49,678 nt of DNA from an uncultured Clostridia bacterium (GCA_946625125.1 CAMOSU010000006.1:1-49678), one strand, 5' to 3'; counted from the first letter of the stretch, positions 1 to 49,678 are shown. The notes: generated from the letters alone by a model not told the origin. A program made the numbers and translations.

Positions 1-8
1 CCCGCTTG

Positions 9-90
9 TAGGGACGGCACTGCTCTGCATAAGTTCCGGCAGCCAAATCAGAGATTTGGGCCGTCACTTATCTGCCGTCCGCCGTCCCCC
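9..90. repeat. dispersed repeat copy 1 (about 80 bp; contains CCAAATC-AGA-GATTTGG hairpin)
   Basis: Near-identical to 21350-21430: tagggacggcactgctctgcataagttccggcagccaaatcagagatttgggccgtcacttatctgccgtccgccg versus cagggacggcgccgctctgtatcagttccggcggccaaatcggagatttgggccgtcactgatctgccgcccgccg. Confidence 0.8.
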
Positions 91-127
91 CGCCCTTATA
101 CAGACAACATAAAACAAGGAGAAGCCT

Positions 128-568
128 ATGTCCTTTTACGGTTCTGAAACCCATTTCACCCCGGTGGAGACCCAAATACCGGGGATCAACAGTCCCCAGG
201 CGCTGTACGAGGCCCTGCTGGAGTGCTGGTGCGCCGAGAGCTGCGCTCCCCGGATGCGGGAAAGCTGGAGCCCGGAGAATCCCACCCTGGGGCAGTGCTC
301 TGTTACGGCATTTCTGGCCCAGGACCTTTTTGGAGGCCGGGTCCGGGGAATCCCCCTGCCGGAGGGGGGCGTTCACTGCTTCAACGAGGCCTGCGGCGGC
401 GTCTTTGACCTGACCGACGGGCAGTTCGGCGCCCGGCGGCTGGACTATTCCAACGCCGCGCTCCAATCCCGGGAGCGGCACTTTGCCGACCCGGAGAAAT
501 ATCAGCGCTACCTGCTGCTCTGGCAGCGCCTTCGCGCCATAACAGAACGGGAGGCCGGACATGGATAA
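128..568 (+). CDS. YunG-like small protein
   Basis: Complete 146-aa ORF; GQCSVTAFLAQDLFGG / FDLTDGQF pattern resembles the YunG family; overlaps the next gene by 8 nt. Confidence 0.65.
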   Translation: MSFYGSETHFTPVETQIPGINSPQALYEALLECWCAESCAPRMRESWSPENPTLGQCSVTAFLAQDLFGGRVRGIPLPEGGVHCFNEACGGVFDLTDGQFGARRLDYSNAALQSRERHFADPEKYQRYLLLWQRLRAITEREAGHG

Positions 569-1916
569 GCTGAAACGTGCGGACCACTCCCTCTGGGGGC
601 GGCTGGGGGTGCTGGGCGGCCTGTATCTGGTGATGCTGGCCCTCAATCGCTGGACCCCTTATCTGGTGGATGATTACGCCTATCTCTTCCGCTGGGACAA
701 CCATGAGCCCCTGACCGGGCTGGGGGATCTGATCCCCTCCATGCGGGCCCACGCCGTTACCATGAACGGACGGCTTCTGGCCCACGGTCTGGAGCAGCTC
801 TTTTTGCTGCTGCCCAAGACGGTGTTCAATCTGGTCAACGCCGGGGTCCTGGTCTATACCCTCTGGGCGGCTGAGGGCTTCTGTCTGCCGGAGGGAAAGC
901 GCAGCGCCCTGCTGCCCCTGCTGCTTTTTGCGGGGCTGTGGGTTTTTCTGCCGGTTTTCGGCCAGGTCTGTCTCTGGCAGGTGGGGGCGCTGAACTATCT
1001 CTGGGCTCTGGCCCTGAGCCTGGCCTTCCTCAGACCCTTCGTTGGGGCCTTCCGGTCCCCCGAGGCCAAAACGCCTCTGGGGCGGAAGCTCCTTTTCCTG
1101 CCCCTGGCCTTTCTTGCCGGGGGCTACACGGAAATCAGCTCCCTCATTGCCATTCTCATGGCGGGGGCGCTGACGATTCTGCTCTGCCTGCGGCGCGGGA
1201 GTCTCCGCTGCTGGCTGATTCTGCCCCTGCTGGCCGCCGCCGCGGGCTACGCGCTGCTGATGCGAATGCCCGGGGAGGCCGCCAACAAGGCGGGGAGTCT
1301 GGAGCTGGAGAAGCTTCTGAACCGGATGGTGGGAGTCAGCCGGCTCTATCTGGAGCACTTCAAGGTCCTGACCCTGGCCTGGGGGGTTCTCATGACCCTG
1401 GCCCTGCTGGCCAAGGTCCCCGCCGGACGGACGGGACTTTCCCTGATCTTTTTCCTTGGGGGCGCTGCGGCGGCCTATGAGCTCATCGCCGCCTCCTACA
1501 TCCCGGAGCGCTGTCTCTGCACCACCGCCCTGCTGCTGCTGATTGCGGACGGAATTCTGCTGACAGAGCTGCTGCCCGGAGGGAACAGGCCCGGAGTGCT
1601 CTGCGCCGCGGCGGCCCTGGGGCTGGTGTTTGCCTTCAGCTTCACGGGGGGCTTCCTGGACGTCCGGGACACCCGGCTCCAGGCCAATCTCCGGGAGCAG
1701 AGCATCCTGGCCCAGCGGCGGGGAGGAAGCTCCACGGTCTATGTGACCCGCATTTCCCCCGCCACCCCCTACAGCCCCGCCTATGGGCAGATGGATTTGA
1801 ATACCGAGGACCCGGACTCCTGGCCCAACTGCTACATGGCCCGGTATTACGGGGTGGAGCGGGTGGTCTGGATTCCCCCGGAGGACTTCGCCGCCAGTTT
1901 CATGGGGGGAAGCTGA
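561..1916 (+). CDS. polytopic membrane protein, DUF6056-like
   Basis: 451 aa, many hydrophobic segments; VDDYAYLFRW...MNGRLLAH motif typical of DUF6056-type membrane proteins. Confidence 0.65.
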   Translation: MDKLKRADHSLWGRLGVLGGLYLVMLALNRWTPYLVDDYAYLFRWDNHEPLTGLGDLIPSMRAHAVTMNGRLLAHGLEQLFLLLPKTVFNLVNAGVLVYTLWAAEGFCLPEGKRSALLPLLLFAGLWVFLPVFGQVCLWQVGALNYLWALALSLAFLRPFVGAFRSPEAKTPLGRKLLFLPLAFLAGGYTEISSLIAILMAGALTILLCLRRGSLRCWLILPLLAAAAGYALLMRMPGEAANKAGSLELEKLLNRMVGVSRLYLEHFKVLTLAWGVLMTLALLAKVPAGRTGLSLIFFLGGAAAAYELIAASYIPERCLCTTALLLLIADGILLTELLPGGNRPGVLCAAAALGLVFAFSFTGGFLDVRDTRLQANLREQSILAQRRGGSSTVYVTRISPATPYSPAYGQMDLNTEDPDSWPNCYMARYYGVERVVWIPPEDFAASFMGGS

Positions 1917-1946
1917 TGGGAAACTGTACGAAAAGCAGGAAACGAT

Positions 1947-3110
1947 ATGAAAAGAGGGGGAAGAACTGTGGCGGAGCTTGCTGTGGTAGCCTGCGTTGAT
2001 TACAACCCAACCCGGGTCCGGGAGGCTCTGGAGGAGCTGCTGACCCGCATCGGGGGCCTGGACTGGGTGCACCCCGGGATGCGGGTGGGGATCAAGGCCA
2101 ATCTGGTGGCCGCCATGAGCCCTGAGCGGGCCGCCACCACCCACCCGGTTCTCATCGACGCCCTGGCGGGGATGCTCCTGGAGCGGGGGGCCGTCCCCGT
2201 GGTGGGGGACAGCCCCGGGGGACTTTTCAACGCCCCCTTCCTCAACCGGGTCTACGCCGCCTCCGGGATGCAGAGCACCCGGGCGGAGCTGAACCGGGAT
2301 TTTTCCACCCGGGAGATCAGTCTGCCGGAGGGGCGGGTCTGCAAAAGCGCCTGCGTCACCGGCTGGCTGCTGGACTGCGACGGCATCATCAACTTCGCCA
2401 AGCTGAAATCCCACGGCATGATGGGCCTTTCCGCCGCCGCCAAGAATCTCTTCGGCTCCATTCCCGGCACCATGAAGCCGGAGTACCACTTCCGCTATCC
2501 CAACCCGGCGGACTTTGCCGGGATGCTGGTGGATCTGGATGAATACTGGAAACCCAGCCTGCATCTGGTGGACGCGGTGCTGGCCATGGAGGGCAACGGC
2601 CCCACCGCCGGAACCCCCAGGGCTGTGGGCTACCTGGTTGGGGGCTTCAATCCCCACAAGATTGATCTGCTCTGCGCCGGGTTGGTGGGCCTGGACCCCG
2701 GCACCGTCCCCACCCTGCGGGCGGCCCGGGAACGGGGTCTCTGCCCGGAGCGGGCGGAGGAGCTGGAGATTGCGGGGGACTGGAAGGCCTTTGTCACCCC
2801 CGGCTTTGTCACCATCAGCCAGCGCAACGGCCTGCAATTTCAGAATGTGATGGGAGGAGGCAAACGGGGGGCTCTGTTCAGCCGCTTCCTCTCCCGCCAC
2901 ATCGCCGCCCGGCCCGGGGTGGAGAAGCAGGCCTGCGTGGGCTGCCGGAAATGCCAGGAAATCTGCCCCGCCAAGGCAATTGTCATGAAAAATCGCAGGC
3001 CCGTCATTGACCGGAGGGCCTGCATTCGCTGCTTCTGCTGCCAGGAATTCTGCCCCAAGGGGGCCATGAAGGTGCGCCGCCCGCCCCTGGCCCGGCTCCT
3101 GGAGCGCTGA
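1947..3110 (+). CDS. DUF362 domain protein with C-terminal 2x[4Fe-4S] ferredoxin
   Basis: DUF362-type N-terminal region (GIKANLV, DSPGG, KLKSHGMMGLSAAAKNLFG) and two Cys clusters CVGCRKCQEICP and CIRCFCCQEFCP. Confidence 0.85.
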   Translation: MKRGGRTVAELAVVACVDYNPTRVREALEELLTRIGGLDWVHPGMRVGIKANLVAAMSPERAATTHPVLIDALAGMLLERGAVPVVGDSPGGLFNAPFLNRVYAASGMQSTRAELNRDFSTREISLPEGRVCKSACVTGWLLDCDGIINFAKLKSHGMMGLSAAAKNLFGSIPGTMKPEYHFRYPNPADFAGMLVDLDEYWKPSLHLVDAVLAMEGNGPTAGTPRAVGYLVGGFNPHKIDLLCAGLVGLDPGTVPTLRAARERGLCPERAEELEIAGDWKAFVTPGFVTISQRNGLQFQNVMGGGKRGALFSRFLSRHIAARPGVEKQACVGCRKCQEICPAKAIVMKNRRPVIDRRACIRCFCCQEFCPKGAMKVRRPPLARLLER

Positions 3111-3157
3111 TCCCATTCCAAGTCCCGGGCAGGGTCCCGGAGATTTCACAGGAGGTC

Positions 3158-5746
3158 ATGACCATGGCCGTATTGACAGTCAACGGAAAACAAGTCGCCG
3201 TCTCCGGGAACAAGAAGCTGATCCGCTTTCTGCGGGACGACCTGAAGCTCACCGGGGTCAAGGACGGCTGCAGCGAGGGCGCCTGCGGCACCTGCCAGGT
3301 GCTCATCGACGGCAAGCTCACCAAGGCCTGCGTTCCCATGACGGACAGGCTGGAGGGGAAGCACATCCTGACGGTGGAGGGCCTGTCCCCCCGGGAGAAG
3401 GAAATCTACACCCGGGCCTTCGGGGAGGCCGGGGCGGTGCAGTGCGGCTTTTGCATCCCCGGAATGGTGATGGCCGCCAAGGCCCTGCTGGATCAGAACC
3501 CCAATCCCAGCCGCGTCGAGGCGGGCTACGCCATACGCAACAACATCTGCCGCTGTACCGGCTATGTGAAGATCATCGACGGCATTCTGCTGGCGGCCCG
3601 GTATCTCCGGGAGGGGCTGCCCCAGGCCGCTCCGGCGGATTTCCGGGTGGGCGCCCGGGTCCCCAGGATCGACGTGGCGGAGAAGGTGCAGGGCTACGGC
3701 AAATACCCCGACGACCTGTACGTGGAGGGGATGTGTTACGGCTCCGCGGTGCGCAGCGCCTATCCCAGAGCCCGGGTCCTCTCCATTGATACCGCCCAGG
3801 CGGAGGCTCTGCCCGGGGTGGTTTGCGTCCTGACCCAAAGGGACATCCCGGGCCAGGTGAACGTGGGCCACATCAAGAAGGACCAGCCCACCCTCATCGG
3901 CGTGGGGGAAATCACCCACTACCTGGGGGACGCGGTGGCCCTGGTCTGCGCCCGGGACCGGGAGACCCTGGAGGCCGCCAAAAAGCTGGTGAAGGTGGAG
4001 TACCAGGTGCTGCCCGCGGTCCATAACCCCGCCGAGGCGGCGGCCCCGGACGCTCCCCTGGTCTTTGAGACGGACCGGGATAACGTGCAGGCCTACAAGC
4101 ACGTCCACCGGGGAGACGCGGCGGGGGCCATTGCCCGCTCCGCCCACGTCCTCACCCGGCACTTTGAGACCCCCTGGACGGAGCACGCCTTCCTGGAGCC
4201 GGAGTGCTGCGTGGCCCTGCCCCTGGAGAACGGCGGGGTGAAGCTCCTCACCACGGACCAGAGCAGCCACACCACCATGCACGAGTGCGCCGCCATGCTG
4301 GGGGTGGACTACGAGCACTGTCAGGTGGAGAATATGCTGGTGGGCGGCGGCTTCGGCGGCAAGGAGGATATGTCCGTCCAGCACCACGCGGCCCTGATCG
4401 CCTATGTGGCCCGGGTGCCGGTGAAGGTAAAGCTCAGCCGGGCGGAGTCCATTCTGGTGCATCCCAAGCGCCACCCCTTCTCCATGGATTTCACCCTGGG
4501 CTGTGATGAGCGGGGAATCATCCAGGGCGTCAAGGCCCGGGTGGTTTCCGACACGGGGGCCTTTGCCTCCCTGGGCGGGCCGGTGCTGGAGCGGGCCTGT
4601 ACCCATGCGGCGGGACCCTACGCCTATGAAAACTTTGAGATTGAAGGCACCGCCTACTATACCAACAACCCCCCCGCCGGGGCCTTCCGGGGCTTCGGCG
4701 TCACCCAGACCTGCTTTGCCATGGAGAGTCTGCTGAACGAAATGGCGGAGCTGGTGGGAATCTCCCCCTGGGAGATTCGGATGCGGAACGCCATCCGGCC
4801 CGGGGGCGTGCTGCCCAACGGCCAGATCGTGGGGCCGGAGACAGGCCTGGTGGAGACTCTGGAAATCGCCAAACAGTATTACGACGAGGCCGTGGCCGCC
4901 GGGGACCCGGTGGGTCTGGCCTGCGCCATGAAAAACGCCGGCGTGGGCGTGGGCCTGCCGGACTGGGGCCGGGCCAGGCTGAGGGTGGAGGAGGACGGCA
5001 GGCTCCACATCTATTCCGGGGCCTCCTGCATCGGCCAGGGCCTTGGCACCGTGCTGGTGCAGATGGTGGTGAGCAACGCCGGACTGAAGCCGGAGCAGAT
5101 CGTCTATGAGCGCTCCAATACCTGGATCGCCCCGGACTCCGGAGATACCTCCGGCTCCCGCCAGACCCTGATTACCGGGGAGGCGGTGCGCCGGGCCTGC
5201 GAGAAGCTGGTCCGGGCCATGGAGGGGAAAGGCCTGGAGGACCTGAAGGGGCAGGAGTTTTGCGGGGAGTACCTGGCCAAAACCGACAAGCTGGGGGCCG
5301 ACGTTCCCAACCCCGTGAGCCACGTGGCCTACGGCTACGCCACCCAGCTCTGCGTCCTGGACCGGGAAACGGGCCGGATCAAGAGGCTTGTGGGCATTCA
5401 CGACGTGGGCAAGGCAGTGAATCCCCTGTCCTGCGAGGGGCAGATCGAGGGGGGGATGGTGATGTCCATGGGCTACGCTCTGACGGAGCGCTACCCCATC
5501 GACGAAAACTGCCGCCCCACGGGGAAATTCGGCACCCTGGGGCTCTTCAAGGCGGACCAGATTCCCGAAATCAAGGCCGTGGTGGTGGATAAACCGGGCC
5601 TGCCCTACGCCAACGGCGCCATCGGCATCGGAGAAATCACCTCCATCCCCACCGCCCCCGCCATCGCGGAGGCCTACTACCAGCGCGACGGCCTCAGAAG
5701 AACCAGCCTCCCCCTGGCAGATACGCCCTACCAGCGGAAGAAATAA
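3158..5746 (+). CDS. molybdenum hydroxylase / selenium-dependent xanthine dehydrogenase-type protein ([2Fe-2S] + MoCo domains fused)
   Basis: 862 aa; [2Fe-2S] motifs CSEGACGTC, QCGFCIPGM and NICRCTGY followed by an XdhA/CoxL-like MoCo domain (GGGFGGKED, GAFRGFG, GIHDVGKAVNPL). Confidence 0.85.
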   Translation: MTMAVLTVNGKQVAVSGNKKLIRFLRDDLKLTGVKDGCSEGACGTCQVLIDGKLTKACVPMTDRLEGKHILTVEGLSPREKEIYTRAFGEAGAVQCGFCIPGMVMAAKALLDQNPNPSRVEAGYAIRNNICRCTGYVKIIDGILLAARYLREGLPQAAPADFRVGARVPRIDVAEKVQGYGKYPDDLYVEGMCYGSAVRSAYPRARVLSIDTAQAEALPGVVCVLTQRDIPGQVNVGHIKKDQPTLIGVGEITHYLGDAVALVCARDRETLEAAKKLVKVEYQVLPAVHNPAEAAAPDAPLVFETDRDNVQAYKHVHRGDAAGAIARSAHVLTRHFETPWTEHAFLEPECCVALPLENGGVKLLTTDQSSHTTMHECAAMLGVDYEHCQVENMLVGGGFGGKEDMSVQHHAALIAYVARVPVKVKLSRAESILVHPKRHPFSMDFTLGCDERGIIQGVKARVVSDTGAFASLGGPVLERACTHAAGPYAYENFEIEGTAYYTNNPPAGAFRGFGVTQTCFAMESLLNEMAELVGISPWEIRMRNAIRPGGVLPNGQIVGPETGLVETLEIAKQYYDEAVAAGDPVGLACAMKNAGVGVGLPDWGRARLRVEEDGRLHIYSGASCIGQGLGTVLVQMVVSNAGLKPEQIVYERSNTWIAPDSGDTSGSRQTLITGEAVRRACEKLVRAMEGKGLEDLKGQEFCGEYLAKTDKLGADVPNPVSHVAYGYATQLCVLDRETGRIKRLVGIHDVGKAVNPLSCEGQIEGGMVMSMGYALTERYPIDENCRPTGKFGTLGLFKADQIPEIKAVVVDKPGLPYANGAIGIGEITSIPTAPAIAEAYYQRDGLRRTSLPLADTPYQRKK

Positions 5747-6204
5747 TGCCGGATTACGTTTGAGCGCTGTTCTTTGACAGCAGCATTGGGAACGGGGAGG
5801 TTCCATCTGCATAGAATGGAACAGTTGGAACAGCCGACATGAACGGTTGCAACAGAGAGCTGCTGTCGCGTATGCAGCTCGCCTTTGTGGCATTTCATGG
5901 GGGTTGATGAGAGAATGGCGGATTTTATGAATAAATTGTAAAATATTTGTAAATAATTTCGAAATTTCGTGCAAATTTGTTTGATTTCGTATATAATACC
6001 ATCTACAGTACCATCTAAAGTATCCTCGAAAACCTTTTGCGTTTTTATGAGTTGACGAGTGGCTATCGCACGATGACAGGTGATGTGACCGCCCTTCATA
6101 CGGAATGGACAACAGCTTGTATACAGCCGAGGTTTTTGTGGGCACTTTTTTGAAATTTTTCGAAAAAACTGTCAATGTCAATCATAAATGGAAGGGGTAT
6201 TCTT

Positions 6205-6414
6205 ATGGCAACGTCATATACCGCGACAGATTTGGATTCGAAGCAAAACGGTGGAAGACTGTTTCGCTCGATTCCAAACTCCCGCTCCTACTTTTTTAAA
6301 GCGGATTCCTTTCCGGAGGCCCTTGCAAATGAACGGAAAGACGGACGATCCTTGGATGATTCGTGCTATGAGCCCATTGGAAAACTGCGTGCGCGAGCGG
6401 ACAAATTTAGGTAA
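6205..6414 (+). CDS. possible small ORF (69 aa), unknown
   Basis: ATG preceded by ggaagggg at a plausible spacing, and a terminator-like hairpin about 50 nt after its stop. No recognisable family. Confidence 0.25.
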   Translation: MATSYTATDLDSKQNGGRLFRSIPNSRSYFFKADSFPEALANERKDGRSLDDSCYEPIGKLRARADKFR

Positions 6415-6462
6415 TCGTCAGGTGGTTCTCTGCCAAATTCCCCTTGATGCAAACACGCGTTG

Positions 6463-6507
6463 ATGGAGGAGACCGCTGTTATCAAGCAGCGGTCTCCTCC
6501 ATTTTCG
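6463..6507 (+). terminator. perfect 16-bp inverted repeat with T-tract (terminator or attenuator)
   Basis: atggaggagaccgctg-ttatcaag-cagcggtctcctccat-tttt. Confidence 0.8.
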
Positions 6508-6546
6508 ATACCGATTACCGAAAATCCCGGAGGAAAAGAGAGAGAA

Positions 6547-8334
6547 ATGTTGGAACGTGTTTTCAAACGGATAAATTTGCTGTTTATCATAGCGATTATC
6601 CTTACGGCCGGACCTTTGGCTTTTGTATGGATTTCACATAATACAGATACTGTAGTTACCGTTGTTTCGCTGCTTTTCGGTCTTGCGTCCGCATGCCTGC
6701 TGTTTTGCATGTTTTACCGCAGTACATATCGCATCTTTCCAAATATCTTTCTTGCAGTCTCTTTTTTTGTGTTTTTTATCATCATGCTGTCAGTTGCCCG
6801 ACAGGATCAAAGACTGCTGGGTTTAAAAATCATGAAGGACGAGCTTGCGACCCTGTTTCTGGGTGACAGCTTTACAAAATGGTTTGGATGGAGTGTTTTT
6901 GGCACCGCACTGGCAACTGTTGTGGCAAAAGCATCCGAGGATCTGTGGCATGGACTGGGGCAAAGTACCGCAGACGATTACGTGAAGCTCGGTTATCGCT
7001 TTAAACGGCAACGTCTTAAGCTGCTTACCTACCGGGGAAGGCACTTGACGCCTCTGAGCTGGATGTTGGCCTCCTATATCCTTGCTGCCCTGGTGACTCC
7101 TCTGTTCCTGTTTCCAAGCAAGGAAGGCATGGCTCTGCAAATGCTTCTTTCCCTGTATTTTGTGGCTGTTGCTTCTGCTCTGGTCGGCTTTGTGCTCCAT
7201 CAGTTCATCACGGACGACCATTTGCTGCGTTCAGAAAAAACCTACATTGAGAATCGGAAGGGCCAGGCATTGAAGCAGTTCAGCGCGGGGAAAAACGGTA
7301 AATGCGGATGGCAATGGAGTACCTACTGTCAGGTTTTGGCGAACATCTACTGCAGCAGAAGTCCAATCCTGTACGAAAATAAACGAATCCACGATGATAT
7401 TACTGCCGCCATGTGTCTTCCGGCCGAAGGCTGTTGCGCCAGATTCCTTGCGGGCCTCGTTGCGGCCTTCCATGAGATCAACTCGTTATACTGCAGCAAG
7501 TTAGCTGAATCTGAAGAGCTTGCGCTGGAACTGCAATTTACGAAGGCAGTGGAAGCGCCCATGCCGTCTTCCAATGCAAATTTATTGCGTCCGGGAATCA
7601 TTGTGGTTAAAAGATTGTATGGTGCGTTTGAGGCTTTTTTTCTTGACGCAGATGCAGCTAAGCCCGTTGAGAAAAGATGGTTCTTTGTCCCTTCCATGGG
7701 CTATCGGGACATCAAGCATCTCCTGTTATTGGACTGCCTGAAGCAGTTGGCCGCCCATCAGGAAATGACCGATCAATGTCCCTTATCCTGGATTTGCAAA
7801 TCCGAAACGACTGGCACTACGCAAACCGAATGCCGCTGTCTGGAGCAAAAGGTCAAGAATCTCCCTCAAAAGGTCCTTGCTTTGCTCTGCTTTAAACTTC
7901 CCTACGCCATTGAAAAATCACTTGAGGATCGATGGGGGGACAAAATCCTTGCGCAGGGACATGAGCAATTCTCTGAGTCTATGTCGTCTGCCCTGATTTA
8001 TTTCTACAAAAGCAAGTATATGAAGAATGTTGTTAAGTCTGTCCCCGAAAATGACATTGACAGCTTATCGAAGGAATTCAGTGATTATCTTTTGTCGTTT
8101 GATCTCAAGCGAAATAGAATTCGCTTGATTGTAAGTGATTTCGGTTTGCTTCATTCCCGGGAAGTGCAGGAATTGGCACAGGCACGCACCATGGGCCTTG
8201 GTGGTAATCCTGCCAGTCTTTCAACAAGCGTTGGGCAGCAGAATGGAATGTCGGTGATGAATGACAATAGAATCCGGGAGCAACTGCCGGAATATGTGAA
8301 TAGACTTATCAAGTCTCTGCGGAAGGAGCCGTAA
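6547..8334 (+). CDS. membrane protein of unknown function with large C-terminal soluble domain
   Basis: ORF opens at 6460, but the likely start is 6547 (SD-like cggaggaaaagagagagaaATG). About 5-6 hydrophobic segments in the N-terminal third, then about 370 hydrophilic residues. Confidence 0.75.
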   Translation: MLERVFKRINLLFIIAIILTAGPLAFVWISHNTDTVVTVVSLLFGLASACLLFCMFYRSTYRIFPNIFLAVSFFVFFIIMLSVARQDQRLLGLKIMKDELATLFLGDSFTKWFGWSVFGTALATVVAKASEDLWHGLGQSTADDYVKLGYRFKRQRLKLLTYRGRHLTPLSWMLASYILAALVTPLFLFPSKEGMALQMLLSLYFVAVASALVGFVLHQFITDDHLLRSEKTYIENRKGQALKQFSAGKNGKCGWQWSTYCQVLANIYCSRSPILYENKRIHDDITAAMCLPAEGCCARFLAGLVAAFHEINSLYCSKLAESEELALELQFTKAVEAPMPSSNANLLRPGIIVVKRLYGAFEAFFLDADAAKPVEKRWFFVPSMGYRDIKHLLLLDCLKQLAAHQEMTDQCPLSWICKSETTGTTQTECRCLEQKVKNLPQKVLALLCFKLPYAIEKSLEDRWGDKILAQGHEQFSESMSSALIYFYKSKYMKNVVKSVPENDIDSLSKEFSDYLLSFDLKRNRIRLIVSDFGLLHSREVQELAQARTMGLGGNPASLSTSVGQQNGMSVMNDNRIREQLPEYVNRLIKSLRKEP

Positions 8335-8335
8335 C

Positions 8336-11215
8336 ATGGGAGCAAATCACGATAGGAACACGACGCAAGGGAGCAGGGGGGAAAGCATGCGTACGGTGAA
8401 AACTCTTCTGATGTGCAAAGTACGGCCGTCAGTGCTTCACAGCAATCAGGAGCTGAATTATCCCTTGATTTACAAGGACATTCATACCGGAAAAAACGCC
8501 CGTCGCTATATTACCTTGGGAAACGCGGACGCTGTCAGCATCTATGATACCTGTGATTCTTCTGACCGCGACTGGTTCAGTAAGCTGTACCAGGACAAGC
8601 AAGAGATTATTTTCGCCGCGAATGAGAAGCTGAACTACCACCCGATCCATCTGGTGGCCAACAGAGAATACAGCAATAAGCACGAAGGCAAGCCCATCTG
8701 CGTCATTACCTTAATCTACGGAGTTCGGCCATGGGAAAAAGAGCCTCCTTCCGAAGAAGAACCATCCCTCAGCCGTTATGAGCTGAAAATTCAGCGTTTC
8801 CTGAAAGCACTGAGCGAGGATAATCCCCACTATGAGTATGAGATCTATAACGCGGTCAACATTTGCGATGCGGTAATCTTGTGGTATACCGATGATTTAT
8901 GGGAGGTCCTTGCGAAAACGGAGCAGCTAACCAGCAAGCAGTTTGCCCGGAAAAGCTTCACACTGATTGGTTTCCCAATGTGTGAGAAAGGAGAGACGGA
9001 ACAAAACGGTACAATTTCCTCCCTTGCCTATCAAGCTGTTCGAGCTTCCCAAAAACCCTCCTCGCCTGTTCATGTGCGTATCCTCGGTTCGATTCGGGAT
9101 CAGGGCAATTATCGGAAAAACTTGGAGAAGATCCGCAAGAAGCTTGAGATTCACTCCGACGGTATCCAGGACTATTTTATTTGCGGGCAAACGGATTTTT
9201 CCGTGTTGATTCCCAACATGGACAACGACAAGCTTGAAAAGCTCCTGAGGCTGTATATGGACCCAGAGGTTGGCAGAGACTATGCGGAAGCATACTGGGA
9301 AGTGCACTCAGAGCTGATGTACGATGATCCTGCCAAAATCCAAGACGGTACGACGCGAACGGAAGAAGCCGGGGAAAAGGCGCGCGCAAATCTCAACTGC
9401 GCCAGCGTGGCCGAAAACACCGACGGTCACGGGCAGAAAAATGCAGAGCTTCCTGCTGTGAGTTCAAGCATAGGGCCTGAGTGCATTCTGGACAAATTAT
9501 ACGCACAATGCCGTCAACTCATGGAAAATAAAGATGACGCCAAAGAGCTTCGTAAGGAGTTTCCGTGGATCAGTGCCTTCGTTGAGCTGTTTAATGTGCA
9601 TTCCAACATTGACCGGGACCCCATTTTATACGGCCCAGGCTTTCTGCTCTACTATTCCATGAAGGTATTTCTGTGGTATTTGGAGGCGTGGAAGAAAGAA
9701 AAAGAGGCGAAAAACGAGACCCCATATCGCCAGATGCTTCTTCACAGCCGTGATACGATTCAGGAGTATCTGCAGGCTTTGAGCGGGTTGACTGACCAAA
9801 TGATGCGGATCGATGACCTTGTCTTCCACGGGTTTGGCAATAACTCCGCCCTTTACAACACTTTGCCGGAGTGTGCGCTGGACTTCTATCACTCTTTCCT
9901 TCTGAAGCTTGTCAATCTTCTGGTTGATGTCGATGCGTCAGAGGGACGGCTTTATGACGGTGTATCAAAGGGTTGCTTCAGCCCCGAAAAAATCGAGAAT
10001 AAAGCGTATCGAAAAGACTACTTTTACGATTTCCTTCTGCTGCCAGAGTTGGAACGCGGTATTTCAATTGTTCCTGTTTTTGCGACAGATGAGCTTAAGG
10101 CACCGATGTTGGAGAAAGAAAAAAAACGTGCTCTTTGGCCTGAAAAACAAGCATTCTTAGTCCACTTCCCCATCGAAACTGTGTATTCACCGACCAACTT
10201 CTTTGCCCCCTTGGTGCATGAATGTTTCCACCTGCTGGGAGACGCCTGCAGGCTTCGGGGGAGTAGAGTCGACTATGTCTGTGCTTTTTTTGCATCCCTT
10301 TTTTCCACTCACCTTATTTGCGGGAGCTGTGAAGAGGAAGATAAGAAAATACTCGCTTTCTTCTTTTGCAGACTGCGGCAGGAATTTCCTCTTGACAATC
10401 CAGAACCCAACTTTCCGGAAACTGAAAAATATTTGCAGCAGGGCATTCAAAAGCTGTTTACCGCGGAAGGACTGAAGACAATTCGAGGTAAGTTGCCGGA
10501 AGAGTATCTCTTTTACACCACGGAGTTTGTTCGTTCTTGGGCGGATGCTGCTTCAGCCCTGGGCTCTCAAGAAAACTATTGGCGTCTAAAGCTGCTCAAC
10601 CCCGATTGGGTCAGCTTAATCGATGAGTGCACTTATCTTTTCAAGGAGTGCTACGCGGATCTGATGATGGTGCTGACACTTGGTCTGTCCTCCGAAACCT
10701 ACCTCAACATGTTTCAGGAGGATCTTATTCGGGCTGAAATGGATCTGAAGCATGCATTCCTGACACGGGAGGCACAGCGCATTGCCCTTGTTTTGCGCGC
10801 CTGCACTGAAGCTAAGATCAATGACTCTGATGCCACAGGAAGTTGGAAAACAGATAGAATCCGAAGTAATCTGGAGAATACTTCAATTCCGCAAAAAGTA
10901 AAGCATACGATTCTAGCTTGCTACGATGTGCTGCTGGATAACGCCAAAGCGTTTCCTGTGGACATGGATGATAACACCCGCATGAGATTGTTCCCCCGCG
11001 CATCCATACAATACGTGAAGGATTACCTCGACGAGGTGTATGGAAAATTCCAAACTTGTTTTGTTAAAGGTAAACATTCAGAAGAATTGAGAACCATCAC
11101 AAAGGAATTCAAAGATTTCTTTATTGAAGGTAAGTTTATCAGCAATGAATATTTTCAGATTATCCGTGCCAATCACGAGGTTATCCGAACAAATCGGGGA
11201 AATACCCATGGGTAA
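8336..11215 (+). CDS. unknown protein with putative N-terminal ferredoxin-like repeats and C-terminal HExxH metallopeptidase-like region
   Basis: 959-aa ORF starting 1 nt after the upstream stop (alternative start 8387). HECFH at 10217-10231 and ECYAD at 10646-10660. Confidence 0.75.
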   Translation: MGANHDRNTTQGSRGESMRTVKTLLMCKVRPSVLHSNQELNYPLIYKDIHTGKNARRYITLGNADAVSIYDTCDSSDRDWFSKLYQDKQEIIFAANEKLNYHPIHLVANREYSNKHEGKPICVITLIYGVRPWEKEPPSEEEPSLSRYELKIQRFLKALSEDNPHYEYEIYNAVNICDAVILWYTDDLWEVLAKTEQLTSKQFARKSFTLIGFPMCEKGETEQNGTISSLAYQAVRASQKPSSPVHVRILGSIRDQGNYRKNLEKIRKKLEIHSDGIQDYFICGQTDFSVLIPNMDNDKLEKLLRLYMDPEVGRDYAEAYWEVHSELMYDDPAKIQDGTTRTEEAGEKARANLNCASVAENTDGHGQKNAELPAVSSSIGPECILDKLYAQCRQLMENKDDAKELRKEFPWISAFVELFNVHSNIDRDPILYGPGFLLYYSMKVFLWYLEAWKKEKEAKNETPYRQMLLHSRDTIQEYLQALSGLTDQMMRIDDLVFHGFGNNSALYNTLPECALDFYHSFLLKLVNLLVDVDASEGRLYDGVSKGCFSPEKIENKAYRKDYFYDFLLLPELERGISIVPVFATDELKAPMLEKEKKRALWPEKQAFLVHFPIETVYSPTNFFAPLVHECFHLLGDACRLRGSRVDYVCAFFASLFSTHLICGSCEEEDKKILAFFFCRLRQEFPLDNPEPNFPETEKYLQQGIQKLFTAEGLKTIRGKLPEEYLFYTTEFVRSWADAASALGSQENYWRLKLLNPDWVSLIDECTYLFKECYADLMMVLTLGLSSETYLNMFQEDLIRAEMDLKHAFLTREAQRIALVLRACTEAKINDSDATGSWKTDRIRSNLENTSIPQKVKHTILACYDVLLDNAKAFPVDMDDNTRMRLFPRASIQYVKDYLDEVYGKFQTCFVKGKHSEELRTITKEFKDFFIEGKFISNEYFQIIRANHEVIRTNRGNTHG

Positions 11216-11918
11216 TCTCCTCCTTGCGAGGCTGGTGCTGAGCAGGAAGCGGCTGGAAGGAGAGCCAAACGGACGTATTAGTTACGTTCTGCTTCTGCTG
11301 GTCCTTGTTTTTTTCGTGGGCTTGACGGCCTGCGGGGACGCGGAGCGGGAGAGCCGGGGAGCAGCGGCTGTGACGCTGCCCGTTCCGGTCCAGCCTGCGC
11401 CCGGGGGTGCGGGGGGCGGCACGGCTGAGGGAATCCCGGAGAGCGGAAAGAGCAGCGCTCCGACCGATGCTGAAAGCGGTCTCGCGGAGGACACCCAGGC
11501 GTCCCACCGGGAGGACGGAGTACAGGGCGGAGTGGGACACGCCGAGCCGATTTCCGGGAAATACTGTGTGCTGGGGGTTTACGGGCGCAGCTACCCGGAC
11601 TATACTGCTTTGCGCTTTGATTTTGAAAACAAAAAATTCAATTTTGGCCTTCCTACCCTCGACTCCTCCTGGATCAGGCGGGGCGAGCTGAAGGTAGAGG
11701 GAAGCCGGATCACCGCCGTCTGCAACAGGCAAAAAAGCGATTTCGTGGGAGACAAGCTGGTGCTTCTGGGAAGCTTCACCTGGATCTTTGAGTTGGAGCC
11801 GGACGGCAGTCTTCGCTTTATCCCCGAGGGCTCCGATGAATTCCAGGTCTACGGCACCCATCTTGACGCCGACAGCGTACTCCTCCGGGTGGGGGACCTG
11901 GACAAGCCGCTGGATTGA
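11208..11918 (+). CDS. putative lipoprotein of unknown function
   Basis: ATG overlaps the upstream TAA (ATGGGTAA). Hydrophobic stretch followed by lipobox LTAC|GD; Pro/Gly/Ala/Glu-rich linker then a small C-terminal domain. Confidence 0.6.
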   Translation: MGNLLLARLVLSRKRLEGEPNGRISYVLLLLVLVFFVGLTACGDAERESRGAAAVTLPVPVQPAPGGAGGGTAEGIPESGKSSAPTDAESGLAEDTQASHREDGVQGGVGHAEPISGKYCVLGVYGRSYPDYTALRFDFENKKFNFGLPTLDSSWIRRGELKVEGSRITAVCNRQKSDFVGDKLVLLGSFTWIFELEPDGSLRFIPEGSDEFQVYGTHLDADSVLLRVGDLDKPLD

Positions 11919-11945
11919 AGCAGGGGCCTGATTTCGGGGCCCATG

Positions 11946-11975
11946 AAAAAACGCACCCTGGCGGGTGCGTTTTTT
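11946..11975. terminator. bidirectional intrinsic terminator
   Basis: AAAAAACGCACCC-tggc-GGGTGCGTTTTTT between convergent genes. Confidence 0.9.
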
Positions 11976-11994
11976 CGTGGGCGGGAGTTCAGCA

Positions 11995-13296
11995 TTACTC
12001 CGTTTCCGGCTGGGGGATGGGGGCCAGAATCACGTCCTCGTAGCGGACGGTCAGGGGATAGGCAGCCACGATCTCGCTGATATAACTCTCCATCATGGCG
12101 TTGGGGTAGCGCTCCTCCGCCTGGGTCTTCCAGTAATAGTTGTCCGTGGTCTTGACGAAATACATGACATGGAAGCCGTAGCTGGTCTCCACGATGTCCG
12201 TGTCCCCGGGCTGACGGGCGGGATCGAAGCACCAGTCGTTGAAGCTCTCCACCATCTGACCGGGATAGACGTCTTCATACAGACCGCCGTTGTCCTTGGA
12301 GCCGGGGTCCTCGGAGTTCTCTCCGGCCAGCTCCGCAAAGTAGTCCTCGGAGGGATTGCTGCGGAAGCCTGCCAGCAGCTCCTCCGCCCGGGCCTGGGCC
12401 GCGGACTTTTCCTCGTCGGTGACGGTGCCGTCCTGGTCTCCGTCAGAGAGGAAGAGGATGTGCCGCACGTTCACGTTGGGGGTGTCGGTGCTGAGCCCGG
12501 AGAATTCCTCGGGGTGATTGTCGAAGTATTCCCGCAGGTCCTCGTCGGTCCAGGTGATGCTCTGGTACAGCTTGTTCTCGTAGGACATGGCGGGGAAGTA
12601 GAGCCGCAGGTAGGCCTCATAGTCCTGGAAGCGGACGCCGGGGCCGAAGGAGTCCTGCAGGTAGGCGTCCACGGAATCGAAGCCGTAGCTCTTGGCGTCC
12701 TCCTCCATACCGGCCAGGGCGCTCTCCATCTCCTCCTGCTCCTCGGCGCTCATGGTATAGCCCTCAGATTCCGCCTTGGCGGCCGCCGCGGCGAACTGCT
12801 GGAACTGCTGCATCCCGGAAAAGAGGAAGTACTGCTCCCAGTTCAGGCCGGGCTGGATGGAGCTCTGGCCGCTGAGGGGCTGGGTGGCGTCCAGACCGAA
12901 CATGGAGGCCATGCTGCCATACTGGTTCATGAAGCTGTAGAACTGCATGAAGTAGTAGATCTGAGCCTGCCGGTTGCTGAGACTCTGGCCGGCGCACTCC
13001 GCCACGTTGAGATCCAGACGGGTGTCCTCTCCGGCGAGATTCTCTTCGGTGTAATTCTCCTTGGCTGTGGCCTGGGACATTTCCGGGCTCAGCGTCGGAG
13101 CTTCGCCGGTGGGGTCCGCGCTTCCGCTCTCGCTGGGGTCCGTGTAGACCGTGGGGGCGGCGGTGTCGCTGGCTTCGCTGCCGGAGCCGGTGAGGGCCTT
13201 GACGCCGAAGTAGAGGCCGACGGCCAGGGCCGCGGCCAAGAGAATGCCCAGAACCAGCACAAGAATTTTGTTCTTTTTCATCTGCTCTGTACTCAC
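11995..13296 (-). CDS. parvulin-type peptidyl-prolyl isomerase (membrane/secreted foldase)
   Basis: N-terminal TM segment; PPIC-like VRHILFLSDG...A...AEELLAGF...FAELAGENSEDPGSKDNGGLYEDVYPGQMVESFNDWCFDP...ETSYGFHVMYF. Confidence 0.85.
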   Translation of the reverse strand: MSTEQMKKNKILVLVLGILLAAALAVGLYFGVKALTGSGSEASDTAAPTVYTDPSESGSADPTGEAPTLSPEMSQATAKENYTEENLAGEDTRLDLNVAECAGQSLSNRQAQIYYFMQFYSFMNQYGSMASMFGLDATQPLSGQSSIQPGLNWEQYFLFSGMQQFQQFAAAAAKAESEGYTMSAEEQEEMESALAGMEEDAKSYGFDSVDAYLQDSFGPGVRFQDYEAYLRLYFPAMSYENKLYQSITWTDEDLREYFDNHPEEFSGLSTDTPNVNVRHILFLSDGDQDGTVTDEEKSAAQARAEELLAGFRSNPSEDYFAELAGENSEDPGSKDNGGLYEDVYPGQMVESFNDWCFDPARQPGDTDIVETSYGFHVMYFVKTTDNYYWKTQAEERYPNAMMESYISEIVAAYPLTVRYEDVILAPIPQPETE

Positions 13297-13502
13297 TTTC
13301 CTGTAAAATGGCCCCCATCCGGCTCAGAACCGGTCTGGAAGGCGGGAGATTGCTTGCATCATACCACAAATCCCGGAAAGATTCAACACACAAATCACGA
13401 ATTTTCTGTAAATTGGGGGGGCTTCCCGGAAATTCCACAAAATATGGCAGGCTTCCAAATTTCGCCCCGGTTTTTTGTGCGAAGTTCTGACAGCTCTCCC
13501 GC

Positions 13503-13531
13503 TTGTCTGGGGAGCTTTTTTGTGGTATAAT
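13503..13531 (+). promoter_or_regulatory. sigmaA-type promoter upstream of dnaD-like gene
   Basis: TTGTCT-N17-TATAAT. Confidence 0.65.
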
Positions 13532-13561
13532 GCTGGGTACTGTCATTTGGAGGTGGTTACA

Positions 13562-14440
13562 ATGTCTGAGGTGATCCTGTCCGGCCAGAGCATTCGCAAG
13601 CTCCTGGCCGCGGGCAACGGGGACAGCGCCCTGCTGTATCTGTGTCGGGCCGCGGAGCTCAGTGACGTGGCAACGGGCTTCACCGAGGCGAGGCTGGAGT
13701 GCGCCGCCGCCCTGCTGCGGCAGCTTGGACTGGATGAGAGCAAAAACCCCCGCTTCCAGCAGGCCGCCCAGCGCCCGGAGTACAGCGAGGAGGACGTGCG
13801 CCGTCAGATGGAGCTGCCCCGCACCGGCTTCCGCCAGCTTGTGGGGGAGGTCCAGCGCTGCCTGGGCCGGGTGCTCAGCACAGAGGAGCTGAAGCTGCTG
13901 CTGTCCATGGTGGAGTACCTGGGTCTGCCCGGGGAGGTGGTGAACGTTCTGGTCCACTACTGTGTGGAGCGCAGCCGTTCCCGGGGCGCGGGGCGCATGC
14001 CCTCCATGCGGATGGTGGAAAAGGAGGCCTATCGCTGGGCCGACGCCCGGATCGACAGTCTGGAGAAGGCTGCCGCCTACATCCAGAACGAGACGAAGAA
14101 GAACACCCGGATGGGGGAGCTCTGTCAGCTTCTGGGGATCACGGGCCGACGCCTCACCCCCACCGAGGAGCGCTATCTCCAGAGCTGGGGGGACATGGGC
14201 TTTGCCAACGACGCCATTGAGCTGGCCTACGATAAAACCTGCGAGAACACCGGGGGCCTCACCTGGAAATACATGAACAGCATTTTAGAGCGCTGGAATA
14301 CCCAGGGGCTCTACACCGCCGATCAGGTCAAGGCCCTGGACCGGAAGCCCCAGACCCGGAAGGGGGGCTATCAGCGCCACGGCGAGACGCCCAGCCCCGC
14401 CATGCTGGACGCGGTGAAGCAAATGCTGCAGGAGGAGTGA
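13562..14440 (+). CDS. DnaD domain replication protein
   Basis: DnaD-like C-terminal domain (GLPGEVVNVLVHYCVE...MVEKEAYRWADARIDSLEKA...) with a second DnaD-like segment (YLQSWGDMGFANDAIELAYDKT...WKYMNSILERW). Confidence 0.8.
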   Translation: MSEVILSGQSIRKLLAAGNGDSALLYLCRAAELSDVATGFTEARLECAAALLRQLGLDESKNPRFQQAAQRPEYSEEDVRRQMELPRTGFRQLVGEVQRCLGRVLSTEELKLLLSMVEYLGLPGEVVNVLVHYCVERSRSRGAGRMPSMRMVEKEAYRWADARIDSLEKAAAYIQNETKKNTRMGELCQLLGITGRRLTPTEERYLQSWGDMGFANDAIELAYDKTCENTGGLTWKYMNSILERWNTQGLYTADQVKALDRKPQTRKGGYQRHGETPSPAMLDAVKQMLQEE

Positions 14441-14443
14441 GCC

Positions 14444-15424
14444 ATGGCCTATACCAATACAGTCCTGAACCGGGCCAGAGCCCGGCTGAGCCAGGAAAAC
14501 GAGCGCAAGCGGGGAGAATATGAGGAGCATCTGGCCAGGGCTTACGCCCTGCGGCCCCAGCTCCGGGAAATTGACCGACAGCTTCGGGGTACCGGCGCCA
14601 GGCTGGCAAGCCTGATCTTCCAGCGGGAGGGGGACCCCCAGGCGGAGCTGGCCAAGCTCCGGGCGGAGAACCGGGCGCTCCAGGACCGTCGCCAGTGGAT
14701 TCTGGACGAGGCGGAGCTGCCGGAGGGCTATCTGGACGACAGCCCGGTGTGCAGCCTCTGCGGAGGCAGCGGCTATGTGGGCTCCAGAATGTGCGAGTGC
14801 CTGCGGGAGCTCTGCCGTCAGGAGCAGAAGCGGGAGCTGGCCGCCCTGCTGCCCACAGGCCGGGAGCGCTTCGACAACTTTTCTCTGGAGCTCTATCCCG
14901 AGCGCTTCTACCCGGACTATGGGACCTCCGCCCGGAATCTCATGCAGAAGAACCTCAGCTTCTGCAAAAAATACGCCCAGGAATTCCGGCCCGGGGCCAG
15001 GAGTCTGCTGTTCTCCGGGGCCACAGGGCTGGGGAAGACCTTCCTCTCTGCCTGCGTTGCCCGGCAGGTGGCGGAGGGGGGCCACAGCGTGGTCTACGTC
15101 ACCGCCGGAAAGCTCTTCGCGGACTATGAGGCGGTGAAATTCGAGCGGGCGGAGCCGGACAGTCTGCGGGACTACCGGGACTGCGAGCTGTTGATTGTGG
15201 ACGATCTGGGTACGGAAATGACCACGGAATTTGTCAAGGCAGCCCTTTATGAGCTTGTCAACGGGCGGCTGCTGGGGCAGAAGACCACCCTGATCTCCAC
15301 CAATCTGGACGAAGGCCATCTGGAGGCCCGCTACGGCGGGCAGATTGCCTCCCGGCTGCTGGGAAGCTATCGGGTGATCTACTTCCTGGGAGACGACATT
15401 CGGCGCAAAAAAGGAACATACTGA
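14444..15424 (+). CDS. DnaC/DnaI-like helicase loader ATPase
   Basis: Zinc-ribbon-like CSLCGGSGYVGSRMCEC, Walker A GATGLGKTF, Walker B LLIVDDLGTE; directly after the DnaD gene. Confidence 0.85.
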   Translation: MAYTNTVLNRARARLSQENERKRGEYEEHLARAYALRPQLREIDRQLRGTGARLASLIFQREGDPQAELAKLRAENRALQDRRQWILDEAELPEGYLDDSPVCSLCGGSGYVGSRMCECLRELCRQEQKRELAALLPTGRERFDNFSLELYPERFYPDYGTSARNLMQKNLSFCKKYAQEFRPGARSLLFSGATGLGKTFLSACVARQVAEGGHSVVYVTAGKLFADYEAVKFERAEPDSLRDYRDCELLIVDDLGTEMTTEFVKAALYELVNGRLLGQKTTLISTNLDEGHLEARYGGQIASRLLGSYRVIYFLGDDIRRKKGTY

Positions 15425-15428
15425 TATA

Positions 15429-15478
15429 AAACAACCCGGGGTCCGGCAGACTGCTGTCTGCCGGACCCCGGGTTGTTT
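15429..15478. terminator. bidirectional intrinsic terminator
   Basis: AAACAACCCGGGGTCCGGCAGAC-tgct-GTCTGCCGGACCCCGGGTTGTTT, perfect 23-bp arms. Confidence 0.95.
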
Positions 15479-15484
15479 CGTTTG

Positions 15485-16183
15485 TCATTGCCCGGCGGGC
15501 TTCATGGCCTCATAGGCCGCCACCGCGGCGCTGGCCTTGGGGGTGCAGGACATGGACCAGATGGGAACGGAGCTGCAGAACTCGTCCACGAGGCCCAGCA
15601 GCTTGTCCAGCCGCCGGGGGTCCCGGGGGAAGTAGACCTGCCGGGGCAGGAAGTGTACCAGCTCCTCCGGCCGGGCGGGGTGGATCTCGTCTGTCAGCCC
15701 CCGGCGCAGCATGCAGACTCCCTGAATGGGGCGATGGGCGTTGCAGCCGTAGAGCTCCTTCCCCCGCCAGGGGGTGCCGAAGGCCTGAAAGCCCTGCTCC
15801 GTCTTGCGGAGGATGGGCTTGTCTCCGTTGAGAAAGCGGACCCGCTGCCCGAAGCTGCGGCGCCAAAGCCAGGTATGGGTGGTTTTTCCCGTGCCGCTGG
15901 GGGCGGTGAAGAGATAGGCCAGCCCGTCCATCTCCACGGCGGCCCCGTGGAACACAAAGGCGTCGTAGTCCGGCATCCGCTCGGCAATGTGACGGTAGAC
16001 GCAGATGAATTCCAGATACTCCGGCGACATGCTGCCGCCGTTGTTCTCCTGCTCCAGCTCCTCCGGGCTGACCCGGACGGTGAACTCCGGCTCCGCGTCG
16101 GTGATCCAGCCCTTCATACGGTGGCTGATGTCATATTGATTGTCGATTCCGACGTTGACGCCGGCAAGCTCCAGGGTGATCAT
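15485..16183 (-). CDS. HPr kinase/PEPCK-fold-like P-loop protein
   Basis: FVFHGAAVEMDGLAYLFTAPSGTGKTTHTWLW Walker A in a HprK-like context; start overlaps the DUF5662-like stop (ATGA). Confidence 0.65.
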   Translation of the reverse strand: MITLELAGVNVGIDNQYDISHRMKGWITDAEPEFTVRVSPEELEQENNGGSMSPEYLEFICVYRHIAERMPDYDAFVFHGAAVEMDGLAYLFTAPSGTGKTTHTWLWRRSFGQRVRFLNGDKPILRKTEQGFQAFGTPWRGKELYGCNAHRPIQGVCMLRRGLTDEIHPARPEELVHFLPRQVYFPRDPRRLDKLLGLVDEFCSSVPIWSMSCTPKASAAVAAYEAMKPAGQ

Positions 16184-16749
16184 TGTGTTTCCGCCTCCTT
16201 CGTCTTCCATTCGCTGTAGGGAAGCCCCTTCAACACCACCCGGCGGAGAAAGCGGAACAGACAGGGCTCCCCACGGTCCCGCAGCAGGGTCAGCAGGAAG
16301 CGCATCTTTTCATAGGTTTCGGGGTGCAGCTTGTCCTGGGCGCGCTCCCGGTCCATGTAGGCTAGGGGGTCTCCGTCCCGGTACGCCTCGCCCCGATAGA
16401 CCTTGGAGGCGGCGATCCGGTCCATGACAGACTCCACCAGATAGCGGGTGGGCATGGGAACCGCCTTGTAGTCGTGCTCCCCGGGGGGGACGTCGGTCCA
16501 GTATTCGTAGTGGTGCTTGTTGCGGCCCTTGTGGTGCATCCATGCGGTGGACCAGCCCTCCGCCTCCCTGGCCCGGGCGTTGGGGCTTCGGGTACCCTGC
16601 CAGTATTTCGCCCCCTGCCAGAACTCCGTGGGGGAGTACTTGCTCAGATCATGGAGCAGGCCCTGGCGGATCAGTCCCACCCGGATGCAGGAGACCATCA
16701 CCATGTGCCGGTGCTTTGTTATGGTTTTGAAATGCTTAATAGGGTGCAT
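16180..16749 (-). CDS. DUF5662-like protein
   Basis: KHFKTITKHRHMVMVSCIRVGLIRQGLLHDLSKYSPTEF...HHKGRNKHHYEYW pattern. Confidence 0.8.
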   Translation of the reverse strand: MHPIKHFKTITKHRHMVMVSCIRVGLIRQGLLHDLSKYSPTEFWQGAKYWQGTRSPNARAREAEGWSTAWMHHKGRNKHHYEYWTDVPPGEHDYKAVPMPTRYLVESVMDRIAASKVYRGEAYRDGDPLAYMDRERAQDKLHPETYEKMRFLLTLLRDRGEPCLFRFLRRVVLKGLPYSEWKTKEAETQ

Positions 16750-16752
16750 ATC

Positions 16753-17460
16753 CTACCCCTTCTTTACCCGGGCTTTGATTCTTCGCAGCTCCGCCAGCAT
16801 CCGAAGGCTGTCCCGGAGCACGTTGACCTTGGATTCCCGGTGGTTGACAATCTTCACCGGCAGCTCCGCAATCCCAAAGCCCAGCTTCTGCGCCCAGAGG
16901 ATGGTTTCAAAGTCGAAGGCGAAGCCCTTGGTTTCGGTGCGGGAGAAGATGGCCTCCGCCGCGGGTCCCCGATAGGCCTTGCAGCCGCATTGGGAGTCGG
17001 AGAGCCGGAGGCCCCCCGCCACGTTCAGCACCTTGATATAGGTTCTGGAGGCCAGCTTTCGGATGGGAGTGTAGCCCGCGTAGCCCTCGGGGTGCAGAGG
17101 CCGGGAGCCGATGACCAGATCCGCCTCCGGCCTGGCGGCAAAGAGCTCCGCCGTCCGGCGGATCACGTCGGTGCCGTAGGCCACGTCCGCGTCCAGAAAC
17201 ATGCGGATGTCCCCGGCGGCGGCCAGCATGCCGGTTCTCACGGCGTTGCCCTTGCCCTGGTTGGGGGTGTAGCGGATCACCCGGACGCCCGGCAGGGCCA
17301 GAGCCTCCACCCGGGCGGCGCAGTCGTCGGAGGAGCCGTCGTCCACGAAGATCAGCTCATAGTCCGCAAAGCGGGCGGCGAGGGATTCCTGGTAGGTTTT
17401 TGCGGTGGCCTCGATAATGGGCGCCTCGTTGTACATGGGAACGATCAGGGAGAATTTCAT
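16753..17460 (-). CDS. GT2 glycosyltransferase (dolichyl-phosphate sugar transferase-like)
   Basis: SLIVPMYNEAPIIEAT..., FVDDGSSDD, GKGNAVRTGM, FLDADVAYGTDVI. Confidence 0.9.
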   Translation of the reverse strand: MKFSLIVPMYNEAPIIEATAKTYQESLAARFADYELIFVDDGSSDDCAARVEALALPGVRVIRYTPNQGKGNAVRTGMLAAAGDIRMFLDADVAYGTDVIRRTAELFAARPEADLVIGSRPLHPEGYAGYTPIRKLASRTYIKVLNVAGGLRLSDSQCGCKAYRGPAAEAIFSRTETKGFAFDFETILWAQKLGFGIAELPVKIVNHRESKVNVLRDSLRMLAELRRIKARVKKG

Positions 17461-17521
17461 GGCATTTCCAGCTTTCTAATAGTTTCGCGCGGACTGCGAG
17501 AGTCGGAATTTGTATCCTCGC

Positions 17522-17682
17522 AGTGTTGTGTTTCACTGAAACGTTGTCATTCTGAGGGCGGCGAAGCATTGCGCCCTTCCTGGGTGAATCCGTTATCCCT
17601 TTCGTCTGCCGCGAAGAAAGGGACGGATTTCTCGGTGGAAAGCTCCCGCGAAATGACAAGCTGAAAGCGAAACAGCGTACGA
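17522..17682. repeat. foldback (MITE/REP-like) element, copy A
   Basis: gttgtgtttcactgaaacgttgtcattctgag ... cgaaatgacaagctgaaagcgaaacagcgtac; inverted outer ends; homologous to 32008-32148. Confidence 0.75.
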
Positions 17683-17713
17683 CGGGCGCCTTGCCAAATC
17701 CCGATTTGTCGGA

Positions 17714-18646
17714 TCAGGCCTTGACTGGCTCCGCCTTCCGGTCCAGGGCGAAGCGCTTGTCGTCCTTGGGCAGATAGTCCACGGGGGTTTCCATGGGAAG
17801 CTCCAGCAGCTCGGGGTGGGCCAGCAGATGCTTGATGAGCTTCATGGACTTGGAATAATAATAACCGTCCGCCACCCGCTCGTCCAGGGTGAAGCCCAGA
17901 TTGATGACGGGCCGCACCTCAAAGCTGCCGTCGGCGTGGTACTCCGGGGCGTAATGCCGCTTTCCGATGACCACAAAGATGGTGCAGGTCCCCCAGTTGG
18001 ACAGGTGGTGGTAGCCGCAGCTCAGGTCAATGGAGCCCAGGTTGGTGAGGAAGCAGGAGGAATAGTTGGGGTCCTCCTTGATGAGATCGTAGGGGACCTT
18101 GCCCTTCCTGTCCAGCTTCAGCAGGATGGACATAATGGCGTTGAGAATGGGCCGGGGCAGCTTCACCAGCTTGTCCATGAAGCCGGTGGAGTTGTCCACC
18201 ACCCGCTCCTCCCGGATGGCGTGGATTTCGCTGACCAGGTCGTTGAAGAGGGTGTCGATGGTGGAGTCCGGCTGGAACTTCTTCATCACCAGACCCTCCT
18301 CGGAGCGGTCGGAGAACTGCTTCTTCATGGTGAAGGCCACGGAGGCGTATTTCCGCTGGTAGAGGCGGTTGCCCGCCACGAAGCGATTCATCTTGGGCCG
18401 CAGAATCAGGGTCTTGGCCACGGCGGCGCAGATGACGTGGAAGTATTTGTATTGGTCTCCCTCCCGGCCCTGGTTTTTCCGGGCCAGGTACTCCTCCACA
18501 GGCCTCAGGTCGATTTCCTCGTTGATGTAGGCCTCGTTGTCCGCCCGGTTGGGGTAGATGTAGGCCATGATCTGATTCATGGAGGGCTCGTCCCGGAGCC
18601 ACACCCCGTCAAAGCGGTCTCCCCGCTTGATTTTCTCTTTTGCCAT
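17714..18646 (-). CDS. 2-oxoacid dehydrogenase E2/CAT-fold acyltransferase-like protein
   Basis: E2 catalytic-domain-like (PNYSSCFLTNLGSIDLSCGYHHL...FVVIGKR...INLGFTLDERVADGYYYSKSMKLI); no lipoyl domain in the ORF. Confidence 0.75.
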   Translation of the reverse strand: MAKEKIKRGDRFDGVWLRDEPSMNQIMAYIYPNRADNEAYINEEIDLRPVEEYLARKNQGREGDQYKYFHVICAAVAKTLILRPKMNRFVAGNRLYQRKYASVAFTMKKQFSDRSEEGLVMKKFQPDSTIDTLFNDLVSEIHAIREERVVDNSTGFMDKLVKLPRPILNAIMSILLKLDRKGKVPYDLIKEDPNYSSCFLTNLGSIDLSCGYHHLSNWGTCTIFVVIGKRHYAPEYHADGSFEVRPVINLGFTLDERVADGYYYSKSMKLIKHLLAHPELLELPMETPVDYLPKDDKRFALDRKAEPVKA

Positions 18647-18756
18647 ACGTTTACACTTCTCTCTGTTCCATATTGTAGGGGGCGGCGCCTTCGACGCCCC
18701 GATGCTGACTGCCGCGGGGAGGGGCGGGCTGTTCAGGGCGCCGGTCCCTGCGGGCG

Positions 18757-19509
18757 TTATGCCAGCAGCATCATAATCAATCCCACCAAAGGCAGGTGCA
18801 GGATAAAAATATACAGGGAATTTCGGCCGCACCAGCGGAGAAAGCGGAGAACCGGGGTCTCCGGGTTCACGCCGGGCAGGCGGGTCTTTTTTTGGGCGTA
18901 GAGACTCCTGCCCAGGACGATTCCCAGGCAGAACCAGCCCAGATGGGGAGCCAGGGGGAAGTAGTCTCCGGAGCTGAAGCCCGGGTAACGCAGCCCCAGG
19001 GGGAAGAGGAACCGGGACTCCACCAGAATCTGCTCCAGCTCCAGCCAGTAGCCCAAAAGCACCAGGCCCAGACCCAGAATCAGCAGGGCCGGGGTGGGGA
19101 GCTTTTTCAGCAGGGGATAGAGCAACATGGCAATGCCCAGCAGATGCAGCACCCCGAAGCGGATGATCATACCGGAGTCCAGCCAGCCCAGGGCGGAGCC
19201 GGCCAGGGAGCCCAGGGTCAGCACCATGCCTCCGGCAAGGACCAGCAGGCCCCGCCGGAAGCTCCGGCGGCCCAGGGTGGCGGAGAGACCGGAGAGCAGC
19301 ACAAAGAGCAGGCCGCCGTACTGCATCACAAAGGCCACCTCCGGGGGCAGGCGGAAGCGCCGCAGAACATAGGACAGGTAAAACAGGCTGTGGGAGGCGA
19401 TGACGCAGAGGATCAGAAAGCCCCGAAGAGCGTCAATCTCCCAGATCCGTTCCCTTCTCCCCGGGACGGATTCGGAGTCCCCCGAAGTATTACGCGGTTC
19501 GTGTTTCAT
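18757..19509 (-). CDS. DUF1624 / heparan-alpha-glucosaminide N-acetyltransferase-like membrane protein
   Basis: RIWEIDALRGFLILCVIASHSLFYL N-terminus, multiple TM segments; start trimmed to the ATG at 19509. Confidence 0.75.
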   Translation of the reverse strand: MKHEPRNTSGDSESVPGRRERIWEIDALRGFLILCVIASHSLFYLSYVLRRFRLPPEVAFVMQYGGLLFVLLSGLSATLGRRSFRRGLLVLAGGMVLTLGSLAGSALGWLDSGMIIRFGVLHLLGIAMLLYPLLKKLPTPALLILGLGLVLLGYWLELEQILVESRFLFPLGLRYPGFSSGDYFPLAPHLGWFCLGIVLGRSLYAQKKTRLPGVNPETPVLRFLRWCGRNSLYIFILHLPLVGLIMMLLA

Positions 19510-19516
19510 GCTTTGT

Positions 19517-21241
19517 TCAGGCCTCGGCCTGGGCGTTGGCTTCCTCCTCCAGCACCCGATAGGCCACCTTGCCCACCAGGGTCTTGGGAAGCTCCTCCCG
19601 GAACTCGATTTCATAGGGCATGGCGTACTTGGCGATGTTCTTGCGGCAGTGGGCCATGAGCTCCTCCCGAATCTCGTCGGAGGGCTTGTATTCCGGCCGC
19701 AGCACCACAAAGGCCTTGACCTTCTGCATCTTGTACTTGTCCTTCACCCCCACCACGCAGGAGTACAGGACCTTCTCGTGGCCGTCGATGATGTTCTCAA
19801 GCTGGCTGGGATAGACGTTGTAGCCGGAGGTGATGATCATGCGCTTGATCCTCTGCCGGAAGTAGACGAAGCCGTCGCTGTCCATGGTACCCAGGTCTCC
19901 GGTGTGGAGCCAGATCCGCCCGTCCGCGTGACGGCGGAGGGTCTGGGCGGTCTCCTCGGGGTTGTCGATGTAGCACATCATCACAGAGGGGCCGGAAATG
20001 CAGATCTCTCCCTCAATGTTGGGCTCCACCTCCTCTTCGGTGCCGGGGCTGACGATTTTATAGTAGGTGTCCGGGAAGGGAATGCCGATGGAGCCGGAGC
20101 GGGCGTAATCCCGGGGGGTCAGACAGGAGGCGGTGACGCATTCCGTGGTGCCGTAGCCCTCCCGGATCTGGATGGAGGCCTTGTGGGCCTTCAGGAAATC
20201 GTCCACCTTCCGCTTCAGCTCCACGGAGAGGGAGTCTCCTCCGGAGAACATGCCGTCCAGGAAGCTCAGGTCCGCTCCCTCCAGCAGATCCGTCCGCAGC
20301 AGGGCCTCAAAGAGGGTAGGGACCCCGGGGATCAGATTGGGCTTTTTCTTCACCAGAAGCTGAGCGTAGGTCTTTACGTTGAACTGAGGCACCAGAATGC
20401 AGCGGGCGCCTCCCACCAAGGCGGTGTGGATGCCGATGCCCAGACCGAAGCCGTGGAATACGGGCATGACGGAGAGCATCTTTTTCCCCACGATGCTGGG
20501 CAGGCCGGAGGCGGCGATGGTTTGCAGGGCGGTGGCGTTGAAGTTGTCCGAGGACAGGAGAATGCCCTTGGTGGTGCCGGTGGTGCCGCCGGAGTAGAGA
20601 ATGGAGGCCCCCTCCCGGCTGAGAATCACGTCCTCATCGGGAAGCTCCTTCACCTGCGCCCCGGCCCGCAGGAAGTCCTTCCAGAGGATGTAATCCCCGT
20701 CCTTGGGGAGCTTGGGAATCTTCCGGGCGGCCTTGGTCATGGGATAGAGCAGATTCAGGGGAGCGGGCAGCTCGTCCTTGATGAAGGCAATCAGCACCTT
20801 CACCGGCTGCTCCAGCTTTTGACGAATCTCCTCCAGCTTGGGATAGAACTGGTCCAGGGTCAGAATGGCCTTGGAGTGGGAGAAGTTCAGGTAGAAGGCA
20901 ATCTCTGCCGGGGCGGACAGGGGGTGGATCATGTTGGACACGGCCCCGATGCGGTTCAGAGCGTAGAAGGTGTCCAGGGCCTGGGGGCAGTTGGGCATGC
21001 AGATGGTCACCCGGTCCCCCTTGCCGATGCCCAGGGCCAGCAGCGCCCGGGCGGTGCGGTCAATGCGCTGCATGAACTGGGCGTAGCTGGTGGGCTTGTT
21101 CATAAACTCATAGGCCACCAGGCCGGGATGCTCCCGGGCGGTGCGCCGGACGATTTGATAGATGGTCAGCCTGGGATACTCCAGGTGCTTCGGCATATTG
21201 CCGTAGAAATTCAGCCAGGGGGCCTGTGCGGAAATACCCAT
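19517..21241 (-). CDS. AMP-dependent acyl-CoA/acid-thiol ligase
   Basis: ILYSGGTTGTTKGILLS P-loop, YGTTECV, LHTGDLGTMDSDGFVYFRQRIKRMIITSGYNVYPSQLE, C-terminal K motif (PKTLVGKVAYR). Confidence 0.92.
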   Translation of the reverse strand: MGISAQAPWLNFYGNMPKHLEYPRLTIYQIVRRTAREHPGLVAYEFMNKPTSYAQFMQRIDRTARALLALGIGKGDRVTICMPNCPQALDTFYALNRIGAVSNMIHPLSAPAEIAFYLNFSHSKAILTLDQFYPKLEEIRQKLEQPVKVLIAFIKDELPAPLNLLYPMTKAARKIPKLPKDGDYILWKDFLRAGAQVKELPDEDVILSREGASILYSGGTTGTTKGILLSSDNFNATALQTIAASGLPSIVGKKMLSVMPVFHGFGLGIGIHTALVGGARCILVPQFNVKTYAQLLVKKKPNLIPGVPTLFEALLRTDLLEGADLSFLDGMFSGGDSLSVELKRKVDDFLKAHKASIQIREGYGTTECVTASCLTPRDYARSGSIGIPFPDTYYKIVSPGTEEEVEPNIEGEICISGPSVMMCYIDNPEETAQTLRRHADGRIWLHTGDLGTMDSDGFVYFRQRIKRMIITSGYNVYPSQLENIIDGHEKVLYSCVVGVKDKYKMQKVKAFVVLRPEYKPSDEIREELMAHCRKNIAKYAMPYEIEFREELPKTLVGKVAYRVLEEEANAQAEA

Positions 21242-21349
21242 GTCAGTTTCCTCTCACTTTTCTCATTTCTGTGCCGGGGCAATACGATGCTATTATATAG
21301 GACAAGCCGGAAAATTGCAAGCATTTTATATGCCGGAGTCCCAGGACCG

Positions 21350-21430
21350 CAGGGACGGCGCCGCTCTGTATCAGTTCCGGCGGCCAAATCGGAGATTTGG
21401 GCCGTCACTGATCTGCCGCCCGCCGTTCCC
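21350..21430. repeat. dispersed repeat copy 2 (partner of 9-90)
   Basis: See 9-90. Confidence 0.8.
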
Positions 21431-21499
21431 GCATGGAGCAAAGGAATCAGCAACAAGGAATATGGAATAATTGCGGTGTTTTCAAATTGCCATGGAAAT

Positions 21500-22260
21500 G
21501 GGGAACGGATTCTTCGCTGCGCTCAGAATGACAAAAACGGCACGTTTCCGCCGTAGGGGCGCACAGTGTGCGCCCGCTGCTTCCCGGCTGCGCCCGGTAT
21601 GGACCAAGGAACGGATTCTTCGCTGCGCTCAGAATGACAAAAAACGGCACGTTTCCGCCGTAGGGGCGCACAGTGTGCGCCCGCTGCTATGGACCGAGGA
21701 ACGGATTCTTCGCTGCGCTCAGAATGACAAAAAACGGCACGTTTCCGCCGTAGGGGCGCACAGTGTGCGCCCGCTGCTATGGACCGAGGAACGGATTCTT
21801 CGCCGCCCTCAGAATGACAAAAACGGCACGTTTCCGCCGTAGAGGCGCACAGTGTGCGCCCGGTGCTTTCCGGCTGCGCCCGGTGCTATGGACCGAGGAA
21901 CGGATTCTTCGCTGCGCTCAGAATGACAAAAAACGGCACGTTTCCGCCGTAGGGGCGCACAGTGTGCGCCCGCTGCTTCCCGGCTGCGCCCGGTATGGAC
22001 CAAGGAACGGATTCTTCGCTGCGCTCAGAATGACAAAAAACGGCACGTTTCCGCCGTAGGGGCGCACAGTGTGCGCCCGCTGCTTCCCGGCTGCGCCCGG
22101 TGCTGTGGACCGAGGAACGGATTCTTCGCTGCGCTCAGAATGACAAAAACGGCACGTTTCCGCCGCAGGGGCGCACAGTGTGCGCCCGGTGCTATGGACC
22201 GAGGAACGGATTCACCCATGAAGGGCGCAATGCTTCGCTGCGCTCAGAATGACAAAAACG
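21500..22260. repeat. tandem array of about 8 units of ~90 or ~108 bp
   Basis: CGGATTC(TTCGCTGCGCTCAGAATGACAAAAACGG) starts at 21506, 21612, 21702, 21792, 21901, 22008, 22118 and 22207; most units carry the near-palindrome GGGCGCACA-G-TGTGCGCCC. Confidence 0.92.
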
Positions 22261-22286
22261 CTACGTTTCCGCCGCGGGGGCGGCCT

Positions 22287-22315
22287 GCATGATTTTTCCA
22301 GCCCGGGGCATAATA
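22287..22315 (+). promoter_or_regulatory. candidate sigmaF/sigmaG-type promoter
   Basis: GCATG-N17-CATAATA, 29 nt upstream of the sigG start codon. Confidence 0.7.
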
Positions 22316-22344
22316 GGGGGGAAATCACGAAAACGGAGGCTGTT

Positions 22345-23121
22345 ATGCAGGGCAAGGTAGAAATCTGTGGAGTGAATACGGCAAAGCTGGGGACCCTGAA
22401 GCCCGGGGAGACGGAGGCCCTGCTGCGAAAGAGCCGGGCCGGGGACCGGGCGGCCCGGCAGAAGCTCATCGAGGGAAATCTGCGCCTGGTGCTCATGGTG
22501 ATCCAGCGCTTCCTGGGCCGGGGGGAGAACCCGGACGATCTCTTTCAGGTGGGCTGCGTGGGGCTTTTGAAGGCCATCAACAACTTCGACCCCGACCTGG
22601 ACGTGCGCTTTTCCACCTACGGCGTGCCGATGATTTGCGGGGAGATACGCCGCTATCTCCGGGACAATACCGCCATTCGGGTGAGCCGCTCCCTGCGGGA
22701 CACGGCCTACCGGGTGCTCCAGTGCAAGGAGCGGCTGCTGGCGGAGCGGGGGCGGGAGCCCAGTCTGGAGGAGCTGGCTCAGACCATGGGCCTGCCCCTG
22801 TCCGGGGTGGCGGAGGCCATGGACGCCATTTCCGCCCCGGTGTCCCTCTATGATCCCGTCCACAGCGACAGCGGAGACCCCCTGCTGGTGATGGACCAGA
22901 TCAGCGACCCCAAGAGCACCGACGAGCGCTGGCTGGAGGAGCTGGCCCTGAAGGACGCCATGGCAGAGCTGGGAGAACGGGAAAAGCGGATTCTCAGCCT
23001 GCGCTACTACGACGGCAAGACCCAGGTGGAGGTGGCTCAGACCATCGGCATCTCCCAGGCCCAGGTCTCCCGGCTGGAAAAGGGGGCTCTGAAGCGCTTG
23101 AAAAAGGCCATCGTCTCCTGA
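22345..23121 (+). CDS. sigG: RNA polymerase sporulation sigma factor SigG
   Basis: N-terminus MQGKVEICGVNTAKL, characteristic of SigG; region 2/3/4 sigma70 architecture. Confidence 0.92.
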   Translation: MQGKVEICGVNTAKLGTLKPGETEALLRKSRAGDRAARQKLIEGNLRLVLMVIQRFLGRGENPDDLFQVGCVGLLKAINNFDPDLDVRFSTYGVPMICGEIRRYLRDNTAIRVSRSLRDTAYRVLQCKERLLAERGREPSLEELAQTMGLPLSGVAEAMDAISAPVSLYDPVHSDSGDPLLVMDQISDPKSTDERWLEELALKDAMAELGEREKRILSLRYYDGKTQVEVAQTIGISQAQVSRLEKGALKRLKKAIVS

Positions 23122-23347
23122 GCCGCCCGGAGGAGCGCGGCGCGGAACCCTTCCTTGCGCGGGGACGGGCGCGGCTCCTCCGCCATCCCCGGCCCGCGAA
23201 TCGGACAAACGGACAAGCGATGCTTGTCCCCGCGTCTGAAAAAACGGAACAGCGCGCCGCGGACGGATGGGCGCGGGGCGGAAAACGGGATTGCAAAATC
23301 GGGACTTCTCTGATATAATGAGAAAAACTGTCGAAGGAGGTCCTGCC

Positions 23348-25099
23348 ATGAGACCGTCCCGTAAGATTTTTCGTACCCTGCTGTGTCTGACTCTGGTGCT
23401 TCTGCTGCTCCAGGGCTGCGGCCTTGTGATGCCCCAGCTTCCCAACCTGCCCACCGGGGAGGCGCCTCAGACGGAGCCCACCGGCCAGGGGGACTACACC
23501 GGGGACATGCCCCGCTTTTCCCAGATCTACTATGAGCGCCCGGATCTGGAGGGGATCAGCGACGCCTTTGAAAAGCTGATCGCGGACCTGGAGGCGGACA
23601 ATCTCACCGCGGAGCAGGGAGTGTCCCGGCTGGAGGAGGTCTATGACCTTTACAACCTGTTCTACACCATGGACGAGGTGGCCCAGATTCGCTACTACCA
23701 CGACGTCACAGGCACCCGTTACGCCGACGAGAGCGATTGGTTCCTGGAAAATGAGCCGGTGATGGACCAGCTCTTTGAGGAGCTCTGCTACGCCTCCGCC
23801 AACTGCGCCATAGGTCAGGAGCTGGACGAGAGCTTCTGGGGCGGCTGGACCGTGGAGGCCTACCGGGGCCGGGAGCCGGAAACCCTGGACCGGGCGTATC
23901 TGGAGCTGGCCCAGAGGGAGAACGCCATCCTCACGGAATACCGCCGGGTCACGGCGGAGGCCTCCGTGGAATGGAAGGGAGAGGAGCGCTCCTTCCTGGA
24001 GCTGCAGCAGGACGCCTCCATCAGCCTGGAGGAGTGGAACCAGATCCGGGACCTGTACTATGACGAATACGCCCCCATCCTGGGGGAGATCTACCTCCGT
24101 CTGGTGGAGGTCCGGCAGGAGCTGGCGGAGTACATGGGACTGGAAAGCTACGAGGACTACGTGTACTACGCCGTCTACCAGCGGGACTATTCCCCCCAGG
24201 AGGCGGAGCAGATGCTGGAGCAGATCAGGCAGGAGCTGGCCCCGCTGTACAAGGAGCTCTCCCTGAATCGCCGCTGGGACGCTTTGCGCTACACCGAGCT
24301 CAACGAGTCGGAGAATCTGGACGCCATCTTCACCGCCGCCCGGAAGATGGGCGGCACCGTCCGCAACGCCTTCCGGGATATGGAGCGCTACGAGCTCTAC
24401 GACATCGACATCTCCGATAAGAAGGCGGATCTGTCCTACCAGTGCTACCTCTATACCTATGACAATCCCTTTGTATTTGTGAAAACCGAGGGCTACAGCG
24501 ACGACATCCTCAGCTTTGGCCATGAGTTCGGACATTTTGTGGACGCCTGGTACAACCGGGACGCCACCGACTCCCACGATCTGAGCGAGGTGTTCTCCCA
24601 GGGCATGGAGTATCTGCTGCTGTCCTATGTGCCGGAGGACTACCGGGAGGAGCTCACCACCTACAAGCTCCTGGATACCGTGGATACCTTCACCCAGCAG
24701 GGGAGCTACGCGGCCTTTGAGCACGAGGTCTATTCCAAGCCCGCCTCGGAGTGGAGCCCGGAGGCCCTCAACGAGCTGTCTTTGAAGCTTTCCAAGGACT
24801 TCGGCTACTACGAGCCGGGGGACGACAATTTCTACGCCAAGAGCTGGGTGGACATCAATCACCTGTTTGAGTCGCCCTTCTATGTGGTGAGCTACTGTGC
24901 CTCCAACGATCCCGCCTTCCAGATCTACGCCCTGGAATGCCGGGAGCCGGGAGCGGGCCTGGAGGTCTGGAACCGGATGCTGCCCCGGGACTACGACGGC
25001 TTTTTGGATACCGTCATGGAGCAGGGAGGTCTGGAGGATCCCTTCGCTCCGGACCGTATGGCCCGGATTGCCGCCCTGCTCCGGGAGAAGCTGAACTGA
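23348..25099 (+). CDS. M3-family oligoendopeptidase-like lipoprotein
   Basis: Lipobox LLQGC; zinc motif FGHEFGHFVDAW; M3 fold-like sequence. Confidence 0.85.
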   Translation: MRPSRKIFRTLLCLTLVLLLLQGCGLVMPQLPNLPTGEAPQTEPTGQGDYTGDMPRFSQIYYERPDLEGISDAFEKLIADLEADNLTAEQGVSRLEEVYDLYNLFYTMDEVAQIRYYHDVTGTRYADESDWFLENEPVMDQLFEELCYASANCAIGQELDESFWGGWTVEAYRGREPETLDRAYLELAQRENAILTEYRRVTAEASVEWKGEERSFLELQQDASISLEEWNQIRDLYYDEYAPILGEIYLRLVEVRQELAEYMGLESYEDYVYYAVYQRDYSPQEAEQMLEQIRQELAPLYKELSLNRRWDALRYTELNESENLDAIFTAARKMGGTVRNAFRDMERYELYDIDISDKKADLSYQCYLYTYDNPFVFVKTEGYSDDILSFGHEFGHFVDAWYNRDATDSHDLSEVFSQGMEYLLLSYVPEDYREELTTYKLLDTVDTFTQQGSYAAFEHEVYSKPASEWSPEALNELSLKLSKDFGYYEPGDDNFYAKSWVDINHLFESPFYVVSYCASNDPAFQIYALECREPGAGLEVWNRMLPRDYDGFLDTVMEQGGLEDPFAPDRMARIAALLREKLN

Positions 25100-25164
25100 T
25101 TTGATACATGGATTCGCGGCAGCCGGGCAGACTGCCCGGTCCGGCGACGGACCCCGATCAAAAA

Positions 25165-25199
25165 CCCCGGGCCGGAAGCGCTGTGCTTCCGGCCCGGGG
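25165..25199. terminator. intrinsic terminator-like hairpin
   Basis: CCCCGGGCCGGAAGC-gctgt-GCTTCCGGCCCGGGG. Confidence 0.85.
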
Positions 25200-25214
25200 C
25201 GCTGTCTTACAGTC

Positions 25215-25472
25215 TTACAGGGGCTCGTCCATGAGACTTTCAAACTCGGCGGCCACCTTTTCAAAGGTTTCCTCGTCGATGTCCAGCAGCTCAAAGTCGT
25301 CTCCCACGGGCTTGTAGCCGTAGAGATATACGTCCTCGCTGCCGTCCAGGGCCTCCAGAGCGATATAGTCCTGGCCCTCCACGTCGAAGATCCCCATGAT
25401 CCCGCAGTCAAAGCCCTGGTTGTCGTCAAACTCCAGATGGATGATCTGGTCCTCGCTGTAGTTTCCGGTCAT
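25215..25472 (-). CDS. DUF1292 domain protein
   Basis: 85-aa acidic ORF: IIHLEFDD...GIFDVEGQDYIALEALDGSEDVYLYGYKPVGDDFELLDIDEETFEKVAAEFESLM. Confidence 0.8.
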   Translation of the reverse strand: MTGNYSEDQIIHLEFDDNQGFDCGIMGIFDVEGQDYIALEALDGSEDVYLYGYKPVGDDFELLDIDEETFEKVAAEFESLMDEPL

Positions 25473-25525
25473 CTTGTTTTCCTCCTTTTTATCCCCGGGG
25501 ACGGCGCGGAGCCGTCCCGCGATTT

Positions 25526-26617
25526 TTACAGACTGTTGTTTTCCGGGGAGGGCGGCCTCCCGTCCCTGCCGGGCTCCATGGCCTCCCGGAACATCCGAAA
25601 GGCGGTGGGCAGGGCGCAGCGGCTGTCCAGCTCCTCCTCCCGTACCCAGGTGAAGCCCGGCGCCTGCGCTCCGCAGCGGAGGTAAAAGCAGCGCATGTCC
25701 CATTGAATGTGGGTGAAGACGTGGGTCCGCTCCAGCTCCCGCTCCAGAGCCCGGGGCCGCAGCCCCCGCTCCGCCGCCAGATCCAGGGCGGCCTGGGCCT
25801 CCAAATGCCCCGGCAGATTGGGAAACTCCCAGAGCCCCGCCAGCAGGCCGGAGCTTTTTCGCTTCCGCAGGGCCAGGGCGCCGTCGCAGCGCAGGACGAA
25901 GACCGTCCGCTGCTCCACCCGCCGGGGCTTTTTCTTTGCCCGGACAGGGCGGCGCCGCCAGAGCTCCCCCTCCCGGGACAGGCAGAACTCCCCGGCGGGG
26001 CAGAGACCGCAGTTGGGCGCGCCGTTGGGCAGGCAGACCGTGGCCCCCAGCTCCATGAGAGCCTGGGTCAGAGTCCCCGCCCCGGGACTGGGGTAACAGG
26101 CCGCCAGCAGGGCGGTCAGCTCCCGCTTCACCCGGGGCTCGTCCACGCAGCGCTCCTCCGCCAGGACCCGGCTCAGCACCCGCAGCACGTTTCCGTCCAC
26201 TGCGGGGGTGGGCTGCTCAAAGCAGATGGAGCAGATGGCCCCGGCGCTGTAGTCCCCGATTCCGGGCAGCGCCCGTACCTGCTCCCAGCTCCGGGGGAAG
26301 ACCCCTCCGTGGCGCTCCAGAATGAGCTGGGCGGCCTTTTGCAGATTCCGCACCCGGGAGTAGTAGCCCAGACCCTCCCAGAGCTTGTGCAGCAGCTCCG
26401 GGTCCGCCGCCGCCAGGGCGGGGATGTCCGGCAGGGCCGCCAGAAAGCGGCTGTAGTAGCCCTTCACCGCCTCCACCCGGGTCTGCTGGAGCATGATCTC
26501 CGAGAGCCAGACGTGGTAGGGCTCCCGGTCCGCCCGCCAGGGAAGGTCCCGCTTGTTGGCCGCGAACCAGTCCGGCAGGACCCGTATCAAGTTTTCCAAG
26601 CGCTCCTGAGCTTCCAT
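25526..26617 (-). CDS. mutY: A/G-specific adenine glycosylase
   Basis: WFAANKRDLPWR...EIMLQQTRVEAV, HhH ALPGIGDYSAGAI, 4Fe-4S CLPNGAPNCGLCPAGEFC, C-terminal NUDIX-like domain. Confidence 0.93.
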   Translation of the reverse strand: MEAQERLENLIRVLPDWFAANKRDLPWRADREPYHVWLSEIMLQQTRVEAVKGYYSRFLAALPDIPALAAADPELLHKLWEGLGYYSRVRNLQKAAQLILERHGGVFPRSWEQVRALPGIGDYSAGAICSICFEQPTPAVDGNVLRVLSRVLAEERCVDEPRVKRELTALLAACYPSPGAGTLTQALMELGATVCLPNGAPNCGLCPAGEFCLSREGELWRRRPVRAKKKPRRVEQRTVFVLRCDGALALRKRKSSGLLAGLWEFPNLPGHLEAQAALDLAAERGLRPRALERELERTHVFTHIQWDMRCFYLRCGAQAPGFTWVREEELDSRCALPTAFRMFREAMEPGRDGRPPSPENNSL

Positions 26618-26669
26618 TTTTATCTCCTGTTCGGGGAGGCGGCAGGCAGATTGCCGGCGCCGCGGCCGC

Positions 26670-26717
26670 GTCATTCTGAGCGAAGCGAAGCATTGCGCCC
26701 TCCACGGGTGAATCCGC
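26670..26717. repeat. solo copy of the GTCATTCTGAGCG(A/C)AGCGAAG repeat arm
   Basis: gtcattctgagcgaagcgaagcattgcgccctccacgggtgaatccg, shared with 17.5-kb element and the 21.5-22.3-kb array. Confidence 0.75.
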
Positions 26718-26842
26718 GTCCCCTGATTCCTGCCTATTCTATTACACAAAAAGAAAAATGTCAATTTGTAAAAAAAACAGATGAAATTTCCGAAGCGATG
26801 TGCTATAGTAGAATCAGACAGATATGGGAAGGGGAGAACCCT

Positions 26843-28393
26843 ATGAAGCTGAATTACAAACGAACGATTTTCGTAGGCTTTGCGTTTTTCCTGATCTGCG
26901 CCTTCTGGCAGGCCTATGACAACACCATCCCCCTGATCCTCACCAACAAGTTCGGTCTGTCCCAGACCGCCTCCGGGGTGGTCATGGCCCTGGACAACAT
27001 TTTGGCCCTGTTCATGCTGCCCCTCTTCGGCGCCATTTCCGACAGGTGCCGCCACCGCCTGGGCCGCCGGACCCCCTTCATTCTGATCGGTACCCTGGTG
27101 GCCGCCGTGGCCTTTGTGGGCCTGAGCATTGCCGACAATATGCAGCTCAAGCAGATTGCCCGGGTCTCCGCCATTGACGATCCCGCCGCTCTGACGGAGA
27201 TCTACAACGCCGAGAAGGACGCGGAGCTCCAGACCCCGGACGGTGAGAAATTCGTCCTGTCTGAGCGCTTCAGCCAGGAGGAGTTCACCGCCATTCGCAG
27301 CCAGACGGTGAACGAAAAGGGCAAGACCGTCACCGCGCCGGACTACACCAACTACGTGGTCCCCGCCCGGCAGGCCTACGCCTGGAACGTGAGCTCCCAC
27401 AGCGCGGCGCCCTTGATTTTGTTCATGGTGCTGCTGCTGATTGTGCTGCTGTTCATGGCCACCTTCCGCAGCCCCGCCGTGGCCCTGATGCCCGACGTCA
27501 CCATCAAGCCTCTGCGCTCCAAGGCCAACGCGGTCATCAACCTCATGGGCAGCGCCGGCGGCATTCTGGTGCTGGGCCTGGGCATGGTCTTCGCCACCAG
27601 CGCCGTGAAAAACTCCCTCATGAGCTACAGCCTCTACTTCGGGGTCATCGCCGGGATCATGCTCCTGGCCCTGCTGATCTTCATGCTGAAGGTGCGGGAA
27701 CCGAAATTTGTGGAGGATATGCGGGCCGAGAGCAGGCGCTTCGGCATCGAAGAGGAGGAGCAGAGCGATTCCGGCTCCCGGAAGCTGAGCAAGGCGGAGC
27801 GGAGGTCCCTGATCTTCCTGCTGGCCTCCATCGTCCTGTGGTTCATGGGCTACAACGCCGTCACCTCCAAGTATTCGGTCTATGCCAGCAACATCTTACA
27901 TAAGGATTACAATCTGACCCTGATCATCGCCCAGGCGGCGGCCATTCTCTCCTACCTGCCCGTGGGCTTTGCGGCCTCCCGCTTTGGCCGGAAGAAGACC
28001 ATCCTGGCGGGGGTGGTGATGCTGACGGCGGCCTTCGCCGTGGCCTGCTTCCTGCGGGAGTCCAGCCCGACGATGCTGATGAACGCCATGTTCGCCCTGG
28101 CGGGCATTGGCTGGGCCACCATCAACGTGAACTCCTTCCCCATGGTGGTGGAGCTCTGCAAGGGCGGCGACGTGGGCAAGTACACCGGCTTCTACTACAC
28201 CGCCTCCATGGCGGCTCAGACGGTGACGCCCATGATTTCCGGCTTCTTTATGGACAAGCTGGGAATGACCACCCTCTTCCCCTACGCGTCGATTTTTGCC
28301 TGCCTGGCCTTCGGCACCATGCTCTTTGTCAGGCACGGCGACAACAAACCCACTGCGAAGAAGGGCCTGGAGGCCCTGGATGTGGAGGACTGA
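26843..28393 (+). CDS. MFS transporter (SLC45-like)
   Basis: 12 TM-like segments; AYDNTIPLILTNKFGLSQTASGVVMALDNILALFMLPLFGAISDRCRHRLGRRTPFI. Confidence 0.85.
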   Translation: MKLNYKRTIFVGFAFFLICAFWQAYDNTIPLILTNKFGLSQTASGVVMALDNILALFMLPLFGAISDRCRHRLGRRTPFILIGTLVAAVAFVGLSIADNMQLKQIARVSAIDDPAALTEIYNAEKDAELQTPDGEKFVLSERFSQEEFTAIRSQTVNEKGKTVTAPDYTNYVVPARQAYAWNVSSHSAAPLILFMVLLLIVLLFMATFRSPAVALMPDVTIKPLRSKANAVINLMGSAGGILVLGLGMVFATSAVKNSLMSYSLYFGVIAGIMLLALLIFMLKVREPKFVEDMRAESRRFGIEEEEQSDSGSRKLSKAERRSLIFLLASIVLWFMGYNAVTSKYSVYASNILHKDYNLTLIIAQAAAILSYLPVGFAASRFGRKKTILAGVVMLTAAFAVACFLRESSPTMLMNAMFALAGIGWATINVNSFPMVVELCKGGDVGKYTGFYYTASMAAQTVTPMISGFFMDKLGMTTLFPYASIFACLAFGTMLFVRHGDNKPTAKKGLEALDVED

Positions 28394-28397
28394 TACT

Positions 28398-29240
28398 ATG
28401 CTTCTGAAAGTCATCTTTGTTCTTTGTCTCATTGCCCTGGTGCTGGTGGGCCTGTACATGCTCAGCATGATGACCAAGCGCCGTCCCAAGAGCGGCTTCT
28501 ACGCCCGGCTGGGGGACCATCACTACGCCCACAGGGGCCTCCACGCCATCCACGCCGGAATCCCCGAAAACTCACTGCGGGCCTTCCGCCTGGCCGCCAA
28601 CAACGGCTACGGCGCGGAGCTGGACGTCCACCTGAGCCGGGACGGCCGTCTGGTGGTGATGCACGACGAAAGCCTGAAGCGCACCACCGGAGCCAACGCC
28701 AAGATCAGCGGGGTCACGGAGCAGGTGCTGAGCCAGCTCACCCTGGAGGGCACCCGGGAGAAGGTTCCCTATCTGGAGGACGTGCTGCCCCTGTTTGAGA
28801 ACAAGACCCCCCTGCTCATTGAGATCAAAACCGACAACGGCAACCATGTGGAGCTGACCCGGAAGGTCACGAATCTGCTGAAGCAGTATCCCGGTCTCAA
28901 CTACATGATCGAGTCCTTTGATCCCCGGGTTCTGCTGTGGCTGAAAAAGCACCGTCCCGACATTATCCGGGGCCAGCTCTCCGAGAACTTCTTCAAGGAC
29001 CCGGAGGCCGACCTGAGCTGGGCCATGCGCTTTGTGATGTCCAATCTCATGACCAACTTCTTCACCAGGCCGGACTTTGTGGCCTATAAGTACGAGGATC
29101 GCTTTGACCTGGCTCCCGGTCTGTGCCGGAAGCTCTGGGGGCCTCAGTTCTTCTGGTGGGTGGTAAAATCCCAGCCCGAGGCGGAGGAGCGGCTTGAGCA
29201 GGGCGACCTGATCATCTTCGAGGGCTTCGCCGCGAAATAA
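28398..29240 (+). CDS. glycerophosphodiester phosphodiesterase (membrane-anchored)
   Basis: N-terminal TM; YAHRGLHAIHAGIPENSLRAFRLAANNGYGAELDVHLSRDGRLVVMHDESLKRTTG. Confidence 0.92.
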   Translation: MLLKVIFVLCLIALVLVGLYMLSMMTKRRPKSGFYARLGDHHYAHRGLHAIHAGIPENSLRAFRLAANNGYGAELDVHLSRDGRLVVMHDESLKRTTGANAKISGVTEQVLSQLTLEGTREKVPYLEDVLPLFENKTPLLIEIKTDNGNHVELTRKVTNLLKQYPGLNYMIESFDPRVLLWLKKHRPDIIRGQLSENFFKDPEADLSWAMRFVMSNLMTNFFTRPDFVAYKYEDRFDLAPGLCRKLWGPQFFWWVVKSQPEAEERLEQGDLIIFEGFAAK

Positions 29241-29315
29241 TTCCCGAAAAACACTTGATTTTCGGGAGAAACTGGGTATAATGACTTTGAAATTACCCAA
29301 AAAGGAGAAATTATC

Positions 29316-29525
29316 ATGGCAAAGATCGAAAAAGATACCATCATCGGTGACGTTCTGGACATTGCGCCCGAGACCGCGCCCCTGTTTATGGCCATCGGCA
29401 TGCACTGCCTGGGCTGCCCCGCTTCCCGGGGTGAGACCGTGGAGGAGGCCTGCATGGTTCACGGCGTGGATGTGGACGAGTTTTTGAAGCATCTGAACGC
29501 CTTTGACGAAGCCAAGGCGGAGTAA
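29316..29525 (+). CDS. DUF1858 small redox-type protein
   Basis: 69 aa, MHCLGCPAS motif typical of DUF1858 (hybrid-cluster-associated disulfide) proteins. Confidence 0.85.
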   Translation: MAKIEKDTIIGDVLDIAPETAPLFMAIGMHCLGCPASRGETVEEACMVHGVDVDEFLKHLNAFDEAKAE

Positions 29526-29536
29526 GCAGAAAAAGC

Positions 29537-29566
29537 AAAGAGGGACGCGAAGGGCGTCCCTCTTTT
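29537..29566 (+). terminator. intrinsic terminator
   Basis: AAAGAGGGACGC-gaagg-GCGTCCCTCTTTT. Confidence 0.85.
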
Positions 29567-29583
29567 CGTGAAAGAGGAATCCT

Positions 29584-31008
29584 ATGAGCAAGCAACAGTC
29601 GGATCTGCGACAGGAAAAGTTTATCCGCATGACCACCGCCCCGGTCCACAAGCTGGTGCTGCGGCTTTCTGTGCCTACCATCGCCTCCATGCTGGTGACG
29701 GCCCTCTATAATCTGGCGGATACCTTCTTTGTCAGCTCCATCGGCGGCTACGCCGGGACCTGCGCCATTGCCGCGGTGTCGGTGTCCCTGTCCGTCATGG
29801 CTCTGATTCAGGCCCTGGGCTTCTTTGTGGGCCAGGGCGCTTCCAATTTCATCTCCCGGGCTCTGGGGCGGCAGGAGGTGGAACGGGCCTCGGAAATGGC
29901 CGCCACAGGCCTCTTTCTGGCCCTGGTGCTGGGAGGCCTGGTGACCCTTCTGGGAGAGCTGTTCACCGAGTCCATCGCCCGCTTCCTGGGGGCTGACCAG
30001 GAGTTTGTCGTCCCCACGGCGGACTACCTGCGGTGGATCTTCGCCGCCGCTCCTCTGATGACCGGCTCCTTCTGCCTCAACAACCAGCTTCGCTTCCAGG
30101 GCAACGCCGCCTACGGCATGGTGGGCGTCATCAGCGGCGCGGCGCTGAACGTGGTCCTGGACCCCCTCTTCATTCACGGCCTGGGCATGGGGGCCGAGGG
30201 CGCGGCCCTGGCCACCGCCATCAGCCAGGGCGTGGGCTTCTGCGTCCTGCTGGGGGGAACCTTCCGGGGGGACAACCTGCGGATCTGCCCCAAAAAGATC
30301 CGGGTCAGTTGGGGGAACCTGGGCCTGATTGTCCAGGGGGGCCTGCCCTCCCTGCTGCGTCAGGGCTGCGGCTCCCTCTCCGTCATGGTGCTCAACCGGG
30401 TGGCGGGGGACGTGGGGGCCGCGGACCCGGCCATTGGCCGGGCGGCGCTGATTGCCGCCTTCGGCCTGGTGAGCAAGATCGTCATGATGATGAACAACGC
30501 CGTCATCGGTCTGGGCCAGGGCTATCAGCCGGTCTGCGGCTTCAACTACGGCGCGGGGCAGTACAGCCGGGTCCGAAAGGCCTTCTGGTTCCTGGTGAAG
30601 GCCGTGGCGCTCTGGTGCGGCCTGATGATGCTTTTGGGAGAGCTGCTGGCTCCCCAGGTGGTGTCCCTCTTCCCGGACGCCGAGCCCAGGGTCCGGAGCC
30701 TGGCGGCGGTGATCCTCCGCTTTCAGTGCGCGGTGTTCTTTGTCAACTGCTGGGTGGTCCCCTCCAACATGACCCAGCAGACCATGGGCTGGATGGGCCC
30801 TGCCTCCCTGCTGGCCATGGCCCGGCAGGGCCTCTTCCTGATCCCCCTGGTGCTGATTCTGCCCCGGCTTTTCGGCCTCACGGGCCTGGAGCTGGCCCAG
30901 CCCGTCAGCGACCTTTGCACCTTCTGCCTGGCCATTCCCCTTCAGGCCAGGGTTTTGAAGCACCTCTCCCAGCCGGACCGCCCCCTGGAATTGTCCGGCA
31001 ACGCGTAG
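29584..31008 (+). CDS. MATE family efflux transporter
   Basis: LVLRLSVPTIASMLVTALYNLADTFFVSSIGG...; about 12 TM segments. Confidence 0.92.
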   Translation: MSKQQSDLRQEKFIRMTTAPVHKLVLRLSVPTIASMLVTALYNLADTFFVSSIGGYAGTCAIAAVSVSLSVMALIQALGFFVGQGASNFISRALGRQEVERASEMAATGLFLALVLGGLVTLLGELFTESIARFLGADQEFVVPTADYLRWIFAAAPLMTGSFCLNNQLRFQGNAAYGMVGVISGAALNVVLDPLFIHGLGMGAEGAALATAISQGVGFCVLLGGTFRGDNLRICPKKIRVSWGNLGLIVQGGLPSLLRQGCGSLSVMVLNRVAGDVGAADPAIGRAALIAAFGLVSKIVMMMNNAVIGLGQGYQPVCGFNYGAGQYSRVRKAFWFLVKAVALWCGLMMLLGELLAPQVVSLFPDAEPRVRSLAAVILRFQCAVFFVNCWVVPSNMTQQTMGWMGPASLLAMARQGLFLIPLVLILPRLFGLTGLELAQPVSDLCTFCLAIPLQARVLKHLSQPDRPLELSGNA

Positions 31009-31266
31009 GGACGGCTCTCAGCCGTCCGCGAATCCCATGTAGGGACGGCTCTCAGCCCTCCGCGAATCCCCGTAGGGACGGCTCTCAGCCGTCTGCGAAT
31101 CCCCGCAGGGACGGCTCTCAGCCCTCCGCGAATCCCCGTAGGGACGGCGCTCAGCCCTCCGCAAATCCCATGTAGGGACGGCTCTCAGCCGTCCGCGAAT
31201 CCCCGCAGGGACGGCTCTCAGCCGTCCGCGAATCCCCCCGTGTAGGGACGGCTCTCAGCCGTCCGC
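31006..31266. repeat. tandem array of 8 palindromic units of ~33 bp
   Basis: (T/C)AGGGACGGCTCTCAGCCGTCCGCGAATCCCC starts at 31006, 31040, 31073, 31106, 31139, 31173, 31206 and 31243. Confidence 0.95.
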
Positions 31267-31284
31267 CCCAAAGGAACGACGTCT

Positions 31285-31980
31285 ATGAAACTGCCCATCT
31301 CCAAGCGTCTGCTCCGCTGCGCGGAGCTGCTGCCCTTCTGCGATACTGTGGCGGACGTGGGAACGGACCACGGCTATCTCGCCATTCACCTGCTGCAAAC
31401 CGGCCGCTGCGCCCGGGTCATTGCCTCGGATCTGCGGGAAAAGCCCCTGGCCTCCGCAAAAAACAACGCGGCCGCCTATGGATTCTCGGAAGCCCCCTCC
31501 GGAGCCATTGATTTCCGCCTTTCTGATGGTTTACATAATTACAAACCGGGAGAATTTGAGGCCCTGGTCCTGGCCGGGATGGGGGGCGATCTGATCACCA
31601 GGATCCTGGCGGACGCGCCCTGGCTGGAGGGCGGTCCCTACACCCTGATCCTCCAGCCCCAGTCCGCCGCCAACGAGCTGCGCCGCTGGCTGGGGGAGCG
31701 GCGCTGGGCCATCCGGCGGGAGTGCCTGGTCCGGGACGGGGGCTTCCTCTATGGGGTGCTGTCCGTTTGTCCGGCAGGGGGAAGGGAACTGAGCCCGGGG
31801 GAGCAGTACGTCTCCCCGGCCCTCCGTCGGGAGGGGGACCCCCTGTTTCCCGACTACCTGGCCCGGGTCACCCATGCCCTGGAGCTGACGGTCCGGGGCA
31901 TCACCCAAAGCACGGACCCCGCGGACCAAGCCCGGGCGGAGTACTACGCCGCCGCCCTGGAGGAGATCAGGGCGCTGTAG
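31285..31980 (+). CDS. trmK: tRNA (adenine(22)-N1)-methyltransferase TrmK-like
   Basis: LPISKRLLRCAELLPFCDTVADVGTDHGYLAIHLLQ; adjacent to a Nif3-like gene, as is common in Firmicutes. Confidence 0.9.
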   Translation: MKLPISKRLLRCAELLPFCDTVADVGTDHGYLAIHLLQTGRCARVIASDLREKPLASAKNNAAAYGFSEAPSGAIDFRLSDGLHNYKPGEFEALVLAGMGGDLITRILADAPWLEGGPYTLILQPQSAANELRRWLGERRWAIRRECLVRDGGFLYGVLSVCPAGGRELSPGEQYVSPALRREGDPLFPDYLARVTHALELTVRGITQSTDPADQARAEYYAAALEEIRAL

Positions 31981-32007
31981 GAGCAAAATCGGGCCTTGTG
32001 GGGCGCC

Positions 32008-32148
32008 TACTGTTGTGTTTCACTTAAAAGTTGTCATTCTGAGCGCAGCGAAGAATCCGTTATCCCTTACGTCTGCCACGAAGAAAGGAACGGATTTCTC
32101 GGTCGCAAGCTCCCTCGAAATGACAAGATGAAAGCGAAACAGCGTACT
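32008..32148. repeat. foldback (MITE/REP-like) element, copy B
   Basis: Homologous to 17522-17682; left half and reverse complement of right half align (GTTTC...CTTGTCATT...GAG...AATCCGTT). Confidence 0.75.
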
Positions 32149-32192
32149 ACGGACCGACAAATCCCCATCTGTGTTAGAAAAGGAGACATCAC

Positions 32193-32960
32193 ATGACCGT
32201 ACAAAACGTACTTGACTATCTCTGGACCCTGGCGCCGGAGGCGTACAAGGAGAGCTGGGACAACGTGGGCTTCCTGGCGGGGCGGAAGGACGCCCCTGTG
32301 ACCGGGATCCTCGTGGCCCTGGACGCCACGGCAGACGTGGCGGAGGAGGCGGCAGCCCTGGGCTGTCAACTGGTGGTCACCCACCATCCCCTGATTTTCC
32401 ACGCCCCCAAGCAGCTTACGGACGCGGACCCCATGACCGAAGCCCTGCTGTCCTATCTGGAAAAAGGCGTCGCCGTGATCTCCATGCACACCAACCTGGA
32501 CTGCGCCCCCGGGGGCGTCAACGACGTGCTGGCGGAGACGCTGGGCCTGAGCAAGCCTGAGATTCTGGAGGACGGAGAGACCGCCGGACTGATCCGGGCG
32601 GGGGAGTGCTGTCCCGTGGAGCTGAGGGACTTCGCGGCCTTTGTGAAGGAGCGCCTGAACTGTCCCGGCCTGCGCTATGTGGACGGGGGCAAGCCCGTCC
32701 GCCGGGTGGCGGTGGGGGGCGGCGGCTGCGCCGAGTATATTGCCCTGGCGGCGGCCTCCGGCTGCGATACCCTGGTCACCGCCGACGTCAAATACCACCA
32801 GTTCCAGGAGGCCCGGACCCGGGGGCTGAATCTCATCGACGCGGGCCACTTTGAGACGGAGAACCCCATCTGCGCCCGTCTGCGGGACAGCTTGGCCGCC
32901 CGCTTCCCGGAAATTGAGACGATTCTCTCCAGGCACAGCGATTTGATCCGATTTTTATAA
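32193..32960 (+). CDS. Nif3-like dinuclear metal center protein
   Basis: APEAYKESWDNVGFLAGR...LVVTHHPLIFH...ISMHTNLDCAPGGVND...VTADVKYHQ...DAGHFETE. Confidence 0.92.
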   Translation: MTVQNVLDYLWTLAPEAYKESWDNVGFLAGRKDAPVTGILVALDATADVAEEAAALGCQLVVTHHPLIFHAPKQLTDADPMTEALLSYLEKGVAVISMHTNLDCAPGGVNDVLAETLGLSKPEILEDGETAGLIRAGECCPVELRDFAAFVKERLNCPGLRYVDGGKPVRRVAVGGGGCAEYIALAAASGCDTLVTADVKYHQFQEARTRGLNLIDAGHFETENPICARLRDSLAARFPEIETILSRHSDLIRFL

Positions 32961-32967
32961 AAAACAG

Positions 32968-32996
32968 TTGCACATTGCGGCCTGATATGCTAAAAT
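32968..32996 (+). promoter_or_regulatory. sigmaA-type promoter upstream of YebC gene
   Basis: TTGCAC-N17-TAAAAT. Confidence 0.55.
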
Positions 32997-33031
32997 ATCT
33001 CAGTTAAAACACACAGAAGGGATGAAATTTC

Positions 33032-33766
33032 ATGTCCGGACATTCCAAATGGCATAATATTCAAAAGACCAAGGGGGCTCAGGACGCCAAGCGCGCCGCG
33101 GCCTTCACCAAGATCGCCAAGGAAATGATCGTCGCCGTGAAGGAAGGCGGCGGCTCCACCGATCCCAACAACAACTCCCGCCTTGCCACCATCATTACCA
33201 AGGCCAAGGCCGCCAACATGCCCAACGACAACATCAAGCGGGTGCTGGAGCGGGCCGCCGGGGCAGGCCAGGGGGACAACTACGAGTCCATTACCTACGA
33301 GGGCTACGGTCCCAGCGGCGTGGCAGTCATCGTGGAGACCATGACCGACTCCCGGAACCGCACCGCGGGCAACGTCCGCCACCACTTCGACAAGTTCGGC
33401 GGCAACATGGGCGCCTCCGGCTGCGTGGCCTGGAACTTCACCAAGAAGGGCGTTCTGGTCATCGACAACGAGGACGGCGACTATGAAGAGGACGAGGTCA
33501 TGATGGACGCTCTGGACGCGGGCGCCGCGGACTTCGAGCCCGAGGAGGACGTCTTCACCATCTATACCGACCCCGACGACTTCAACGCCGTGGCCGACGC
33601 CCTGGGCAAGAAGTACAGCTTCGTCTCCGCCCAGATCGAGCAGGTTCCCAACGAGTACAAGAAGCTGGAGAATGAGGACGACATCAAGATGATGGAGAAG
33701 CTCATCGACGCCTTCGAGGACGACGACGACGTGCAGAACGTCTGGCACAACTGGGACAGAGACTGA
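33032..33766 (+). CDS. YebC/PmpR family protein
   Basis: MSGHSKWHNIQKTKGAQDAKRAAAFTKIAKEMIVAVKEGG, family hallmark. Confidence 0.95.
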   Translation: MSGHSKWHNIQKTKGAQDAKRAAAFTKIAKEMIVAVKEGGGSTDPNNNSRLATIITKAKAANMPNDNIKRVLERAAGAGQGDNYESITYEGYGPSGVAVIVETMTDSRNRTAGNVRHHFDKFGGNMGASGCVAWNFTKKGVLVIDNEDGDYEEDEVMMDALDAGAADFEPEEDVFTIYTDPDDFNAVADALGKKYSFVSAQIEQVPNEYKKLENEDDIKMMEKLIDAFEDDDDVQNVWHNWDRD

Positions 33767-33775
33767 GCCAAGCGA

Positions 33776-33812
33776 AAAAGACTGTCCGCTCTGCTGAGCG
33801 GACAGTCTTTTT
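33776..33812 (+). terminator. intrinsic terminator
   Basis: AAAAAGACTGTCCGCT-ctgctg-AGCGGACAGTCTTTTTT. Confidence 0.92.
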
Positions 33813-34001
33813 TGCATAGACATACCCGGGGCGCTTCGTCCCCGGGTACTATCAAAGAAGAAAGGAGGAATGAAAAATGAAAACATCTTTTATGCTTCGT
33901 ATTTTACAGGGCAATTATTAAAAATGTAAGATAAATGTTTTTACGAAAGTATTAAGTTGACATAAAGTTTCCGTGCCATTTGAAAACTTTTTGTGACCTA
34001 C

Positions 34002-34030
34002 TTGACAATCCGGCCCTTTGGGTATATGAT
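34002..34030 (+). promoter_or_regulatory. sigmaA promoter of clpB
   Basis: TTGACA-N17-TATGAT. Confidence 0.85.
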
Positions 34031-34043
34031 GTGGACAAAGAGA

Positions 34044-34070
34044 TTAGCACTCTGATGAAACGAGTGCTAA
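34044..34070 (+). promoter_or_regulatory. CIRCE operator (HrcA site)
   Basis: TTAGCACTC-N9-GAGTGCTAA, perfect match to the CIRCE consensus, just downstream of the -10. Confidence 0.95.
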
Positions 34071-34188
34071 ATTCGGAACGCGGAAAGAGGACGGATTGCC
34101 CGTGGGGAGAAGGCTGCGGCTTGTCTGCGGACAGGCAGCGCTGGTCCCCGCACGCTGGCAATGACCGGACTCGGAAGGAGGTACCGTT

Positions 34189-36783
34189 ATGAACGCCAAC
34201 AAATACACCAAACGCTCTATGGAGGCCATTCAGGACGCCCAGAGCATCGCCCTGAGCCACAACCACCAGCAGATTGAGCAGCTTCACCTGCTGCTGGCCC
34301 TGCTGCGGCAGGAGAACGGCCTGATTCCCCAGCTCCTGAAGCGCATGGGGAAGACGCCTGAGAGCCTGGAGGCCGCTGTGGAGGAGAAGCTGCGGCAGCT
34401 TCCCTCTGTCACCGGCTCCGGCCGGGAGGGAGGAAAATACTACATCGCCCGCTCCGTGGACCAGGTTTTCACCCAGGCCGAGGAACTGGCCGCCTCCATG
34501 AAGGATGAATTTGTCTCCGTGGAGCACATCTTCCTGGCGATGATCGACAGCCCCGACAGCACGGTGCGGGGGCTGTTCCAGACCTATAGGATCCAGCGGG
34601 AGGAGGCCATGCAGGCTCTCCAGGAGGTCCGGGGCAACCAGCGGGTCACAAACGACAACCCGGAGGACAGCTACGAGGCCCTGGAGAAATTCGGCACAGA
34701 CCTGGTCCAGCGGGCCAGGGACAAGAAAATGGACCCGGTGATCGGACGGGACGAGGAGATCCGCAATGTGATCCGCATACTCTCCCGGAAGACCAAGAAC
34801 AACCCGGTGCTCATCGGTGAGCCCGGCGTGGGCAAAACTGCCATTGTGGAGGGCCTGGCCCAGCGCATCGTCCGGGGGGACGTTCCCAAGAGCCTCCAGG
34901 ACAAGACCATCTTCTCCCTGGACATGGGCGCCCTGATTGCCGGGGCCAAGTACCGGGGGGAGTTTGAGGAGCGGCTGAAGTCCGTTCTCAACGAGGTCAA
35001 AAAGAGCGAGGGCAAAATTCTCCTCTTCATCGACGAGCTGCATACCATCGTAGGCGCGGGCAAGACCGAGGGCTCCATGGACGCGGGCAATCTCCTCAAG
35101 CCCATGCTGGCCCGGGGAGAGCTTCACTGCCTGGGGGCCACCACCCTGGACGAGTACCGTCAGTACATTGAAAAGGACCCGGCCCTGGAACGCCGCTTCC
35201 AGCCGGTGATGGTGAACGAGCCCTCGGTGGAGGACACCATCGCCATCCTCCGGGGTCTGGAGGAGCGCTACGAGGTCTTCCACGGGGTCAAGATTACCGA
35301 CCCCGCCATCATCGCCGCGGTGAAGCTATCAGACCGCTACATCACCGACCGCTACCTGCCGGACAAGGCCATTGATCTGATTGACGAGGCCTGCGCCATG
35401 ATCCGCACGGAGATGGACTCCATGCCCACGGAGCTGGACAAGGTGCGGCGGAAGATCATTCAGATGGAGATCGAGGAGGCCGCCCTCAAGAACGAGGAGG
35501 ACGAGCTTTCCAAGGGCCGTCTGGCGGAGCTCCAGAAGGAGCTGGCGGAGCAGCGGGACCAGTTCAAGGCCATGAAGGCCCAGTGGGAGAATGAGAAGCA
35601 GGCCATCGCCAAGGTCCAGACCCTCCGGGAGCGCATCGAGAAGCTCAACGCCGAGATTGAAAAGGCGGAGCAGGCTTACGATCTGGAGGCCGCCGCCAAG
35701 CTGAAGTACGGCGACCTGCCCGAGGCCAAAAAGCAGTTGGAGGAGGAAGAGCGCCTGGCCCAGAACGCCCGGGAGCAGTCCCTGCTGCGGAATCGGGTCA
35801 CAGAGGAGGAAATCGCCAAGATCATCGAGCGCTGGACCGGCATCCCCGTGGCCAAGCTGGTCCAGGGGGAGCGGGAGAAGCTCCTGCACCTGGACGAGCG
35901 CCTGCACAAGCGGGTGGTGGGCCAGGACGAGGCCGTCCGGGTGGTCACCGAGGCCATCCAGCGCTCCCGGGCCGGCATCCAGGACCCCAACCGTCCCATC
36001 GGCTCCTTCTTCTTCCTGGGGCCCACCGGCGTGGGCAAGACGGAGCTGGCCAAGGCCCTGGCGGCGGAGCTCTTTGACGACGAGCGGAACATTGTCCGCA
36101 TCGACATGACCGAGTACATGGAGAAGTTCTCCGTCTCCCGGCTCATCGGAGCGCCTCCCGGCTATGTGGGCTATGAGGAGGGCGGTCAGCTCACCGAGGC
36201 GGTGCGCCGCAAGCCCTACTCCGTGGTCCTCTTCGACGAGGTGGAGAAGGCCCATCCCGACGTGTTCAACATTCTTCTGCAGGTGCTGGACGACGGGCGA
36301 GTCACCGACTCTCAGGGCCGCACCGTGGACTTCAAGAACACCATCATCATCCTCACCTCCAATCTGGGCTCTCCCTATATCCTGGAGGGCATCGACGAGA
36401 AGGGCGAGATCAGCGAGACGGCCAGAGCCCAGGTGGAAGCCCTGCTGAAGAAGACCTTCCGCCCCGAGTTCCTGAACCGGCTGGACGAGATTGTGTTCTA
36501 CAAGCCTTTGACCAAGGACAACATCTTCAAGATCATCGACCTGCAAATCAATCAGCTCAACAAGCGCCTGCTGGACAAGCAGCTTCGCTGCGCTCTGACG
36601 GAGGCCGCCAAGAGCTATATCGTGGACGAGGCCTTTGACCCCGCCTTCGGCGCCCGTCCCCTGCGCCGCTACGTCCAGCACACGGTGGAAACCATGATCG
36701 CCCAGCGCATCCTCCGGGGGGACGTGGCCCCCGGCAGCGAGCTCACCGTGGATGTGGCAAACGGAGAGCTGGTGATCCGATAA
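34189..36783 (+). CDS. clpB: ATP-dependent chaperone ClpB
   Basis: Two AAA+ modules ([34 protein letters not shown]), coiled-coil middle domain, Clp N domain. Confidence 0.97.
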
Positions 36784-36919
36784 GGGGGACCGGAAACGCG
36801 GCGACAGCAGCTCAAAACCGGGCATTCCGCGCAAAGGAGCAGGTGAATTTGCAACAAATCTTGTAATCATTGTAAAGATTTTAATTGGAGCTTCGTATCA
36901 GGAGCTGAGCTGAATAAGG

Positions 36920-36947
36920 ACCCGGACGCCGCGGCGTCCGGGTTTTC
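36920..36947 (+). terminator. intrinsic terminator
   Basis: ACCCGGACGCC-gc-GGCGTCCGGGTTTTCC. Confidence 0.85.
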
Positions 36948-36996
36948 CTTCACCCTTTTTCCCGGGTCTCATATACTGGGGAGAGGAGATGAGACC

Positions 36997-37806
36997 ATGG
37001 AAACAACCTATCTGCTGGTGGGGGGAGACCGGCGGCAGTTCTGGCTTTCCCGGCTGCTGCTGTCCCGGGGCAGCGTGTTTACTCTGGGAGTCCCGGGGCT
37101 GGAGGACCAACTGCCCCGGACTCCGGCGGAGCTGCTGATCCTTCCGACTCCCTGTCTGGACGGGCAGGGCAGAATCCGTCGGACCCAGGGGGAGGGGCTG
37201 GAGCCCGGGACCCTCTCGGGACTGTACGGGCCAAATACCCGAATCTACGGAGGCGGGATCAAGCCGGCGCTCCGGGAACAGCTTGCGGGCTGCGCCTCGG
37301 TGACGGATCTGCTGGAGGACCCCGCTGTGGCCGCCGCCAACGGAAGACTCACGGCGGAGGCGGCCCTGGCTTTGGCGGAGGAGCGGCTGGAGGCCTCGGT
37401 TTTTGCCCAGCCCTGCACGGTGCTGGGCTGGGGACGGGTCGGAAAGCCCCTGGCGGCCCTGCTGGCGGCCCGTCATGCCCGGGTGACGGTGGCGGCCCGG
37501 CGGGAGGCGGCCCGGGCCGAGGCGGCCCAGCAGGGCTATGAGACCCGGAGCTTTGGGGAGCTGAGACCGGAGCGGGGGCTGGTATTCAACACAGTCCCCG
37601 CCCCGGTGCTGACTCCGGCCCAGCGACAGGCCCTGGGGCCGGAGTCCCTCTGGGTGGAGCTGGCCTCCGCCCCCGGGGGACTGCCTGAGAATGCGCCCGC
37701 CGCTTTTTCCGTCCTGAACGGCAACTCCCTGCCCGGCAGACGGCTGCCCCGCTCCGCGGCGGCGGTGCTGCTGGAGGGGATCATGAGAAAGGAGGCGTCC
37801 CTATGA
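36997..37806 (+). CDS. dpsA: dipicolinate synthase subunit A
   Basis: SpoVFA-like: LLVGGDRRQ..., GGGIKPALREQL, TAEAALALAEERLEASVFAQPCTVLGWGRVGKPLA. Confidence 0.88.
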   Translation: METTYLLVGGDRRQFWLSRLLLSRGSVFTLGVPGLEDQLPRTPAELLILPTPCLDGQGRIRRTQGEGLEPGTLSGLYGPNTRIYGGGIKPALREQLAGCASVTDLLEDPAVAAANGRLTAEAALALAEERLEASVFAQPCTVLGWGRVGKPLAALLAARHARVTVAARREAARAEAAQQGYETRSFGELRPERGLVFNTVPAPVLTPAQRQALGPESLWVELASAPGGLPENAPAAFSVLNGNSLPGRRLPRSAAAVLLEGIMRKEASL

Positions 37807-38375
37807 GAACGGAACGCATCGGCTTCGCCCTCTGCGGTTCCTTCTGTACCTTTGAGCCGGTTCTGGCTGCCCTGAGCCGCCTGAGCCGGGAGTACGAGAC
37901 CGTCCAGCCCATACTTTCCGGCGCGGCTGCCACCGTTGACAGCCGCTTCGGCCGGGCGGCGGAGTTCCGAAGCCGGATTGAGGCCATCTGCCGCCGTCCG
38001 GTCTGGGACAGTCTGACCCAGGTGGAGCCCATCGGACCCAAGAAGCTACTGGAGCTGCTGATCGTGGCCCCCTGCACCGGCAACACCCTGGGGAAGCTGG
38101 CGGCGGGAATTGCGGATACCCCCGTGACCCTGGCCTGCAAGGCCCACCTGCGGAACGCCCGGCCCCTGGTGCTGGCGGTGTCCACCAACGACGGCCTGGG
38201 GGCCAACGCCAGAAGCATCGGAACCCTGCTGGACCGAAAGCAGCTCTACTTTGTCCCCTTCGGCCAGGACGATCCGGAGAAAAAACCCGCCTCCCTGGTG
38301 GCGGACATGGCCCGGATTCCGGAAACCGTCAGCGCCGCCCTGGAGGGCAGACAGCTCCAGCCTGTCCTGCTGTAA
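37803..38375 (+). CDS. dpsB: dipicolinate synthase subunit B (flavoprotein)
   Basis: IGFALCGSFCTFEPVL...LLIVAPCTGNTLGKLAAGIADTPVTLACKAHLRNARPLVLAVSTNDGL; ATGA overlap with dpsA. Confidence 0.9.
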   Translation: MRTERIGFALCGSFCTFEPVLAALSRLSREYETVQPILSGAAATVDSRFGRAAEFRSRIEAICRRPVWDSLTQVEPIGPKKLLELLIVAPCTGNTLGKLAAGIADTPVTLACKAHLRNARPLVLAVSTNDGLGANARSIGTLLDRKQLYFVPFGQDDPEKKPASLVADMARIPETVSAALEGRQLQPVLL

Positions 38376-38413
38376 TTCAAAAGACGGGGAAGCGGAAGAA
38401 AAGCCCTCCCGGT

Positions 38414-38854
38414 TCACCCGGCAAAGGCCCAATAGATCAGTCCGTAAAGAACGGCGGACAGCGTTCCGTAGACGATGACGGGACCGGCGATGGTGAACAT
38501 TTTCACCGCCAGACCTGTGACCCAGCCCTCGGTTTTGAACTCAATGGCCGGGGCCGCCACGGCGTTGGCAAAGCCTGTGATGGGAACCAGGGTACCGGCC
38601 CCTCCGTGCTTTGCCAGATCGTCGTAGAGTCCCAGCCCCGTCAGCAGGGCCGAGAGGAAGATCAGGCTCACGGAGCAGAGCCGCCCCGCGGTCTCCGGCT
38701 CCGCCCCCATAGACTGATACAGGCTCCTCAGCCCCTGGCCCAGAACGCAGACGCCCCCGCCCAGGGCGAAGGCCTTGAGACAGTTCACCGGGGTGTTGGA
38801 GCGGGGGGCCAGAGTATCTGCCAGCTTCTTGTAGGCCTGGTTGGAAATTTCCAT
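38414..38854 (-). CDS. spoVAC: stage V sporulation protein AC-like
   Basis: 146 aa; NCLKAFALGGGVCVLGQGL...LIFLSALLTGLGLYDDLAKHGGAGTLVPITGFANAVAAPAIEFKTEGWVTGLAVKMFTIAGPVIVYG. Confidence 0.85.
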   Translation of the reverse strand: MEISNQAYKKLADTLAPRSNTPVNCLKAFALGGGVCVLGQGLRSLYQSMGAEPETAGRLCSVSLIFLSALLTGLGLYDDLAKHGGAGTLVPITGFANAVAAPAIEFKTEGWVTGLAVKMFTIAGPVIVYGTLSAVLYGLIYWAFAG

Positions 38855-38857
38855 ATA

Positions 38858-38902
38858 AAAACCCTCCTTTTTCGGGTAGCCTGCCCGAAAAAGGAGGGTT
38901 TT
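38858..38902 (-). terminator. intrinsic terminator (serves the GH13 gene)
   Basis: AAAACCCTCCTTTTTCGGG-tagcctg-CCCGAAAAAGGAGGGTTTT. Confidence 0.9.
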
Positions 38903-38915
38903 ATGTGTGTCCGGA

Positions 38916-40571
38916 TTAATTGACCCGCAGCACCGCGGAGCTCTGGGCGTCCAGGGTCAAAACCCCGTTTTCCAGAAGGGCGGAGCCCATGCCCACGAAG
39001 CCGTTGAGCACCGTGAACTCCGAAAGCTCCATGGCGGACAGATCCAGGGTCACGGCCTTGGTGCCGGGGTTGTGGAGCACCAGAACCCGGCTTCCCTGCC
39101 AGTCGGAGATGAAGCCCCCGGCCTTGGAGTCGGGAATGGCCACCGGGGTGAAGTCTCCCCGGGCGATTTCGGGATTGGCCTTCCGCAGAAGAATCACCCG
39201 CTTGTAGTAGTTGTAGAGACTGCTTTCCTTGACGATCTGCTCCGTCACGGGGGAGTCCGCCCGGTTGTCCGGGTCATAGCTGGCGCCCTGGGGGTCCTTC
39301 ACCGTGTCTCCGTCCCCCCAGACCATCCGCAGCCGACGGTTGGCGTCGGTGTTGGCGCTGCCCCGGGAGCCCCGCATGCCGATTTCCTCCCCGTAGTAGA
39401 TGAAGGGGGAGCCGGGTCCCAGCAGCAGAAGGTTGGCTGCCATCTGCGCCCGGCCGCTGTAGGAGGGCAGGAAGCCCGCGGTCCGGTCGGTGTCGTGGTT
39501 TCCGATGAAGGAAATTGCCATGGCGTCGGGGTTCTCCCCGGCAATGCCGTCCAGGTAGCTGTCCAGATAGGAGACGTAGCGGTTGACGTCCCCGTTCTGG
39601 GCGGTTTTGGAGATCAGCCCCTCCGCCTGGGAGCTGGTGAAGTTGAAGCAGTTCATGGCGGGGTAGTAGAGATCCGTGATGCCGTCTCCGTCCCAGACCT
39701 CCGCCACGGCGTAGAGCTGGGGATTGACGCTCCGCAGCGCTTCCATGTACCAGCGCCAGAACTCCACGCTGGCGGCGTTGTCCCGGAAGTAGATGTACTT
39801 GGCGGCGTCGAAGCGGAAGCCGTCTATTCCCATGTCCAGATAGAACTTCGCCACGTCCAGCACCGCCTGCCGCACGGCCTCGCAGTCGTAATTCAGCTCC
39901 GGCATGCCTCCGTCGAAGTTGCACTCGTAGTAGAACTCCGTCCCGGCAAGCTGGGCGAAGCTCCGGCCCGCGGGAGCGCTCTCTCCCTGGGGATAGCAGC
40001 TATAGTAGTCGTAGTAGGGGTCTGAGGCGTCGCCGTTCTTGCGGGCGTTGGTGAAGCTGACGAACCACGGATTGTTCCGGCTGGTGTGGTTGATGGGCAG
40101 GTCCAGAATCAGCTTCACGTTCCGTTGGTGACAGAGCTCTATCAGCTCCCGCAGGTCCTCCAGGGTGCCGTAGTCCTCGTCCACCTCATAGTAGTTGGTG
40201 ACGTCGTATTTGTGGTAGCTGGGGGAGCGGAAGATGGGGGTCAGCCAGATGCCCTCCACCCCCAGGCTCCTGCCGGAGCTCTCGTCTCCGTCGTTGAGAT
40301 AGTCCATGCGGTTGATGATGCCCCGCAGGTCCCCAATGCCGTCTCCGTCCGAGTCGGAGAAGGAGCCCACGAAGATTTCATAGAACACCCGGGCGTTGTC
40401 CTGGGTGGGGGTGATTCCCTGGGGGACCGGCACCGCCAGCTCCTCCCCGGCAGGGGCGGGAGCCTCTGTGGTGGAAACGGGGGTTCCCGTGGCGGCGGGC
40501 AGGGACTCGCAGCCGGAAAGCAGGGCCAAAAGCAGCAGCAGGCACAAGGCCCCGGAGAGCAGCTTTTTCAT
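38916..40571 (-). CDS. GH13 alpha-amylase family lipoprotein
   Basis: Lipobox LLSGC; GDLRGIINRMDYL, GVEGIWLTPIFRSPSYHKYDVTNYYEV, GIDGFRFDAAKYI, FIGNHDTDR. Confidence 0.92.
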   Translation of the reverse strand: MKKLLSGALCLLLLLALLSGCESLPAATGTPVSTTEAPAPAGEELAVPVPQGITPTQDNARVFYEIFVGSFSDSDGDGIGDLRGIINRMDYLNDGDESSGRSLGVEGIWLTPIFRSPSYHKYDVTNYYEVDEDYGTLEDLRELIELCHQRNVKLILDLPINHTSRNNPWFVSFTNARKNGDASDPYYDYYSCYPQGESAPAGRSFAQLAGTEFYYECNFDGGMPELNYDCEAVRQAVLDVAKFYLDMGIDGFRFDAAKYIYFRDNAASVEFWRWYMEALRSVNPQLYAVAEVWDGDGITDLYYPAMNCFNFTSSQAEGLISKTAQNGDVNRYVSYLDSYLDGIAGENPDAMAISFIGNHDTDRTAGFLPSYSGRAQMAANLLLLGPGSPFIYYGEEIGMRGSRGSANTDANRRLRMVWGDGDTVKDPQGASYDPDNRADSPVTEQIVKESSLYNYYKRVILLRKANPEIARGDFTPVAIPDSKAGGFISDWQGSRVLVLHNPGTKAVTLDLSAMELSEFTVLNGFVGMGSALLENGVLTLDAQSSAVLRVN

Positions 40572-40603
40572 GGGATACGACCTCCTCTTTCTTGTATAGC
40601 TCC

Positions 40604-40632
40604 ATCTTAATCATTAAAAATTGCGTTGTCAA
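40604..40632 (-). promoter_or_regulatory. sigmaA promoter for GH13 gene
   Basis: On minus strand TTGACA-N17-TAAGAT. Confidence 0.75.
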
Positions 40633-40644
40633 GGAGTTTTTGAA

Positions 40645-40673
40645 TTGAAAAGCCGGGGAAAAGCTGGTATAAT
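40645..40673 (+). promoter_or_regulatory. sigmaA promoter for 40818 operon
   Basis: TTGAAA-N17-TATAAT. Confidence 0.75.
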
Positions 40674-40706
40674 ACTACCTCAAAGGGAACCGGTCAGTCG
40701 CCCGCG

Positions 40707-40750
40707 GTACGCTGTTTCGCTTTCATCTTGTCATTTCGAGGGAGCTTGTG
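40707..40750. repeat. half copy of the foldback element
   Basis: gtacgctgtttcgctttcatcttgtcatttcgagggagcttg equals the reverse complement of the right arm of 32008-32148. Confidence 0.75.
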
Positions 40751-40817
40751 GGCATCCGCCCCTGCGAAGAGGGGGCCGGCTGAATAGATACAATCAAGGA
40801 AAAAAGGGGGCTGAACT

Positions 40818-41315
40818 ATGCCTCAAAACGTTGTGGAGCTCTACGCGCCGGAGCGGCTGCGGCGGCTGTCCAGGCGGCGGGAGCTGACCCGCTGGCTGCT
40901 CTGGGCCTTGGGCCTGGGGGCGCTGATCGCCTGCGTCGTGCTCACCGCCGGGGTCAATTCCCGGAACATCTATGACAGGCTGAAGCTCTGCGTCGTCATC
41001 AGCGTGGCCGCCGCCTGGCTGATCCTCTACTTCGGCACCGCCGTGGTCCGGGACGGGGGCCGGGTGCTGGCCCACGCGGCGAATCTCAAGGACGAACCCC
41101 GTCAGACGGTGACGGGGCGGGTGACGCTGCTGCGGCTCCGGGTCCAGATTCGCTCCAGCGTGGAGCTGCGGAAGGTCCGGGTGGATACGGACCGGGGGCC
41201 GGTGAGTCTCAGCGTCCTGCTGGACTGGGCCGGAGAGCTGCCCCACCGGGGGGAGCTGCTGCGGCTCTACGTGGTCCACGGCTATATTACGGCATACGAG
41301 GTGGTGGAGTCATGA
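40818..41315 (+). CDS. membrane protein of unknown function
   Basis: 165 aa, two TM segments then a small soluble domain; ATGA overlap with the next gene. Confidence 0.7.
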   Translation: MPQNVVELYAPERLRRLSRRRELTRWLLWALGLGALIACVVLTAGVNSRNIYDRLKLCVVISVAAAWLILYFGTAVVRDGGRVLAHAANLKDEPRQTVTGRVTLLRLRVQIRSSVELRKVRVDTDRGPVSLSVLLDWAGELPHRGELLRLYVVHGYITAYEVVES

Positions 41316-41890
41316 GAGTTTTGAAGCGAATCGTCTCCCAGCTCCACCGCTACGTCATCTGGGCCATGGCCCTGACCCTGCTGTGGTCCTTTGTGTACAC
41401 CCGGGTGGGGGACCGGCCCCGGGAAAAGAAGCTGGTGCTCTACCTGGGAGCCTACGCCGCCGAGGATCGGGCTCTGTCCCTGCGGCTGGAGGAGGCGGGA
41501 CTGCCCCAGGGGATCGAGCTGATCCAGGCCCGCAGCGCCTCCTATGACCTCTTCGGCTCCACCCGGGACGGAGACCTCTACCTCATCCGGGAGACGGATC
41601 TGCGGACCCTGCTCTCAGACGCCCCGGACCGGCTGGCTCCTCTGGAACTGCCGGAGGGGATGGAGGGCTTCGTCTGGGAGGGGGAGACCCTGGGGCTGAG
41701 GGTGTTCGATCCCCTGACCCAGCGGGGACCCGCCATGTCCTATATCCAGTACACCCCCATCCCGGACCCGGAGCCGGACGCCTATTATCTCTGCTTTGAC
41801 CGCGCAAGCTGCCACCTGGAGACCAACCCCGGGGCCATAGACAACGCCGCCTGGGAGCTGGCTATGGAGCTGATACAACTTGACAAATAA
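41312..41890 (+). CDS. membrane-anchored protein of unknown function
   Basis: 192 aa, one N-terminal TM segment then an extracytoplasmic domain. Confidence 0.7.
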   Translation: MRVLKRIVSQLHRYVIWAMALTLLWSFVYTRVGDRPREKKLVLYLGAYAAEDRALSLRLEEAGLPQGIELIQARSASYDLFGSTRDGDLYLIRETDLRTLLSDAPDRLAPLELPEGMEGFVWEGETLGLRVFDPLTQRGPAMSYIQYTPIPDPEPDAYYLCFDRASCHLETNPGAIDNAAWELAMELIQLDK

Positions 41891-41902
41891 AAAGGAGTCT
41901 CT

Positions 41903-43852
41903 ATGAAAAGGATTTGCGCCGTATTATTGATCCTCGTGCTTCTGGCTGGCTGCGCCGGACCGGGACAGACCGGGATCGAGATGGAAAACGTGGCCCCCGC
42001 CGGGAAGCTGGAGGGCTGTTCCCTCTATGTGAAGCCCGTGGAGGGGCTGCCCCAGGACTTCATTCTGGGCATGGACGCCTCTCAGGTCCCCGCCCTGGAG
42101 CGGAGCGGGGTGAAATACTATGACCGGGACGGCTCGGAGCAGGACGTGTTTCGGATTCTGGCGGAGCACGGGGTCAATATGATCCGGGTCCGGGTCTGGA
42201 ACGATCCCTTTGACGCCCAGGGCCGAGGCTACGGCGGCGGAAACTGCAATCTGGATACCGCGCTGGAGATCGGGAAACGGGCCGCCAGATACGGCATGAA
42301 GCTGCTGGTGGACTTTCACTATTCCGATTTCTGGGCGGACCCCGGCAAGCAGATGGCCCCGAAGGCCTGGAAGGAGCTGGATTTTGACTCCAAGCAGCAG
42401 GCCCTGGAGGACTTTACCCGGGACAGCCTCACGGCCCTGCGGGACGCGGGAATCCCTGTGGCCATGGTCCAGGTGGGCAACGAGACCAACGGCGCCCTCT
42501 GCGGGGAGACGGATTGGAAGTACATCACCGCTCTGATGGCCGCCGGGTCCCGGGCAGTGCGGGAGGTCTTTCCCGAGGCCAAGGTGGCGGTCCACTTTGC
42601 CAACCCCGAAAGCGGGGCCTACGCCGCCTATGCCCGGAATCTCAGCATTTACAAGCTGGATTACGACGTCTTCGGCAGCTCCTACTACCCCTACTGGCAC
42701 GGCAGTCTGGAGAATCTGACGGCGGTGCTGAAGCAGGTCCGGGAGAAGTACGGCAAGGACGTGATGGTGCTGGAGACCTCCTACGCCTGGACCGGGGAGG
42801 ATTTTGACTTCTCCGGCAACACCATCTCGGAGGACAGCGCCGTGGACAAGCCCTATCCCTATTCCCTCCAGGGGCAGGTCAACAGCCTGCGGGACGTGAC
42901 CCAGGCGGTGCTGGACGCCGGAGGCGTCGGCGTCTGCTACTGGGAAGGCACCTGGATCGGCGTGGGGGGCGGCTCCCGGGAGGAGAACCAGAAGCTTTGG
43001 GAGCAGTACGGCTCCGGCTGGGCCTCCTCCTACGCCGGGGAATACGACCCCGAGGACGCGGGGAAGTGGTACGGCGGCTGCGCCGTGGACAACCAGTCCT
43101 TCTTTGATCCCCAGGGCCGGGTGCTGGAGAGCCTCATGGCCTTCAATCTCATCCGCTGGGGCAACGAGACGGAGCTGACGGTCCAGGCAGTGGAGGACAG
43201 CGAGCTGCGGATCACCCTGGGAGAGCCTCTGGAGCTGCCGGAGCGGGTGCAGGTCATTCTCGTCGACAACAGCCGCCGGGAGGCCCCTGTGGAATGGGAC
43301 GCCGACCCCGACCGTCTCACCCAGCCGGGACAGTACACCGTCACAGGCCGGGCCGAGGGCCTGGAGGCCAGGCTGCTGCTGACGGTGGAGAATGTGAATC
43401 TTTTGGAGAATCCCTCCTTCGAGGCAGGGGTGGAGGACCCCTGGCAGGTGGAAAACCTGGGAGGCTGTCGGGAGCTTATGCCGGAGCAAAAGGCCGGGGA
43501 CAGCCTGACGGGGGAGTGGCACTACCATTTCTGGAGCCCGGACGCGGAGAAGGTGGAGTTCACCCTGGAGCAGAGCCCGGAGGGACTGGAAAGCGGGACA
43601 TACAGCTTTTCCATTCACATCATGGGAGGCGACTGCGGGGAGGCGGAGGTCTACGCCTACGCCAAGCTGGACGGGAAGACCGTCGCCACCGCCCCCATGG
43701 AGATCACCGCCTGGAACGAGTGGCACGCCGGGGAGATCAGCGGCATCCAATACGCTGCCGGTCAGAGCTTGACAGTGGGCATCTACGTGAAGACCGACGC
43801 CGCCGGAGCCTGGGGCAAGATCGACGACGCCGCCCTGTGCCTGGAGCCATAG
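41903..43852 (+). CDS. GH53 arabinogalactan endo-beta-1,4-galactanase lipoprotein with C-terminal Ig-like and CBM-like regions
   Basis: Lipobox LLAGC; FILGMDASQVPALERSGVKYYDRDG, VRVWNDPFD, VDFHYSDFWADPGKQ, MVQVGNETNGALCGE. Confidence 0.93.
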   Translation: MKRICAVLLILVLLAGCAGPGQTGIEMENVAPAGKLEGCSLYVKPVEGLPQDFILGMDASQVPALERSGVKYYDRDGSEQDVFRILAEHGVNMIRVRVWNDPFDAQGRGYGGGNCNLDTALEIGKRAARYGMKLLVDFHYSDFWADPGKQMAPKAWKELDFDSKQQALEDFTRDSLTALRDAGIPVAMVQVGNETNGALCGETDWKYITALMAAGSRAVREVFPEAKVAVHFANPESGAYAAYARNLSIYKLDYDVFGSSYYPYWHGSLENLTAVLKQVREKYGKDVMVLETSYAWTGEDFDFSGNTISEDSAVDKPYPYSLQGQVNSLRDVTQAVLDAGGVGVCYWEGTWIGVGGGSREENQKLWEQYGSGWASSYAGEYDPEDAGKWYGGCAVDNQSFFDPQGRVLESLMAFNLIRWGNETELTVQAVEDSELRITLGEPLELPERVQVILVDNSRREAPVEWDADPDRLTQPGQYTVTGRAEGLEARLLLTVENVNLLENPSFEAGVEDPWQVENLGGCRELMPEQKAGDSLTGEWHYHFWSPDAEKVEFTLEQSPEGLESGTYSFSIHIMGGDCGEAEVYAYAKLDGKTVATAPMEITAWNEWHAGEISGIQYAAGQSLTVGIYVKTDAAGAWGKIDDAALCLEP

Positions 43853-43945
43853 AGACACAGCCCGCGCCGTAGGGCGGCCTGTCCCCAGGCCGCCGCACCC
43901 CGCCTGGGCGAATTGAGAATTGGAACTGGGTACGGAGTACGGGGT

Positions 43946-43984
43946 ACGGATTCTTCGCTCCGCTCAGAATGACAGAATCGGGAC
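43946..43984. repeat. solo copy of the GGATTCTTCGCT(C/G)CGCTCAGAATGAC repeat
   Basis: cggattcttcgctccgctcagaatgacagaatcgg, shared with the 21.5-22.3-kb array. Confidence 0.75.
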
Positions 43985-44106
43985 GATTCCGCCGTGATTC
44001 CCGCGGAAAGCTCCCGTTTCCGCCGCAGGGACGGCAGAGTGCCGACCCTGCGGCGGAGCTTTTGCTGTGGATTTGTGTAAATTGTGAAAAAAGTTTTAAA
44101 ATTTTA

Positions 44107-44135
44107 TAGACATTCCAGGAAAACCGTAGTATAAT
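44107..44135 (+). promoter_or_regulatory. sigmaA-type promoter of ABC transporter operon
   Basis: TAGACA-N17-TATAAT. Confidence 0.65.
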
Positions 44136-44216
44136 GAAGGTAATAATTGTGGAGAAGTCCATAATTAAATTAATTTGCCGCCATCCGCGGCAAAACAGAA
44201 TTAGGAGGAAACATCA

Positions 44217-45812
44217 ATGAAGACCAAGAGAATTGTTGCAATGCTGCTTGCTCTCGTAATGGTTTTCGCTCTGGCTGCCTGTGCTCAGACTGAGGGCGGC
44301 AAGGAAACCAACAATGCAAGCGGCGAAGCGACCCCCACTGAGACAGGCTCCGGCAGCCAACTGGCCGGCACCTACAAGATCACCGTCTGGACCGGTGAGG
44401 ACGCCGTCGAGCTGACCAAGACCCAGATCGACAACTTCAACAAAGAGAACACTGACGGCATCGTTTTCGAGTACGAGGTCAACCCCGTCTCCGAGGCCAC
44501 CGCTGCCGATCAGATGCTGGTGGACGTCCAGGCCGGCGCCGACCTGTACTGCTTCGCGCAGGACCAGTTCGCCCGTCTGGTTCAGGGCAACGCTCTGAAC
44601 GCGCTGGGCGCCAAGGCCGCTGAGACCGTCATTTCCGCCAACGACCCCGTGGTCGTGGCTGCCGGTACCTCCGGCGACACCCTGTACGCCTACCCCATGA
44701 CCTCCGATAACGGCTACTTCATGTACTACGACAAGTCCGTTATCCCCGAAGAGGACATCGACTCCCTGGAGGCCCTGATTGCTGACTGCGAGGGCGCCGG
44801 CAAGTTCTTCGCCTTCGAGACCAACACCTCCGCCTGGTACCTGGCTTCCTGGTTCTTCGGCACCGGCTGCGTCTCCGAGTGGACCACCAATGACGACGGC
44901 GAGTTCGTCTCCGTCAACGACACCTTCAACTCCGCCAACGGCCTCATCGCCGTCAAGGGCATGAAGAAGCTGCTGGACTCCCCCTGCAACCTCAGCTCCT
45001 CCTCCGCCGACTCCTTCGCCAACGGCGCCGCCGTTGTGGTCACCGGCACCTGGGCCTATGAGGCCGTCAAGGACATCCTGGGTGACAACATGGGCGTTGC
45101 CGACCTGCCCTCCTTCGAGGTGGACGGCAAGGAGTACCACCTGGGCTCCTTCAACGGCTGCAAGCTCATGGGCGTCAAGCCCCAGGGCGACGACACCGTG
45201 AAGCAGGCTGCCCTGCACAAGCTGGCGCAGTACCTCACCGACGAGACCCGTCAGATGGAGCGCTTCGAGGCTCTGTCCTGGGGCCCCGCCAACCTGAACG
45301 ACCAGGCCAATGAGAAGGTCCAGGCCAACCCCGGCCTCGCCGCTCTGCTCCAGCAGAACCAGTACTCCGTGCCTCAGGGCCAGATCCACGGCTCCTGGTG
45401 GGACATCGCCAAGGTCATTGCGGACGACGTGAAGGCCGCCAAGGACGACGCCGGCCTGCAGGCCGCTCTGGACAACTACTACAACAAGATCGACGCTCTG
45501 TTCAACCTGGACAGCTCCAAGCTGCTCTTCGTGGGCGCCTGGAACGGCTGGAACAACGCCGACGAGGCTGACACCTACTACCTGGTGGACGGCTCCGTCA
45601 CCCTGGACGTTCCCGAGTCCGACTACATGGGCGGCCGGATCGTGACCCCCGGCGACTGGGGCACCGACAAGGGCTTCGCGCAGGTCACCACCGGCGCTGA
45701 GCTGATTCAGGATCTGGGCGAGGACAACCCCGACAACAACATCGTCTTTGTCGAGCCCGGCAACTACACCGTCACCTGGGACGGCACTGCCATCACCATC
45801 GTCAAGAACTGA
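44217..45812 (+). CDS. maltose-type extracellular solute-binding lipoprotein with extra C-terminal module
   Basis: Lipobox ALAAC; MalE-like body (YKITVWTGEDAVELTKTQIDNFNKEN...); about 100-aa beta-rich tail (LLFVGAWNGWNN...FVEPGNYTVTWDGTAITIV). Confidence 0.9.
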   Translation: MKTKRIVAMLLALVMVFALAACAQTEGGKETNNASGEATPTETGSGSQLAGTYKITVWTGEDAVELTKTQIDNFNKENTDGIVFEYEVNPVSEATAADQMLVDVQAGADLYCFAQDQFARLVQGNALNALGAKAAETVISANDPVVVAAGTSGDTLYAYPMTSDNGYFMYYDKSVIPEEDIDSLEALIADCEGAGKFFAFETNTSAWYLASWFFGTGCVSEWTTNDDGEFVSVNDTFNSANGLIAVKGMKKLLDSPCNLSSSSADSFANGAAVVVTGTWAYEAVKDILGDNMGVADLPSFEVDGKEYHLGSFNGCKLMGVKPQGDDTVKQAALHKLAQYLTDETRQMERFEALSWGPANLNDQANEKVQANPGLAALLQQNQYSVPQGQIHGSWWDIAKVIADDVKAAKDDAGLQAALDNYYNKIDALFNLDSSKLLFVGAWNGWNNADEADTYYLVDGSVTLDVPESDYMGGRIVTPGDWGTDKGFAQVTTGAELIQDLGEDNPDNNIVFVEPGNYTVTWDGTAITIVKN

Positions 45813-45902
45813 TTTGCTCATTCGCGGCTCCTGAGAGCCACACAATTCAAAGCTCCAAAGTGAAACAGAATAAACTTTGGCTGAACCGAATTGATGAAAC
45901 AC

Positions 45903-45942
45903 TTGGTTGGAGTCAAGGTCTCCTTGGCTCCAACCAACTTTT
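45903..45942 (+). terminator. intercistronic hairpin with T-tract between binding-protein and permease genes
   Basis: TTGGTTGGAGTCAAGG-tct-CCTTGGCTCCAACCAA-cttttt (16-bp stem, one G:U). Confidence 0.8.
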
Positions 45943-45959
45943 TGTAAAAGGGGCGAAGT

Positions 45960-47501
45960 ATGAAAATACAAAGTGAAATGGAATACTTGAAGCTCTCAAA
46001 GTGGCATAAATTCCTCTACCGTCTGCTGAGCTTTTTCAAGGCCATTCCGAAAAAGATCGGGGGCGGCTTCGCGGCCATCGGCCGTTTCTTCAAAAACCTT
46101 GTCCTCGGCATTGGCCGGGGCTGCAGGGACATTGTTGCCACCTTCGTAAAGGGCGACTGGAAAACCAAGCTCTCCTACGTGTTTATGGGCTTTGGCAACA
46201 TCGCCCGGGGTCAGGTGCTCCGGGGCGTGATGTTTTTGCTCTTTGAGCTGGTGTTTCTGTACTACATGATTTTCGGCGGCGGCGTCTACTACCTGCGGAT
46301 GCTGGCCTCCCTGGGGCTTCAGGGTCCCAGCAAGGAATACAATGAGATCCTGGACCAGTACACTGTGGTTCCCCACGACAATTCCTTCCGCATCCTTCTC
46401 TACGGCGTGCTCACCATTTTCTTTGTCATTGCCTTCCTCTATACCTGGCGGGCCAACATCCGTCAGAACAAGATCGCGGAGGAGATTCTGCGCTCCGGCA
46501 AGCCTCTCAAAAGCGGCCGGGACGACCTGCGCTCCATGGTGGACGACAACTTCCACAAGACGCTTCTGGCCCTGCCTTTGACGGGCATTCTGGTCTTTAC
46601 GGTGATGCCCATTTTCTTCATGATTCTGGTGGCCTTCACCAACTACAACGCCGCCAAGAACGACGGCTTCAACAACGCGCTCTTCACCTGGGTGGGCTTT
46701 GAGAACTTCAAAACCATCTTTGCCGGAGAGGTCAACGGCGTCAATTACTCCGCGGCCTTCGGGGAGATCCTGCTCTGGACCCTGGTGTGGGCCTTCTTTG
46801 CCACCTTCACCAACTACTTCCTGGGGGTCTTCGTGGCGATGATGATCAACAAGAAGGGCATCAAGCTGAAAAAGCTCTGGCGTACCGTTCTGATTCTGAC
46901 CATCGCCATTCCCCAGTTCATCTCCCTGCTGTATGTCTCCCGAATGTTCGCCCTGAACGGGCTGGTCAACGGCGCCTTGAAATCTCTGGGCATCATCAGC
47001 CAGTCCATCGACTTCTGGGGGACTCCAACCCTGGCCCGGATCATGGTCATCGTTATCAACATCTGGATCGGCATTCCCTATCTGATGCTGATTGCCACCG
47101 GCATTCTGATGAACATTCCCGCGGACCTCTATGAGTCCTCCAAGATCGACGGCGCCAGCGGCTGGAAGCAGTTCTCCAAGATCACCCTGCCCTACATGCT
47201 GTTCATCACGGGTCCCTATCTGCTCACCAGCTTCACCTCCAACATGAACAACTTCAACGTCATCTACCTGCTCAGCGGCGGCGGCCCCACCAACACCAAC
47301 CCCGCCATCTCCGGCGCGGCCGGCGCGGTGGGCTACACCGACCTGCTGATCACCTGGCTCTTTAAGATCACCACCTCCGGCGAGTCCAAGTATTACCTGG
47401 CCTCCGTGGTGGGCATTCTGGTGTTCATTGTGGTGGCTGTGATTTCCCTGATTGTCTACAGCGTTCTGCCTTCCGTCAAGAATGAGGAGGACTTCCAATG
47501 A
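45960..47501 (+). CDS. sugar ABC transporter permease, MalF-like
   Basis: EAA-type motif LYESSKIDGASGWKQFSKITLPYM; 513 aa with N-terminal extension. Confidence 0.92.
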   Translation: MKIQSEMEYLKLSKWHKFLYRLLSFFKAIPKKIGGGFAAIGRFFKNLVLGIGRGCRDIVATFVKGDWKTKLSYVFMGFGNIARGQVLRGVMFLLFELVFLYYMIFGGGVYYLRMLASLGLQGPSKEYNEILDQYTVVPHDNSFRILLYGVLTIFFVIAFLYTWRANIRQNKIAEEILRSGKPLKSGRDDLRSMVDDNFHKTLLALPLTGILVFTVMPIFFMILVAFTNYNAAKNDGFNNALFTWVGFENFKTIFAGEVNGVNYSAAFGEILLWTLVWAFFATFTNYFLGVFVAMMINKKGIKLKKLWRTVLILTIAIPQFISLLYVSRMFALNGLVNGALKSLGIISQSIDFWGTPTLARIMVIVINIWIGIPYLMLIATGILMNIPADLYESSKIDGASGWKQFSKITLPYMLFITGPYLLTSFTSNMNNFNVIYLLSGGGPTNTNPAISGAAGAVGYTDLLITWLFKITTSGESKYYLASVVGILVFIVVAVISLIVYSVLPSVKNEEDFQ

Positions 47502-48394
47502 GTAAACAACGTGACGAAGCCCAGGCTGTTATGAAGCAGCACATGGGTCTGAAAGCCTCTGCGCGGATCAGCAACACCGTGATCTACGTGATTCTGATTC
47601 TCATGAGCATCATCTGGCTCATTCCCTTTGTCTGCATCGTCCTCCAGTCCTTCCGGGTGGAGAGCACCTACCAGGTGGGCTATGTGATCCCCAAGCAGTG
47701 GGGGCTGGACAACTATAAGAATCTGATGAATACCAACTTCCCCAAGTGGTATCTCAACACCTTCATCATGGCCCTGGCCGTGGCGGTGATCCAGACCATC
47801 ATTGTGCTTTGCATGTCCTACACCCTCTCCCGCTTCCGCTTCAAGCTCCGCCAGGGCCTTATGAAGTTCATGCTGATTCTGGGCATGTTCCCCGGCATGC
47901 TGGCTATGATCATCCTCTACCGGGTTCTGGACGATCTGCATCTCTCCGGCCAGTACGGCAACTCCGTCCCCGGCCTGATTCTGGTGTACGTGGCCTCCTC
48001 CGGTATGGGCTACTACGTCTCCAAGGGCTTCTTTGACACCATTCCCAAGTCCCTGGACGAAGCCGCCCGGGTGGACGGCGCCACCCGCGCCCAGGTCCTG
48101 TACAAGATCATTCTGCCTCTGGCCAAGCCCATCGTCATTTACACCATCCTGACCGCCTTTATGGGTCCCTGGGGCGATTTCGTCTTTGCCCGTTACGTCT
48201 CCCAGATGGTCCCCAAGGCCATGAACGTAGCCGTGGGTCTCCAGTCCTGGCTGGCCACGGATACCATGACCCACAACAACTACACCCTCTTCTGCGCGGG
48301 CGGCGTTGTGGTAGCCATCCCCGTGGCAGTGCTGTTCATGTGCCTGCAGAGGTACTATGTGGAAGGTGTCACCGGCGGCGCCGTCAAGGGCTGA
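47498..48394 (+). CDS. sugar ABC transporter permease, MalG-like
   Basis: EAA motif LDEAARVDGATRAQVLYKIILPLAKP; ATGA overlap with upstream gene. Confidence 0.93.
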   Translation: MSKQRDEAQAVMKQHMGLKASARISNTVIYVILILMSIIWLIPFVCIVLQSFRVESTYQVGYVIPKQWGLDNYKNLMNTNFPKWYLNTFIMALAVAVIQTIIVLCMSYTLSRFRFKLRQGLMKFMLILGMFPGMLAMIILYRVLDDLHLSGQYGNSVPGLILVYVASSGMGYYVSKGFFDTIPKSLDEAARVDGATRAQVLYKIILPLAKPIVIYTILTAFMGPWGDFVFARYVSQMVPKAMNVAVGLQSWLATDTMTHNNYTLFCAGGVVVAIPVAVLFMCLQRYYVEGVTGGAVKG

Positions 48395-48429
48395 TCCGGC
48401 GATCATGCAGTGAAAAGGAGAATCATAAT

Positions 48430-49551
48430 ATGGCAAGTGTAAAACTGACGAATGTCAAGAAAATCTATGACAACAAGGTGGAGGTTGTCCACGACTTCAA
48501 TCTGGAGATCAAAGACAAGGAGTTTGTGGTCTTTGTCGGCCCCTCCGGCTGCGGCAAGTCCACCACCCTGCGTATGATCGCCGGTCTGGAGGAGATCAGC
48601 GGCGGCACCGTGGAGATCGACGGCGTGGTGGTCAACGATCTGCAGCCCAAGGACCGGAACATCGCCATGGTCTTCCAGAACTACGCCCTGTATCCCCACA
48701 TGACGGTCTATGACAACATCGCCTTCTCCCTCCGGCTGAAGAAAATGCCCGAGGATCTGATCTACGAGAAGGTCACCAACGCCGCGGAGATCCTGGGCAT
48801 CACCGAGTATCTGATGCGGAAGCCCAGAGCCCTCTCCGGCGGCCAGCGGCAGCGTGTGGCCATCGGCCGCGCCATGGTCCGGGATTCCAAGGTCTTCCTC
48901 ATGGACGAGCCTCTGTCCAACCTGGACGCCAAGCTTCGCAATCAGATGCGTGCCGAGATCATCCTGCTCCGGAAGAAGCTGGATACCACCTTCATCTACG
49001 TCACCCATGACCAGACCGAGGCCATGACCCTGGCCGACCGGATCGTGATCATGAAGGACGGCTACATTATGCAGGTGGACACCCCCGCCCAGTGCTTCGA
49101 CATGCCCGCCAACCTCTTCGTGGCGGAGTTCATCGGCGCTCCCAAGATGAACATTGTCAAGACCGACCTGATCCTGGAGAACGGAAAGTACTACGTCACC
49201 CCCTTCGGCGCCAAGATCGAGGTTACCGGCGAGAAGGGCAAGGAGCTGGCCAAGCGCAATGTCAAGCCCGGCAAGGTCCTCCTGGGCGTCCGGCCCGAGC
49301 ATATCACTCTGGCCCCCAAGGGCGAAGGCATCGCCACCCGCCTGGAGGTCAACGAGATGATGGGCTCCGAGCTCCATCTGCACGTCTACACCGAGGATGA
49401 GACACGCCTGATCGTCCGGGTCCCCACCATTGCCCTCACCACCGAGCAGCGCGGCAGTATGACCTACGGCGCCCCTCTGAACATCAGCTTCGAGGGCAAG
49501 GTCATGCACTTCTTTGACCCCGAGACCGAGAAGAACCTGCTCTGCGACTGA
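48430..49551 (+). CDS. sugar ABC transporter ATPase, MalK/MsmK/UgpC-like
   Basis: GPSGCGKSTTLRMIAGLE, LSGGQRQRVAIGRAMV, VFLMDEPLSNLDAKLR, C-terminal TOBE-like region. Confidence 0.95.
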   Translation: MASVKLTNVKKIYDNKVEVVHDFNLEIKDKEFVVFVGPSGCGKSTTLRMIAGLEEISGGTVEIDGVVVNDLQPKDRNIAMVFQNYALYPHMTVYDNIAFSLRLKKMPEDLIYEKVTNAAEILGITEYLMRKPRALSGGQRQRVAIGRAMVRDSKVFLMDEPLSNLDAKLRNQMRAEIILLRKKLDTTFIYVTHDQTEAMTLADRIVIMKDGYIMQVDTPAQCFDMPANLFVAEFIGAPKMNIVKTDLILENGKYYVTPFGAKIEVTGEKGKELAKRNVKPGKVLLGVRPEHITLAPKGEGIATRLEVNEMMGSELHLHVYTEDETRLIVRVPTIALTTEQRGSMTYGAPLNISFEGKVMHFFDPETEKNLLCD

Positions 49552-49567
49552 TCCCCGTCGCCTGCTG

Positions 49568-49599
49568 CGGGGCCCCAAGATCCTTGGGGCCCCGTGTTT
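49568..49599 (+). terminator. intrinsic terminator
   Basis: CGGGGCCCCAAG-atc-CTTGGGGCCCCG-tgttt. Confidence 0.88.
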
Positions 49600-49678
49600 T
49601 CACTGAGTATCGGGATTTGTGGTTTTCTCCGCAAAACCTCCCCTGCTTGCAGGGGAGGTGCCCCAGTGCGAAGCCGCC

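What the first reader, a model, noticed from the sequence alone, without database searches (positions are those of the whole stretch)
5750..11215. Low-GC island carrying an unassigned membrane protein + HExxH protein operon
Seen directly: between the GC-rich xanthine dehydrogenase gene and the GC-rich region from about 11.3 kb, base composition drops and an AT-rich leader appears (about 5930-6200). Two long ORFs (6547-8334 and 8336-11215) are separated by 1 nt. The first has an N-terminal cluster of TM segments and a large soluble domain; the second is a large multi-domain soluble protein. I recognise neither as a known family. Inference: a horizontally acquired two- or three-gene module with a membrane partner and a putative protease effector/sensor, which is an architecture seen in defence and stress-signalling islands. 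No integrase, transposase or tRNA attachment site is visible, so mobility is not shown.
Basis: partly seen in the sequence, partly recalled or inferred. Interest (0 to 1): 0.78.

Follow-up and report, generated by a model that had tools for sequence, protein, structure and literature searches.

The report
Unnamed zinc-protease module with swappable toxin
A gut bacterium carries a foreign-looking gene cassette that pairs a large zinc-protease-like protein, of a family absent from the databases searched, with a membrane protein; distant relatives of the protease sit beside known bacterial self-destruct (NAD-destroying-type) genes, which suggests an uncharacterised anti-virus suicide system.

Summary
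Confirmed: window 5.93-11.215 kb is a low-GC (47% vs 60-67%; GC3 0.49-0.55 vs 0.71-0.88) operon: small ORF (6205-6414), strong hairpin (6463-6502), a 5-6-TM protein (6547-8334) and a 959-aa soluble protein (8336-11215). Neither large protein passes a threshold in Pfam, NCBIfam, PADLOC or PHROGs; the 959-aa protein is absent from 22 same-genus genomes. Four loci elsewhere extend it into a family: three N-terminal alpha/beta (Lrp/chlorite-dismutase-like) repeats, then a gluzincin (HExxH...E[CG][YF][AS]D). A termite-gut relative, in another low-GC cassette, pairs it with a TM protein plus a small soluble protein. A more distant branch pairs it with a SIR2-like protein in all three genomes seen (low-GC island in one) and, in one, also with a DUF4062/TIR-like receiver protein. 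I read it as a mobile, probably antiphage, sensor-protease plus swappable-effector module. Horizontal acquisition, operon and family are well supported; the defence role is inferred from partners; proteolytic activation is a hypothesis. The link between the two branches is weak but reproducible.

The parts
5930..6200 (+). AT-rich leader / presumed promoter region; contains a 12-nt direct repeat TACCATCTACAG/TACCATCTAAAG (5998-6019)
   Evidence: sequence; motif unique in the window against shuffles and among the loci held at that time found only here and in the SIR2-type island L027, but at least 119 viral contigs match it, so weak evidence
6205..6414 (+). small first ORF, 69 aa (MATSYTATDL...KFR), unknown; candidate substrate, inhibitor or leader peptide
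   Evidence: AAGGGG ribosome-binding site; every other locus also has a 66-95 aa ORF directly upstream on the same strand; the L017/L021 pair shows dN/dS 0.26; sequences of different branches not alignable
6463..6502 (+). perfect GC-rich hairpin (16-bp inverted repeat, 8-nt gap) between small ORF and operon; possible attenuator or processing site
   Evidence: RNA fold z = -9.0; comparable hairpins at the same place in L027 (z -4.0) and L015 (z -4.2), none in L017; no T-run, so not called a terminator
6547..8334 (+). 595-aa membrane protein: 5 (perhaps 6) TM segments in aa 1-217, then a soluble domain aa 218-595; proposed membrane effector
   Evidence: no family hit above threshold; no homologue in the 251 family genomes searched
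8336..11215 (+). 959-aa soluble protein: triple alpha/beta-repeat sensor region plus gluzincin
8399..8647 (+). sensor repeat 1 (aa ~22-104; LGNAD, invariant G62/D65)
   Evidence: G..D invariant in 5 of 5 homologues
8696..8977 (+). sensor repeat 2 (aa ~121-214; ICDAVILW...TLIG; beta-alpha-beta-beta-alpha-beta)
   Evidence: secondary structure in two low-confidence models; Foldseek matches to Lrp/AsnC ligand-binding and chlorite-dismutase/HemQ folds, obtained with the L027 homologue
9065..9265 (+). sensor repeat 3 (aa ~244-310; CGQTD, invariant G284/D287)
10217..10231 (+). HECFH zinc-binding motif (aa 628-632), followed by G635, R639, R644
   Evidence: HExxH, G, R, R invariant in 5 of 5 homologues
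10646..10660 (+). ECYAD glutamate motif (aa 771-775), presumed third zinc ligand
   Evidence: E[CG][YF][AS]D downstream of HExxH in all homologues

Best explanation
The island is a horizontally moving two-gene conflict (most likely antiphage, abortive-infection type) module with a small leader gene. The 959-aa protein is the conserved core: three N-terminal Lrp/chlorite-dismutase-like alpha/beta repeats detect an infection cue or ligand and control a C-terminal gluzincin. The adjacent gene is the interchangeable effector: here a 5-6-TM protein with a cytosolic domain, presumed to damage the membrane; in the SIR2 branch a SIR2-like (NADase-type) protein. Most likely step: on sensing, the metalloprotease cleaves or releases its partner (or the small first-gene product) and so switches the effector on. 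Shown: operon, foreign composition, absence from the genus, family with both zincin motifs, different partners in different genomes. Inferred: defence role, protease activity, the effector role of the membrane protein. Hypothetical: that cleavage of the partner is the trigger. Step estimates: accessory horizontally acquired module 0.95; conflict/defence role 0.7; active peptidase 0.75; proteolysis activates the neighbour 0.4.
For: Composition and GC3; absent from 22 same-genus genomes and from all 147 other relatives searched. Termite-gut homologue, full-length collinear (tblastn about 1e-19), also in a low-GC cassette with a TM protein. Distant branch: P0004, its 90% orthologue and P0011 (P0004+L021 profile to P0011 E 8e-44), each directly followed on the same strand by SIR2 (Pfam SIR2_2 9e-14 and 3e-16; 91% orthologue). 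One of them also has a TIR-like DUF4062 (PADLOC PDC-S60 8e-24) plus receiver protein; DUF4062 proteins are NADases with antiphage activity (PMC13174449, preprint). Cross-branch link: SIR2-branch profile to P0002 19.8 bits against 3.9 for the best of 3000 shuffles, and the reverse to P0004 15.8 against 9.2; hmmsearch E 3.8e-4 per genome; same three G..D repeats and both zincin motifs. Purifying selection on protease-like and SIR2 genes, dN/dS 0.20 and 0.22.
Against: No phage challenge; no known defence gene within the window's own island; P0001 has no homologue at all and no other locus has a protein like it, so its effector role rests on analogy. Cross-branch similarity is weak outside the HExxH block, and in one profile direction P0011 scores below the best shuffled decoy (7.1 vs 9.2 bits). 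Structure models have low confidence (pLDDT 37). PADLOC and Pfam have no entry for the family.
Confidence: 0.5

Rival explanations
1. Peptide-processing signalling: the HExxH protein processes the small, fast-diverging product of the first ORF (6205-6414), and the released peptide acts as signal, toxin or antitoxin, as proposed for the zincin plus small-precursor pairs of VMAP/FtsH ternary conflict systems (FxSxx-COOH type).
For: A 66-95 aa ORF stands first in all loci, diverges beyond recognition between branches, and is under purifying selection where testable; published precedent of zincin plus small variable precursor (PMC7159879 section 24).
Against: No FxSxx terminus, radical-SAM, vWA, MoxR or AP-ATPase gene beside it; no NCBIfam hit for any of these proteins to such families. 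Small ORFs of this size can arise by chance; a hairpin separates it from the operon.
Confidence: 0.2
2. Toxin-antitoxin-like module: the large protein is itself a toxic protease and the membrane protein or SIR2 its regulator; the small first gene, expressed above the hairpin, is the inhibitor.
For: Gene order small ORF, hairpin, operon recalls excess-inhibitor arrangements; small antitoxin genes beside abortive-infection toxins exist (Sofic/AS1, PMC12249575).
Against: SIR2 is a well-known effector in other systems, and the partner is the exchanged part, as expected of an effector rather than a regulator.
Confidence: 0.12
3. Membrane stress-response or regulatory protease module (site-2 or BlaR1-like logic) unrelated to phage; SIR2 association coincidental.
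For: Membrane protein beside a protease-like protein; ligand-binding-like sensor repeats; the cross-branch homology that brings in SIR2 is weak.
Against: SIR2 pairing in 3 of 3 members of that branch; rare, patchy occurrence; two further low-GC islands.
Confidence: 0.15
4. Assembly or binning artefact: foreign contig piece joined into the MAG.
For: G000 is 170 contigs, 79% complete; no same-genus genome has the island.
Against: Host-like GC on both sides of an internal 5.3-kb segment of one 49.7-kb contig, intact operon, sharp GC change at the XDH and P0002 ends; independent low-GC cassettes in two other genomes.
Confidence: 0.03

Closest known systems
Gluzincin metallopeptidases (HExxH + E ligand; thermolysin-type order, recalled from general knowledge)
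   Same: HExxH followed 140-250 residues later by an E[CG][YF][AS]D motif, helices predicted around both
   Different: no significant match to any Pfam, NCBIfam or PDB peptidase
SIR2-dependent defence systems (Thoeris ThsA, DSR, SPARSA, Lamassu-Sir2)
   Same: SIR2 gene adjacent to a partner in the distant branch; P0005 hits PADLOC SIR2, ThsA and LmuA models
   Different: partner here is a triple-repeat gluzincin, not TIR/ThsB, Argonaute/APAZ or an SMC-like protein; the window locus has no SIR2
Swarozyc / DUF4062 TIR-like NADases (PMC13174449)
   Same: DUF4062-like protein in the operon of one homologue (G978); DUF4062 proteins known to occur in operons with diverse enzymes
   Different: found only once here, fused to a receiver domain; absent from the window
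Zincin plus FxSxx-COOH peptide-processing systems of VMAP/FtsH ternary conflict systems (PMC7159879)
   Same: zincin next to a small, rapidly diverging protein in a conflict context
   Different: no vWA, MoxR, AP-ATPase or radical SAM; no FxSxx motif; no sign of the same protein family
Lrp/AsnC RAM domains and chlorite dismutase/HemQ (dimeric alpha/beta-barrel fold)
   Same: repeat topology beta-alpha-beta-beta-alpha-beta; nearly all of the top Foldseek hits are of this fold; weak PDB profile hit to chlorite dismutase (E 0.86)
   Different: three tandem copies fused to a protease; no significant sequence match; ligand unknown

Membership tests
Gluzincin (zinc metallopeptidase) | HExxH motif in a helix | tested here: met
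   aa 628-632, invariant in 5 of 5 homologues; predicted helix 619-637 (low confidence)
Gluzincin (zinc metallopeptidase) | downstream Glu third ligand | tested here: met
   ECYAD / EGFSD / ECYAD in all homologues; role as ligand inferred
Gluzincin (zinc metallopeptidase) | zinc binding and proteolysis | not testable with these tools
   needs biochemistry
Antiphage defence system | listed in a defence library (PADLOC) | tested here: not met
   no PADLOC model for P0001, P0002, P0003, P0004 or P0011
Antiphage defence system | partnership with known defence effectors | tested here: inconclusive
   met only in the distant branch: SIR2 in 3 of 3, DUF4062-like in 1; not in the window locus itself
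Antiphage defence system | accessory, patchy distribution and foreign composition | tested here: met
Antiphage defence system | reduces phage infection | not testable with these tools
   experiment needed
Membership of P0002 in the same family as the SIR2-branch proteins | significant profile similarity above shuffled decoys | tested here: met
   19.8 bits vs best decoy 3.9 (E 3e-5 in about 3000 sequences); reverse 15.8 vs 9.2 for P0004, but P0011 only 7.1
Membership of P0002 in the same family as the SIR2-branch proteins | adjacent SIR2 effector | tested here: not met
   window partner is a membrane protein, so it is not a member of the SIR2 branch proper
FxSxx-COOH peptide-processing system | FxSxx C-terminus, radical-SAM and vWA/AP-ATPase genes | tested here: not met
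   small-ORF sequences, ORF lists, NCBIfam
Integrative element | integrase, tRNA site or flanking repeats | tested here: not met
   no tRNA, no recombinase recognised in the ORF list, no long flanking direct repeat

The most novel reading that the evidence does not exclude
A previously undescribed class of bacterial immune system in which a metalloprotease with a triple Lrp/chlorite-dismutase-like sensor activates exchangeable death effectors (membrane-disrupting here, SIR2 NADase elsewhere) by proteolysis.
Probability: 0.3. Interest if true: 0.85.

Novelty: new variant of a known kind. Interest (0 to 1): 0.62.

Why it matters
Known proteases in bacterial immunity are mostly caspase-like, trypsin-like or Lon-type (established knowledge). 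A zincin core that keeps its architecture while its partner changes from a membrane protein to SIR2 would add a metalloprotease branch, and the N-terminal repeats offer a testable sensor. The family is absent from Pfam, NCBIfam, PADLOC and PHROGs, so defence annotation by those libraries misses it, and it gives a concrete hypothesis for otherwise unassigned islands in gut Clostridia.

Tried and rejected
Single-sequence scans of viral and genome collections with P0001 and P0002 gave nothing (the genome collection was scanned with P0002 only). Weak genome hits to ATP synthase alpha (L002), TmcAL (L003) and a MATE transporter (L014) were checked and rejected as chance. L028 (G212) was a chance hit: no HExxH protein of this kind there. 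The DUF6831 hit of P0001 (E 0.004, below cut-off, 33 residues) was not used; no paper names it. The leader direct repeat shared with L027 looked like a mobility signature, but many viral contigs match it, so it is not used as evidence. AlphaFold on five sequences gave pLDDT 37 twice; only secondary-structure order and the consistent fold class of the Foldseek hits are used. Clean empty site: not shown; same-genus XDH contigs share nothing beyond the XDH stop, and the lipoprotein gene to the right has no XDH beside it in G010. Plasmid and phage tblastn with P0001-P0004 and P0011 (P0001 and P0003 against plasmids only): no match. Rfam scan of the leader: nothing.

Full report
Observation. The segment from about 5.93 to 11.215 kb is 45-50% GC inside a 60-67% GC contig, and third-position GC is 0.49-0.55 against 0.71-0.88 in flanking genes. 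A third ORF, 6205-6414 (69 aa), has a good ribosome-binding site and precedes a perfect 16-bp inverted repeat (6463-6502; RNA fold z -9.0). The window is the complete contig C6 of a 2.17-Mb, 170-contig, 79%-complete genome.

Accessory nature. P0002 has no match in 147 relatives, including 22 of the same genus (genus membership listed). In five same-genus genomes carrying the XDH gene (80-92% protein identity), nucleotide similarity to the window stops at 5684-5750, at or just before the XDH stop codon. No integrase, tRNA or long flanking repeat is present, so the mode of transfer is unknown and no clean empty site was shown.

Family search. Pfam, PADLOC, PHROGs and NCBIfam give nothing above threshold for P0001 or P0002, and standard scans found no homologue. 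A scan with a short query joining the two putative zinc motifs found one locus: L015, a termite-gut Oscillospiraceae MAG, whose 896-aa protein (P0003) is collinear with P0002 over its whole length (tblastn about 1e-19). A profile of the pair then found P0004 in another genus of the window's own family (G978), a 90% orthologue in G1038, and, with those added, P0011 in another family of the class (G197, E 7.5e-15).

Architecture. All five proteins have three N-terminal repeats with an invariant G..D or D (aa 62/65, 178, 284/287 of P0002), then HExxH followed by G635, R639, R644, and later E[CG][YF][AS]D. This is the motif order of gluzincins. Two AlphaFold models are of low confidence (mean pLDDT 36.8 each), but both give repeat 2 the strand-helix order of a ferredoxin-like fold, and nearly all of the top Foldseek hits of the second model (E 0.004 and up, none below 0.001) are Lrp/AsnC ligand-binding domains or chlorite dismutase/HemQ. 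I take the N-terminus as a ligand- or protein-sensing region; the ligand is unknown.

Strength of the link. P0002-P0003 and P0004-P0011 are clear pairs. Between the branches, the SIR2-branch profile gives P0002 19.8 bits against 3.9 for the best of 3000 shuffled decoys, and the P0002/P0003 profile gives P0004 15.8 against 9.2 but P0011 only 7.1. Shared repeats, both zinc motifs, similar length and similar locus layout support homology, but this link is the weakest joint in the argument.

Partners. In G978, G1038 and G197 the protease-like gene is directly followed by a SIR2 gene (Pfam SIR2_2 9e-14 and 3e-16; 91% orthologue) with the conserved NYDN and H.HG motifs. In G1038 the pair is read from a small contig that ends inside the protease gene. 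In G978 a third gene encodes a DUF4062/TIR-like domain (PADLOC PDC-S60, 8e-24) fused to a receiver domain; in G1038 something else stands there. DUF4062 proteins were recently shown to be antiphage NADases (PMC13174449). In L015 the protease-like gene follows a 3-TM protein and a 174-aa soluble protein; in the window it follows the 5-6-TM protein P0001. L015 and G197 loci are also low-GC cassettes. The protease-like protein is thus the constant part and the partner the variable part, as expected of a sensor with exchangeable effectors. Selection is purifying on the protease-like and SIR2 genes (dN/dS 0.20 and 0.22).

Small ORF and hairpin. Each locus begins with a 66-95 aa ORF; in window, L015 and G197 a strong hairpin separates it from the large genes (z -9.0, -4.2, -4.0), in G978 not. 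The small proteins of different branches are not alignable, though the G978/G1038 pair looks selected (dN/dS 0.26, 66 codons). A zincin beside a small, fast-diverging protein is known from other conflict systems (PMC7159879). I treat substrate or inhibitor as a live rival.

Mechanism. Preferred: infection cue, sensor repeats, gluzincin activation, cleavage or release of the partner, membrane damage here and NAD depletion in the SIR2 branch, then abortive infection. Sensor, protease and effector roles are inferred from motifs, fold class and partners; the order of events is a hypothesis. The defence role of the window locus itself rests on the distant branch.

Novelty. Literature searches for metalloprotease, SIR2 and defence combinations found no such system, within an open-access library only. 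Sensor plus swappable effector is a known kind of system; a triple-repeat gluzincin as its core appears new. Hence a new variant of a known kind.

Noticed in passing
window 11208-11918: Lipoprotein-like gene directly after the island has no obvious native start: a ribosome-binding-like GGAAGGAG at about 11255-11263 is followed by ATT rather than ATG, so its 5' end may have been altered at the island boundary; homologues in G010 and G015.
   Followed up: partly
window 5998-6019 and L027 11030-11050: Tandem ACCATYTRMA repeats in the leaders of two distantly related islands, same orientation to the operon; also common in viral contigs, so possibly chance or an integrase-arm-like remnant.
   Followed up: partly
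L017 6147-7037 (-): DUF4062/TIR-like domain fused to a response-regulator receiver domain, a combination that struck me as unusual.
   Followed up: partly
L022 472-1152 (-) and following ORF: In G1038, genes resembling a DUF3990-type ORF and a small partner (identified by eye) stand after SIR2 where G978 has the DUF4062-receiver gene.
   Followed up: no
L015 7432-7956: 174-aa protein with a Cys/His-rich cluster (CAISCDQQTCGHWWCRNWGCKEMPC) beside the protease homologue, weak PADLOC PDC-M26B hit (E 0.007).
   Followed up: no
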